Shown here: in pieces, positions 1-41,532 of the stretch
Layout of the letters: each line of letters starts with the position of its first letter
Numbering within the stretch: the first letter of the stretch is position 1
IMG/VR virus record: IMGVR_UViG_3300042465_003749
Coordinates: 1-41,532 of that record
Source: a virus
Length of the DNA: 41,532 nt
Reading direction: 5' to 3' (one strand)
The notes under the pieces: model-generated
Databases searched by the model: none
What the model was told of the DNA's origin: nothing
What the model saw: the letters and a program-made list of their open reading frames with translations, nothing else
Position numbers and translations under genes: made by a program

Positions 1-80
1 TGGAAGTTGCATACGATCAAATTAAGAATCGGAAGGGCACTCTATTGCCCAACGGAGTTTTCCAGAAGACACTTGACTGA
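1..80 (+). CDS. MazG-like pyrophosphohydrolase, C-terminal fragment cut by the window edge
   Basis: The first codon is cut; from base 3 the frame reads EVAYDQIKNRKGTLLPNGVF and ends in TGA at 78-80. It is identical to the last codons of the full gene at 40730-41038, so it is the same gene met again across the circular join and not a separate locus. Confidence 0.9.
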   Translation, partial: EVAYDQIKNRKGTLLPNGVFQKTLD

Positions 81-86
81 CATAAA

Positions 87-126
87 GTTAACCTAGTATT
101 TCATTGCAACGATTGGTTGCGTTAAC
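87..126. promoter_or_regulatory. Nested inverted repeat before the acidic 64-residue gene (left copy)
   Basis: GTTAAC at 87-92 and 121-126 flank an inner hairpin GCAAC (106-110), loop GATTG, GTTGC (116-120). The element sits directly before the ribosome-binding region of the 64-residue gene and is unchanged in the second copy at 41046-41085. The arrangement suggests an operator or an RNA structure controlling translation. The role is inferred from position only. Confidence 0.4.
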
Positions 127-137
127 GGGGAAAAATT

Positions 138-332
138 ATGTACGAACTGACAATTGAATTAGATTGGGCTTCCGATGAAACCCTTACCATCCACTCACAC
201 GATTTCGAGAAACTACAGATCATTTCTGAGTTTATTACGTTCCAACAAGAGCATGGCTGGGCGGTTAACTATGAAGCAGTTGACAACTCTGCGGATGATA
301 CTGAAGAAGAAGAAGTTGTAGAAGAAGAATAA
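138..332 (+). CDS. Very acidic 64-residue protein (left copy)
   Basis: Starts at ATG 138. I count 20 Asp/Glu against a single Lys, and the C-terminus is a run of Glu (EEEEVVEEE). No family is recognised. It is the last gene of the plus-strand early operon, 57 bases after the MazG-like gene, and is followed by two hairpins. Small, strongly acidic early phage proteins sometimes mimic DNA and inhibit host nucleases or RNA polymerase; that is a family-level analogy only. Compared with the right copy at 41096-41290 it has Asp in place of Asn at residue 53, and its upstream sequence reads GGGGAAAA where the other copy reads GAGGAAAA, a weaker Shine-Dalgarno. Confidence 0.8.
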   Translation: MYELTIELDWASDETLTIHSHDFEKLQIISEFITFQQEHGWAVNYEAVDNSADDTEEEEVVEEE

Positions 333-333
333 G

Positions 334-413
334 TGTTGGCTACTTTGCCAACAGGTAAAGGCCTACGTTGCTAAACGCATAACCCGCATAGACAATGGCC
401 ATGTGCGGGTTAT
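334..413. terminator. Two hairpins between convergent genes (bidirectional terminator region)
   Basis: Hairpin 1: TGTTGGC (334-340), loop TACTTT, GCCAACA (347-353), directly after the stop of the acidic gene. Hairpin 2: ATAACCCGCA (379-388), 15-base loop, TGCGGGTTAT (404-413), a perfect 10-bp stem. It lies where the rightward early operon and the leftward late operon converge. The T-run after each stem is poor, so these may act as weak or factor-assisted terminators. The rest of 333-479 shows no gene. Confidence 0.6.
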
Positions 414-479
414 CTTTCCATAGCTGCTCTCCCGCTATGTAAGCGTATATCCCCCCCGTCAAAATTATTAGCCAGGCAC

Positions 480-1466
480 TCATAGCTTACTTACATCAAT
501 TATTTCGCCTCTGAAATCGATCAAACCCTCATCAAACTTACACGCCAACTGAGGCCATAACATCTTGCCATTGTGAAAGTTAAGTACCGCAAAACCTGAT
601 CTGTGATTGCTTGGGTTTAGTTCAGCATAAGTAAATTGTGGACCATCAGTTTCAGCCAATGTTCCTGTATCACAGCCAAACCTCACGCCATTAAAATCAC
701 TGAACGGAGTGACTTTCAAAGAGTGCAGGTGTCCAGTAACTATTGAAACACCAGCGTTGAGAGTATTGTTGTGGGTGGCATGAATTCCCCCCTTATATCG
801 GTGCTTGATAATTACATCCTCAGTAGGCCATACTGTCCAACAGAAGTCCCAATTTGGGATATGGTCTGTTAACTTAAAACCTTGAACTTCCTTAAACTGT
901 GGTGCGTGTTGAGCTAATCTATTGCCAAACCGAATATCGTGATTACCCCATGTAAAGCATAACTTTACATTGTGTCTAGCAGCTTTGGCAGCTTCTTCTA
1001 TCTCACCCAATGCGCCCTGACAAGCTTTTAACTCTTGGATAACAGAAGTCTGTGGCTGGTCAGTTACATCATGTCTTGATATAGATGCACCATCAAACGC
1101 ATCTCCGTTACATATCACCGCCTTTGGTTTTAGCTCTTGAATAGCCCATAGAAGCCCTTTAAACGCTGTTGTACGTTGGCCAGGTATAAAGTGGGCATCT
1201 GAGAACACAATCACAGTCCCATCTAATATGCCAAGGTCTATTTGCTTTAAAGGAGAAAATGACTTGGGTCTGCTTTTGTTATACAAATCACCCCGATGAT
1301 CTTTTGAATTAAGGGTCATTTTGTAGGTTTTTTCAATCCACCTTCTACGCAAATGAACTGCTCTGGTGTTGATCCCAAGATGTTGACCTATTTTTGTAGC
1401 AGATTGCAGTTGCCCCCATAGTTGGATGAACTCGGTATCCGTACACGTTTCATTATGTGCGCCCAT
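480..1466 (-). CDS. Calcineurin-like metallophosphoesterase with N-terminal helix-turn-helix
   Basis: 328 residues. The metallophosphoesterase motifs occur in order: D90-x-H92 (FSDAHF), N120-G-D122 with a following D (NGDAFDG), G174-N-H-D (WGNHD), H232 (ATHNN) and G245-H-x-H248 (TGHLHS). These are the two-metal ligands of the superfamily that includes Mre11/SbcD nucleases and phosphodiesterases. Residues ~12-47 look like a helix-turn-helix (SATKIGQHLGINTRAV) followed by basic residues, which suggests DNA binding. It is the last gene of the leftward late operon and overlaps the upstream metallopeptidase gene by 14 bases. Start: ATG preceded by AAGGATTGCA. Substrate unknown. The other copy of its 3' end (41441-41532) encodes a different C-terminus. 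Confidence 0.8.
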   Translation of the reverse strand: MGAHNETCTDTEFIQLWGQLQSATKIGQHLGINTRAVHLRRRWIEKTYKMTLNSKDHRGDLYNKSRPKSFSPLKQIDLGILDGTVIVFSDAHFIPGQRTTAFKGLLWAIQELKPKAVICNGDAFDGASISRHDVTDQPQTSVIQELKACQGALGEIEEAAKAARHNVKLCFTWGNHDIRFGNRLAQHAPQFKEVQGFKLTDHIPNWDFCWTVWPTEDVIIKHRYKGGIHATHNNTLNAGVSIVTGHLHSLKVTPFSDFNGVRFGCDTGTLAETDGPQFTYAELNPSNHRSGFAVLNFHNGKMLWPQLACKFDEGLIDFRGEIIDVSKL

Positions 1467-1827
1467 TGCAATCCTTAGACAATAACTTTTCTAATAAATT
1501 AATGACTCTATGCTCTTGCATTTCTATCTCATCTTGAGATGATTTAGGGTCTTGAGCTACAGTCATTAAATCGTGCAAAAACACATGAAGTAACTCATGC
1601 AAAGCAGTCTGATCCAAAGATTCTGGCGTGATTTTCTCAGAACCAAAGTCACCCAATCTGTAAGTTGCCAATCGAGCCGAGGTATTAAATTCAACAGAAG
1701 CCATTGCTGACTTTGCAGGTTTTATACCTTTCTCAATTCTCCAATCACCAAGACTAAGCACTTGCTGCCACTTTCTGACACTTTGTGCAAACAACTTAGC
1801 GTCTTCAATGGTTGGAATATTTTGCAT
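1453..1827 (-). CDS. SprT/zincin-like putative metallopeptidase
   Basis: 124 residues with a zinc-protease signature HELLH at residues 77-81 (H77, E78, H81) followed by VFLHD, and a later Glu (QEHRVI, about residue 105) that could be the third ligand. Small phage zincins of this kind resemble SprT-like minimal metallopeptidases. Whether it cleaves a phage or host protein is unknown. It lies between the endolysin and the metallophosphoesterase and overlaps the latter. Start ATG 1827; the distance to the endolysin stop is a few bases. A late gene for lysis, prohead processing or DNA-protein crosslink removal are all possible. Confidence 0.65.
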   Translation of the reverse strand: MQNIPTIEDAKLFAQSVRKWQQVLSLGDWRIEKGIKPAKSAMASVEFNTSARLATYRLGDFGSEKITPESLDQTALHELLHVFLHDLMTVAQDPKSSQDEIEMQEHRVINLLEKLLSKDCNGRT

Positions 1828-1832
1828 GATTT

Positions 1833-2273
1833 TTACATGAAGTTACATTCAGATTTTCTACGCTTATCAAGGCCAGCAAGCACTTTCCCGCCAGCTTTAT
1901 TCCACTTCTTTAACTCTTCTTTAGCACCTTCCCAATCTTGGGCATTTATTTTTCTTTTTAAAGTACTTGTCTGCAACCTGCCAATTCCGAGGTTATAGCA
2001 GAAATCAACTACAGCATTAAGTCTTTTGTTATCTGTTGCAAGAATCGGACAGTTTCTCAACGTGCCAGGTAAATAAGTATGTTGAAGCTCATACATTAGC
2101 AGTGCCGATGCCGCAGGTTCATCCATTGGAGGATCTTGCAGGGTCACTTTGCGCCCATCGGAGTAATAGGTGGACCCATATCCTATGGTGGCCACACCCG
2201 CAGGACAGAGATAGGGTTTACTTCTAAACCCTTCATACTGTTTACATAGTGAAGCGGCTATGTCTAAGTTCAT
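1833..2273 (-). CDS. GH24 endolysin (lysozyme)
   Basis: 146 residues. The N-terminal signature YEGFRSKPYLCPAG then TIGYGS is that of glycoside hydrolase family 24 phage lysozymes, which hydrolyse the MurNAc-GlcNAc bond of peptidoglycan. E14 aligns with the catalytic Glu11 of T4 lysozyme and T29 with Thr26. The position of Asp20 is Cys23, a substitution often seen in this subfamily. There is no N-terminal signal or membrane segment, so release should depend on the holins encoded just upstream. Start ATG overlaps the holin stop (ATGA). Confidence 0.92.
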   Translation of the reverse strand: MNLDIAASLCKQYEGFRSKPYLCPAGVATIGYGSTYYSDGRKVTLQDPPMDEPAASALLMYELQHTYLPGTLRNCPILATDNKRLNAVVDFCYNLGIGRLQTSTLKRKINAQDWEGAKEELKKWNKAGGKVLAGLDKRRKSECNFM

Positions 2274-2764
2274 AGCCCACGCTTAGACAAAGTTCTATCG
2301 AGAAACCAATAGTTAATTGTTCCTGCCAACAAAGCAGAAAAGTCTGGTGTCATCATTGTTTTAAAGACTTCAATAGCAGGTGCGCCCATAAGCCATGCAT
2401 TCCATGCAAACCACACATGAATAAATGACCAAACAAATAAAACCCAATATGTGACCACAGGACGCACAGAAGCAGAAAGTGAGGCTACCCATCCACCTGC
2501 GGCTTTAACCATCTCTGCTTGCTGTGTAATGGCGTTGTTAAAGGCATCCATGACACCCACGTCAACTGCAGCTTCTCTTTGTGCGCCAATCTCTGCTAAC
2601 TTCTGTTGGCCACGTTGGGCCTCCAAGTCGCATTGGAACTTGAACATATTAAGTTCATGTTCACGCTCATTCTTTTTATCAAGCCATTTCAAAACCTCTG
2701 GGGCCATACGGAAGATGCCACCAAAGATTGAACCTAATAAACCACCGCTAAGAATGTCTAACAT
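2270..2764 (-). CDS. Holin-like protein (3TM/GTA-holin type)
   Basis: 164 residues: hydrophobic glycine-rich N-terminus (~3-20), a charged helical middle (KKNEREHELNM, later EAQRGQQ), then membrane segments at ~102-122 (rich in Trp: YWVLFVWSFIHVWFAW) and ~142-156, with a basic end (RTLSKRGL). The order and the ASVRPVVTYW stretch resemble the holins of three transmembrane segments found in gene-transfer agents and many phages. It lies directly upstream of the endolysin with a stop/start overlap, the expected place for the protein that permeabilises the inner membrane. Confidence 0.75.
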   Translation of the reverse strand: MLDILSGGLLGSIFGGIFRMAPEVLKWLDKKNEREHELNMFKFQCDLEAQRGQQKLAEIGAQREAAVDVGVMDAFNNAITQQAEMVKAAGGWVASLSASVRPVVTYWVLFVWSFIHVWFAWNAWLMGAPAIEVFKTMMTPDFSALLAGTINYWFLDRTLSKRGL

Positions 2765-3027
2765 TTGTGATCCTTTTTATCATCGTTTTGCATTAGTTTG
2801 ATACCAGACAGGAATCCAATCATGCCGCCTATAAGAGTAGAAAAAGCGGGTGAAATCATCTTGAAAATTTCTGCGTTGTCCACTTCCTTTGCCCACAGAC
2901 CCAACATAAAGCTGACCACCATGGCCAACACGGAGATACATAGGGTTGTGCTTACCATTAGAGTGACATATAGCGTCAGCTTGTCTCTTGTGTCTGGTGT
3001 CGTTTTGGGTATTGGTTTCTTGGTCAT
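2758..3027 (-). CDS. Small membrane protein, second holin or antiholin candidate
   Basis: 89 residues with two predicted membrane segments (~19-45 and ~59-79, the second glycine-rich: LIGGMIGFLSG), a charged N-terminus and a polar C-terminus (DDKKDHKC). It overlaps the 3TM holin gene by a few bases. Paired small membrane proteins ahead of an endolysin are commonly holin plus antiholin. No specific family is recognised, so the assignment rests on topology and position. Confidence 0.6.
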   Translation of the reverse strand: MTKKPIPKTTPDTRDKLTLYVTLMVSTTLCISVLAMVVSFMLGLWAKEVDNAEIFKMISPAFSTLIGGMIGFLSGIKLMQNDDKKDHKC

Positions 3028-3263
3028 ATAAGGGCATCAATTTTTCGTTTCAGATTGGTAATGTCAATATTTATCGTGATCTGTCGCATTCTGTATTCAT
3101 AAATCTCATACTCATACTGATGAAACTTCTTGACTTGATTATCTATCTGAACTTGCACTGCCCGTTCAGCGTCTAGTCTTTCCACCCGCTTGGCAAACAC
3201 ATCTGTCTGCGTAGTTGCGGTAGGTTGAACTATTGGATACCATTTGTCGTAACTGATCTTCAC
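3024..3263 (-). CDS. Hypothetical coiled-coil protein of the lysis region
   Basis: 79 residues, no membrane segment. The central and C-terminal parts (about residues 25-77) are charged and heptad-like with many Lys, Arg, Glu and Tyr. Start is GTG, overlapping the stop of the upstream gene (GTGA), and its own stop overlaps the next ATG (ATGA), so it is translationally coupled inside the lysis cassette. Function unknown. Confidence 0.6.
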   Translation of the reverse strand: MKISYDKWYPIVQPTATTQTDVFAKRVERLDAERAVQVQIDNQVKKFHQYEYEIYEYRMRQITINIDITNLKRKIDALI

Positions 3264-3547
3264 TTTTTTTCTCGATCAAGCGCATTTTTGTAAACAATAA
3301 TTACTTTATGTCTTAATTCTGCACTATCAGCAGCACCCGCCCATTCTGACAAATTATTCCAAATTACAACCATGTCGGTACTTTTGCATAAGTACTGATG
3401 ATTTGTAAGCCAAGCGGACATTTGCTGATGACGCTCTGAAGGGTTATGAATTGTGTAAGCTATCCCATAAAACTCACGAACACTACACAGGTCTTTGCCT
3501 GTAGAGTGAAGTGATAGGATTAATACAATACTTATTAGCCATTTCAC
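3260..3547 (-). CDS. Small protein with signal-peptide-like N-terminus
   Basis: 95 residues from a GTG start at 3547. The N-terminus (KWLISIVLILSLHS) looks like a short signal or anchor, followed by a soluble domain with two Cys, VREFYGIAYTIHNPSERHQQ, and a basic end. The GTG overlaps the stop of the 30-residue gene before it (GTGA), the same coupling used by the next gene, and this decides the start. A longer reading from GTG 3697 would lie over the upstream gene and is unlikely. A periplasmic role, possibly spanin-like, is conceivable but unproven. Confidence 0.6.
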   Translation of the reverse strand: MKWLISIVLILSLHSTGKDLCSVREFYGIAYTIHNPSERHQQMSAWLTNHQYLCKSTDMVVIWNNLSEWAGAADSAELRHKVIIVYKNALDREKK

Positions 3548-3636
3548 GGATACGCCCAAAGAATGACGTAAATACAGAAGATGACAAAACAAGCAACACA
3601 AGCTGCAGCAATAAAAGCTACAGCCCAATCTTTCAT
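3544..3636 (-). CDS. 30-residue single-span membrane peptide
   Basis: A short frame starting MKDWAVAFIAAACVAC and ending YVILWAYP; nearly all of it is one hydrophobic segment with three Cys. The ATG overlaps the TGA of the upstream gene (ATGA) and its TGA overlaps the GTG of the next (GTGA). This tight nesting supports it as a translated gene despite its size. Its lysis-region location suggests a membrane role. Function unknown. Confidence 0.55.
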   Translation of the reverse strand: MKDWAVAFIAAACVACFVIFCIYVILWAYP

Positions 3637-3923
3637 TTTTTATTTCTCGCAGAAATATTCTTAGCTTTTGCTTTAGCGTCAGCCTTAGAAGATGCACCCC
3701 AAGCTTTCAATGACAACAACAATCTGGTTGGTTTGCCATCTTTGTACTCAGGACCTGCCATGTTGCCCATACGAGCCAAGAAACTAGCTCTTCTGGGATT
3801 GTCACCAGACTTGACGGGAGCTTTAAGATTCATGCCTTCAGCTTTAGCACTAGCTCTGCCTTTAGCATTTAAGCCACCTTTAGGATTTTTACCTTCAGAT
3901 CGTTGCCATGCAGGGGATTTCAT
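3633..3923 (-). CDS. Conserved small basic phage protein (DUF6321-like)
   Basis: 96 residues, rich in Lys, Arg, Ala and Gly. The stretches PAWQRSEGKNPKGGLNAKGR and GDNPRRASFLARMGNM resemble a conserved small phage domain I associate with DUF6321; the assignment is from memory and unverified. Its basic nature suggests nucleic-acid binding or packaging inside the virion. The start ATG overlaps by one base the stop of the 49-residue gene upstream (TAATG). Confidence 0.65.
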   Translation of the reverse strand: MKSPAWQRSEGKNPKGGLNAKGRASAKAEGMNLKAPVKSGDNPRRASFLARMGNMAGPEYKDGKPTRLLLSLKAWGASSKADAKAKAKNISARNKK

Positions 3924-4072
3924 TACTTACCCTTTTTAGCAGTCTTGGCAGACTTCACAAAATCAGATTTAGTAGGTGCGCCCTTAGTGCCAGGCTTTCG
4001 CATCTTTTCTTTTGAACCTTCTTTGATACGTTCTCTTTTGGCATGAATATTTGCGTATAAACCAGCTTTCAT
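3923..4072 (-). CDS. 49-residue basic protein
   Basis: Reads MKAGLYANIHAKRERIKEGS followed by KEKMRKPGTKGAPT and a Lys-rich end; about one third of residues are Lys or Arg. Its stop overlaps the start of the next gene (TAATG), and there is a clear ATG 11 bases after the previous gene's end. Short basic proteins of this type recur near structural genes of small freshwater and marine phages. Role unknown; DNA or RNA binding is plausible. Confidence 0.65.
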   Translation of the reverse strand: MKAGLYANIHAKRERIKEGSKEKMRKPGTKGAPTKSDFVKSAKTAKKGK

Positions 4073-4083
4073 AAGACCCCCAA

Positions 4084-4311
4084 TTATTTCTTAGTTAAAG
4101 TTTGCCAGACTGCGCCAGCCGCCATGATTAACCCACCCACCCAAAGAATAGGTTTAGCTGCAGAGGCCACCCATCCAAGCACCCTAAAAGCCCCATCAAG
4201 GGCATTTATAGCGTCTACAAGACCTCTTGTGTTGTTGTCTATGCTATCTACCTTAGTTTCAACTGCAAGCAGTCTTTCGTAGATTTGTTCGTGGGTGACT
4301 TTTTCATCCAT
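4084..4311 (-). CDS. Coiled-coil plus single membrane span protein (XhlA/holin-like)
   Basis: 75 residues: an amphipathic coiled-coil N-terminus (residues ~5-35, QIYERLLAVETKVDSIDNN) followed by one hydrophobic span (~52-70, ILWVGGLIMAAGAVW) and a basic tail (TLTKK). This architecture matches haemolysin XhlA-type phage lysis proteins that work with a holin. It opens the group of small lysis-region genes. Confidence 0.65.
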   Translation of the reverse strand: MDEKVTHEQIYERLLAVETKVDSIDNNTRGLVDAINALDGAFRVLGWVASAAKPILWVGGLIMAAGAVWQTLTKK

Positions 4312-4314
4312 GAT

Positions 4315-5895
4315 TTACCTCATGTAAGCAGAAGGAGGAGCGATGCCACGGCCAGCACCAGCTTTCTCTTTTAATCTTTGTTTCTTAGCCCATTCAGTTT
4401 GGGCATAAGGGCTACCAAGCAATGCAGAACTTTCAATTGTTTGTTGCGACACGCCAGGTGCGCCAGCTTCTCTAGGAGACAAACCTTGCTTCAATTGTGA
4501 AATCATAGGCATATAGTCTGTTGCTACATCAGCACTACGAATTGCAGCTTCACCATATCTACCTTGTTCAGCAGCTTTAGCGGCATCAGCAATACTCATT
4601 AAAAGCGCAGCAGGACCACCCGCCTTAACAGCTTTGGCAACCAAATTAGTGCCTTGAATCAAACCACCTTTTTTTCCACCAATACTTGCAGGTGTTCCAA
4701 GTGGTCCAAAATTACCACCAGTTTGTGAAGCTCTTAAATCAGCAAGCTCTTTACCCAAAGCAGTTTCAGGAGAAATAGCTTTAATGGCAGGATTTACTTT
4801 AGTTTCATAGTTGGCGTAAGGACCAACCATTTGACCTTGATTTACTTCATCACGAATTCTCTTCATCATGTCAGAGCCGTAAGAATTAAATAAGTTATTG
4901 TCGCCAGAGCCAGCACCCAAAATACCAAAGCGACCTTCAGCGGCCAAAGCTTTAGCATTGTCAGGATACTGTTGAGCAAATGCTTCAGCACCTTGTCTAG
5001 CAGCAGGACTCATACCTTTTGGATATTCAATGTTGCCATTAGCATCACGATTAAATGTGGCCAATGTAGGCGCAACACCTGTAGCTTTATCAAGTTCTTT
5101 AGCAACAACAGTTTGAACCGCTTGAGCAGTATTACCAGTTGCTACACCCTCTTGAACGCTAGGTGTTATGTATGGATTAGGTCTAGGTGCAAATGGATCA
5201 GTAGGCGCAACAGGTGCATTGGCTTGTGGCATAGCAGGTGCGGTAGGCGCAACAGGTGCAACAGGCGCAGGTGCTTGTGTATATGGGCTTATTTGATAAG
5301 GATTGTTTACAGAAATCCCACCTTGATTCTTTAATGCGCCACCAATAATTGCGGCATCTTTAGGATTGGTAATTGGACCGCCCGTTAATCTTTCAGCATC
5401 AGCTAAAGGCACACCATAAGTTGTTTCAAACTGTTGAGCAAACGGGCTCATGTTCCTTTTTTCAACTGTATCCATAGGGATATCAATTGTTCTGTCTATT
5501 GGTTGTTGACCAATTTTGCGCTGATTAATCCCGCTAAGTCCTGATTTGGCTTTACCAAAAGCGTATCCTGCACCAGCAGTAAGAGCAGCAAGAGCAGCGG
5601 CCCCTGTTACATATCCAACAGGTGAATTAATAGCTTTTACAAAATCAAAAGGAGGCTCTTCTAAAGTTTTTTGTTTTTCTTGTTTTGCAGACTCTATAAG
5701 TTCTGTACCTTTTGCTTGTGCTTCTTTTTCAAAAGCGGCAGTTGTTTCTCTACCATCAGCAATAGGAACAATGTTTGGCACAGCAGCACCAGAGGGTGCT
5801 TTTTCTAATCTCACTTCTGCATCAATTTCATCTTTACCATAGCCAGCAGCTGTTGCTAAAGCTCGAAATTTTTCTTCATCAAATTTAGCCATCAT
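4315..5895 (-). CDS. Putative internal virion/ejection protein
   Basis: 526 residues, Ala-, Pro- and Gly-rich. It has a short helical N-terminus, one hydrophobic Ala/Gly segment at about residues 92-112 (GYVTGAAALAALTAGAGYAF), a long Pro-rich linker (about 200-260, APVAPVAPTAPAMPQ), then a mixed C-terminal part. No enzymatic domain is recognised. Its place, after the tail genes and before lysis, and the membrane-like segment are typical of podovirus internal proteins injected with DNA. The start overlaps the previous stop (ATGA); a second ATG follows at once. Confidence 0.6.
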   Translation of the reverse strand: MMAKFDEEKFRALATAAGYGKDEIDAEVRLEKAPSGAAVPNIVPIADGRETTAAFEKEAQAKGTELIESAKQEKQKTLEEPPFDFVKAINSPVGYVTGAAALAALTAGAGYAFGKAKSGLSGINQRKIGQQPIDRTIDIPMDTVEKRNMSPFAQQFETTYGVPLADAERLTGGPITNPKDAAIIGGALKNQGGISVNNPYQISPYTQAPAPVAPVAPTAPAMPQANAPVAPTDPFAPRPNPYITPSVQEGVATGNTAQAVQTVVAKELDKATGVAPTLATFNRDANGNIEYPKGMSPAARQGAEAFAQQYPDNAKALAAEGRFGILGAGSGDNNLFNSYGSDMMKRIRDEVNQGQMVGPYANYETKVNPAIKAISPETALGKELADLRASQTGGNFGPLGTPASIGGKKGGLIQGTNLVAKAVKAGGPAALLMSIADAAKAAEQGRYGEAAIRSADVATDYMPMISQLKQGLSPREAGAPGVSQQTIESSALLGSPYAQTEWAKKQRLKEKAGAGRGIAPPSAYMR

Positions 5896-7478
5896 TTACC
5901 TCCAGCTTGTCTTCTAAGTTCTGACAGAGAAGGTGGTTTGTTGCTTGCGGGTGGTGCTACAGGAGCCGTAGATTGACCTTGAGGTTTTGGTTTGGCACTA
6001 GTTTGCTTTGCACCACGAGCAACATATTCACTTTCAAAAATTCTAGCAATATCATTAGACCAACGATCACGAATCTCATTAAATATAGGCTTAGAGGTGT
6101 AGGCTGCACCAATTGCGCCAGGCACTGGCAGAGTCTTTGTCTCATCATAATGTTTGGCATTTTTATCAAAGTGATCTCTATAAGCCGCAATCTGTTCTGC
6201 GTTTTGCTTATGTTGAGCAAGTTGTACCATTGCTTGTGCTTGCGTATCAGTAAATGAAGCAGCAGTTGGCAAAGAAATAAATGTTGGCTTGCCATATTGA
6301 TCAACAGCTTTATTTAACTCAGAACCTACCTCGTTGCCAAATTGAATGGCAGTCTTCATTTCCTGAATTAATCTAGCTTTTTCTTGAGGAGATTTACCCG
6401 CAATAGAATCTTGAAACTTCTTAGAAGTAACAATGCTATCTAATGTTGATTGGCTATTTTGTGTGGCTTCAGAAGAAAGATTTGCAGAATCAGTTTGTTG
6501 TTTTAACAAGCCATAATCATATGAACTTCCATTGCTTTTAGAAACAAGATAGTTTCCATCAACAGTAAATTCAGTTCCAATTAGTTGAGCAGGAATACGC
6601 AATTTGGCAGCAAGACCTGCATCAACTTTAATTGATTCTTTCTTGTTTTTACTGTCGTTGATCTGATTGAAATAAGTTGAGCTATTAGCTTTAGTGCTTG
6701 ATTGACCAACACTTTGATTAATAGCACCAACTAATTTTGCATATTCATCAGGAGCAAGATCAGTTTTTGCTGTTCTGTAAAATTTATCTAAAAATTCTAA
6801 TTTTGGTGCAAGGCCAGCATAAGCCTCTGTCCATTTGTTAACTGCTATTCTTTCGTTTTTAAACGCAGCGTTATAAGTTGAACGACTTTCTTCTGCACTT
6901 CTCATAGCAAAAGTTTTGTCAATGTCAGAAGTGCTACCACCACGCTTGGAATATTCTTCAGGAGTAAGAGTGCGTTTTTGTTCAACATCAAAGTACGCTT
7001 GTGGTTGGCCAAGGGCATTGACAGTTACTTGAATAATGTTGCCATTGTCCTTGGCATATTCGGTAGTAGTTTTTAAAGCACCACCAGTGGCCAAATTAAA
7101 GGCAGTATCTTTTTGCCCCATCATAAAAGCAATAAGTGCCTGGCCATACAAAGGTTCTTGGCTTACATTACGCAAAGCTTTGGCGGCAGCAAGATTGCGT
7201 TCACCATCAGTTTTTGCGTTATTAATAGGCGCAACAATTTGTGAAAAATTGTTAGATCGCTCTTGCATTTCTTGAGCAGTTTTAAGAGCAGCGTTACCTT
7301 GTGGAGTATCAAGACCAATTTGCTGGGCAACATTAATCAAAGCTTTAGGATCACGATTAGCTAAAGCAGCATTAGCCGAATCTTTAATGGCGGCAGCATC
7401 TTGCAAAGCACTTGGATAAATCGTAACTGAGGAGCTTTCAGTTTTTACAGGGGCTTTTTGTTCAATAGTTTCTGCCAT
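5892..7478 (-). CDS. Putative internal virion/ejection protein, mostly helical
   Basis: 528 residues, Ala/Gln/Lys-rich and predicted helical for most of its length, with a Pro-rich C-terminal tail (TAPVAPPASNKPPSLSEL). It has no signal, no membrane segment and no recognised catalytic motif. Genes like this sit in the internal-core position of podoviruses (compare T7 gp15/gp16 or P22 gp20), but I cannot assign a specific family. Start ATG is preceded by AAGGAACAATC. Confidence 0.55.
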   Translation of the reverse strand: MAETIEQKAPVKTESSSVTIYPSALQDAAAIKDSANAALANRDPKALINVAQQIGLDTPQGNAALKTAQEMQERSNNFSQIVAPINNAKTDGERNLAAAKALRNVSQEPLYGQALIAFMMGQKDTAFNLATGGALKTTTEYAKDNGNIIQVTVNALGQPQAYFDVEQKRTLTPEEYSKRGGSTSDIDKTFAMRSAEESRSTYNAAFKNERIAVNKWTEAYAGLAPKLEFLDKFYRTAKTDLAPDEYAKLVGAINQSVGQSSTKANSSTYFNQINDSKNKKESIKVDAGLAAKLRIPAQLIGTEFTVDGNYLVSKSNGSSYDYGLLKQQTDSANLSSEATQNSQSTLDSIVTSKKFQDSIAGKSPQEKARLIQEMKTAIQFGNEVGSELNKAVDQYGKPTFISLPTAASFTDTQAQAMVQLAQHKQNAEQIAAYRDHFDKNAKHYDETKTLPVPGAIGAAYTSKPIFNEIRDRWSNDIARIFESEYVARGAKQTSAKPKPQGQSTAPVAPPASNKPPSLSELRRQAGGK

Positions 7479-7487
7479 GATTGTTCC

Positions 7488-8045
7488 TTATCCCATCATT
7501 CCGCCAGCCATACCTTGCATGGCTTTAGCTAGTTTGCCATAACCTGGCATTTGCTGATACTCATTACCAGTTGCCAAAATTGTGTTGTATCCAGTTTGTG
7601 GCACAAATGGATTGAAATCTCGTTGTGCTTGTGGGTTTACAAATGAAGTTTCAGCACCATTGTATTTTCCATCAAGAACATCAAAACCAATATTGGCAGG
7701 AGGTGTTGTTGGCATAGGTGGAGCCGCACTGTCATAAACAGGAGTAGCAATAGCAGGTGTTGGAGCATTAGCCATTGGAACATTAGCATTGGGCGCTACA
7801 GGTTGTGTCGCAACACCAACAGGAGGAACAGAACCAGTAGGTGCGGCAGGATTGTTATAAGAGAATGTACCTGCTTGATTAGGTTTAACACCAAGTTTAT
7901 CTAATGCCTGAATAGCACCTGATTGTTGCAAGCCATATAAAATTAAACCAGTTTTTGCCGCTTTGCCAATTTCAGCCAAAGGGCTTTGCCCCATGTACCT
8001 GCGTGGATCTCCAAAACTTAAACCAAAAGGTGCATCTGCTGCCAT
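7488..8045 (-). CDS. Pro/Ala-rich hypothetical virion protein
   Basis: 185 residues. The N-terminal 55 residues include a hydrophobic helix (KTGLILYGLQQSGAIQAL). The middle (60-120) is low-complexity Pro/Ala/Val. The end is Gly/Met-rich (MQGMAGGMMG). Start ATG follows AAGGAAATATC. It belongs to the block of low-complexity genes at 4.3-9.1 kb and is probably a minor particle component. Function unknown. Confidence 0.5.
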   Translation of the reverse strand: MAADAPFGLSFGDPRRYMGQSPLAEIGKAAKTGLILYGLQQSGAIQALDKLGVKPNQAGTFSYNNPAAPTGSVPPVGVATQPVAPNANVPMANAPTPAIATPVYDSAAPPMPTTPPANIGFDVLDGKYNGAETSFVNPQAQRDFNPFVPQTGYNTILATGNEYQQMPGYGKLAKAMQGMAGGMMG

Positions 8046-8054
8046 GATATTTCC

Positions 8055-8759
8055 TTAAAATCCAATACCTTTGCTGGAAGTCTTTTGACCTTGTGTGCCA
8101 GCAAAATTAGGCGTTGTAGAAGCTTGGGGTGTTCCATACACAACAGACGCATACTTTGCATAAATGTCTTGTGGTGTCTGAGCATAACCAATAGGCGCAG
8201 CAGCAGCTTGATTAGCCGATCCAAGTAAAGATTGACCCATACCCGCCAAAGTTGTTCCCACACCTGCTCTTCTATTTTCTACATCAGAAGATACTTGAGC
8301 CGCAACATTACCCAAACGAGCCCTGCTTAATGATTCTAAGTTTTTAGAAGCAAGGGCATATCTAGATGAACCTGTGCCACCAGCACTGCCAAACAAAGCA
8401 TCTTGAGCGCCAAATTGCTCACGAATGTTTTCACCTACAGGTTGCAAAGCGGCATTAATTTGTTGTTGTTTGTAGTCATCACCAAAGATATTAGTTAAGC
8501 CTTTAAGACCTGTACCAAGGGCGGTATAACCACCAGCTTCTTGAGCCAAACCAGTTCTACCCGCTACATCACTTGCTTTAGCAGCATAAGAACTAGCTAC
8601 AGGCATAACCTTGCTTGCTACATCTAAAGCACCTGTTACTGTGTTTTGGTACGCAGGAAGAAAGGTTCTTTCTAATGCATCAGTTTGAAGTGTTAATGCC
8701 CGTTGTTGCTCGGGAGTCATTTGTACCGATGAGGTACTTGAACCTTTTCCACCACCCAT
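8055..8759 (-). CDS. Putative internal/tail virion protein
   Basis: 234 residues. ATG 8759 is preferred over an upstream alternative start at 8789 because AAAGGAGCTTAAT lies just ahead of it. It has a Gly/Ser-rich N-terminus, then Ala-, Gly- and Gln-rich helical sequence (AGRTGLAQEAGGYTALGTGL; GAQDALFGSAGGTGSSRYAL). The composition and position resemble small podovirus internal proteins such as T7 gp14 or P22 gp7, without detectable motif identity. No cysteine or catalytic signature is evident. Confidence 0.5.
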   Translation of the reverse strand: MGGGKGSSTSSVQMTPEQQRALTLQTDALERTFLPAYQNTVTGALDVASKVMPVASSYAAKASDVAGRTGLAQEAGGYTALGTGLKGLTNIFGDDYKQQQINAALQPVGENIREQFGAQDALFGSAGGTGSSRYALASKNLESLSRARLGNVAAQVSSDVENRRAGVGTTLAGMGQSLLGSANQAAAAPIGYAQTPQDIYAKYASVVYGTPQASTTPNFAGTQGQKTSSKGIGF

Positions 8760-8760
8760 A

Positions 8761-9111
8761 TTAAGCTCCTTTGCCTTTGCCAGCACCAAAATTTGATTGA
8801 TTAACTTGATTATCCCACGGACTTACTGTATTTGAATAGGCATTGGGCATACCTAATTTTGGTTGACCGCCCTGACCAGGCATGGTGACTTGACCACCCA
8901 TCATTCCCAAAGGCGGTCCCATGTTGTCCTGCATCTGATTTCCCTGAGGAAAACTAGGTTGTTCAGTCTGTAATTGCTGAGTTTTAAGCAATTGCTCTTG
9001 GGGAGATTGCTCAATAGGGTTCTGCCCCATTTGCATGGCAGACATACCCGCATTCTTACCTGCTGGAGCAGAAGATTGAGGAGCCTGTAATTGTGATGAA
9101 AAACCGCCCAT
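8761..9111 (-). CDS. Gln/Met/Gly/Pro-rich hypothetical protein
   Basis: 116 residues from ATG 9111, which has AAGGACAAAT just upstream; an in-frame alternative at 9141 would overlap the tail-fibre gene. The sequence is low complexity with Gln, Met, Gly and Pro (PPLGMMGGQVTMPGQGGQP). It is probably disordered. A virion-associated role is inferred from its position between fibre and internal-protein genes. Confidence 0.5.
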   Translation of the reverse strand: MGGFSSQLQAPQSSAPAGKNAGMSAMQMGQNPIEQSPQEQLLKTQQLQTEQPSFPQGNQMQDNMGPPLGMMGGQVTMPGQGGQPKLGMPNAYSNTVSPWDNQVNQSNFGAGKGKGA

Positions 9112-9119
9112 ATTTGTCC

Positions 9120-11054
9120 TTATCCGCTTACATAAATGCAAGCAACTTGCTTAATTTCTGTTGGGGAGGCAAAAGTTACCGCTTCCCTAGACTTGGCTAC
9201 AGTCTTCCCACGAATAATATCGTCAGATTGAGCCATGCCAACCCCTGCCGTACTGCTAGAAACAATCAATGTGTCCATAGCAAGATTGCCATTTTCCCCG
9301 CAAACATTTATTTGACCTTCACCAAGTGAACTCATAGAGCCAAACCAATAGCTATTCTTAATGGCCTCATATTGCGCAGTCATTACAGGGATAGATTGAC
9401 CATCTACTTCTTGCCAATAATCAATAAACACTGGCGGTTTAACAGTAGACAACGGCCTTAGTTCACCAATAAATATACCCCTAGCACCTGCTTGGTTTGG
9501 CAATGTAGATTTAGCTACTTGGAAAATAGCATTAGACCAACCATTACGGGCAATACAAGTTACATCAACAACCAAATCACCTTGAGTTAATGTCTCAGCT
9601 AAAGGCAATAAGAAATCGTGATTGCCAGTAAATGGTCCATAGTTAGTACCTGTACCATCTGCATAAAAATCATAACCATTGGCAGCTCCAACTAAACCAG
9701 AAGTGCCATTGTTAGAGTTAATCCCACGAACACCATGGGCATTACCACTTGCATTACCTGCATTAACTTGGCCGTATACAGCTTCATATGCAGCACCTGA
9801 ATTTCCCTTTAAAGCTATACCAACAAAGTTATCGTTAGTAAAACGACCTATACCGCCAAATATGTTATCTGCGTACACAACTCCCGCAGAGCTTACATGA
9901 AAGGCCGCACCGCCAGGTGCGCTACCAGATCCTGTGCTTAACGTGTAACCTTGAAGAAAACCCGCAATCAATCTATCAACAGTAATAGTGTTGGTAGTAA
10001 TGTTGCCACCATCAATAAAGGTTGTTCCCGTATTGGTAGCAAGATTAACAAACGTAACCAATCCATTAAAATTTGTCCAATTAAATACTGCACTTACAGT
10101 AACTGTCTGTGCGCCACCAAAAGTAGCCTCAGATACTGAATAACGAACAGCCCAAAACTGAGTTGTACTTGTGGCGGCTGGTGCAGTAAATGTTGTAGAC
10201 CAGTTGGCACTGATTGTTGAGAATGTGCCAGTTGTAAAGTTAAATCCAGATAGCGTAGGAGCAGCAGGAGCTGTTGTTGTTGCCAATCCATAATAGACAA
10301 AGCCACTAGAAGATCGTGTGCCGTCAGCGCCTGTAGAACCATTGATACCAACACTTGTAATTGGATAAGCTACATTGGTCCAATCAATAACAGATGTAAC
10401 TGTATTGACAGACTCAATCAATGGAACGCTTAACGCCCAAAGGTAAGCGCCTGATGTTGTGTTGCTAGGTATTTGAGTAGACCACCCAGCAGGTGCTGTA
10501 AATGATCCTGTGGCCCATGTGTAAGTAGATGTAGTGCTTGGCCTAGCAGGTGGAGTAGATCCAGCAGTCCAAATATAAATAGTTGGTGCAGCATACATCT
10601 TTCCACTAGTGCCAGTAACAATATCTAAATCAATAGAAGTTGATGGCGCTTGTAAATAAGATGAACTAGGCGCAGCAGTGCCAACAAAGAAATCAATTTG
10701 GCGACCACCATTAGCTTGATACCAAAGAAAATTGGTTGTGCCAAACCCAGCACCTGCTACCTTGAACCAAATGTAATCAGCAAAATTAGTGGACTCAGTA
10801 GGGTCATCACTATTTCTTAAACCATAGTAAAGACGATTTGTCGGACTGTCTCCAAAGTTAACTGATCCATCAAAACTGTCAGCATATTTGACCGCCAAAT
10901 AACGATATAAATAAGCAATAACAATCCCACTAGGACCGCTAATTTCACCAGTATTAGGGTCAGCCGCAATGTTAGACCCAAAATTAGCCAACAAATAATT
11001 GATAGCTTCAGAAACTTCTGATTGAGAGGGTTCATTTATTAAAGCGAATGGCAT
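9120..11054 (-). CDS. Large tail fibre / host-recognition protein
   Basis: 644 residues. N-terminal ~100 residues form a distinct domain, probably the particle attachment part. The middle (~130-340) is Thr/Ser-rich beta repeats of fibronectin-like appearance (TWATGSFTAPAGWSTQIPSN and similar). A coiled section reads NITTNTITVDRLIAG. The C-terminal ~170 residues include GDLVVDVTCIARNGW and DTLIVSSSTAGVGMAQSDDI, a Gly-rich tip type seen at the end of many phage fibres. The start overlaps the previous stop (TAATG). Confidence 0.7.
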   Translation of the reverse strand: MPFALINEPSQSEVSEAINYLLANFGSNIAADPNTGEISGPSGIVIAYLYRYLAVKYADSFDGSVNFGDSPTNRLYYGLRNSDDPTESTNFADYIWFKVAGAGFGTTNFLWYQANGGRQIDFFVGTAAPSSSYLQAPSTSIDLDIVTGTSGKMYAAPTIYIWTAGSTPPARPSTTSTYTWATGSFTAPAGWSTQIPSNTTSGAYLWALSVPLIESVNTVTSVIDWTNVAYPITSVGINGSTGADGTRSSSGFVYYGLATTTAPAAPTLSGFNFTTGTFSTISANWSTTFTAPAATSTTQFWAVRYSVSEATFGGAQTVTVSAVFNWTNFNGLVTFVNLATNTGTTFIDGGNITTNTITVDRLIAGFLQGYTLSTGSGSAPGGAAFHVSSAGVVYADNIFGGIGRFTNDNFVGIALKGNSGAAYEAVYGQVNAGNASGNAHGVRGINSNNGTSGLVGAANGYDFYADGTGTNYGPFTGNHDFLLPLAETLTQGDLVVDVTCIARNGWSNAIFQVAKSTLPNQAGARGIFIGELRPLSTVKPPVFIDYWQEVDGQSIPVMTAQYEAIKNSYWFGSMSSLGEGQINVCGENGNLAMDTLIVSSSTAGVGMAQSDDIIRGKTVAKSREAVTFASPTEIKQVACIYVSG

Positions 11055-12673
11055 TAGAAAGCATCCTCAGTCACAGTTGCTTGAATATTTAATGCACTCA
11101 TTTTCCATGTATCAGTGGCATCATTTGAGCCAAATTTAATTGCCACAGTGCGAAACGTATTTTGTTGAGTAGGAACCCAAGGTGTATCAGTATCAATATT
11201 GGTTACACCTGTCTGACCATATGTAGTGGCTTGTGCAGTGGAATTAGCACCGCCAACAGTAATATTGATTGCACCAGTACCTGCTATTTCAGGCAAAAGT
11301 CGATGTATGTAAACTTTAGACGAATAAGGCACAGGACCTTTTTCAGTTTGCAAAGCAATGTTATTACGCTCAAACTCAGAATCAATTGCAGAACCAACAA
11401 ATGAGTTACCAATGGCCGTTTCTACCAATCTAGAATTAGAAACATCTCCACGGGCATATACAACGCATCTAGAAGCTAAATTAAAGTAATCGGGCGATGA
11501 GTCTATCCATCTTGGTCCTTCAGTGCCCATACAAGCGTTTTGAACATTTTTAGGGGCATTCCAAACTTGGAGGTCATATCTCCAAGACAACATCTTGTTG
11601 CACCATCCTGTAGAGGTCAAATCAGGATAGTAAATTTCAATCTGAGATTTTGAAGTGTTGTTAACCATAAAAATCCTAGATGAATAAAGAGGATTTAAAT
11701 TGGCAAAAAAGTAATTTTTAACTTTTTGGTTTCCCAAAGATGAGAATTCTGAACCATTAAATACCCAAATATCACGGGCATCTACACCATAAACATTGGC
11801 ATCTGTATTTGTCCAACAATTATTGTTAAACAATCCACGACCTTGATTTAATAAACGTAAACCAAAGATTGGTGCAGTAGTGTTTTGATAGGAAATAGGT
11901 GAGAAAACTACTGTATCCCAATAGGAACACACATAAAAATTACCACCAAGAAAAAATCCATCAATCAAAGGACCACGAACAGGAACTTCTTGCTCGTTAG
12001 CTACGTTAGATAGTGTAGGCTCCCACGTTGTTGGGTAACCTTGTTGAGCAAAAGCTTGTGACCAACGCACTGTTGTTGGATAGTTATAAGACGTACCACC
12101 AATAACTTTGGTCAGATTGCCTGAAATAAGAATGTTTCCCACATTGGGAGAACAGAAATTACGAACAAATCCTGCTCTAGTAGACGTTACGCCAACATCA
12201 TAATTCCATGCAGCGTCAGAATACACTGTAATTTCATTGCTTGTAGGCAAGAAATACATGGGATTACTGAGCGTGTCATTAATAAAAAAGACATTCCCAA
12301 CCCAAGAAGTAGTGATATTTATATCTTCGGTATAACCTGAAAGAAAAACATTTGGATTTGCACCCACGCCAGGCGTAATATTAGATATACCCGTAGAGGT
12401 AATCATAAACCACTTGCCTTGGTTGGAAGCGTTACGAGTTGCTACAATGTACACCCAAGAAGTCTCTGATCTAAACCCACCTTCCATAAAAATGGGCATA
12501 TCAGTAATGGTAGAAGCAATCTGAATTTCACCAAAAATCTTCTTTATGCAACGCACATCAGCTTCAATATTTTTTCCGCTGTTGTACTCATTCGGCCCCA
12601 AAGCATTGCTTGGCACGTCTGGCGTGAAGCTCATTGAGGTAAACGGAGTTCTTAGGCGGGAATAATCGCTCAT
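11054..12673 (-). CDS. P22 gp10-like tail stabilisation (tail hub) protein
   Basis: 539 residues. Starts with a short conserved-looking phage N-terminus (SDYSRLRTPFTSMSF) and continues with beta-rich repeats suggestive of a propeller, for example GNFYVCSYWDTVVFSPIS, DARDIWVFNGSEFSSLG and RIFMVNNTSKSQIEIYYPDL. The size, the position next to fibre genes and the P22-type portal in the same genome support a tail needle/hub stabilisation role like P22 gp10 or the T7 gp12 nozzle. Family assignment is by pattern only. Start overlaps the glycosyltransferase stop (ATGA). Confidence 0.5.
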   Translation of the reverse strand: MSDYSRLRTPFTSMSFTPDVPSNALGPNEYNSGKNIEADVRCIKKIFGEIQIASTITDMPIFMEGGFRSETSWVYIVATRNASNQGKWFMITSTGISNITPGVGANPNVFLSGYTEDINITTSWVGNVFFINDTLSNPMYFLPTSNEITVYSDAAWNYDVGVTSTRAGFVRNFCSPNVGNILISGNLTKVIGGTSYNYPTTVRWSQAFAQQGYPTTWEPTLSNVANEQEVPVRGPLIDGFFLGGNFYVCSYWDTVVFSPISYQNTTAPIFGLRLLNQGRGLFNNNCWTNTDANVYGVDARDIWVFNGSEFSSLGNQKVKNYFFANLNPLYSSRIFMVNNTSKSQIEIYYPDLTSTGWCNKMLSWRYDLQVWNAPKNVQNACMGTEGPRWIDSSPDYFNLASRCVVYARGDVSNSRLVETAIGNSFVGSAIDSEFERNNIALQTEKGPVPYSSKVYIHRLLPEIAGTGAINITVGGANSTAQATTYGQTGVTNIDTDTPWVPTQQNTFRTVAIKFGSNDATDTWKMSALNIQATVTEDAF

Positions 12674-13725
12674 GTCACTTCTTCCATTTGCGAAAGATTG
12701 GTCAATAGACGGGTGTCTGTAGGATTGAATTCTAAAGCTTTCTTACAGAATTCGATAGCCTGTTCTTTTAACCCAAGCCTCCAAGCAGCAATACTGGCGT
12801 AATCGTATGGTTTTTCAGTCCAAACGCTTGGATCCATGGTGTAAACAGCTTGTTTATCAACAATATTTAATGCAGATAATGCTGCCCCATAGCTCTCAGG
12901 CCACATACTTAATCTGTAGGTAGCCGTGGCCAATTCACACCAAGGTTCACGGGTATTGGGAGCTTCAGCACAAGCCAATCTGTACCATTTCAAACCCTCG
13001 TGAATCATGCCTAGTTCTTCATGGGCTTTACCCAATAAACGCATGGCATAGCACCGCTCATTAGGCCAAGTAGCTTCAGGCATAGCTAGATAACGATTTA
13101 AAGCCTCTATAGCGTCTTTCCAACGGGAATAGAAGGTTAGCTCCCGTGCGTGATAAAAAGCGTTTCTAGGGCAGTGTGGATCTTCTTTTATAGCCAATTC
13201 AAGCAATGGCATATATTGGCCACGAGATTTGGTTGGATCAGGATGATGGCTGACCAAAAGCATATCCGTATGGGCATAGACCTCGTGGGTTCTGCCATCA
13301 GGACGGGGATATTCATGGACGGGATGATGCCAATGATATCCATGTCGGTGGTGAATTTTCTCGTAAAAGAACGATATTCCACAGCCCCAATCAAACTTGT
13401 ATCTTAAACGAGTTGTTTCAGCAGTCCAAACCCGTTCAATCTCTTCCCGCCAACCATCTTCTAAAATCTCATCAAGGTCTAGACTAATGCAAACATCAAA
13501 ATCACGGGGAATCATTGCAAGGGCAGCATCACGAGCTTTATCAAACCGCCAAGGACTGATGCAAATATCATGCACTTTTGCACCACATTCCAAGGCTAAT
13601 TTTACAGTGTCATCAGTAGAGCCTGTATCTGCAATCAGAATCAAGTCTGCATCTTTAGCCGAATCACAAAAACGCTGAACAAACTGTTGCTCGTTTTTTG
13701 ATATGGCATATACGGCTATTTTCAT
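12670..13725 (-). CDS. Family 2 glycosyltransferase with C-terminal TPR repeats
   Basis: 351 residues. The N-terminal GT-A domain has AISKNE at the start, DTGSTDDT (33-40) for nucleotide binding and the metal-binding LDLDE (about 83-87). After residue ~190 come helical repeats of TPR type (AMRLLGKAHEELGMIHEGLK; AIEFCKKALEFNPTD). Such enzymes move a sugar from a nucleotide sugar to an acceptor. Its location inside the tail operon, between gp10-like and chaperone genes and overlapping the next gene by ATGA, suggests glycosylation of a virion protein, of phage DNA or of the host surface. Start ATG follows ATAGGAATAGCA. Confidence 0.8.
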   Translation of the reverse strand: MKIAVYAISKNEQQFVQRFCDSAKDADLILIADTGSTDDTVKLALECGAKVHDICISPWRFDKARDAALAMIPRDFDVCISLDLDEILEDGWREEIERVWTAETTRLRYKFDWGCGISFFYEKIHHRHGYHWHHPVHEYPRPDGRTHEVYAHTDMLLVSHHPDPTKSRGQYMPLLELAIKEDPHCPRNAFYHARELTFYSRWKDAIEALNRYLAMPEATWPNERCYAMRLLGKAHEELGMIHEGLKWYRLACAEAPNTREPWCELATATYRLSMWPESYGAALSALNIVDKQAVYTMDPSVWTEKPYDYASIAAWRLGLKEQAIEFCKKALEFNPTDTRLLTNLSQMEEVT

Positions 13726-13746
13726 TGCTATTCCTATATTATTAAA

Positions 13747-14244
13747 TTAAGGTGCGTCAGGCCAAGTCATTGTCCATGGGAAACCACTTGCGGAAGTGAT
13801 GTCACGCAGAGCTTGGCGGTATGTAGCCCATGCAGTCTTGTCAGCAGTGCTATCAGCAATCTGCGTCCAATCGCTATCTTTAAGCTTTTGGGTACGTTGA
13901 GTGCGTACATTTGCAGATTGTTCTGCGTCCTTCATTGCTTGATAAGCAGCTTCGTTTTCAGCGGCTGTTTTAGCAGGGGTTTCTTCTGTGGCAGGTGTAT
14001 CCGTAAACACAGGACCAAGGATGTACTTCGTATACCACTTGCCCTCAATCTGTTCTACGCCTTGACGCATTGAATATTGATAGACTGTGCCACCTGAAGC
14101 TTGTGGGCCTTCAAAGACAATGTCTGCACCCCACTCATTAATAATGGCCTCAGTTAAGACTTTGGGTAAACCTAAACCAAAATGCAGTTGGCGAAACTCG
14201 CCTTCATACATAACTGCCCCTGTGTTTTTTACACGAATTTCCAT
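13747..14244 (-). CDS. Tail fibre assembly chaperone-like protein (Phage_tail_APC type)
   Basis: 165 residues. The C-terminal motif series RTQKLKDSDWTQIADSTADK, then WATYRQALRDITSASGFPW and MTWPDAP, is typical of phage tail assembly chaperones placed next to fibre genes. The Ala/Glu-rich linker at ~85-110 separates it from an N-terminal domain. It lies directly downstream of the two large repeat fibres, which are its likely clients. Start ATG has AAAAGGAGTGCATC upstream. Confidence 0.75.
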   Translation of the reverse strand: MEIRVKNTGAVMYEGEFRQLHFGLGLPKVLTEAIINEWGADIVFEGPQASGGTVYQYSMRQGVEQIEGKWYTKYILGPVFTDTPATEETPAKTAAENEAAYQAMKDAEQSANVRTQRTQKLKDSDWTQIADSTADKTAWATYRQALRDITSASGFPWTMTWPDAP

Positions 14245-14256
14245 GATGCACTCCTT

Positions 14257-16314
14257 TTAAGCAATTGCGAGAAAAATATAAGTACCACCGCTTTCATTGA
14301 TGGCGGCTAATATAGTTGAGTTCAATGCAAAACCTGTTGAGACTGTTGTAACAGAACCAAGTGTTGCAGATTCAGCGGCTGAACTATTTAAAAACAAATA
14401 TGGGTTTGTCATTGTAGTCATGCCACGGGCTGTGTCGTAAACATACCAACCACTAGTTGAATCTGTACGTTTAATAAGAACAAACCTAGCACCACCCGCA
14501 CCAAAACCACAATTAATAGTTTGCGTTGTTCCATTGCCTGTGTATGAGCCTACTTTAGAAACACCAGCGCAGGTTGCAAAAAGGTAGGCGACATAAGGTG
14601 AGGGATCACTATTTACCTTGTTGCTTGTGTTAACTGTAAAAACAGAAGCGGTTGGAGAAGTGTTATTCCAGTAACTTGATTCTGTTACTGATGCCGCTGT
14701 TGAATTAAGAAAAATGTATTTTGTATTCCCAATCCCTGTGTGATAAACAGCCCAATCAAGAGCAGAGTTACGATTTTTGATAATCATCATCTCAGGTGCA
14801 ACGCCAAGATTGTGGGTGATTGTTCGCAGTACATCATTGCCCGTATAGCAAACCTCATCAAAAAAGCTAGGGGCACGTCTAAAAGAATAATTTATAAACG
14901 TGTTTAATAACTGATTAAAGCCATCAGTGCCATCGTTGGTTCCAAGTGTTACTGCTGATTGACCAAATACTTGTACTCCGTATTGACTAGAAAAAAACTC
15001 AGCACCAGTTCCAGCGGTATCTAATTGCCTACTTCCACCACGCAACCTGTCTGCAACGTACCGACTAGACCCGCTGTTTGTTTTTGTCAGAATTGACCAA
15101 TCAGGGACAAATCCAACACTTGGCAAAGTTTTACTGTTTGTTCCATCTCCGCTATAAGAATATGGGTTAAACACCTTAGTAGCATCCGTAGGGACTCGCA
15201 TTGGACCTCTACGAATGGCTATGTAGATGTAGGTTCTGCTTGCAGTCAAACCAGCAGCAAGAAAACCAGTTGCAGTGGGGGCCATGTAATAACCACCAGA
15301 ACCAGCACTTTCTGCATTGGATGTATTTGCAGATAAAGCGGCATAAGTAGTAAGAGAAGCGCCACGCATGATGTCTGTCATCAACCAATCGTCTGCGCCT
15401 GAAGAGCCTTTAATCATTACCCATTGAGGTTCATATCCAAGAGTAACAGTAGCTTCACGTGCAGAATTAGTTGTAAACGAACCACACGAAATTACATTGT
15501 CTGTACTATTTAAACCAAAGCCTCCTGCGTCATGGGCGAATAGGTAGGCAACGTATGTGCTTCCATTTTGGTTTGTGTAAGGGCTAGTTGTTAGTGAAAA
15601 AACAGTATCTGTTGGTGCTGTTGAACTTGTTACGCTATAAGCACCTGCCGCATCAGTAGTATTTAAAAATGCGTTGTAATTATTTGCGGCAAAAGACCGA
15701 TGCCATACAATCCAATCAAATGTGTCATTAAGGCATTTAATCATTATGCAACCTGGTGCGCTTCCCAAGTTGTGAGCAATAGTTCTAGCAGAGCCATTCC
15801 CCGTATAAGTCACAACATCAAAAAACTTTGGTTGCTTGCGGAATGTCCAAGAGGCAAATGTATAGCTGCTTTGGTTTGTGTACGATGTAGACCCTAAATT
15901 AAAACCATTGCTATTAAAGTCTGTAATGGCATCGTTATAGCCTTCAGCATCTGTTGTGTTGCTGTTAATCCATTTGAATCCAGAACCAGAAGCCTTGCCA
16001 CGGGCCGAATCCATTAAAAAATGATACGGAAGAGCCGATGCTTGACGGCCTTTTAGCCAAACCAAACCACCTTTACCTGCTAAGTCAATTCCATTGGTTA
16101 TAGTCTGTGTAGAGCCGTTTCCTGTGTAGAGATAGGTGCTAAACACATCTTCAATAAAATTCTGAGTATTACCTGCCGTAGGCCATTGACCTAGTTTTGC
16201 ATATGCAGCCTGTTGCTCAAGGGTCCACACACCAGGCGCAGTGCTGTTCTCAAAAGCTCCTGATGGTACAGGTGGTGTTTTTGAGATGATACCGCCAGGA
16301 AATTTTGTACTCAT
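14257..16314 (-). CDS. Repeat tail fibre A (DUF7483-like modules)
   Basis: 685 residues built of about six related beta modules of ~100 residues. Each carries variants of YTGNGSTQTI..., a hydrophobic strand such as PGCIMIKCLND, an aromatic W-W or W-H pair, and a closing TYVAYLFAHDAGGFG or TYIFLAIA. The modules resemble a DUF7483-type phage fibre domain (assignment from memory). A ~45-residue N-terminal part (SGAFENSTAPGVWTLEQQAA) may anchor it. It is paralogous to the next gene, with long identical DNA words. Start ATG has AAGGACAGAAC upstream. Probable receptor-binding or decorating fibre. Confidence 0.75.
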   Translation of the reverse strand: MSTKFPGGIISKTPPVPSGAFENSTAPGVWTLEQQAAYAKLGQWPTAGNTQNFIEDVFSTYLYTGNGSTQTITNGIDLAGKGGLVWLKGRQASALPYHFLMDSARGKASGSGFKWINSNTTDAEGYNDAITDFNSNGFNLGSTSYTNQSSYTFASWTFRKQPKFFDVVTYTGNGSARTIAHNLGSAPGCIMIKCLNDTFDWIVWHRSFAANNYNAFLNTTDAAGAYSVTSSTAPTDTVFSLTTSPYTNQNGSTYVAYLFAHDAGGFGLNSTDNVISCGSFTTNSAREATVTLGYEPQWVMIKGSSGADDWLMTDIMRGASLTTYAALSANTSNAESAGSGGYYMAPTATGFLAAGLTASRTYIYIAIRRGPMRVPTDATKVFNPYSYSGDGTNSKTLPSVGFVPDWSILTKTNSGSSRYVADRLRGGSRQLDTAGTGAEFFSSQYGVQVFGQSAVTLGTNDGTDGFNQLLNTFINYSFRRAPSFFDEVCYTGNDVLRTITHNLGVAPEMMIIKNRNSALDWAVYHTGIGNTKYIFLNSTAASVTESSYWNNTSPTASVFTVNTSNKVNSDPSPYVAYLFATCAGVSKVGSYTGNGTTQTINCGFGAGGARFVLIKRTDSTSGWYVYDTARGMTTMTNPYLFLNSSAAESATLGSVTTVSTGFALNSTILAAINESGGTYIFLAIA

Positions 16315-16323
16315 GTTCTGTCC

Positions 16324-18438
16324 TTATGCTATGGCAAGGAAAATAAATGTTCCACCAGAGGCATTAATGGCGGCTGGTGCGGTACTGGTAATGTCAAAAC
16401 CCGTTGAAGAAGTGTCTACATAGTCTGTACCTGTAACTTCAGCAGCAGTTGAGTTTAACAATAGATATGGGTCATTTGAAGGAATGATTCCACGGGCTGA
16501 GTCCCAGACATACCAATCACCTGTGCTGTCAGTACGCTTAATCATCACAAATCTAGCACCTGTTAAAAAGCCACAATTAATGGTCTGCGTTGTGCCTGTG
16601 CCTGTGTAGCTACCTACTTTGGAAACACCTGCCGCTGTTGCAAATACATAAGCGACATATGTTGTTCCGCTAGAATTTACACGAGGATGTGTGCCAACAG
16701 TAAATGTTGTTGATGTTGGAGGAACAGCTGTATTTGTAGTTTCGTTATAGTTAAGAACATCAGTATTGCCACTTGCAACAGCACTAGCTAAACTTAAATA
16801 ATTATTAGAGCCATAAGCAATTGATGTTGCCCAAACAGGCCATTGTTCCGTGTTTGTTCTCCCTTTAACAATAATCATTTCAGGAGCAACAGTTAAATTG
16901 TGCGTTATGTTTCTTGCCGCAGTTCCATTCCCTGTATAGCAAACCTCATCAAAGAAGCTAGGGGCACGTCCAAACAACCAATTGATATACGAAATTCCAT
17001 TGGCGTTAACTACACCTTGGGCAAGGTCATCACCAAAAGTAATTCCTGCATTATTGTATGAAGTTACGCTTGGAGAATATGAAACTTCTGCATTTGTGTT
17101 ACTGGCAGCCAAATACAGATCTGGGCCTCTTAATCGGTCGTACCAAACATTATCAACAGCAGCAGAACGAAACTTAATCACTGCCAAATCTGGCGCAAAT
17201 CCAAGTCCAGTTATGCTTGCAACTGCATTTGTACCTGTGCGTACTACAGGACTAAACACGCTAGTCCCACTCGTAGGCACTTTCATCGGGCCTCTACGTA
17301 TGGCTATGTAGATGTAGGTAGCTCCAGAAGCGTTTGTTGCAGGCTGTGCGCTACGCACCTGAAATCCTGTTGCAGTAGGCGACATAATGGGAGTGCCAGA
17401 ACCAAAACCCGCGTTGGTGTACTCAATATCTGAAGCATTAGCTCCCAATGTTTGTGCGCCAGTAGAAACATCAAACCCACGCATAACGTCAATCATGTTC
17501 CAATACTGACCAGATGCGCTGGATTGCTTAACCATAACCCATTGAGGCTCATACCCAAGAGTCACCAAAGGGCCAGTTGCAGAACCATTACCTGTATAAC
17601 TTCCACACGAAATCACATTGTCTGTACCAGTTAGGCCAAAGCCTCCTGCGTCATGGGCGAAGAGGTAGGCTACGTAGGATTGGCCTGTTTCGTTTAGGTC
17701 GCCATCATTGCCAACACCAAATGTTGTTGCTGTCGGTTGACCAGTAAATCCCCAGCACCGAGTTTGTTGGTCAACTGCGGCTGTTGAATCTAACCGCAAA
17801 TACGCACTAACACCTGAGCCAGTTGATACCAATGACCTGTGATAAACGCGCCATGCAGTTGTGTTACTTATACATTTAACAATGATGCAACCCGGAACTG
17901 AACCAAGGTTGTGGCTGATTTCGCGGCCTGAAACGGAATTGCCTGAGTATGTAACGATATCAAAAAACTTTGGTTGCTTGCGGAATGTCCATGAGGCGTA
18001 GGTAGAGCCACTAGCGTTACCTGAACCTGCATAATATCCAAGAGAAAATCCATTTGAATTAAATGCGTTAAGGTCGCCATTTCCAGCTTTTGCATTTGTA
18101 GCATTTGAAATTAAACAATCAAACGCAGCAAGATTCATAGTTGAATCAGCTAAAGCATGGTTTGTTGCGGCAGAACGACTTTTAATCCAAACCAATCCAC
18201 CTTTACCAGACAAGTTAATCCCGTTGGTAATAGTTTGCGTAGAACTGTTGCCTGTGTAAAGGTATGTGCTAAACACATCCTCAATGTATGGTGGTGGAGG
18301 TTGAATAGGCCACAAACCCGCAGCTTGGGCTTGCATTTGTTGTTCTAATGTCCATGCGCCAGACGCAACGCCTGATTCTCCACCCGTAGTTGTAGGTGGA
18401 GTCGCAGAAATTATTCCACCTTTGTAACGATTGGACAT
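16324..18438 (-). CDS. Repeat tail fibre B, paralogue of fibre A
   Basis: 704 residues with the same N-terminal layout (GGIISATPP, WTLEQQMQAQAA) and the same six-module series as the downstream fibre gene; both end in GGTFIFLAIA-type sequence. Identical DNA blocks are shared, for example around 15521-15545 and 17637-17661. The pair looks like a tandem duplication whose copies then diverged mainly in the loops between conserved strands. Start ATG follows AAGGGGTTTT. Function as for fibre A. Confidence 0.75.
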   Translation of the reverse strand: MSNRYKGGIISATPPTTTGGESGVASGAWTLEQQMQAQAAGLWPIQPPPPYIEDVFSTYLYTGNSSTQTITNGINLSGKGGLVWIKSRSAATNHALADSTMNLAAFDCLISNATNAKAGNGDLNAFNSNGFSLGYYAGSGNASGSTYASWTFRKQPKFFDIVTYSGNSVSGREISHNLGSVPGCIIVKCISNTTAWRVYHRSLVSTGSGVSAYLRLDSTAAVDQQTRCWGFTGQPTATTFGVGNDGDLNETGQSYVAYLFAHDAGGFGLTGTDNVISCGSYTGNGSATGPLVTLGYEPQWVMVKQSSASGQYWNMIDVMRGFDVSTGAQTLGANASDIEYTNAGFGSGTPIMSPTATGFQVRSAQPATNASGATYIYIAIRRGPMKVPTSGTSVFSPVVRTGTNAVASITGLGFAPDLAVIKFRSAAVDNVWYDRLRGPDLYLAASNTNAEVSYSPSVTSYNNAGITFGDDLAQGVVNANGISYINWLFGRAPSFFDEVCYTGNGTAARNITHNLTVAPEMIIVKGRTNTEQWPVWATSIAYGSNNYLSLASAVASGNTDVLNYNETTNTAVPPTSTTFTVGTHPRVNSSGTTYVAYVFATAAGVSKVGSYTGTGTTQTINCGFLTGARFVMIKRTDSTGDWYVWDSARGIIPSNDPYLLLNSTAAEVTGTDYVDTSSTGFDITSTAPAAINASGGTFIFLAIA

Positions 18439-18451
18439 AAAACCCCTTAAA

Positions 18452-18847
18452 TCAAGAAATGTCTTCGTAACTGATGCTATATGTTATTCCACTAGCAGTA
18501 CCTGAAGTAATGCTAATTGATGTACCTTCTTGCAAATAAATTGCAGTTGTTTTATCAACAATAATTAAAGAAGCATCAGCAGGAACAGACACTGTAGACA
18601 CAACTGGAAAAGCCGTGCCACCAGCAGGAGCAGATCCTTGAGCAACTGCGCCATTGGTATAAATAGATACTGTAGCTTCCACTGCCGCAGATCCGTTTAC
18701 ATTAGCCGCAACAATCTGATTAATCTTAAAGACTTTTCCAGAAGAAGCCGCATTTGCCAAAAGAACAACCGCTGTTGTGCCTGTCGGGGTAAAGTAAGTT
18801 GTCGTTCCGTAAATCGTTGTTACGTTGACAATATTTGGATTTGCCAT
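18452..18847 (-). CDS. Small beta-rich virion protein
   Basis: 131 residues, Thr/Ala/Val/Ile-rich with almost no charge, starting MANPNIVNVTTIYGTT. It looks like a compact beta-sandwich decoration or fibre-base protein of the kind located next to fibre genes in cyanophage-like genomes. The leader AAGGAAAAATT before ATGGC is shared with the collagen-like fibre gene and the decoration-like gene at 22712, which suggests high, similar expression. Confidence 0.55.
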   Translation of the reverse strand: MANPNIVNVTTIYGTTTYFTPTGTTAVVLLANAASSGKVFKINQIVAANVNGSAAVEATVSIYTNGAVAQGSAPAGGTAFPVVSTVSVPADASLIIVDKTTAIYLQEGTSISITSGTASGITYSISYEDIS

Positions 18848-18856
18848 AATTTTTCC

Positions 18857-20338
18857 TTAAAAGCCAAAGATCATTGCCATCGCAATGGATTTACCAGTTG
18901 TAACGCCAGGCCCTGTGGGGCCCGTAGGACCAAGAGATCCTGTGGGTCCTGTAGGACCCGCTACAGAAGAAGCTGCACCTGTGGGTCCAGTTGGGCCAAG
19001 ATCTCCCGTGGGTCCTGTAGGTCCAACTGCCCCGTTAGTTCCTGCCGCACCCGTGGGTCCAGTGGGACCTGCAACAGTAGATGCCGAGCCTGTCGGACCC
19101 GTGGGACCTGTGGGACCTGTAATAGATGTTCCTGTGCTACCTGTAGGTCCTGTAGGACCAACAGATCCTGTTGGACCAAGGTTGGTGTACATTACTTGAG
19201 CAGCAGTAAGAATTATTGATGGCGTTCTAGGATAAGTTCCACTTGCCGCTAATGCTTCTAATTGAACACTTGTAGTTGCTGTTTGCCAATAAACTTGAAT
19301 GTAATCAGATGCCGCAAGATTTAAAACATAATTAACTGTCAAAATCTCAGATGAAAATGAACTTCCTTGTTTATCAGGAACATCATAATGAGAATTTGTA
19401 TCTGCTATATCTGTACCATTTTTACGCAACCAAACTTGCGTTGAACCATTTGATGTACTTGTATTAGTAAATTGAATTGAAAAAGTGATGCTATAAACAC
19501 CCGCATTTGCAAAAGTTACACGACTAGTTAATCCAACAGAAACACCATTGTTTGCCGTATCAGCACTATTTATAGTAATTGCTTGCGGAGTATTTACTGC
19601 AGCAGCAGTTTGAGTTGTTGTGTCCCAAAAAGAACCCCAATAAGCCAAAGCACCACCTGGCCCTGTAGGTCCAAGTGCGCCTGTGGGTCCTGTGGGTCCT
19701 GCAATTCCTGAAGCACCTGTTGGTCCAGTAATTGATGCGCCTGTATTTCCTGTAGGACCTGTGGGTCCTGCAACAGTTGAATTTGCTCCTGTGGGTCCCG
19801 TAGGGCCTATAGCACCAGTAGGTCCCGCAACTGTTGAAGCGGCCCCTGTAGCACCCGTGGGGCCTGTGGGACCGACACTACCCGTAGGTCCTGCAACACT
19901 TGATGCAGCTCCCGTTGGACCCGTAGGTCCCGTTATGCTTGCGCCTGTGGGGCCAACTGCACCCGTGGGACCTGCTACTGTACTTGCGGCTCCCGTGGCT
20001 CCTGTGGGACCTGTAGGTCCTGCGCTACCTGAGGGGCCTGTGGGTCCAAGTCTTACCCAAGATGCAGGTACAGTCCAAGTTAATGTTGCTGAAGAACGTG
20101 AATTAACAAGAGAAATTGAAGCCCAAACTGTATTTGTTGGGTTTGCAGGTGGTGTAGATGACCATCCTGTAGGTGCTGTTCCTACATTTGTAGCAAAGTT
20201 CCAAGAACCGCCTGTTGGCGTAGCTGGCGCAGTGGCTGATTCTTGAAAAATAAACCACTCAAAATATGTTCCACCAAAATTAACAGTGTTGCCGTATAAA
20301 CCAACTGATTCCGAACTTCCGTAAATGCTTGTAGCCAT
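18857..20338 (-). CDS. Collagen-like fibre with central C1q/BclA-like head
   Basis: 493 residues. An N-terminal ~90-residue domain is followed by a collagen-like block of Gly-X-Y triplets, mostly GPTGPTG with breaks such as [10 protein letters not shown]. Then comes a ~150-residue beta domain resembling C1q/BclA trimer heads ([39 protein letters not shown]), a second GPT block, and a short tail [12 protein letters not shown]. Collagen-like phage fibres trimerise. Having triplet blocks on both sides of the head is less usual. Leader AAGGAAAAATT before ATGGC. Confidence 0.85.
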
Positions 20339-20347
20339 AATTTTTCC

Positions 20348-21334
20348 TTACTTGAACGAGTAGCGGTAGTTACGAGGTTGGAATTCGGATGTCAAATGTT
20401 GATCACCACCAAGCCACTTGCCTTTAAAGTTTTGATCTTCAATCAAACCATACGCATCTTCGTATCTAGCATTCCATTTTTGAGCTTCTTCGTTGTTTTT
20501 GTTTTTATCATAATAAGCCCACAATGTCCCGTACATATAACCTTCAGGAAATGAAGCCAAAGCAGCATTGTTTTGCACAATAGGCTCTAAAGTGTCACCT
20601 GTCGGTCCAAACAAAAATGGAAATGTTTTTTGATAGTAAGCTTTGATGCTGACGTTTTCACCAGGGTTTGGCGTAAACACATATTTTTGACCGACTTCAG
20701 AAAATGAAGCCCGTATCACCCTTGGTACACCAAATGGGCGTACATACAATTGGTCAATCATGCGTCTGCGAATGATTTCTCGGTCGCCAACTCGGTCATA
20801 AATGATCCAAGGACCCATAGAGGCGGCAATAGTGCCTGGTTCAACTTCACTATTTGGCGTTTCTTGGAAAAACAAAATAGGTTTGTTCATATCCGCAGGA
20901 ATATCAGCCATTCCTTGAGAATCAGTTAACAAAATTGCGGGTGTATCGCCATAAGGGTTTGAGCGCAATGCAGGAATCTCAATAGTTCTCATTTTCAGTT
21001 CACATAACTGAATGCAAGACATAATCTCTGATGTGGATTGCGTGGGTAGCTTAAGAATAGCTACTGGATATGTACTATTTGCCCAAATGTCTTCAGTATC
21101 GCTTACTGTGACAGAAGTTCCAGAAACAGCTAAAACAGTTGTATAAGACTTTAAAACGCTTGTGCCAATAAAATCACCAACCAAAATAATTCCATCTGCC
21201 GATGCAGATGTTGTAATTACATTAGTAGAAGAGTTAAATGATGAGGCGTTTAAACCTGTTGTAGTTGGAATAGCTCCTACCCATTGTGCTACTCGGCTAA
21301 CAAGAGCGTTGCCAGATTGGATAAAAAGAGCCAT
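20348..21334 (-). CDS. Head-tail adaptor protein (SU10-like)
   Basis: 328 residues, mixed alpha/beta. C-terminal part has FPEGYMYGTLWAYYDKNKNN followed by a helix with EAQKWNARYEDAYG, a pattern I associate with the phage adaptor family exemplified by SU10. It lies downstream of capsid genes and upstream of fibres, the usual adaptor position, and would form the ring joining portal to tail. Start ATG follows AAGGACTTCTT. Confidence 0.6.
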   Translation of the reverse strand: MALFIQSGNALVSRVAQWVGAIPTTTGLNASSFNSSTNVITTSASADGIILVGDFIGTSVLKSYTTVLAVSGTSVTVSDTEDIWANSTYPVAILKLPTQSTSEIMSCIQLCELKMRTIEIPALRSNPYGDTPAILLTDSQGMADIPADMNKPILFFQETPNSEVEPGTIAASMGPWIIYDRVGDREIIRRRMIDQLYVRPFGVPRVIRASFSEVGQKYVFTPNPGENVSIKAYYQKTFPFLFGPTGDTLEPIVQNNAALASFPEGYMYGTLWAYYDKNKNNEEAQKWNARYEDAYGLIEDQNFKGKWLGGDQHLTSEFQPRNYRYSFK

Positions 21335-21343
21335 AAGAAGTCC

Positions 21344-21853
21344 TTACTTTGTCGGAACAATAGGATTATAAGGTAGTGGAATTTTTCCGCTAGGGTGGCA
21401 CACAAAATCACTGTAAAACTGATTAACAATGGCATAAAAAAGAATCTTGTCTTTTTTGTCCATTTTGATCAATTCCCAAGGTCGATTGTTAAACCACTTT
21501 GAGCTTATTTCATGAGCAAAGCATTTGGGCAAGTTCATGGCTTCAAAAGTACCCGCAAACATCGGGTTATCTGTTGTGCCAATCATCTTATAAAACTCTC
21601 TACGTTCTTTGCAATACTGTCTGACAGATTCCACGTTTTTTTGCTCATACTGAACATAACGCTCACCATCAATAGCCCCAACTTTATAGTTCATGTTGGG
21701 TGTGTTAAATGTCTGCGACCAAGTTCCCGATTTAACCTCGTTGAACATCTTGTCGTTTTTAATTAACGCACCTTCCATGCCAGCTTCGAGAATACCCTTT
21801 GTGTAGTAATCCTCGTTTACTTTGGCTTCTTCATTATTGAGATTCAATTCCAT
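21344..21853 (-). CDS. Hypothetical conserved structural-region protein
   Basis: 169 residues, charged and rich in aromatic residues (MNYKVGAIDGERYVQYEQKN; FAHEISSKWFNNRPWELIKM). No family is recognised. It stands between the decoration-like protein and the adaptor, so a head-completion or connector accessory role is likely. Start ATG has a good AAGGAGTAAAGC leader. Confidence 0.55.
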   Translation of the reverse strand: MELNLNNEEAKVNEDYYTKGILEAGMEGALIKNDKMFNEVKSGTWSQTFNTPNMNYKVGAIDGERYVQYEQKNVESVRQYCKERREFYKMIGTTDNPMFAGTFEAMNLPKCFAHEISSKWFNNRPWELIKMDKKDKILFYAIVNQFYSDFVCHPSGKIPLPYNPIVPTK

Positions 21854-21869
21854 GCTTTACTCCTTACCA

Positions 21870-21893
21870 AAAGAGCCTCCTAAGAAGCTCTTT
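21870..21893 (-). terminator. Hairpin after the decoration-like gene
   Basis: AAAGAGC (21870-21876) and GCTCTTT (21887-21893) form a perfect 7-bp stem with a 10-base loop. On the minus strand the stem is followed by a short T-run. It lies between the decoration-like gene and the next leftward gene and probably attenuates read-through. Confidence 0.5.
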
Positions 21894-21905
21894 CAGTAAA
21901 GACAA

Positions 21906-22712
21906 TTAGTCTCTAGTGTTCATCTCAACCATGTAACCTTCAAGCACGATGTGATCTGTAGCAGTAGCAGTATCACCAGTGATGGTGATTGCTTTGTTAG
22001 TAGATGTATCGATTGAAGTGTAAACGGCAGCAGATGTAGCAGCACCACCAATTAATTGGCTAACTTGAGCATTCAAAACGCCACGATTGCGGAAAGCATT
22101 CATAGAGCTACCACCAGTGGAAGTAGTGTATGAAGATGCAGTACCAACAGCAGTGCCACCCAAATAAACAGTACCAGTTTTAGCACCAGCAGAGTTATTG
22201 CAAGCCCAGTTAGCCACAACACGGACTGAACCATTGTTGCCCAAAGAACCAGCGGGAAGAGTGATGTTGATCAGTGTAGTTTCAGTGGTAGAACCAGTGA
22301 AAGAACTGTTAGAACCTGTAACTGCAGTCAAAGTGCCTGTAGGAACAGCAGGTTGGAATGCAACAGAGCCAACACCATTTGCTACACCATACTTGCCAGC
22401 GTAAACAACGCCAACAGTAGTGCTAGAAAACACAACATAGTACAAACCGCCAGTTGAGTCACCGCTCACTGCAGAAGCAGGGAAGTAAACAAAAGCGTTT
22501 GCATATGTAGTTGGGAGTGCAGTGCCCAAAGTCACTGTGCCGTTAGTGGCAATAGTGCCAGTGTTAGCAACAATAACAGGGATACCGCTTGAACCCAAAG
22601 TGCGGGGGAAATATTGAACTTGTGCTTGCTCTGCAATAACACCAGTAACGTCACCAGTTGTTACATCAGTTGTAAAAGCTGTGTTGTATGGTTTGTAAGT
22701 AATCGTTGCCAT
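21906..22712 (-). CDS. Head decoration / fibre-like beta protein
   Basis: 268 residues, strongly beta and rich in Thr, Ala, Gly and Val with few charges. N-terminal ~120 residues (AQVQYFPRTLGSSGIPVIVA...) and a C-terminal Ig- or jelly-roll-like half (SVRVVANWACNNSAGAKTGT). It directly follows the major capsid gene and is framed by hairpins, as expected for a high-copy capsid decoration or head-fibre protein. Leader AAGGAAAAATT before ATGGC. Confidence 0.6.
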   Translation of the reverse strand: MATITYKPYNTAFTTDVTTGDVTGVIAEQAQVQYFPRTLGSSGIPVIVANTGTIATNGTVTLGTALPTTYANAFVYFPASAVSGDSTGGLYYVVFSSTTVGVVYAGKYGVANGVGSVAFQPAVPTGTLTAVTGSNSSFTGSTTETTLINITLPAGSLGNNGSVRVVANWACNNSAGAKTGTVYLGGTAVGTASSYTTSTGGSSMNAFRNRGVLNAQVSQLIGGAATSAAVYTSIDTSTNKAITITGDTATATDHIVLEGYMVEMNTRD

Positions 22713-22738
22713 AATTTTTCCTTGATAAAAAGATTAAG

Positions 22739-22763
22739 AAAAGGGAGTTATTAGCTCCCTTTT
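22739..22763 (-). terminator. Terminator after the major capsid gene
   Basis: AAAAGGGAG (22739-22747), a 7-base loop and CTCCCTTTT (22755-22763) give a perfect 9-bp stem directly after the capsid stop codon. The minus strand continues with a T-rich run. It probably sets a high capsid-to-downstream expression ratio. Confidence 0.75.
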
Positions 22764-22765
22764 GT

Positions 22766-23920
22766 TTATGCCAAGTAACGCTTAACTTGAGCAGTAGGAC
22801 GTGGAGTTGTTACAACAGCACCAGTAGTCATAGCGGCCAAAACAGCTACACCTGCGGGGTTACGAACAATCAATGTACCTTCCATGATGTACTGATCCAA
22901 AGAAGCGTCAGCATTTGAGAACACTTCGTTGTTAGGACCGAGTTCACGCAAAGAACCCCACTGAATAACATCAGGATTCATAAACAGAATTGATGTGTTG
23001 TCGGAACCTGTCTGATCCATAACCCATGAGTCATCGATTTGATAGGTGTAGTTGAAGTCACCTTCGTATGTACCAATCGTGTCACCCTTGTCAGCAGGGT
23101 TAAAGCGGTTGATAGAACGGCTCTGAGGAATGTTGTCAGAGATGGTGGTACGCAATGATGTTGGGACTACCATGTTGGTAATCTTGGCATTAAAACGCTG
23201 TTCAGCAACAGTCACCAACTGCTTGTACAACACAGGGCTGAAAGCTTGCAGTGTTACACCAGTTGAGTATGTGAAATAACCCAAACCTGCGTTAGACAAA
23301 ACACCATTGAAAGGTGTGTTTGTGTTAACAGCAGAAGTTGTGTCATCGCCATCAGAAACGGCCAAGTTCAACACTGAAGTTCCGTCTGTGTCATTGCCAG
23401 AACGTGTACCAGCAAAAGCAAACAAAGAACCAAATCTGCGACCTGTATTAGGAGCAGTTCCTTGAGTAGCGGCTTGACCAGAGTACTTGATAGAAGCACC
23501 ATCTGCACGGAGCAACTGCAACTCAACGTCAAACATAATCTCAGTCAATTGCTTAACTTCTTGATAGGCTTGTGGGTCACCACCAGCTTGTTCAACAGCA
23601 CGAGCAGTACCAGTTGCGCCAATAGTTGTTGTAAAAATCTGAGTGTAGTTACCCAAATTTGAACGTGTGTTGTTGTCAGCAGCAGAAGCCGTAACAGCAG
23701 CACCTTCCAACTTAGCATTCAGTGCGGGTACACGGAAAAAGTCGTTAGGCCAAATGTGCAAAGTCGAATTGATTTTGCGTTTTTTGCTCATAGCCATGTT
23801 GCAGACGGGTGTGCGGTCTTTAACATAGTTTGAAACAGTCATGTCAAGGTCTTTGACAACGATATCGGTGGCGTATGCGCCATTACCATTACCTAGCGAG
23901 GTAGAGGTGATTGTAGACAT
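22766..23920 (-). CDS. Major capsid protein (SU10/DUF5309 family)
   Basis: 384 residues. The N-terminus (YATDIVVKDLDMTVSNYVKD, then TPVCNMAM), the central helix region and the C-terminal strand pattern (SILFMNPDVIQWGSLRE; MEGTLIVRNPAGVAVL) fit the SU10-type HK97-fold capsid family. It follows the scaffold gene and is followed by a strong hairpin. Start ATG has AGGAGAATTTT upstream. Together with the P22-type portal and terminase this defines the head module. Confidence 0.85.
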   Translation of the reverse strand: MSTITSTSLGNGNGAYATDIVVKDLDMTVSNYVKDRTPVCNMAMSKKRKINSTLHIWPNDFFRVPALNAKLEGAAVTASAADNNTRSNLGNYTQIFTTTIGATGTARAVEQAGGDPQAYQEVKQLTEIMFDVELQLLRADGASIKYSGQAATQGTAPNTGRRFGSLFAFAGTRSGNDTDGTSVLNLAVSDGDDTTSAVNTNTPFNGVLSNAGLGYFTYSTGVTLQAFSPVLYKQLVTVAEQRFNAKITNMVVPTSLRTTISDNIPQSRSINRFNPADKGDTIGTYEGDFNYTYQIDDSWVMDQTGSDNTSILFMNPDVIQWGSLRELGPNNEVFSNADASLDQYIMEGTLIVRNPAGVAVLAAMTTGAVVTTPRPTAQVKRYLA

Positions 23921-23934
23921 AAAATTCTCCTGAA

Positions 23935-25044
23935 TTAACGCTTGCGTTTATTTTGTGCAAGCATAGTTGCTAAAAGGTCACGAGCCGCATTCTTATCACC
24001 GCTTTGCGCTTTCTTTTGAAGTTCAACTGTCTTGTCTTCAGGTGCTGTTTTGCCACGAGCCATTGGTTTACTGGCTGCTGCCAATGAACCTCCAGCGTTC
24101 TTGACTTTAGGACCTTCTCGAAACTTCATTCCGTCCCGAATCAATCCTAAAAGATATTCATCACTGGATACCAAATCAATGTTTTGGACACCAGGAACAA
24201 ATGAACCGCTTGCACCATTCCAATCTTTAGACAATTTGTCTCGTAATTCAGTAAAGACCGCTTTGTTTGCCAGTTCTTTGTCTTTGAAGCTTTGTCGAGC
24301 TTGTTCAAGTTGACCTTTTACAAACTCACTTCGATAATTAAAAAACTGTTCAACCTTTGGTCTGTTCGCTTTAATGAACTCTGACTTCTCTTGAATTAAT
24401 TCGTTGTTCTGACGCATTGCTGCTTCAGCTTCACTTCTACGAATGTCATCCGTTGCGTTGTCATAGATTTGCCTCCATTGTTGGTTAAAACCTTGAATCT
24501 TCACTAATTCATCAGCCGCTTGTTGCAACTGAGGAACTACAGTTAATTCCAACCCTATCTGCAAACCATCTAATTCACTTCTGCGCTTACTTTCATACTC
24601 TTCAAAGTCTGCTTTTTCGGCTTTAAGCTTACGAGCATTCTCATGGATAGCACTTCCTTGACCAAGAATAGCAGCCGCCTTAGATACAGGAATCTCAATA
24701 AAACCGCCTTCGGCTTCCTTATTGGGGATTCTCCACATCATGTCAGGATTCTGCTCTGCAAATTCCAAGAAGTTAACTGGTTCGGTTACACCATCGGTGG
24801 CCTCATCCACTTCTTCAGAATCTACAGTTTCCGTAGTCCTATCAATACCATCTTCAGGTTCGATTCCCTCCTCAGGAGTCGCCTCAGGGGATTTGGCTTG
24901 CACCTCTTCTTGTCCTGCTGGTGGTGTAACTGCTTCGGGTTGGGGATTGTTACGCCTGTTGGCGGCAATCATCCCTGCGATAGCATCTACAGGATTCACA
25001 CCAGTTTGCTCAGTGGCGGTCGCATTTGCGATTACGTCTGACAT
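23935..25044 (-). CDS. Scaffolding protein
   Basis: 369 residues. Acidic, Pro/Glu-rich disordered N-terminal ~90 residues, a long charged helical middle (residues ~140-270), and a basic C-terminal tail (LAQNKRKR) expected to contact capsid subunits. The composition and the place between portal and major capsid genes are classical for a scaffold; no protease domain is seen. Start ATG follows TAAGGTAATAT. Confidence 0.75.
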   Translation of the reverse strand: MSDVIANATATEQTGVNPVDAIAGMIAANRRNNPQPEAVTPPAGQEEVQAKSPEATPEEGIEPEDGIDRTTETVDSEEVDEATDGVTEPVNFLEFAEQNPDMMWRIPNKEAEGGFIEIPVSKAAAILGQGSAIHENARKLKAEKADFEEYESKRRSELDGLQIGLELTVVPQLQQAADELVKIQGFNQQWRQIYDNATDDIRRSEAEAAMRQNNELIQEKSEFIKANRPKVEQFFNYRSEFVKGQLEQARQSFKDKELANKAVFTELRDKLSKDWNGASGSFVPGVQNIDLVSSDEYLLGLIRDGMKFREGPKVKNAGGSLAAASKPMARGKTAPEDKTVELQKKAQSGDKNAARDLLATMLAQNKRKR

Positions 25045-25052
25045 ATATTACC

Positions 25053-25382
25053 TTATTTCGTTAAAGTTTCAACATTTTTGTTGGCTACCTTACCGAGATA
25101 TTCAGTTCTTTCTATGAACTCAATGAAATCTCGGACTCCAGCAACACGCTGTGCATTATCAATTCGTTCCACATCGTCCTTGCTTTCTTCTAACATTTCT
25201 AGCAAGTAAAACCTATACAGGTTAAATAACAATGCAAAATCATCATTCTTTAAGAGCCTTTTAGCGCACTCTCCATTTTCTATAACTAGAGTCTTCCGAG
25301 TTACATGAGCCTCCTTATGACTGTCTATTACTTTTGTCCTGCGATTAAAATAATCACGGATATTCAATACCAAGCTTTTCAT
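25053..25382 (-). CDS. Hypothetical helical protein between portal and scaffold
   Basis: 109 residues, charged and helical, with several Leu-rich segments (FALLFNLYRFYLLEMLEESK). No motif is recognised. The ATG is preceded by AAGGATTGCA, the same leader as the metallophosphoesterase gene. A role in head assembly is inferred from its position only. Confidence 0.5.
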   Translation of the reverse strand: MKSLVLNIRDYFNRRTKVIDSHKEAHVTRKTLVIENGECAKRLLKNDDFALLFNLYRFYLLEMLEESKDDVERIDNAQRVAGVRDFIEFIERTEYLGKVANKNVETLTK

Positions 25383-25390
25383 TGCAATCC

Positions 25391-27556
25391 TTAATCTACT
25401 TGTACAGAGCTTAACTTGCCTCTCTTAGCCGCCAAAGCCTCAAACATATCATCTGTATCAATATCTTGAGCTTTTCTAATATTCAAAGCAGTAACTGATC
25501 CACTTTCTTCAACCTTGGCATTATTCAAAGCCACTTTTGATTGAGTTTCTTGTTGTTCAGCAGATGGTCCTTTTGCCGCTTGCGCTTGCATAATCTTAAC
25601 TGCTTCTTCCAATGTCGGCAAATAGGCATCCACATCCTTAACACCCAATACCCGTAAAGTATCCTCAAAAGGTCTACGGATCTTAATAAACATTTCAGGC
25701 ACTTCAGGTGGAATTTGCATCATGGCTTGGGCAAACTGCTGTTGCGCTTGAAGAATCATTTGTTGGCGTGTCAAGCGGTTTTCCTCTGAAAGGAAGCCCA
25801 AAGCCAAGTCAATGTTAATCATTCTGCGATCAATAAACTCAAAGTTTTCAATTGATTCGGCATCCATAAATGGCGCACCTTTTAAGCAAGTGGCCGCCAA
25901 TTGCTGAATATTAAAATCATCAGAATATTGAATCAAAGTCTTCCAAGTGATGTAAATAACATCCCGCAAACCAATGGCGCAGTTTTTCACCATTTCATCT
26001 TGGATTAACTGATTAGGACCCATAGCCAATTGGAGCTTAAATCCTGAGTTTCCGTCTTTCATTACTTCAGGATTAAGGGTATCGCTAGGGCTAGTCATGC
26101 CAATCATTGCCATCTTGTCCGACTCAAATCGGCTCATGGCTGATTCCACATATGCCAAGTTACCCTGCATAGGTTGGAATTCAAAGATGTGTTTAGTAGG
26201 ATCAAACTTACGATCCAAAATAAACATGGCACTTACGCCACGTTGAATCTCTTCTGCATCCAAAAATTCTGGATTGACACCAATACGAGGTGTAGAAGAT
26301 TGCATGGCAAAAGACATTTCAGCCCTGCGAATTGCCGTTGCGTATTCTTGTAATGGGACTAAACGTTCACCCAAAGAATAACCAAAGAAGTTACCTGTAA
26401 TGGGTTTTGGACACATATTGGCCAAAGGAATAAAGTCCACTTCCTTGGCGTACAAAATGTATGAGCCTGAGAAGCAGCACTCTACAATCTCTTCTTCTCC
26501 GTCATTGTCGATGTCTCTGCGAATCCACGCAGTGGTCAACATAATGACTCGGCTGTAGCGGTCTGCGCCTTGGGAGGCAATAACGCCTTGACCTGGCACG
26601 GGCGTAGAGTCACGGGCGTGAAGAGCTAAATCGTTTTCTAATGCACCCGCCTGATACGCACCCGCAGGACCATAAGCCGCATGGTCAGCCAACAATTCCA
26701 AGTCCACAAATGGAAACTGAGCCTTACATTCATGAATAGTCATTGGGTCATAAAAGCCCACAAAGTCCTGATCCTGAATAGTATTAATGGTTGGATTACA
26801 AACAAAATAGTGTTGGGCAACGTGCTTAACCCGAATGCTTGTTTCATAGCCAGTTAGCTTGTACTTGGCACGATAAATGGTGTTGTTGCGTAAAGCTTCT
26901 TGCAACTCATCACCTGTAGGTTCTTGCATTACCTCATCGGGAGCCATAGCTTCTTGCATAGCGCCCTGAAGATCTACGTCAACCTTACGCATATTTTGAC
27001 GTTTTGCAGTTAACCCTTTGTCACCTGCCAGTGTTTCAAAAACTCGCAATTGGTCACGGGTTCCTTCAACTTCTTTATATTGCGTAATAGGGCTACGCAC
27101 GGGCGAAACCATCACAATGCCGTTTTTGTGCAGCAATGAATCTTGTGCCCAATCTCGAATGACTTGATAGGAATCATTCTTACTGTTGAGCATATATTTG
27201 ACCATCTCAGTAGCTTGACGGGCTTGGTCCCCATCTGATTCACTGAATCGTTCAAACTCAAAATTAATCTTGCCATTGGGCATCAAACATTTGGTAATTA
27301 CGGCAGTAGCGTAGTCAATGCCTGGCGCAACAATAGGCTGAATGTAATCAATACCACGAATAGGTTCCGTAGAATTGGATACTGGAATATTAAGATAGTG
27401 GTAATCTGTAAAACGATTGTATGTATTCTTGGACTGTGTAAGCCTCAAGTAATCAACCATTTTTACATATACTTCATGGCAGACCTGTTCGGTAAGGCCA
27501 CGATTGCCAGATGAACTTGCAAGGTTTTCTACGATTACATTCTGTTTATCTAGCAT
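25391..27556 (-). CDS. Portal protein (P22-like)
   Basis: 721 residues, close to the ~725 of the P22 portal. Recognisable features are the segment VIRDWAQDSLLHKNGIVMVS, a mid-region with IMLTTAWIRRDIDNDGEEEI, a conserved FFGYSLGERLVPLQEY stretch, and a long helical C-terminus. The portal forms the dodecameric vertex ring through which DNA is packaged and released. It lies between terminase and scaffold as usual. Start ATG follows AAAGGATATAAAA. Confidence 0.85.
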   Translation of the reverse strand: MLDKQNVIVENLASSSGNRGLTEQVCHEVYVKMVDYLRLTQSKNTYNRFTDYHYLNIPVSNSTEPIRGIDYIQPIVAPGIDYATAVITKCLMPNGKINFEFERFSESDGDQARQATEMVKYMLNSKNDSYQVIRDWAQDSLLHKNGIVMVSPVRSPITQYKEVEGTRDQLRVFETLAGDKGLTAKRQNMRKVDVDLQGAMQEAMAPDEVMQEPTGDELQEALRNNTIYRAKYKLTGYETSIRVKHVAQHYFVCNPTINTIQDQDFVGFYDPMTIHECKAQFPFVDLELLADHAAYGPAGAYQAGALENDLALHARDSTPVPGQGVIASQGADRYSRVIMLTTAWIRRDIDNDGEEEIVECCFSGSYILYAKEVDFIPLANMCPKPITGNFFGYSLGERLVPLQEYATAIRRAEMSFAMQSSTPRIGVNPEFLDAEEIQRGVSAMFILDRKFDPTKHIFEFQPMQGNLAYVESAMSRFESDKMAMIGMTSPSDTLNPEVMKDGNSGFKLQLAMGPNQLIQDEMVKNCAIGLRDVIYITWKTLIQYSDDFNIQQLAATCLKGAPFMDAESIENFEFIDRRMINIDLALGFLSEENRLTRQQMILQAQQQFAQAMMQIPPEVPEMFIKIRRPFEDTLRVLGVKDVDAYLPTLEEAVKIMQAQAAKGPSAEQQETQSKVALNNAKVEESGSVTALNIRKAQDIDTDDMFEALAAKRGKLSSVQVD

Positions 27557-27558
27557 TT

Positions 27559-29151
27559 TTATATCCTTTGGACTTTGCCTTCAGGCACTTCAATTCGCCT
27601 AAAAGCAAAGTTATTTGCCCTACTTACCACAGATTCACCATGACCTTGTATTAACGCTAATATGCCAATACGGGCAGAGTCAATGTGATCATCTGGATCA
27701 GAAAACTTACCCGCATCATCAATAGCGTAATTTCTAGCCTCATCAAGAAATGCTTTGCATGATTCGTTAATCATCAAAGTCTTACGTTCCATACCCATGC
27801 GCATTATATTGATTCCATAGGCTTTATGGTTGGTTACTTTGCCTTGATCGTTAGGTGGGTTTAATATAGCACCTGAAATGCAGTTTAGTCCATAGGAATC
27901 TTCAAAAACTTCCCGTACAGACTGCTCTGTCAAAGTGTATCGCCCCGCCAACCCTGCATCGTGCGGTAGCGCAATAGGCACATCCCTTGATTCCCTGTCT
28001 AGCAAATAATGAACATATTCATCGGGTGTTTCCCCGCTTGGGATGGTAATTTGCTTATGAAGGTAAATAATTTCTTCCACAGGATTACGGAAAAAGAAAG
28101 ATATGACAGTGGGGTCATTCTTAATACCCAAGTCAAAGCTAATCAGCCTTTCAAGCTTTTCATTAACTCTAAGGTCAACGTCTTCAGACTTGTAAGTTGG
28201 CCATTCAAGCATGGGGAATACTACGCCTTTGCCAACCAGTGGAATGCCATTAATACGGCAATCCCGCTCCCAAGGCATAAAGTCTCTGGCTAATTGTTCT
28301 CGTTCTTTTTTTGGGAAGAATGCTTCGCCCCATTCATTGGTGTAAGGGATATCGTCCCAAGTAACCCTGATGTGAGAATAGCCGTCAATGTTGTCCCAGA
28401 ACTTTCTGACAAGTCCCGAAAGACCTTTGAGTGGAGTGAAAGAACAGATAACCTGCCCGTTTCTGGACGCTGTACGAACAACAAGTTCTGAGAAAGTCTC
28501 ATCTGGTGGTTGCTCGTCAAGAACCACGAGGTCCAACTCAAAACCCTGCAAATGCCTGACTTGCTGGGTGTAGTTGGAGAAGTAGAGCTTAGACTTTCCT
28601 CCAGACTCATGCCAAATCTCGATGGCCAAGACGTTAGCTCCATCTGTTCGGATTGACTTGTCATCAATGCACTCCCTTGGAATAGATCCTGTGCCCAACT
28701 TGTAACTTTGCTTAATATCGTCACAACCTAATAATTTAGACTGTAAAGTTTTAGCAACCTGTTCCCAAGATTCGCCTGAACACATGGCAATAATGGGTTT
28801 GTCCCACTTTACGCCTTTCCAATCTTTTGGATATCGACCAGTCAAATGGTAGGCAGTCTCGTAGGTAGAAGCAATTGTTTTACCTGCACGATTGGCAGCA
28901 ATCATACCTCGCCTAGAGAACTTAGCTCCCATGTCAAAGAATTTTTGTTGGTACTTAAATGGCCGAAACCATTTGAGACTATTGAATTGCATATCTTCTG
29001 CAATCTTGTCTCTAGCAACCTTCATTGCTTTTAATTGTTCGGCAGTAAGATTTTTAACAATATCTTTACCGCCAGCCAGTTTGACCAAATGCTTTATTGC
29101 TCTATCTTTGTAGAGCGGAAGAATATAGTCACTGGCTTCACTTTTTGCCAT
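27559..29151 (-). CDS. terL: Terminase large subunit
   Basis: 530 residues. ATPase domain with Walker A AANRAGKT (85-92) and Walker B LDLVVLDE (D212, E213). The RNase H-like nuclease domain has SFDLG (D340), a central D398 in PHDAG, and DDHIDSARIG (D491), the expected acidic metal ligands. It drives ATP-powered packaging and cuts concatemers. The gene is followed 2 bases later by the portal gene. Packaging type (headful or site-specific) cannot be told from the sequence alone. Confidence 0.93.
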   Translation of the reverse strand: MAKSEASDYILPLYKDRAIKHLVKLAGGKDIVKNLTAEQLKAMKVARDKIAEDMQFNSLKWFRPFKYQQKFFDMGAKFSRRGMIAANRAGKTIASTYETAYHLTGRYPKDWKGVKWDKPIIAMCSGESWEQVAKTLQSKLLGCDDIKQSYKLGTGSIPRECIDDKSIRTDGANVLAIEIWHESGGKSKLYFSNYTQQVRHLQGFELDLVVLDEQPPDETFSELVVRTASRNGQVICSFTPLKGLSGLVRKFWDNIDGYSHIRVTWDDIPYTNEWGEAFFPKKEREQLARDFMPWERDCRINGIPLVGKGVVFPMLEWPTYKSEDVDLRVNEKLERLISFDLGIKNDPTVISFFFRNPVEEIIYLHKQITIPSGETPDEYVHYLLDRESRDVPIALPHDAGLAGRYTLTEQSVREVFEDSYGLNCISGAILNPPNDQGKVTNHKAYGINIMRMGMERKTLMINESCKAFLDEARNYAIDDAGKFSDPDDHIDSARIGILALIQGHGESVVSRANNFAFRRIEVPEGKVQRI

Positions 29152-29326
29152 AGTTATCTCGTATGTTCAACAAGACTTGTGCAGCATAGGAAAGCCAATA
29201 AACCTCATCTGGCTGAAGTTTCTGTGGTCCTTGTAGGTCTTTTTGCAACCACTCTAAGGCTTTACGGGCACAGACTTCAGCTTGAGATGAAAGTTTACTT
29301 TGAAAGATTTTAGATGGGTCTTCCAT
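29138..29326 (-). CDS. Small hypothetical protein ahead of the large terminase
   Basis: 62 residues from ATG 29326, which overlaps the stop of the upstream gene by one base (TAATG); its 3' end overlaps the terminase start by 14 bases. Predicted helical (ARKALEWLQKDLQG, then YWLSYAAQVLLNI). No family recognised. Its tight coupling to terL suggests a packaging or head role. Confidence 0.6.
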   Translation of the reverse strand: MEDPSKIFQSKLSSQAEVCARKALEWLQKDLQGPQKLQPDEVYWLSYAAQVLLNIRDNYGKK

Positions 29327-29967
29327 TACGCCCACGGATCAGCAATATTCTTTGCAGAAATGCTAACAATGTCTCTGTCAATTAACGACCAAACTCCACC
29401 GCCTTTTTCGCCTACCAAGAATGTGTATAAGCCACGGCCTTTTTCAGTCAAAGTACCATCAGCTCTACGCATTACAAGCTCTGCCGTGCGAGGATCAAGC
29501 CAAGTATATTTTTCAGGAGTTGTTTGGCCATACTTATTAACTTTAGTGCCAACAGGAATTTGCTCCAGTGGCCCCATGATTTGATAAGTAAGAACTCCGT
29601 TATTGTATTTCTTGAAGTTGATGTGAACCTTTTTATCCGATTGCGGATCAAGTGGGTGTGGCATATTAGTAGCACCAAAGAAATGCACCAATGAATCTTC
29701 ATCGGGCAAATCAATGTCACGTTTAGGAAGCTTCCTTATGGGGTCAGCAGGGATCTGATCCTTTTTGTCCACATAAGGATTTTCCTCAGTCAAATACTCT
29801 GAGGGAATTTTTTTACCCTCAAGAGCATTCTTAGCAACTGTGTATTGTTCCTCTTTGTTTTTACCAACGAGGTCCAATGAAACATTTACTTTGTCATAAA
29901 CAAACTGAGCTAGTTCTTTTGCTGTCGGCAGATCTGCCTTGAGCGAGTCAATATCATACGTTGCCAT
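29326..29967 (-). CDS. Hypothetical packaging-region protein
   Basis: 213 residues, mixed alpha/beta, with a conserved-looking C-terminal half (YNNGVLTYQIMGPLEQIPVG; YTFLVGEKGGGVWSLIDRDI). No catalytic motif found. The start ATG has the leader ATAGGAATAAC, nearly identical to those before the glycosyltransferase and GNAT genes. Lies between the small basic proteins and terL. Confidence 0.55.
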   Translation of the reverse strand: MATYDIDSLKADLPTAKELAQFVYDKVNVSLDLVGKNKEEQYTVAKNALEGKKIPSEYLTEENPYVDKKDQIPADPIRKLPKRDIDLPDEDSLVHFFGATNMPHPLDPQSDKKVHINFKKYNNGVLTYQIMGPLEQIPVGTKVNKYGQTTPEKYTWLDPRTAELVMRRADGTLTEKGRGLYTFLVGEKGGGVWSLIDRDIVSISAKNIADPWA

Positions 29968-29981
29968 GTTATTCCTATAAA

Positions 29982-30215
29982 TTAAAGAGCGTAATTTTTG
30001 CTTGTGTTGCTAGGCTTAGTGAACTTGCCACTATTCTTAACATTGTTAGTGTGTTGTGAAGACACTGTGTTAACTGTGTAAGCGTTGTTTACTGCTTTAG
30101 CAACTTGATCACGTCTGCCATTTTCAGCGGCATGATCAACTAGTTTGTCATTGATGCCTTTGGTTAGGCCCTTGCGCATTTGTGCGCCACCATTGATTAC
30201 TGTTCCGTAGGACAT
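29982..30215 (-). CDS. Small Asn/Lys-rich hypothetical protein
   Basis: 77 residues, polar and basic, probably partly disordered (QHTNNVKNSGKFTKPSNTSK). No family recognised. It belongs to the run of small basic genes before terL, possible DNA-associated or head proteins. Confidence 0.5.
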   Translation of the reverse strand: MSYGTVINGGAQMRKGLTKGINDKLVDHAAENGRRDQVAKAVNNAYTVNTVSSQHTNNVKNSGKFTKPSNTSKNYAL

Positions 30216-30222
30216 AATGATC

Positions 30223-30519
30223 TCACTTTAAATAGTTTGTACGATCTGCGTTCATATAGCCAGTGTTTTTAGCACGACCATCATAATCGCAATGAGTGAC
30301 AACCATAACTTTTTGACCACGGCCAGAAGTTACAGAGCCACCAGTTTTAGGTGCGCCTTGGTTGCCAGCAGCTTGCTTTAAGCCACCGCTACCACCGACT
30401 ACAGCAGTTGCGCCCAAAGGACCTGCCATGCCAGGAACGTGCTTCGATTGATTACCTTTACGATTGGGGGCTTGAGCCATCAATGTAGGGGCATTGTTGC
30501 CAGATGTATATCCACTCAT
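30223..30519 (-). CDS. Gly-rich basic hypothetical protein
   Basis: 98 residues, Gly/Ala/Lys/Asn-rich and probably disordered in its first 70 residues, ending in a more regular stretch (KVMVVTHCDYDGRAKNTGYM). The start overlaps the stop of the 48-residue gene upstream (ATGA). Function unknown. Confidence 0.5.
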   Translation of the reverse strand: MSGYTSGNNAPTLMAQAPNRKGNQSKHVPGMAGPLGATAVVGGSGGLKQAAGNQGAPKTGGSVTSGRGQKVMVVTHCDYDGRAKNTGYMNADRTNYLK

Positions 30520-30662
30520 TTTGAACCTTTACGTTTGTTTTCCGCATCCCGTTTCATTTGGTAAGCAATTGCCACGGCCTGTTTCTGCGGTTTACCCGCT
30601 TTCATTTCGGTCTTGACGTTAGAGGAAAAAGCTTTGGGACTTTTTGACTTTTTCAAGGGCAT
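30516..30662 (-). CDS. 48-residue basic protein
   Basis: Reads MPLKKSKSPKAFSSNVKTEM followed by KAGKPQKQAVAIAYQMKRDA and a basic tail. The pattern 'KSPKAF..N..TEM.AGKPQKQA.AIAY' is a recurrent short phage protein. The ATG lies a few bases after the small-terminase stop and its own stop overlaps the next start (ATGA). Likely nucleic-acid-associated; role unknown. Confidence 0.65.
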   Translation of the reverse strand: MPLKKSKSPKAFSSNVKTEMKAGKPQKQAVAIAYQMKRDAENKRKGSK

Positions 30663-30665
30663 ATA

Positions 30666-31178
30666 TTACACCTTTCTTAGAGATTCCATAAACTCATTTA
30701 ACGCATCTTCTGCGTCACCTTCATCTTCCCTAGTGACATTTTGAATATGTTCTACGGAAATGATTGGGGCACGGCTAGATTCAAACGGGGCCAGTTTATC
30801 AGCAATCTTGGCTTTGTCTTTAATGTCTAGCTCATCTGACTGCATGGCATCAATCAAGACTTCCATAGCAGTTTTAAGGGGTGGCAGTCCACGGGAAGTA
30901 CGCTCATCGTTCAGTTTATTAAACAAAGCTCCGTACTCGGTAACCTTGTTAACTATGGATTTTGGCCGACCAGCCTTTACTTGAGATCTAGGGACAAAAG
31001 CGGTCATGTCAAACTCATCCACTACAGGGACAGTCTCAATGGCTTTAGGTTCAATCTGACCTGTAGCTAGTTTCATGGCTTTACTTTGGGCACGTCTGGC
31101 TTTGGCGTATTCACGGGCTTTCTTCTTAATTTCTTCAGAAGTAACTGTAGAGCCTTCGGGTCTTATTTCGTCAAACAT
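30666..31178 (-). CDS. Putative terminase small subunit
   Basis: 170 residues. Basic, Ala/Lys-rich N-terminus, a GRPKSIVNKV segment, then PPLKTAMEVLIDAMQSDELD followed by KAKIADKLAPFESSRAPIIS, a pattern typical of small terminase-like phage proteins, and an acidic C-terminus. It would recognise phage DNA and recruit the large subunit. It lies near the head of the packaging operon, overlapping the GNAT gene by 16 bases. The assignment rests on these motifs and position. Confidence 0.55.
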   Translation of the reverse strand: MFDEIRPEGSTVTSEEIKKKAREYAKARRAQSKAMKLATGQIEPKAIETVPVVDEFDMTAFVPRSQVKAGRPKSIVNKVTEYGALFNKLNDERTSRGLPPLKTAMEVLIDAMQSDELDIKDKAKIADKLAPFESSRAPIISVEHIQNVTREDEGDAEDALNEFMESLRKV

Positions 31179-31702
31179 TCAATACCTTTTTCAGTTCTTA
31201 ACCAAGCATATGAGCCGTGTACAGTAAACCCACGTTTCTTGTGGATCTTCATAAACCCATCATGCTCTGCACGAATAGAAGTGGAACATACCACTGGTAT
31301 ATCCCATCGGTTTGCCCACAGTATGTGTTGGTCAATCATCTCATTAATTAACCTGACACGCAAGCGAGGGCTTAAAGAAAGGTCAACATGATGAAATTTG
31401 GCATTGCTAATCTCTTCATTGGCATAGGTGGTATATCCACCCCTATCAAACCAACAGTACGCAAGTAACGTATCTTCTGCAGCGTCACCAATAAAGGTTC
31501 TAACTAGCTTGTCCCCACGGCAGACAGCAATGAACTCTTTACTCTTGTCAAACACTTGGACAGTTGTAGCGACAGTAACGTGCTTGCGGAACACCGCTTT
31601 GTCCCTAGTTAATATGCCATCAGCCTCGGCCCCAAAGACTGAGTCAGCCATGTCCACAATATCGTCCACATCATGCAGTGGGTGTGCCAATGTCCATTCC
31701 AT
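31163..31702 (-). CDS. GNAT acetyltransferase-like protein
   Basis: 179 residues from ATG 31702, chosen because ATAGGAATAGC lies just upstream, as in the genes at 13725 and 29967. An upstream TTG (31819) has no ribosome site and overlaps a TATAAT box. The fold pattern EFIAVCRGDKLVRTFIGDAA, then VDLSLSPRLRVRLINEMIDQ and FMKIHKKRGFTVHGSYAWL resembles GNAT proteins, which transfer acetyl groups from acetyl-CoA. Such proteins often open phage packaging operons. Substrate unknown. Confidence 0.6.
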   Translation of the reverse strand: MEWTLAHPLHDVDDIVDMADSVFGAEADGILTRDKAVFRKHVTVATTVQVFDKSKEFIAVCRGDKLVRTFIGDAAEDTLLAYCWFDRGGYTTYANEEISNAKFHHVDLSLSPRLRVRLINEMIDQHILWANRWDIPVVCSTSIRAEHDGFMKIHKKRGFTVHGSYAWLRTEKGIECLTK

Positions 31703-31818
31703 GCTATTCCTATAGTAATTGTTGGGACTCAATTTGGTCTTTGGCAAAGCAAGATGGAAAGCCAGAAAAAATCTTGCATCGACATCCTTGAATGCTGGCT
31801 TAACGTCCCAACGAAACA

Positions 31819-31847
31819 ATTATAGCTACCCAAAAAGTTTTGAGTAA
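31819..31847 (-). promoter_or_regulatory. Candidate promoter for the leftward late operon
   Basis: On the minus strand a perfect -10 box TATAAT (31824-31819) is preceded after 17 bases by TTACTC (31847-31842), a weak -35. Transcription would begin near 31812, about 110 bases before the GNAT ATG. Sigma-70-type recognition by host polymerase is assumed. Confidence 0.5.
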
Positions 31848-31890
31848 AAATTTTTATATAGGATTCTTATACAGAGTTATCCACAGGCTA
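31843..31890. other. AT-rich tract with perfect DnaA box
   Basis: An A/T run (about 31845-31872) adjoins TTATCCACA at 31877-31885, an exact match to the bacterial DnaA box. A weaker 7/9 match (TCGTCCACA) occurs near 32117-32125. A DnaA box beside an easily melted tract could be a replication origin or a DnaA-controlled promoter. A single perfect box can also occur by chance. Confidence 0.4.
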
Positions 31891-31892
31891 TC

Positions 31893-31920
31893 CTCTTTAC
31901 ATAGGGGTAAACCCTACTAG
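31893..31920 (-). promoter_or_regulatory. Operator-like inverted repeat A, upstream of the late operon
   Basis: Read on the minus strand: TAGG-GTTTACC-CCTA followed by TGTAAAG, where TATGTA could serve as a -10. It is one of four or five copies in the genome, each just ahead of a transcription unit and in the same orientation as the genes it precedes. See also 32634-32690, 36085-36107 and 38452-38474. Confidence 0.6.
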
Positions 31921-31924
31921 AATG

Positions 31925-32329
31925 ATTACGGGGCCATCATCCAGCCCTTGGGAAGGCAGGTAGCTTACCAACCCAGATAAACGTACTGAATCCATCAGTC
32001 TCTCTAGTAAGCAATGAACGGGAACATACAGGTGGAGCCCATCAGGGTTAAGTTAGATAAACAAGGTGCTACTGCTTATAAGTATTTTTCTTACAGGCAC
32101 AAACAGTGGATGCCATAGTTCGTCCACAGTTAACCATCACACAATACTTGTATTACATAAGCTACAAAGATATAGACTGTTGTTTGTACGCAACAGTAAA
32201 AGTTTTAGAGAAATTTTGGGGATGGGTGAGTGGGCCCCCCCTTTTTACGGGGCTTCCAGTGCTACCCCCTCCACTCTCTCCCAGCCGAAAAGGTGCAGGG
32301 CATACAGTGGCAGGGTAGGCGGTGTGCTA
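31925..32329. other. Non-coding stretch with several small hairpins
   Basis: No convincing gene. Local inverted repeats: TGGG/CCCA (31949-31952/31972-31975) enclosing GGTA-GCT-TACC (31959-31969); ACTGA/TCAGT (31985-31999); CTACCC/GGGTAG (32262-32267/32313-32318); and GCCCC/GGGGC near 32233-32253. The series could be a structured untranslated RNA, but it matches no class I know. Confidence 0.35.
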
Positions 32330-32380
32330 GATGCGAATCATTCTCAATTAGGGGCGATGGTAATGAGAATCATTCTCATT
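32330..32380. promoter_or_regulatory. Tandem Fur-box-like operators
   Basis: Box 2 (32362-32380) is AATGAGAATCATTCTCATT, a perfect 9-1-9 palindrome matching the classical proteobacterial Fur box. Box 1 (32330-32348) matches it at 16 of 19 positions. Their centres are 32 bp apart, about three DNA turns. Fur binds such boxes with ferrous iron and represses. They lie in the divergent region between the late operon and the plus-strand gene group. No ideal promoter overlaps them; the nearest candidate for the plus genes is ~300 bases downstream. Confidence 0.65.
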
Positions 32381-32633
32381 TAGACCTGTCACAAAGCGCA
32401 GAGAAAAGGGCAGCAAGGGGCAGCGATCACTTTCCCCATTTCAAAATGACACAGTGAGAGCGCAGACACAGCGCAAAGCCCTGCAAATACTGGGTGTCTG
32501 GTGTGCTGCAGGGTTATGCAAAAAGCGCATAAAGTTGCAGATTGTGGGTGTGTGCCTGTTGCGCTGCTGTGTGATCTGTGCCTAATCTGTGCAAAGCCCT
32601 GCATTCAAATAGTGTGCAGACACTAACATAGTA

Positions 32634-32690
32634 TTAGGGTTAACCCTTAAGGGTTTTAAGTTGGTAAACCTAGGGTTTTCACCTATGTTA
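32634..32690 (+). promoter_or_regulatory. Promoter with operator-like repeats E and D ahead of the plus-strand gene group
   Basis: Repeat E (32634-32654) alternates AGGGT-TA-ACCCT-TA-AGGGT. Repeat D reads TAGG-GTTTTCA-CCTA (32671-32685). A promoter can be drawn with -35 TTGGTA (32661-32666), 17-base spacer containing most of D, and -10 TATGTT (32684-32689). An operator in the spacer is well placed for repression. The gene start follows 74 bases later. Between 32381 and 32633 only a 6-bp hairpin (32610-32625) is seen. Confidence 0.55.
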
Positions 32691-32763
32691 TTTGCTGTTT
32701 TGTAGCGTTATATTTATTGCAAGCCTGTAGTTTCAGGTGCAACATTAGACCGAAAGTAACACC

Positions 32764-33102
32764 ATGCAAAACGTAAACCCTTTAATCGCTGCAGCTCTCG
32801 CACCATTCGCACCTGCTGCCACAGATCCCACAATGCAAGCCCTTGTGGATCAATATGGATCATTAGATTCGCACATCAAAGCCCTGCAAAGTGATCTGGA
32901 GATGCTCAAAGCTGCCATTAAAGCGCAGGGCGCAGGTAAGCACGAGGGCTTGTCTTATCGTGCCACTGTATACGAAAGCGCAGGGCGCACAGTTACAGAC
33001 TGGAAAGCTGTTGCAGAGCATTTTAATCCCTCTTATCAATTGATCACAGCGCACACAGCAACAGGCGCTGCCACACTGACAATCAAGCCAACTAAAATTT
33101 AA
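32764..33102 (+). CDS. Hypothetical phage protein with coiled coil
   Basis: 112 residues. Ala/Pro-rich N-terminus, a coiled coil at ~30-55 (SLDSHIKALQSDLEMLKAAI), then a C-terminal beta part with TVTDWKAVAEHF and THTATGAATLTI-like strands. No named family; small proteins of this layout accompany other early phage genes. It is the first gene of the plus-strand group and uses the unusual leader TTAGACCGAAAGTAAC rather than a canonical Shine-Dalgarno. Local word usage differs from the rest of the genome. Confidence 0.65.
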   Translation: MQNVNPLIAAALAPFAPAATDPTMQALVDQYGSLDSHIKALQSDLEMLKAAIKAQGAGKHEGLSYRATVYESAGRTVTDWKAVAEHFNPSYQLITAHTATGAATLTIKPTKI

Positions 33103-33112
33103 GGGGCGCACC

Positions 33113-33211
33113 ATGGATAAAAACACAATTTTAGACATTCTCGCTGCTGTCGCTGTTGGCCTTATGCTTTGCGCAGGGGCTTTGCATTATTTTGACGTTT
33201 TAGTTAAGTAA
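33113..33211 (+). CDS. 32-residue single-span membrane peptide
   Basis: Begins MDKNTILDILAAVAVGLMLC and ends in a short polar tail (HYFDVLVK). One hydrophobic segment covers most of its length. It starts 10 bases after the preceding stop, with AAGGGGC just upstream as a ribosome site. Its place between the coiled-coil and GP88-like genes suggests co-expression. Function unknown. Confidence 0.5.
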   Translation: MDKNTILDILAAVAVGLMLCAGALHYFDVLVK

Positions 33212-33222
33212 AACATACCCTG

Positions 33223-33264
33223 CAGACACTAGATATCTGGTGTCTGTGTGGTGCGCTTTGCACC
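33223..33264 (+). promoter_or_regulatory. Palindrome and hairpin ahead of the GP88-like gene
   Basis: Bases 33223-33246 form a 12+12 palindrome, CAGACACTAGAT then ATCTGGTGTCTG, with a single T-G wobble. It is followed by GGTGC-GCTTT-GCACC (33250-33264). They could be an operator plus an RNA hairpin controlling the next gene, whose ATG is 26 bases further on. The word TGCAGACACTA at its start is also found before the first gene of the group (32615-32625). Confidence 0.45.
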
Positions 33265-33289
33265 CAAAACTTAGACCGAAAGTAACATT

Positions 33290-33955
33290 ATGCGAATTAT
33301 CCCAATTATCCCAATGAGCAAAACACAAGCTGCAATAGCCTGTGGATCACTGACAAGCACAAGCAAAATGCCCTGTAAATCTTACAGTCTGCCCACAGAG
33401 GCTTGCAAAACGGGTTTCAAAATGGCACAGATCGAGGGATCTATATGCTCTATGTGCTACGCAGACAAGGGTTTTTATAAAATGTATGCGAACAACATTA
33501 AACCCGCACAATTTGCCAGGCTTGATAGCATAGACAGCGAATATTGGGTGTCTGGCATGGTGTCCCATATTGGGACAGATCCCTATTTTCGCTGGCATGA
33601 CAGCGGAGATCTGCAAAGCCTGGCACACCTAGAGAAAATTGTCGCTGTGTGCGCTGCCACACCACAGACAAAACACTGGCTGCCAACTAGAGAATTTTCC
33701 ATTGTGAAAGAATTTGCTGCAAAGCATGGAAAAAACGGATTGCCTAAAAATTTAACTGTGCGCTTGTCTGCCATGTACCCTGATAAACCTGTAACTGTGC
33801 CTGTATCGCTGCAGAATGTGCAAAGTGTCACTGTGTCTAATGTGCATACATCAAAGCCCATGGGCAATGTGTGCAAAGCCCCAGCGCAGAGCGGAGAATG
33901 CAGAGAATGCAGAATGTGTTGGTCTAGTGCTGTGGTGTCATATGCGCTGCATTGA
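33290..33955 (+). CDS. GP88-family cysteine-rich protein
   Basis: 221 residues with 10 Cys. Key motifs: C53-x2-C56-Y (ICSMCYADKG), FRWHDSGDLQS (100-110), a WLPTRE stretch, and a C-terminal cluster C195-x8-C204-x2-C207-x2-C210 (GECRECRMCW). These match my memory of the phage gene-product-88 family, whose biochemical role is not established. The CxxC pairs suggest an Fe-S cluster or zinc. Leader TTAGACCGAAAGTAAC is shared with the gene at 32764. It ends just before a strong terminator, within a compositional island downstream of Fur-box-like sites. Confidence 0.7.
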   Translation: MRIIPIIPMSKTQAAIACGSLTSTSKMPCKSYSLPTEACKTGFKMAQIEGSICSMCYADKGFYKMYANNIKPAQFARLDSIDSEYWVSGMVSHIGTDPYFRWHDSGDLQSLAHLEKIVAVCAATPQTKHWLPTREFSIVKEFAAKHGKNGLPKNLTVRLSAMYPDKPVTVPVSLQNVQSVTVSNVHTSKPMGNVCKAPAQSGECRECRMCWSSAVVSYALH

Positions 33956-33972
33956 TTAAATAAACCGATTAA

Positions 33973-33996
33973 AGCCCGTTTTTACGGGTTTTTTTT
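33973..33996 (+). terminator. Strong intrinsic terminator after the GP88-like gene
   Basis: AGCCCGT (33973-33979), a 4-T loop, ACGGGTT (33984-33990), followed by a run of T to 33996. It is a textbook Rho-independent terminator, ending the plus-strand group. Confidence 0.85.
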
Positions 33997-34000
33997 GGTC

Positions 34001-34260
34001 TGCAGGTGCTGGGTTATCCCTGTGCCTGTTTTGCGCTTTGCTGGGTGTCTGGCAGGGTTTAGATGTGCCTGTCTGTGTGGCAGGTGCTGGGTGTCACTGT
34101 GTGCGCTTGTCTGTGTGCCTGTGGTGTCTGCGCTGTGTCTGTGGTGCGCCCTGCTGCGCTGTCTGTGTGCTGTGTGGCAGGTTTTGCCCTGTGTGCTGCG
34201 CTGGGTGTCTGCGCTGTGGTCTGCGCTTATGTGCTGTGCCTGTAGTGCTGGGGTGTGTTT
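34001..34260. other. A-depleted, G/T-rich non-coding tract
   Basis: Only 8 A occur in the 240 bases 34021-34260 on the plus strand; the sequence is built of recurring words such as GGGTGTCTG, TGTGTCTG and GCGCTG. Because stop codons need A, open frames arise in all plus frames, but they have no ribosome sites and no domain-like sequence. Nothing else is recognised here. Confidence 0.6.
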
Positions 34261-34333
34261 TGTCAATAAAAACAAGGGTTTACAGTGTTTTTTTAATGAA
34301 AAAGATTATATGAGATTCTATTTACCCATTAAC

Positions 34334-34403
34334 TTTTTGATTATCTCGATTATGTGGCTGCCACTTTTTGATTATATCGATAATATTATGTCGATTATCT
34401 CGG
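34334..34403. repeat. AT-rich iteron-like direct repeats
   Basis: The unit TTTTTGATTATCTCGATTAT (34334-34353) recurs as TTTTTGATTATATCGATAAT (34365-34384), 31 bases apart, and a further partial unit TCGATTATCTCGG follows at 34391-34403. The spacing of about three turns and the partly palindromic core (TATCGATA) suggest protein-binding iterons, an origin or an operator. Confidence 0.5.
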
Positions 34404-34420
34404 TGCTTTTAAATTTCAAA

Positions 34421-34456
34421 AAGACCCCCCCTCAAAAAGTTTTGGGTTCTCTTTTT
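34421..34456. terminator. Bidirectional terminator between the GT-rich tract and the Dps-like gene
   Basis: A stem CCC-T-CAAAA with TTTTGGG encloses an AG loop. On the plus strand it is followed by TTCTCTTTTTT. On the minus strand the same stem is followed by GGGGTCTTTTTG. It probably ends the leftward early operon and any rightward read-through. Confidence 0.5.
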
Positions 34457-34469
34457 TAATCAGGTCTAA

Positions 34470-34829
34470 TTATGGAAATCTTAGCAGGTAAAGGGTCGAG
34501 TCAATCAATGCTTGAATTTCATCGGCAATGTTCTGTATTTCAGAATCTTGTGGCAAAACCTTGCGTTTCTCTTCAAAGTATTCTGACAGATCACTTAACT
34601 CACGTTTACCTGTCTTCTCAGGTGGGTAATAGTCCACAGGGAATTCAATTGTTGAATCGTAACGGCCTTGAATGGCCTCAACAAGCTCGTCTACTTTGCC
34701 TGGCAGCTCTTCATAGAATTTGCCAAGGGCTTGATGTTCTGCATAAGACTTTGATTGCCAGTGCAAAATGTGGGTGTTTGTCGCTGAGTGCAACAAGGTC
34801 AAAACCAGATCACCAATTTCATTGTCCAT
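34470..34829 (-). CDS. Small helical protein with Dps/ferritin-like ligand pattern (DUF5856-like)
   Basis: 119 residues. H20-x2-H23-W24 then H32, D47 and E51 lie in two helices (NTHILHWQSKSYAEH; GKVDELVEAIQGR). In E. coli Dps the ferroxidase ligands are H51, H63, D67, D78 and E82. Allowing a 3-residue deletion after the first His, H23, H32, D47 and E51 fall on H51, H63, D78 and E82, while D67 corresponds to a Gly. This suggests a shortened Dps-like domain. I associate similar phage proteins with DUF5856. It is the last gene of the leftward early operon. Confidence 0.55.
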   Translation of the reverse strand: MDNEIGDLVLTLLHSATNTHILHWQSKSYAEHQALGKFYEELPGKVDELVEAIQGRYDSTIEFPVDYYPPEKTGKRELSDLSEYFEEKRKVLPQDSEIQNIADEIQALIDSTLYLLRFP

Positions 34830-35205
34830 GTGGGACTCCCAAGTGGGTTAAAACACGCCTTGCTGCTTCTCTGCGCCAAGGTCGCAGGGTTATATTATCT
34901 GCCAAATCCATCCATGCGTGAAGCTGTCTTTTGTAAGCCTCTTGGAATGCTAGATTTTTGGTGTCATAGTCAACGGAGGATGAATCTAACCATGTGTGGC
35001 AATGGTAGCAGCCCCACACTGAATGATGGTCATCGGCCTTGATTGAGCGGCCTTTGCCATGAATTAATAGGTTTGAATGACACGCTACAGTTGTAGACCC
35101 ATCCCCCCCCAAACAATTTTTGGCCACCTGTAAAAGACAAGGCTCACCTTCTGCAAGTTCTAGCAGCTTTTTGTCCCTGAAATATTCATGCTTTTGGTAA
35201 CTCAT
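34819..35205 (-). CDS. YbcO-like nuclease (DUF1364)
   Basis: 128 residues. Metal-binding pattern C23 (EPCLLQ), C31, H43 (VACHSNLLIHG), then C66-x2-C69-H70 (WGCYHCHTWLD) with D74. It matches the lambdoid YbcO/DUF1364 family of HNH-type DNA nucleases. It shares the operon with RusA and the DUF1376 replication gene, as in lambdoid early regions. The start overlaps the previous stop (TAATG). Confidence 0.8.
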   Translation of the reverse strand: MSYQKHEYFRDKKLLELAEGEPCLLQVAKNCLGGDGSTTVACHSNLLIHGKGRSIKADDHHSVWGCYHCHTWLDSSSVDYDTKNLAFQEAYKRQLHAWMDLADNITLRPWRREAARRVLTHLGVPHGQ

Positions 35206-35522
35206 TAAAGCTTCATTTCCACACGTTTTGTGTACTCTTCAGTTTTCCACACTTCCACCCGTAGCTTGGCAGCTTCAAGCTTCCATCTGAGTTCTTCTTC
35301 TTGAGAAATGGCCTCTTTGATCTCAAACAGTAGGGCTACATAGTCTGCATGGGCATAGGCATACATTTCTTTTGCCCCCAATGTGCCTTCCTCGTTGGAC
35401 ATGAGAATGGCCTTTTTTGATTTGCGATACTCTTCTAATTGCACCCTAGTAGCCTTTGCTGCGGCATATTTAGGTGCGTTTGTCAGAATGAAATTGATTG
35501 CTAAGTGTGCGGGATTTTCCAT
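35205..35522 (-). CDS. Conserved hypothetical helical phage protein
   Basis: 105 residues, long charged helices. The C-terminal EEELRWKLEAAKLRVEVWKT with EYTKRVEMKL resembles a frequent phage protein found in recombination or replication operons. It has overlapping start and stop codons with both neighbours (TAATG). Function unknown. Confidence 0.6.
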   Translation of the reverse strand: MENPAHLAINFILTNAPKYAAAKATRVQLEEYRKSKKAILMSNEEGTLGAKEMYAYAHADYVALLFEIKEAISQEEELRWKLEAAKLRVEVWKTEEYTKRVEMKL

Positions 35523-35791
35523 TACATTGCCTCGTTGATTAACTTTTCTATGCCTTTGTCGATGCTGCCATCGCCCATTTCAGTTAAAACTTTCTTTTGT
35601 ACGGAGTTAAGTTCTATTTTGACAATGGTGTTGTAGGGCAGGTATCTGGGTCTGCCAGCGCCTTTACGTTTGCCACCCCAATCCAATACAGGTCTGCCCA
35701 ATTTCTTGGACAGTTCTTCTTTGCGTCTACGCTCCATAATTTCCCACGCCTCGGCCAAAGCTTCAGGTGGGATATTGCTTATCAAGCTCAT
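35522..35791 (-). CDS. Small protein with AT-hook-like motif
   Basis: 89 residues. GGKRKGAGRPRYL (39-51) looks like an AT-hook, often seen in short phage DNA-binding proteins. The N-terminal helix and a C-terminal helical part (VQKKVLTEMGDGSIDKGIEK) follow. The start overlaps the preceding stop (ATGA). Likely binds DNA; possibly a regulator. Confidence 0.6.
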   Translation of the reverse strand: MSLISNIPPEALAEAWEIMERRRKEELSKKLGRPVLDWGGKRKGAGRPRYLPYNTIVKIELNSVQKKVLTEMGDGSIDKGIEKLINEAM

Positions 35792-36027
35792 GGCTCGTAG
35801 TTCTGCATAGCAATAATTTTGTTTTCGTTGATGGCTTTACAACCTTCAACTTCTAACTCTGCAAATTGCTCTGTAGTGATAAACCCAATAACCTCTACAC
35901 CTTCAAATTTAACTGAGTCAATATTCTCGTTATAAGTTCCATCGATGTCTTCCTCATAAGACATGATGACCTGAACGATCTCACTGCCTGGGCCTGTTGT
36001 GGCTTGAAAATTGATTGTGTTTGACAT
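35788..36027 (-). CDS. Small acidic hypothetical protein
   Basis: 79 residues, acidic, beta-strand-rich (GSEIVQVIMSYEEDIDGTYN; VKFEGVEVIGFITTEQFAEL). No family recognised. It carries the leader TAAGGAGAAAGTA before ATG that is shared with four plus-strand early genes, and an operator-like repeat lies 60 bases upstream, so it heads its own sub-operon. Confidence 0.6.
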   Translation of the reverse strand: MSNTINFQATTGPGSEIVQVIMSYEEDIDGTYNENIDSVKFEGVEVIGFITTEQFAELEVEGCKAINENKIIAMQNYEP

Positions 36028-36084
36028 TACTTTCTCCTTAAAAATGTGTTGATGTGGTTACTGTATCTTGAAATCTTGATTATT

Positions 36085-36107
36085 TATATAGGTGTTTACC
36101 CTTAGTC
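36085..36107 (-). promoter_or_regulatory. Operator-like inverted repeat C with -10-like sequence
   Basis: Minus strand reads AAGG-GTAAACA-CCTA followed by TATAAATA, so a -10 (TATATA or TATAAA) overlaps its right end. It lies just downstream of rusA and upstream of the gene at 36027. The remaining 36028-36084 contains only the AAGGAGAAAGTA leader. Confidence 0.55.
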
Positions 36108-36530
36108 TAAATCTTCTCTGACCATGACCTCAACCATGCCAACAGTGCCATAAACCTTAGTAGCGTGTAGCGATACCACCAAGCTATCGTCCACAAACAC
36201 AATGCCATTCATGCCATCAAATATTGCTTTGCAATAATTATCAATGTCACTTTTCTTGGTTGGACGTTCCTGACCCGATAAACAAGCCTGTGTGCGTTTT
36301 TTACTGTATGAAGCTGGAACAGGCAGGGTTATGTAGATATAAGCTCCTACAGGCGTTTCTAGGGGCTCTGAAGCACCCATGGCCAGCTTTGCCGACTCAG
36401 AAACCTTAGACTCGTAATCAACTGTAGCTTTTGGGCTGTAAGTTGACACAAATTTGCCTCGTCTGGCAAACCTTGGTCTGCCTTTTGGTACTGGTGTGCC
36501 TTCCACCATAAATGTGACCATAAAAGTCAT
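36102..36530 (-). CDS. rusA: RusA-type Holliday junction resolvase
   Basis: 142 residues. N-terminal GTPVPKGRPRFARRGKF and the catalytic segment KKSDIDNYCKAIFDGMN with D95, D97 and K101, then VFVDDS (D114/D115), match the RusA ligand and lysine spacing (E. coli D70, D72, K76, D91). It cuts four-way junctions formed in recombination or replication so that DNA can be packaged. The start overlaps the previous stop (ATGA). Confidence 0.9.
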   Translation of the reverse strand: MTFMVTFMVEGTPVPKGRPRFARRGKFVSTYSPKATVDYESKVSESAKLAMGASEPLETPVGAYIYITLPVPASYSKKRTQACLSGQERPTKKSDIDNYCKAIFDGMNGIVFVDDSLVVSLHATKVYGTVGMVEVMVREDLD

Positions 36531-36739
36531 GTCAGTGTCCCATCTTTAATTCTGTTCATGTAATCTCGGATTCTGTCTCTTGCACCGCCGCCATAAATGC
36601 GCTCTGCCCGTTCAAGTCTGGCACGAATTAGGTCCCTATTCTTACCCCACTCCCAATTGCGATAAAGTTCTCTAGCTTCTGCTTGCTCTAGGATAACCCT
36701 GTCGCTTGGACCTTGAATATTACGTCTGCTGTAAGTCAC
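36527..36739 (-). CDS. Small basic hypothetical protein
   Basis: 70 residues from a GTG start, Arg-rich and helical (ARELYRNWEWGKNRDLIRAR; GGGARDRIRDYMNRI). It overlaps the preceding small gene by 20 bases and the next by ATGA. Possibly nucleic-acid binding. No family recognised. Confidence 0.55.
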   Translation of the reverse strand: MTYSRRNIQGPSDRVILEQAEARELYRNWEWGKNRDLIRARLERAERIYGGGARDRIRDYMNRIKDGTLT

Positions 36740-36833
36740 CAGTAAGCTCCAAAGCCATGCGGATTATTTTGTCAGGGTAAGGCACACCATCTTTGACCTT
36801 ATCCAAAATTCTCATTGCTTCTGCGTGTGTCAA
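36720..36833 (-). CDS. 37-residue hypothetical protein
   Basis: Translated from TTG at 36833 (TTGA overlaps the DUF1376 stop): THAEAMRILDKVKDGVPYPD, then KIIRMALELTGDL. The amphipathic pattern 'AE..RILD.V..G.P.PD..I..AL..TGD' is one I recognise from short phage genes placed after replication genes. An internal ATG at 36815 is the alternative start. Role unknown. Confidence 0.5.
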   Translation of the reverse strand: MTHAEAMRILDKVKDGVPYPDKIIRMALELTGDLQQT

Positions 36834-37579
36834 GCTTTTTTCCTTATTTCTTGCATTGCTTGTCTTATGTGGTCGGGCATAGGTGCAGCCTTTAATGCAT
36901 CAGTTTTAATCTTTTCCAATGCAGGGTCTGGCTCATTTTTTGATGGGACTGTAAGTCTCACAATGTCAGCAGGGTTTTGCTTTGGTGCATTAGTGCTTCT
37001 AACCCAATTGCGCCAAGTAGCGAACCAATCCAACTTCACACCCTTTTGACCTGCTTGGGCTATCCAATAATCCTTGAACTGGTCAAAGGTTTTAACAGGA
37101 CTTAGCTCTGGTCTTGTCTCTTGACAGAACTGCTCCCATTCTTTTGGAAAACTAAAATCAGAAGCGAGGCGTTTGCCGAGTGTCTTCTTCTCTTGGTTAT
37201 TGGTTATTGGTTTATGGTTATTGGTTGCTATTGGGGTAGCATTAGGGGGGCTAATAGCCTCCCCATTGGGGGGTGTTCCCCACCTCTTAGCCGCCCCACG
37301 TTTACCTGCTTCAGCAAACTCTTTATATTGCTTGATTTCCTTGTCTGCACGAGGAGAAACAAAGCCATCTTCCGTTGAAATGAAGAACTCATTAAGGACA
37401 GTCATGACATCTTCTTCATGCTCACGCATACCGATCTGACGAGCAATATCTCGGTGTTTTATGGGTTGTTCATGCAAAAAGTAAAAATCTAGCAAACGTC
37501 TGTAAGCTAAATCTTCCATCAAAGAAAGATGATGGGTGTGACTTTTGTAGTCACCTATGTGAAATTGATAGTAGTGCAT
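36830..37579 (-). CDS. DUF1376-type replication protein
   Basis: 249 residues. N-terminal ~90 residues (MHYYQFHIGDYKSHTHHLSL, then RRLLDFYFLHEQPI) are typical of DUF1376 (YdaU-like). This is followed by a Lys/Arg patch (AGKRGAAKRW), a low-complexity Asn/Thr linker (118-130) and a C-terminal part with KGVKLDWFATWRNWVR. These proteins occupy the replication-initiator/primosome position in lambdoid phages. The linker DNA contains iteron-like repeats, as lambda's origin does inside gene O. Confidence 0.75.
   Translation of the reverse strand: MHYYQFHIGDYKSHTHHLSLMEDLAYRRLLDFYFLHEQPIKHRDIARQIGMREHEEDVMTVLNEFFISTEDGFVSPRADKEIKQYKEFAEAGKRGAAKRWGTPPNGEAISPPNATPIATNNHKPITNNQEKKTLGKRLASDFSFPKEWEQFCQETRPELSPVKTFDQFKDYWIAQAGQKGVKLDWFATWRNWVRSTNAPKQNPADIVRLTVPSKNEPDPALEKIKTDALKAAPMPDHIRQAMQEIRKKA
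37194..37233. repeat. Iteron-like repeats inside the DUF1376 gene
   Basis: The plus strand reads a series of TTGGTTAT / TGGTTATTGG / GGTTTATGGTTATTGG, equal to about four AACCAATA units on the coding strand. They encode the Asn/Thr-rich linker. Position within a replication gene makes this a candidate replication origin. Confidence 0.5.
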
Positions 37580-37641
37580 AAAATCCGCTTTTTAAACACC
37601 CTTTAAAGAAACTGCGGCAGGAGAAGGGATAACTCTTTTCA

Positions 37642-37661
37642 ATGGGGAGATCAAGCCCCAT
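37642..37661. other. Hairpin in the gap 37580-37687
   Basis: ATGGGG (37642-37647), an 8-base loop and CCCCAT (37656-37661) make a perfect 6-bp stem. The gap of 108 bases between the zinc-ribbon-like gene and the DUF1376 gene holds no open gene. The hairpin could be an attenuator for the replication gene. Confidence 0.4.
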
Positions 37662-37687
37662 CTAGCCGTGTTTCAAAACAATATAAC

Positions 37688-37885
37688 CTATTTTTGACTA
37701 CGCTTCAAGTTTCTTGTTTGGCTTGTTGAATGCCCAATATGAAAGAATCCGCAATGAGGGCATTTGTAGATCTGGAAAGAATGATCTCTTTTCCTATTAA
37801 TTGTAGATTCAGCTATCGTAAAAGTCGGAAAAGGATGCTTTCCTGCACACTGTACGGCAGCATCAAACTTGTCGGTTGTTTTCAC
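37688..37885 (-). CDS. Small zinc-ribbon-like protein
   Basis: 65 residues from GTG 37885, with Cys13 and CPHC (YKCPHCGFFHIGH), a half zinc-ribbon with following His residues. Basic end (TRNLKRSQK). Start overlaps the winged-helix gene by 23 bases. May bind nucleic acid; no family assigned. Confidence 0.55.
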   Translation of the reverse strand: MKTTDKFDAAVQCAGKHPFPTFTIAESTINRKRDHSFQIYKCPHCGFFHIGHSTSQTRNLKRSQK

Positions 37886-38243
37886 TAGAAACCGCCTTTG
37901 AGTAAGTGGTAAAACTTGGATTCGACTTGTAAAAATTTCGTGCTTGAGCGTTCATTATTCTGTATTCAGCAGGGCTAAATATACCCTTTGCGTTCCTGAT
38001 ATCAAAAGGATTCAATTTGTCTACAGGCTCACTTTGTTTTTTCTCAGTAATCGGGTTGGTTAAAGTGTATTCTGCCACCCAATAACGACCAGGCTTGACC
38101 TGTCTTGTTGTCAGCTCACCTTTGTAACGTAATTTCTTGGCGGTTGACAGAACTGTTTCCTTGGTCATCCCCGTTAAATTGGCCACCTCAACTGAGGTTA
38201 AAGGACCATTTTGCAGGGCATTGATTACTAAGGCTTGGCTCAT
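37863..38243 (-). CDS. Winged-helix DNA-binding protein
   Basis: 126 residues. N-terminal wHTH (residues ~1-60): MSQALVINALQNGPLTSVEV, then LTGMTKETVLSTAKKLRYKG followed by a beta wing GELTTRQVKPGRYWVAEY. The C-terminal half is polar. It lies in the first leftward early operon next to the divergent promoter region, so it is a candidate regulator of the operator-like repeats. Start overlaps the previous stop (ATGA). Confidence 0.65.
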   Translation of the reverse strand: MSQALVINALQNGPLTSVEVANLTGMTKETVLSTAKKLRYKGELTTRQVKPGRYWVAEYTLTNPITEKKQSEPVDKLNPFDIRNAKGIFSPAEYRIMNAQARNFYKSNPSFTTYSKAVSSENNRQV

Positions 38244-38419
38244 TTATACATTCCTGAAATGTTGATGGGTTTGTTTGTGTGAAGCTCTAAGGCTCTGGCC
38301 ATTAAACCAACAATGGCGGCATCTCTGTCGTCAGGGTGGTTGTTGTAAGTTATAACCAAGTTATAAGCGTATGCCAATAGAGCTTGGGCGCAATCGTGTT
38401 CGGTTTGTTCGATGTTCAT
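38240..38419 (-). CDS. 59-residue hypothetical early protein
   Basis: Begins MNIEQTEHDCAQALLAYAYN and continues with helices (RDAAIVGLMARALELHTNKP). Its stop overlaps the next ATG (ATGA). It is the first gene of the leftward early operon. No Shine-Dalgarno is evident: a possible -10 (TATGAT, 38432-38427) lies so close that the transcript may start at or next to the ATG. Confidence 0.6.
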   Translation of the reverse strand: MNIEQTEHDCAQALLAYAYNLVITYNNHPDDRDAAIVGLMARALELHTNKPINISGMYK

Positions 38420-38520
38420 GCAAAAATCATAGTGTTGTTTTTTTGTCTGTCTATTAGGGTTTATCCTAATACAAATAATTTAAAAAGCATGGCATATTAG
38501 AGGCTCTTAAGGAGAAAGTA
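38420..38520. promoter_or_regulatory. Divergent early control region with operator-like repeat B
   Basis: Repeat B is TTAGG-GTTTAT-CCTAA (about 38454-38469). Rightward: TTGTCT, an 18-base spacer containing B, then TAATAC as -10, followed by the leader AAGGAGAAAGTA before ATG 38521. Leftward: TAGACA, a 16-base spacer, then TATGAT (38432-38427). One regulator at B could control both early operons. Confidence 0.55.
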
Positions 38521-38721
38521 ATGGCAACACTAAACGGCAGAAAGGTTATTGACATTGAAGTAGATGGTGTCGATATTAGGGATTATCCCGATTTCAGCGA
38601 TGCGTATTTTTGTTACGCTTGCTATGAGGATGGCACACCACTGACTGATGACGAGCTTGACAAGCTTACAGAAGACAATGGCGACCTCGTGTACGAAAAA
38701 GCGTACGATTCACTTCACTAA
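38521..38721 (+). CDS. Acidic 66-residue early protein
   Basis: 18 Asp/Glu against 5 Lys/Arg; sequence features YFCYACYEDG and a C-terminal acidic stretch (DDELDKLTEDNGD). No family recognised. First gene of the rightward early operon with leader TTAAGGAGAAAGTA. Early, acidic and small: a host-takeover protein is possible. Confidence 0.65.
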   Translation: MATLNGRKVIDIEVDGVDIRDYPDFSDAYFCYACYEDGTPLTDDELDKLTEDNGDLVYEKAYDSLH

Positions 38722-38733
38722 GGAGAAAGTAAA

Positions 38734-38907
38734 ATGAGTTATGCAACAGAAATTGAAATCACTAAAGTTTTAAATGTAGAAGTTACCTCTGTAGAGGATA
38801 GAACTTCAGGCATTTGCCGAGAAATTCTTATTGAATCAGAAAATGGTAATTTAAGAATTAAACTTTATGCAAATAATGATAAAGCAGAAATCCAAGTTTT
38901 AATTTAA
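38734..38907 (+). CDS. 57-residue hypothetical early protein
   Basis: Begins MSYATEIEITKVLNVEVTSV and ends NDKAEIQVLI; beta-rich and acidic. It has the same leader AAGGAGAAAGTAAA before ATG as its neighbours. No family recognised. Confidence 0.6.
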   Translation: MSYATEIEITKVLNVEVTSVEDRTSGICREILIESENGNLRIKLYANNDKAEIQVLI

Positions 38908-38917
38908 GGAGAAAGTA

Positions 38918-39088
38918 ATGAACATCACAAAACTCAAATATGTCCGTCAATTGTTTGTAACGTATGACGCACCCCCCCAAACAATTCGCAGCTACCAACG
39001 TCAATGGATTCGCTCTGTTCGATATCTTGGCGACAACTGGTTGTTGGCTAAGAAAGTAGAAAAATTTGAAACTCCAAAATCTAATTGA
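38918..39088 (+). CDS. 56-residue basic early protein
   Basis: Begins MNITKLKYVRQLFVTYDAPP, followed by QTIRSYQRQWIRSVRYLGDN and a Lys-rich end. Ten or more basic residues suggest nucleic-acid binding. Leader TTAAGGAGAAAGTA before ATG. No family recognised. Confidence 0.6.
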   Translation: MNITKLKYVRQLFVTYDAPPQTIRSYQRQWIRSVRYLGDNWLLAKKVEKFETPKSN

Positions 39089-39104
39089 TAGGCAGGGTGA
39101 TATT

Positions 39105-39302
39105 GTGAACAACTACATCATCGAATACAAAGAAGAGTACGCCAACACAAAGTACTGCCCATATTGCGTTCAACCTAAAGGACAGAAGCTTGTCTGTTGC
39201 GGTGAGATGGATTGGGTAGATTTCAAAGACCTTGATGACAACACTCAACTAGAGATCATCAAGGAAGAATATGACAATGCATTCAAAAACCACAAGGTAT
39301 AA
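39105..39302 (+). CDS. Small CxxC zinc-finger-like protein
   Basis: 65 residues from GTG 39105 (an ATG at 39066 would overlap the previous gene by 23 bases and has no better ribosome site). Contains YCPYCVQPKGQKLVCCGE: CxxC plus CC, a four-cysteine zinc site. The rest is acidic (DFKDLDDNTQLEII). Found next to the annealing protein. Role unknown. Confidence 0.6.
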   Translation: MNNYIIEYKEEYANTKYCPYCVQPKGQKLVCCGEMDWVDFKDLDDNTQLEIIKEEYDNAFKNHKV

Positions 39303-39303
39303 C

Positions 39304-39873
39304 ATGACAGTAAAAGATTTACTTGCGCTCAACGTAAACGACCATACAGAGAAGAAAGGTAACCTTACCTATCTCTCATGGGCGTGGGCATGGGCAGAAG
39401 CTCTTAAAGCCGATCCTAATGCGCATTTTCAGGTGCAGATGTTTGGTGACAAGTGCTATACCGATATTAACGGCACATACATGGTCTGGGTAACAGTCAC
39501 ATTGTTTGGCAAACCCATGACCTGCCAACTGCCTGTGATGGATCACCGCAACAAGGCCATCATTGCGCCCGATGCATTTGCAGTGAATACATCCATCATG
39601 CGTTGCATGACAAAGGCTTTAAGCCTCCATGGACTAGGACTATACATCTATGCGGGTGAAGACCTGCCAGAGCTTGATACAGGGCTTGTGGATGCGGTGG
39701 TGGCTGCCATCAAAGAGAAATACGAATCAGGTGATGAGCCTGGTATGTATGGCGAATGGGAATCCATTATGGATAACGAAGTTCGCATCAGGGTTTGGGA
39801 TACTCTCAAGCCAGACAGTAAGGTAAGGTCGGCTATCAAAGCCTATAAAGAGAAAATGAAGGAAAGTACATGA
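39304..39873 (+). CDS. Single-strand annealing protein (Sak/DUF1071-like)
   Basis: 189 residues from ATG 39304, which follows AAGG at suitable distance. The signature LTYLSWAWAWAEALKADPNA, then YMVWVTVTLFGKPMTCQLPV and NTSIMRCMTKALSLHGLGLY is typical of the DUF1071/Sak-type recombinases. They anneal complementary single strands in phage recombination and replication. It is followed, with an ATGA overlap, by an SSB-like gene, and rusA in the other early operon would resolve junctions. Confidence 0.82.
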   Translation: MTVKDLLALNVNDHTEKKGNLTYLSWAWAWAEALKADPNAHFQVQMFGDKCYTDINGTYMVWVTVTLFGKPMTCQLPVMDHRNKAIIAPDAFAVNTSIMRCMTKALSLHGLGLYIYAGEDLPELDTGLVDAVVAAIKEKYESGDEPGMYGEWESIMDNEVRIRVWDTLKPDSKVRSAIKAYKEKMKEST

Positions 39874-40145
39874 AACGATTAGATGCTATTGCCACAGTGG
39901 GTGAGTACAAAGACCCCAAAACTGGCGACATGAAAAAACGCTACTCAAAGTGCGGCTCTGTGTTTATCAATGACGATGGCAACATTTCATTCAAGATGGA
40001 CACAATGCCCGTGGGTGCATGGGATGGATGGATTAATGCCCGTGAACCATTTGATGGCGAGAAACCTGCTCGTCAAAGCAGTACCCCCACCCGAAAAACT
40101 AAGGGTAGTGGTTTTGACGACATGGACAATGATGTACCATTTTGA
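39870..40145 (+). CDS. SSB-like protein with acidic C-terminal tip
   Basis: 91 residues. The first ~65 form a compact beta domain (AIATVGEYKDPKTGDMKKRY). A Ser/Thr/Lys linker leads to DDMDNDVPF, closely resembling the conserved acidic, Pro-Phe-ending tip of bacterial SSB (DDDIPF) that binds partner repair proteins. It is too short for a standard OB-fold SSB, so it may be a minimal SSB or a mimic of the tip. Coupled to the annealing protein gene. Confidence 0.6.
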   Translation: MKRLDAIATVGEYKDPKTGDMKKRYSKCGSVFINDDGNISFKMDTMPVGAWDGWINAREPFDGEKPARQSSTPTRKTKGSGFDDMDNDVPF

Positions 40146-40160
40146 TGTAAAGTAACCCTT

Positions 40161-40216
40161 GGGGGGAAAGCTGTGCAAAGGATCTTCCTAGCTTGCAGAC
40201 GAGCAGTGATCCCCCC
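40161..40216 (+). ncRNA. Structured RNA element upstream of the winged-helix gene
   Basis: One long imperfect hairpin: GGGGGGA (40161-40167) with TCCCCCC (40210-40216); CTG (40171) with CAG (40204); TGCAA (40174-40178) with TTGCA (40093+100, i.e. 40193-40197); AGGA (40179-40182) with TCCT (40186-40189), loop TCT. That gives 19 pairs with small internal loops. It fills the only gap in this otherwise tightly packed operon and ends six bases before the AGGAGA ribosome site. It may be a riboregulator, a processing site or a small RNA. No known class recognised. Confidence 0.5.
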
Positions 40217-40233
40217 ACCTTTAGGAGAAAGTA

Positions 40234-40524
40234 ATGTTTAATTTATTTAAGTTGTTCCGCAAAGATGCAAAAGACACCTCAGTTGAGGCCGCTCAAAGCA
40301 TCATGCTCGCCCTGCCAAATATTGAGGCAGCAGTCTATGAATATGCTGCCCTGCGAGGCACAAGAGGATTCACAGACGATGAAATGAATGATCATTTCGA
40401 AACCCATAAATCCACCTACAGAGCTAGACGTTCTACTTTGGTAGACAAAGGGTTAATCGAGGACTCAGGAACCCGTATAAAGGGCCCCAATGGCCGTAAC
40501 ATGACTGTATGGAGGATAGTATGA
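40234..40524 (+). CDS. Small winged-helix DNA-binding protein
   Basis: 96 residues. N-terminal basic tract (LFRKDAKD), then a helix bundle with a wHTH: GFTDDEMNDHFETHKSTYRA, RRSTLVDKGLIEDSGTRIK and a wing GPNGRNMTVWRIV. A candidate transcriptional regulator or replication-accessory protein. Leader TTTAGGAGAAAGTA before ATG, preceded by a strong hairpin. Confidence 0.65.
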   Translation: MFNLFKLFRKDAKDTSVEAAQSIMLALPNIEAAVYEYAALRGTRGFTDDEMNDHFETHKSTYRARRSTLVDKGLIEDSGTRIKGPNGRNMTVWRIV

Positions 40525-40733
40525 GATTTCTAATTGATTTATTTTCTGGCGATTCTTATAGTAAAACAGACAATATGTTGATCAGACAAGATGGCAATGT
40601 ATTTAATAAAATAGGCGATAATTACATTGATAATAATGGGGCATTACTAAGTAAATTTGGTAATAATTATCTTAATACTGAAACTGGAGATGTATCTAGC
40701 TTTGGTGATGACTTTTTAGAGGATGAATTATGA
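40521..40733 (+). CDS. Short Asn/Gly-Asp repeat protein
   Basis: 70 residues from ATG 40521, supported by GGAGG and a stop/start overlap (ATGA); an earlier in-frame ATG at 40509 overlaps the previous gene further. Repeated units such as NKIGDNYIDNNG, SKFGNNYLNTETG and SSFGDDFLEDEL suggest three short beta repeats. Function unknown. Confidence 0.55.
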   Translation: MRFLIDLFSGDSYSKTDNMLIRQDGNVFNKIGDNYIDNNGALLSKFGNNYLNTETGDVSSFGDDFLEDEL

Positions 40734-41038
40734 GCTATGCACAAGTGGAAATGAAAATAATTCAATGGGCAGAAGCTCGTAAGATTATCCCCAATAGCAA
40801 TCCAGAATCTCAGCTTCTTAAAGCAGTATCTGAAATGGGAGAACTAGCAGATGCAACCATTAAAAAGGACCAAGAGGCTGTTATTGATGCTGTTGGTGAT
40901 GTCATGGTCTGTCTTATTAATTATTGTGCCTTGCAGGACATTAATTTGGTAGACTGTATGGAAGTTGCATACGATCAAATTAAGAATCGGAAGGGCACTC
41001 TATTGCCCAACGGAGTTTTCCAGAAGACACTTGACTGA
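40730..41038 (+). CDS. MazG-like nucleotide pyrophosphohydrolase
   Basis: 102 residues, all helical. Motif E35-x2-E38 (SEMGELADA) and, 14 residues on, D53-x3-D57 (DAVGDVMVCLINYC) are the magnesium-binding set of the MazG superfamily, which splits NTPs or ppGpp-like nucleotides to monophosphate and pyrophosphate. Phage MazG enzymes are thought to affect host starvation signals or nucleotide pools. Starts with an ATGA overlap. Confidence 0.85.
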   Translation: MSYAQVEMKIIQWAEARKIIPNSNPESQLLKAVSEMGELADATIKKDQEAVIDAVGDVMVCLINYCALQDINLVDCMEVAYDQIKNRKGTLLPNGVFQKTLD

Positions 41039-41045
41039 CATAAAG

Positions 41046-41085
41046 TTAACCTAGTATTTCATTGCAACGATTGGTTGCGTTAACG
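41046..41085. promoter_or_regulatory. Nested inverted repeat before the acidic gene (right copy)
   Basis: Same GTTAAC / GCAAC-GATTG-GTTGC / GTTAAC arrangement as at 87-126, identical in sequence apart from what follows it. Confidence 0.4.
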
Positions 41086-41095
41086 AGGAAAAATT

Positions 41096-41290
41096 ATGTA
41101 CGAACTGACAATTGAATTAGATTGGGCTTCCGATGAAACCCTTACCATCCACTCACACGATTTCGAGAAACTACAGATCATTTCTGAGTTTATTACGTTC
41201 CAGCAAGAGCATGGCTGGGCGGTTAACTATGAAGCAGTTGACAACTCTGCAAATGATACTGAAGAAGAAGAAGTTGTAGAAGAAGAATAA
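41096..41290 (+). CDS. Very acidic 64-residue protein (right copy)
   Basis: Same protein as at 138-332 with Asn at residue 53 in place of Asp, and a GAGGAAAAATT ribosome site stronger than that of the left copy. It ends the rightward early operon. The same comments on possible DNA mimicry apply; no family recognised. Confidence 0.8.
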   Translation: MYELTIELDWASDETLTIHSHDFEKLQIISEFITFQQEHGWAVNYEAVDNSANDTEEEEVVEEE

Positions 41291-41291
41291 G

Positions 41292-41371
41292 TGTTGGCTA
41301 CTTTGCCAACAGGTAAAGGCCCACGTTGCTAAACGCATAACCCGCATAGACAATGGCCATGTGCGGGTTAT
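41292..41371. terminator. Two hairpins after the acidic gene (right copy)
   Basis: TGTTGGC-TACTTT-GCCAACA (41292-41311) and ATAACCCGCA with TGCGGGTTAT (41337-41346 and 41362-41371), as in the left copy. They separate the converging early and late operons. Confidence 0.6.
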
Positions 41372-41440
41372 CTTTCCATAGCTGCTCTCCCGCTATGTAA
41401 GCATAGATCCCCCCCGTCAAAATTATGAGCCAGGCACTCA

Positions 41441-41532
41441 TTAAAACTCACCTACATCAATTACTTGGCCTCTGAAATCGATCAAGCCCTCATCAAATTT
41501 ACTCGCCAACTGAGGCCATAACATCTTGCCAT
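41441..41532 (-). CDS. Metallophosphoesterase, C-terminal fragment cut by the window edge
   Basis: Minus-strand frame with stop TAA at 41443-41441; its C-terminus reads EGLIDFRGQVIDVGEF, against EGLIDFRGEIIDVSKL in the left copy. It is the same gene from a second allele and continues beyond the window. Confidence 0.85.
   Translation of the reverse strand, partial: GKMLWPQLASKFDEGLIDFRGQVIDVGEF

Follow-up and report, generated by a model that had tools for sequence, protein, structure and literature searches.

The phage genome studied here carries the same short inverted repeat ahead of several of its transcription units, which raises the question whether the repeat is the binding site of one shared regulator, and how such a site would act on the promoters beside it. 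The whole stretch of DNA analysed (the window) comes from IMG/VR, where it is a phage record of 41.5 kb. Its two ends are near-identical but not exact repeats (106-483 versus 41064-41441, an offset of 40958; 138-332 resembles 41096-41290). Ends of this kind suggest a genome that is either circularly permuted or redundant and whose assembly drew on a mixed population; the window probably holds almost all of a circularly permuted genome. The terminase is 84% identical to that of the named relative 'Podoviridae sp. ctfne034' (MW202484), in which a matrix scan found no motif site outside genes. About 80 relatives were obtained via the terminase, a comparison set of 46 phage records was put together piecewise from IMG/VR, and 34 near-complete genomes were used for site counts and gene profiling.

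A matrix with two spacings was built from the relatives and the window and used to scan the 41.5 kb. Five sites scored 23.5-25.7 bits and everything else at most 15.5 bits. The five lie at four promoter regions, exactly the places where a reading of the sequence alone had seen the repeat, and none of them is inside a gene. The training sites included these five, so their independent support comes from conservation. The sites, and the operon downstream of site A, were as follows.

31902 to 31916, minus strand: site A, TAGGGTTTACCCCTA, 25.7 bits, upstream of the leftward late/packaging operon.
31819 downward, leftward: late/packaging operon (31163-31819, 30666-31178, terminase, portal and so on).
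32635 to 32648, scoring best on the minus strand: site B1, AAGGGTTAACCCTA, 24.5 bits, accessory upstream copy 36 bp from B2.
32671 to 32685, plus strand: site B2, TAGGGTTTTCACCTA, 24.8 bits, promoter region of the g32764/GP88 unit.
36089 to 36103, minus strand: site C, AAGGGTAAACACCTA, 23.5 bits, internal promoter region ahead of 35788-36027.
38455 to 38468, plus strand: site D, TAGGGTTTATCCTA, 24.5 bits, promoter region of the rightward early operon (38521 onward).

The RusA stop codon ends in the first two bases of site C, and site D is also 36 bp upstream of the first codon of a divergent leftward gene (38240-38419). As a loose pattern, TAGG-N6/7-CCTA matched five times versus 0.71 expected, with two matches in structural genes (16179 and 20170); the tight pattern TAGGGT-N2..6-CCTA matched three times, all at the earlier-named places, and the reversed control gave 0. 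The distance from site to first gene had been put at 45-75 bases and was corrected to 53 for D, 62 for C and 79 for B; for A it is 83 or about 200, depending on which start codon is taken. That the repeat stands ahead of all four units is right in so far as four units have a site; there are five units, however, and the leftward early operon (from 38419) lacks a site in its own orientation, site C being internal to it. The next-best matrix match (15.5 bits, 38577-38591) is inside gene 38521-38721, 122 bp past site D.

Sites recurred upstream of the orthologues of 31163, 32764, 35788 and 38521, and dozens of relatives have them at corresponding gene boundaries. The position of site A is kept in eight of the compared records and the B1+B2 pair in five, B2 being the most widely kept site among relatives. 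Contigs retrieved through RusA alone, about 50 of them, retain site C at the RusA stop codon or directly behind it, apart from a few exceptions; site D is in the same place in about ten relatives, with 53-55 bp to the start codon in nearly all. In the 34 near-complete genomes, 91 sites of 17 bits or more were counted, versus 2 expected from second-order simulated sequence. An equal frequency inside genes would have spoken against an operator, and it was not observed: 82 of the 91 sites are non-coding, while non-coding DNA is 15% of the sequence. Our results showed that the palindrome is real, conserved and linked to promoters. They supported the original description of a repeated element at promoters, oriented with its units and kept in relatives, of which a shared regulator is the natural reading. 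Because the sites are kept at orthologous places though the neighbouring genes differ, we counted conservation in support of one shared binding site, and the palindrome is very probably bound by one shared gene-control protein.

The palindrome also recurs in hundreds of environmental phage contigs, many of them unrelated. The exact motif was present in 60 IMG/VR stretches in one search and in at least 120 in another, made with the exact 18-mer TTAGGGTTTGTCCTAATA; in the latter, all but a few of the examined sites were outside ORFs of at least 100 aa. A literature search did not find a description of the motif; papers on DtxR and RA3 KorC surfaced, and no match was established. Tandem arrays of CCTAGGGTTTCTACCTAAGGGTTTCTACCTA were seen in five stretches.

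When the non-redundant sites were aligned, a second conserved block appeared downstream of the palindrome. The -10 score peaked 23 nt past the motif end, at +38 for 15-bp sites and +37 for 14-bp sites (z 16.3), and among 193 non-redundant sites a -10 of at least 3 bits was at that place in 19.7%, versus 2.2% in shuffles. Both spacing forms keep the 23 nt when it is measured from the right edge, so the right half sets the register. A held-out set of 31 non-redundant sites, chosen by the exact 18-mer alone, showed the same direction more weakly (32% versus 8%), with a modest peak at +37/38 (z 3.0; another offset reached 3.3). The following promoter elements are predicted in the window.

32709 to 32714, plus strand: predicted -10 of unit B, TATATT, +38 from the B2 start, 5.1 bits, the best in the 60 nt downstream.
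32686 to 32691, plus strand: -35 slot of unit B, TGTTAT.
36060 to 36065, minus strand: predicted -10 of unit C, TACAGT at +38, 4.4 bits, the best in the region; -35 slot TATAAA.
38493 to 38498, plus strand: predicted -10 of unit D, CATATT, 2.0 bits, with TG one base upstream (TGGCATATT, the extended -10 form).

At the unit-B -10 distance, GTTATATT is kept in six compared stretches. The unit-C place reads TACAGT, TATATT or TACATT in relatives, and the unit-D place keeps CACATT or CATATT. Site A has no -10 at +38 (AACTCT, -0.3 bits), and TATAAG is at +45 instead. Over the 57 sites whose -10 is good, the match to the -35 averaged 2.07 of 6. In two unrelated phages with quite different genes, G371 and G372, some copies read CCCCTATTGACA-N17-TAAAAT, which is the same register with a consensus -35 (TTGACA). 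Promoters with the -35 offset by 0, 11 or 22 nt relative to the end of the motif were over-represented (5, 5 and 3 versus 0.55 expected per offset), which hints at helical phasing; these counts are small, and offsets 9 and 16 were also raised.

With the -10 placed 23 nt downstream, the palindrome is centred near -43, upstream of the -35 slot. In class II activation, as by lambda CI at OR2, CRP and LuxR-type proteins, a dyad near -42 stands beside a weak -35. Counted from the predicted start sites, a site centre at about -41 to -43 with a fixed -10 distance was found at B, C and D but not at A, and the -35 was poor on average, with the exceptions in G371 and G372. The likeness to the lambda CI, CRP and LuxR-type sites is in the position of the dyad beside a weak -35; the sequence differs, and no homologue of these proteins was found in the window.

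We favor the reading that the palindrome is the site of one dimeric protein coordinating the phage units, which at B, C and D acts in the manner of a class II activator, with a probability of roughly 0.55. One dimeric DNA-binding protein would bind the palindrome at the several units. At B, C and D, where the palindrome is directly upstream of the -35 position, it would most likely be a class II activator site, a geometry predicted from the sequence; the bound protein would substitute for the poor -35 and recruit the host sigma70 RNA polymerase to the -10. Site A may drive or tune the late leader with a different spacing. It is from the sites, their conservation, their non-coding placement, the -10 distance and the weak -35s that we infer a dimeric protein, activation as the direction of control, and the timing.

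The MotA box of phage T4 is non-palindromic and centred near -30, whereas the present element, a palindrome of 14-15 bp, precedes the -35 slot. The likeness to the T4 middle promoters is that a phage-wide DNA box substitutes for the -35 where the -10 is good, in T4 by MotA/AsiA sigma appropriation (PMC6755090, PMC2988021). No MotA or AsiA was found among the genes examined.

The identity of the binder is a separate question. It is quite possible, at a little less than even odds, that a host regulator is used independently by several phage lineages in a CtrA-like way. Host CtrA sites of Alphaproteobacteria phages put one transcription-factor motif in the promoter regions of unrelated phages (PMC9437464). 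The present case is alike in that one motif is concentrated at promoters of unrelated phages; it differs in the motif itself, and in that no chromosomal regulon was found across about 750 different proteobacterial genomes, taken from the order and the phylum to which the only linked MAG belongs. A host binder is favored by the presence of the motif in unrelated phages sharing no informative protein family (16 motif contigs of many lineages had none common to all), by Fur-box-like host sites nearby, and by the 2-Mb genome G100, the one exception among the chromosomes, which has four intergenic chromosomal copies, near metabolic genes for transport and acetate/aldehyde. In contrast, neither 399 genomes from the order of G047 nor 398 from the phylum of G047 showed enrichment of the motif: the counts were 12 in the order, where the reversed control gave about 19, and 3 in the phylum, against about 22. 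The host link is one 3-kb Nitrosomonadales MAG contig, recovered by a search with the family of the protein encoded at 38918, so the true host may not be sampled; a prophage and host search by TerL gave none. A host-encoded binder is compatible with an activator or a repressor, and the likelihoods given for binder identity are not to be summed with those for the direction of control. A chromosomal TAGGG-CCCTA in three other genomes was rejected as a regulon site; it is inside a serine-tRNA-like gene.

More broadly, we tentatively suggest that the palindrome may mark a widespread, undescribed phage promoter class, in which TAGGG-CCCTA beside a missing -35 is bound by one regulator in unrelated freshwater phages, most simply a host protein reporting host state. 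With the motif, promoters can be read as a code across a large set of uncultured freshwater phages, and an 18-bp probe would be a handle for pulling out the regulator. If host-encoded, the regulator would join CtrA as a single host factor to which unrelated phages have wired their genes.

The same protein might instead be a repressor, sitting beside or over the -35 and keeping the units off until needed or shutting them down later; we consider this doubtful. Palindromes at several promoters are typical of repressors, and tandem copies occur, as in B1/B2 and in three of the arrays (L169, L175 and L177). Some G371 and G372 copies flank a consensus -35 and would need no activator, so that repression is possible there. 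However, the -35s at the present promoters are poor, and repression would act on already weak promoters. No lysogeny genes were seen in the window, and, unlike at lambdoid CI/Cro operators, where the phage has an XRE-type regulator, such proteins (HTH_3, HTH_26) are absent from the window and nearly all relatives. P1 C1 operators and L5 stoperators, which serve temperate immunity, are asymmetric and occur in many dispersed copies per phage genome. The dispersal over the genome is shared with the present sites, but these are nearly symmetric and promoter-linked, and no repressor was found.

Still less probable is the promoter register first proposed, with the operator in the spacer between -35 and -10 and the -10 in the right half or flank of the palindrome. 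The hexamers named there (TATGTA, TATGTT, TATATA and TAATAC) belong to or abut the conserved flank of the motif and occupy the -35 position, and the likely -10 downstream puts the palindrome outside that spacer. A passable -35 does lie about 17 bp before the adjacent hexamer (TTGGTA at B, TTTAGA at C, TTGTCT in relatives of D), and a -10-like score appears one base past the motif (z 10). But this score falls on the conserved flank of the motif itself, CCTAATA/CCTAT, and -35-like sequence is weakly enriched at the upstream place it needs (z 3.6 at -10 versus 6.8 at +15).

Two small proteins of the phage were considered as binders.

38918 to 39088, plus strand: small basic 56-aa protein in the D operon, of the family best correlated with motif number.
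35522 to 35791, minus strand: 89-aa protein with GGKRKGAGRP, second gene of the C unit, with a C-terminal strand-helix-helix layout.

That the 38918-39088 protein binds the palindrome and autoregulates its own D operon is unlikely: its family ranked first when families were profiled without bias (genomes with it averaged 4.2 sites and those lacking it 1.2; p 3e-6, uncorrected for phylogeny) and the motif is upstream of the family's operon in about one third of 55 distant loci, where none was expected, but the family is missing from the matching operon of the motif-rich G363 (3 sites) and G365 (8 sites) and so is not required, it is in just 5 of 29 unbiased motif records, and the protein gave a low-confidence model with no family or fold match. 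This family counts over 560 relatives in viruses, and in the loci examined it mostly sits directly ahead of recombination genes. The 35522-35791 protein is a weak candidate, rejected because it is universal (34 of the 34 near-complete genomes, motif-free ones included) and its putative DNA-facing residues vary regardless of the motif. Its model has an extended stretch followed by two confident helices and was compared with ribbon-helix-helix proteins; no Pfam, PDB sequence or fold match was found for it. The two winged-helix proteins that had been proposed as binders both failed gene profiling against the motif. The one at 37863-38243 has relatives in only 6 of the 34 genomes, and its presence does not track the motif; the one at 40234-40524 is missing from three motif-bearing genomes and present in a motif-free one.

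Several other features lie near the sites. Between A and B, at 32332-32378, are two Fur-box-like palindromes (TGCGAATCATTCTCA and TGAGAATCATTCTCA) 32 bp apart; the pair is kept in two relatives, with single copies in two others, and boxes resembling the Fur box are also near the motif arrays in L169, L175 and L177. In one relative, a parS-like GTTTCACGTGGAAC is upstream of the 31163 orthologue. A DnaA box, TTATCCACA, at 31877-31885 is just downstream of site A and is kept in three relatives. ARAGORN found a tRNA-Met at 7673-7747 of the compared stretch L050. In the leader from site A to the late genes (about 31700-31820, minus strand), a long stem is possible (GTTGGGAC...GTCCCAAC), with CACGCATGGGGATT...AGTCCCCAGCCGTG instead in the same leader of relatives, and this late leader is possibly a tRNA-derived RNA.

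Follow-up and report, generated by a model that had tools for sequence, protein, structure and literature searches.

A freshwater phage GP88 operon putatively gated by host Fur behind an operator-rich noncoding region

Does the region around the GP88 gene of this phage handle iron, or does it sense the iron state of the host? The window, by which we mean the whole 41,532-nucleotide stretch that was analyzed (IMG/VR record IMGVR_UViG_3300042465_003749), comes from a freshwater bacterial virus. The original prediction had joined Fur-box-like sites, a cysteine-rich GP88 protein, a short membrane peptide and a Dps-like protein into one possible iron-handling or iron-sensing system. After weighing the features of the interval (Table 1) and their recurrence in relatives, we read it, with middling confidence, as a rightward GP88 operon gated by host Fur and placed behind an operator-rich noncoding region. 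Iron sensing via host Fur fits the data better than iron handling.

Table 1. Features of the GP88 region, in window coordinates
Feature	Position	Strand	Details
Fur-box-like site 1	32330..32348	.	GATGCGAATCATTCTCAAT; Fur consensus score 16/19
Fur box 2	32362..32380	.	Perfect 19-bp palindrome AATGAGAATCATTCTCATT; 19/19
Palindrome type C	32514..32532	.	TTATGC-N7-GCATAA; boundaries read off sequence
Conserved block	32632..32710	+	Likely core promoter of GP88 operon (putative role)
112-aa ORF	32764..33102	+	Operon gene 1; no family
32-aa membrane peptide	33113..33211	+	Single-pass
Near-perfect palindrome or hairpin	33223..33246	+	CAGACACTAGATATCTGGTGTCTG; between peptide and GP88; retained in window clade
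GP88 (PF17338), 221 aa	33290..33955	+	Conserved C39, C53, C56, C195, C204, C207, C210
Rho-independent-terminator-like hairpin, then T run	33971..33992	+	Operon end
DUF5856/phrog_858 ferritin-fold (Dps-like) protein, 119 aa	34470..34829	-	Convergent neighbor of GP88

Scored against the published Xanthomonas Fur consensus AATGAgAATcATTctCATT, which may not be that of the phage host, Fur box 2 has the same letters at all positions (19/19), and site 1 starts 32 bp upstream of it. When the whole window was dinucleotide-shuffled 30 times, no shuffled copy attained 17/19. Among the GP88 relatives studied (the best 80 of 184 matches and the best 80 of 426 matches), a Fur site of at least 16/19 lay within 2.6 kb upstream of GP88 in 39/76 loci and one of at least 17/19 in 36/76; 4/80 loci with fewer than 1500 bases upstream were left out, and the counts are not independent, as the loci share kinship. 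Shuffled upstream regions reached the two thresholds in 15/1520 and 0/1520 cases, respectively, and control regions downstream of GP88 held a 16/19 site in 0/60. A chance origin of the Fur sites is rejected by the shuffles and the downstream controls. The Fur-box-like sites were thus borne out more strongly than they had been claimed, as one 19/19 and one 16/19 match that recur in relatives.

The sites of the relatives were kept amid very different flanks, often paired or extended by a further hexamer into an F-F-x-R array, which is a hallmark of Fur sites. Pairs 29-32 bp apart recur in L011, L014, L018, L025, L035 and L039. In a GP88 tree of 77 rows, the Fur sites are scattered and the operator state changes at least 14 times; the close relatives L004, L005 and L006 are without Fur sites, as is MW202484. 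At one and the same place, the Fur site is retained, lost or exchanged across dozens of related viruses, which suggests sensing of the host iron state. Separately, a scan of L002, L228-L232 and L233-L312 did not support an occurrence of these boxes in GP88 phages of the marine Pelagibacter type or in annotated relatives, as it gave no 17/19 Fur site and no TACTGT-N8-ACAG; three 16/19 matches (L275, L277 and L300) look like chance.

Which protein would read these boxes? In 14/14 Fur-marked phage records, some of them fragments, neither a Fur homologue nor a tyrosine integrase was found. A phage that lacks a Fur gene leaves the Fur of its host as the likely reader. Five bacterial places carry this type of box, one of them adjoining a TonB-dependent receptor gene and the others near an OprB porin, a 5′-nucleotidase and genes without family; the exact variant occurs in only 3/299 sampled Pseudomonadota genomes. 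We infer that the boxes of the window are operators for Fe-Fur, which would bind them and control a promoter. Another reading assigns the palindromes to a different regulator, phage-encoded or from the host, whose operators resemble those of Fur, or sees in them a packaging or replication signal by the late operon. It would suit the different palindromes that fill the same slot in relatives, the leftward late genes that adjoin the operator region and the conserved structured element beside it. However, the 19/19 identity to a published Fur consensus, the half-site variants of the relatives, which remain Fur-like, and their hexamer-extended arrays speak for Fur itself; additionally, at least 119 stretches in viral_contigs match the box, against 0 that match one scrambled palindrome of equal composition. 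We consider this reading unlikely.

The operator region of relatives holds more than Fur sites, with several repressor-type sites crowding one variable noncoding stretch. Some relatives have other palindromes at the Fur slot, and LexA-type boxes occur in about a third: the LexA box CTGT-N8-ACAG stands upstream of GP88 in 33/78 loci examined, and its TACTGT-N8-ACAG form in 27/77. No CTGT-N8-ACAG box was listed in the operator region of the window, only in relatives. The type C palindrome was present in 19/78 loci, and in some relatives it fills the operator slot alone or beside a Fur box. The slot palindromes hold their position beside a GTCTCA motif. Because the Fur operator is kept, dropped or replaced at one slot, often with LexA-type boxes added, the slot would be an exchangeable sensor of host state. 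In its widest form, which we advance tentatively and with some doubt, this proposal states that freshwater GP88 phages possess a dedicated exchangeable operator slot beside a membrane-peptide/Fe-S operon, into which lineages plug sites for host global repressors (Fur, LexA and at least two others). An integrase-less genome would then become a re-programmable iron and stress sensor, possibly also titrating repressors as its DNA multiplies.

Titration might also be the whole story, with the Fur, LexA and other palindromes serving on replicating phage DNA as decoys for host repressors, so that the host turns on iron uptake and its SOS or nucleotide genes and no phage promoter is controlled. The packing of different repressor-type sites into one variable noncoding stretch agrees with this, as does the gap of at least about 250 bp that separates them from the conserved promoter block, located some 250 bp downstream from Fur box 2. 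The block was matched in up to 38 loci, and the intervening sequence up to the Fur slot varies. Moreover, no promoter stands out at the sites: promoter-like hexamers numbered 5 in 31800-34900 against 4.3 expected, with none at 32330-32380. Given this absence at the boxes and the downstream position of the block, simple promoter occlusion is not evident. Nevertheless, each locus has only one to three Fur sites, so titration would need many genome copies, and the fixed position beside the GTCTCA motif suggests a placed operator. We regard decoys without promoter control as quite improbable and retain host-Fur gating of the operon as the preferred reading.

The 112-aa ORF, which was absent from the original prediction, belongs to the same rightward operon as GP88, and its close relatives are confined to the clade of the window (the window and 6 loci). 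The 32-residue membrane peptide was present as predicted and proved a regular neighbor of GP88, its family standing beside that gene in 52/81 loci. Most members end in AYFDVLVK or close to that, and MW202484 has an ORF of the same size annotated as "yvrj protein family". Rfam gave no match at the gathering threshold.

GP88 matched PF17338 with E = 3e-19 (70.2 bits against a curated cut-off of 24.4) and carries the motifs C53-x2-C56 and C195-x8-C204-x2-C207-x2-C210, exactly the family and the CxxC and C-x8-C-x2-C-x2-C clusters that had been described. C53, C56, C195, C204, C207 and C210 were present in 67/67 GP88 rows and C39 in 66/67; all seven were found in 20/20 of a more diverse set that includes Acinetobacter, Caulobacter, Roseobacter and Pelagibacter phages. 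With seven conserved cysteines, the earlier suggestion of a possible Fe-S protein is plausible, and GP88 is likely to be one, its cluster content being deduced from sequence.

Concerning GP88 alone, we considered kinship with DUF5131 (phage Gp37/Gp68), which would make it a divergent enzyme of radical-SAM-like type that carries an additional 4Fe-4S cluster at its C-terminal end, an identity compatible with the preferred reading of the locus. DUF5131 itself is, we presume, radical-SAM-like. The GP88 model (pLDDT 85) alternates strands and helices, and viperin-like radical SAM enzymes lead its VIA list (Z 5.5, 155 aligned, rmsd 3.8), with LIAS, NifB and anSME lower; a Gp37/Gp68-like viral model gave TM 0.50/0.47 and E 1.0. 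In hhalign, CxxCYA, TP..H..LPT and PNL..RLS stood in register with DUF5131 (E 0.006 compared with 0.38 for a reversed control). However, the probability of that alignment was only 6%, and a less diverse alignment yielded a 10-column match only. The canonical CxxxCxxC is missing, with C39-x13-C53-x2-C56 instead; the best Z of 5.5 is tied by chitinases and other TIM barrels at Z ~5, and the PDB gave neither a fold match at E <= 0.001 nor a sequence match; an unlisted radical SAM family may still be a relative. PF07505 was found in 0/4 bacterial genomes that hold GP88. A radical-SAM-like fold is thus weakly suggested, and we think the enzyme identity possible but somewhat more probably wrong than right.

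The 119-aa protein matched PF19174/DUF5856 (E = 1.1e-20) and phrog_858, and its model is a four-helix ferritin fold (pLDDT 93.8) that aligns with Dps and ferritin-like chains at Z of about 11-12 over 108-119 residues. Middling Z values come easily to helical bundles; therefore, we judged the fold together with the ligands. In the alignment, H23, H32, D47 and E51 fall at the ligand positions of the Dps protein HP-NAP, and all four were invariant in 51/51 DUF5856 relatives. The interval from H23 to H32 is 3 residues short of its HP-NAP counterpart. In Dps proper, the loop joining helices 2 and 3 contains a short BC helix; the model has none at residues 58-73, and we therefore call the protein Dps-like, not Dps. 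It is a real ferritin/Dps-fold protein with ferroxidase-type ligands.

Such a protein would give substance to the iron-handling module first proposed, a joint system of GP88, the peptide and the Dps-like protein. Among the 53/81 loci kept for co-occurrence (those with <2500 bases downstream or <1500 upstream were left out), the DUF5856 gene was near GP88 in 13 and convergent to it in 13/13, and 8/9 phages in the DUF5856 clade of the window have GP88. However, the gene is encoded on the opposite strand past a terminator and does not track the Fur sites, being present in 3/26 loci with a Fur site and 10/27 without (Fisher p = 0.054). GP88 was found in 0/22 distant DUF5856 phages. On these counts, we excluded the Dps-like gene from the Fur-marked unit and judged it a separate, facultative neighbor of the GP88 operon. 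The three-part module is therefore unsupported and, in our estimation, very improbable; GP88, the peptide and the operator region do co-occur, whereas the Dps-like gene does not track them.

Overall, we propose a putative mechanism for host-Fur gating in which control direction, control target and product roles are inferred. The rightward operon would comprise the 112-aa protein, the membrane peptide and GP88, with the operator-rich noncoding region in front. In an iron-replete host, Fe-Fur dimers of the host would sit on both Fur boxes and repress the operon; in an iron-poor infected cell, Fur would depart and operon expression would go up. GP88 is probably an early host-takeover protein with one or two Fe-S clusters, held by three N-terminal and four C-terminal cysteines. 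The operator region may act as an exchangeable sensor of iron, DNA damage and other host states.

If true, the infection programme of common podophages would be set in part by lake iron limitation, and a phage operon that is under host regulation and encodes a probable Fe-S protein becomes testable. The operator slot also offers a natural comparative experiment, in that close relatives have homologous operons behind Fur boxes, LexA-type boxes or boxes of another kind. Cyanophages with host Pho boxes and an Stx prophage with a host Fur box have already been described; in the literature searched, no paper dealt with Fur boxes of virulent phages, with GP88 and PF17338 or with "gene product 88" of phage.

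Several known systems resemble parts of the locus. A Kuttervirus carries a phrog_858-type protein, and Vi01-like phages have a protein predicted as ferritin, which may or may not belong to DUF5856; the relevant part of that report mentions neither Fur boxes nor GP88 (PMC10892097). The Fur boxes of Xanthomonas campestris share the identical 19-bp consensus but serve bacterial TonB-receptor genes, with start-codon distances given in that work, whereas those of the window precede a phage operon by several hundred bp (PMC1790865). In GIL01, a host stress repressor binds phage operators at LexA boxes; however, GIL01 is a temperate Bacillus phage, and here LexA boxes were found only in relatives of the window phage (PMC4551915, PMC6182141). 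The stx1 promoter of an Stx phage is a phage-borne promoter with a host Fur box, repressed by host Fur and more active at low iron, but stx1 is a cargo gene of an Stx-encoding prophage, in contrast to a small operon in genomes that are podophage-like and yielded no tyrosine integrase (PMC5552940). Cyanophage genes are under host PhoBR via Pho boxes, so that the phage reads a host nutrient regulator through its own promoter boxes, as we suggest for Fur (PMC10976474). That case differs in concerning PhoB and marine cyanobacteria, with binding seen by gel shift where binding in the window phage is deduced, and the exchangeable slot, which its PhoBR section does not describe, is a proposed feature of the GP88 phages (PMC10976474).

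The original prediction had proposed a possible iron-linked module of Fur boxes, a cysteine-rich GP88 protein, a membrane peptide and a Dps-like protein, and all of these elements were found where it placed them in this 41.5-kb virus record; GP88 falls in PF17338 and the Dps-like protein in DUF5856 (PF19174). A similar gene order was observed in MW202484 ("Podoviridae sp."), the nearest annotated relative found, in which DUF5856 lies on one strand, GP88 is convergent to it, and small ORFs, including ones of 101 and 32 aa, precede GP88.

Genes and signals around GP88 in the window
Feature	Position	Placement
112-aa ORF	32764-33102	rightward unit
32-aa membrane peptide	33113-33211	rightward unit
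GP88	33290-33955	rightward unit
Terminator-like hairpin	33971-33992	rightward unit
DUF5856 protein	34470-34829	strand opposite to rightward unit
YbcO/HNH-type nuclease gene	34819-35205	end overlapped by DUF5856 gene

Beyond the hairpin lies the stretch with the least varied words in the window: 33998-34262 has 137 different 6-mers over its 265 bases, compared with a median of 246, contains 3.8% A and reuses words such as TGTCTG and TGCGCT. The low diversity extends back to about 33751. A 64-aa ORF lies near both window ends (138-332 and 41096-41290) in copies differing at one place, probably an assembly overlap or a terminal repeat.

The iron link is real at the level of operator sequence. The site at 32362-32380 is a perfect 9-1-9 palindrome identical to the Xanthomonas campestris Fur consensus, AATGAgAATcATTctCATT, as given in PMC1790865, and a second Fur-like site begins 32 bp upstream of it. 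The comparison set comprised the best 80 of 184 loci of GP88 relatives in viral contigs, and sites were counted in the 76 with at least 1.5 kb of upstream sequence. A site matching at least 16 of the 19 consensus bases was present within 2.6 kb upstream of GP88 in 39 of the 76 loci, and one matching at least 17 in 36, compared with 15 and 0, respectively, of 1520 dinucleotide-shuffled controls; downstream of GP88, none of 60 regions contained a 16/19 site. The sites lie 0.4-2.1 kb from GP88, are separated from it by a number of small genes that differs among loci, and remain Fur-like despite strongly divergent flanks. A common form in relatives is AATGAGAATGATTCGCATT followed by CGCATC, which in reverse reads as the hexamer array GCGAAT-GCGAAT-C-ATTCTC. 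On a quick GP88 tree of 77 rows, with 28 of 67 inner branches open, the trait changed at least 14 times. Across viral contigs, the Fur box with a free centre matched at least 119 stretches, and a single control pattern, a scrambled palindrome of equal composition, matched none.

Exact Fur-type 19-mers also lie ~90 bp upstream of a recurring 82-aa viral gene family (L111, L124, L180, L215, L220 and others of the viral records L110-L227) and 161-184 bp upstream of recurring families of ~800 aa (e.g., L135, L141, L224) and ~670-790 aa (e.g., L137, L189). Because they precede these three other families, Fur boxes may also be widespread in other phages.

In some relatives lacking the Fur site, different palindromes occupy its position. 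Of 78 loci, 8 carry palindrome TAGTTATNATTTATAACTA, all of them lacking a Fur site, and 19 carry GTTATGCNNTTTTNGCATAG, 11 of these alongside a Fur site; 21 have none of the three. Each of the three can end ~3 bp short of a shared GTCTCA motif. These two conserved palindromes account for the slot upstream of GP88 in the comparison loci L012, L017, L026, L028, L029, L032 and others. In 33 of 78 loci the sequence upstream of GP88 contains LexA-type boxes (CTGT-N8-ACAG), a type that presumably indicates a beta- or gammaproteobacterial host. None was found in the window. There were 36 such sites in 193,845 upstream bases, compared with ~3 expected (1 in 65,536), and 4 in 161,543 downstream bases; the majority lie directly upstream of the slot and a few are distant from it. 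In the window clade, the slot has a conserved noncoding block (31830-32272) on one side and, on the other, a conserved block (32632-32710) that we take for the putative promoter of the GP88 operon. A noncoding block at 31905-32275, conserved across 17 aligned phages, has a consensus fold with 10 pairs showing compensatory changes, equalled in 0 of 500 column shuffles (covariation score 0.124 versus 0.072 shuffled). It matched no Rfam family and is a candidate new phage structured RNA.

Neither a Fur-family protein nor a tyrosine integrase was found in any of 14 Fur-marked records, which include the window and some fragments. Since no Fur-family protein was found there, the likely reader of the sites is the Fur of the host. 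The searched box variant was present in 3 of 299 sampled Pseudomonadota genomes; of five bacterial places fetched, one adjoins a TonB-dependent receptor gene and the others are near an OprB porin, a 5′-nucleotidase and genes without a family, which lends host-Fur reading weak support. PMC10976474 reports that prediction of Pho boxes in a cyanophage from the motif alone was unreliable when tested, a caution that holds here as well.

In GP88, all 67 rows conserve C53, C56, C195, C204, C207 and C210, and 66 of them conserve C39; all seven cysteines were present in 20 of 20 members of a more diverse set. Further invariant residues include R101, D104, H129, W130, P132, E135, N154, R158 and S160. 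The model (pLDDT 85.3, pTM 0.86) alternates strands and helices, and the structural aligner placed viperin-like radical SAM enzymes at the top (Z 5.5), with chitinases near behind. Among viral structure models, the family extends to archaeal viruses, and a Gp37/Gp68-like protein aligned with TM 0.50. In comparison with DUF5131 profiles, the CxxCYA, TP..H..LPT and PNL..RLS stretches were in register, with E 0.006 in one comparison at a probability of only 6% (reversed control, 0.38). Given the cysteines, structure and profile results, GP88 likely binds Fe-S and is possibly related to radical SAM enzymes, while falling outside their canonical membership. Near GP88, 45 of 81 loci encode a ~75-aa protein whose tail is Cys-rich (CCGCC in locus L046), mostly immediately upstream (-254 to -30 relative to GP88 in L046); the window lies outside this cluster.

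Relatives of the 32-aa peptide were found in 52 of 81 loci, both with and without Fur sites, and the majority terminate in AYFDVLVK or a near variant. In being short, hydrophobic and under predicted stress operators, the 32-aa peptide may resemble type I toxins such as TisB; that it acts as a membrane-active early peptide is a guess.

The DUF5856 model is a four-helix bundle (pLDDT 93.8) that aligned to Dps and ferritin-like chains at Z about 11-12, and Dps proteins came first in a profile search of solved structures (E 0.03). H23, H32, D47 and E51 fall on Dps ligand positions and were unchanged in 51 of 51 relatives; the loop that holds the BC helix in Dps proteins has no helix in the model. 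Of 53 loci, 13 have DUF5856 downstream of GP88 in convergent orientation: 3 of the 26 that carry a Fur site and 10 of the 27 that do not. PF19174 occurred in 16 of 41 whole records (35 picked for GP88, 6 for DUF5856) and in 10 of the 35, and PF17338 accompanied DUF5856 in 8 of 9 records of the window clade and 0 of 22 others. By this distribution, DUF5856 is a lineage neighbour rather than a Fur-site partner. The proposed iron link survives in the operator sequences and plausibly in GP88, but the combined three-part iron-handling module is not supported.

Binding and control at the sites and the chemistry of the proteins are predictions. On these predictions the phage would take its cue from a host regulator, for which cyanophages (PhoB) and stx1 (Fur) are known precedents; what would be new compared with those cases is the setting, with its exchangeable slot.
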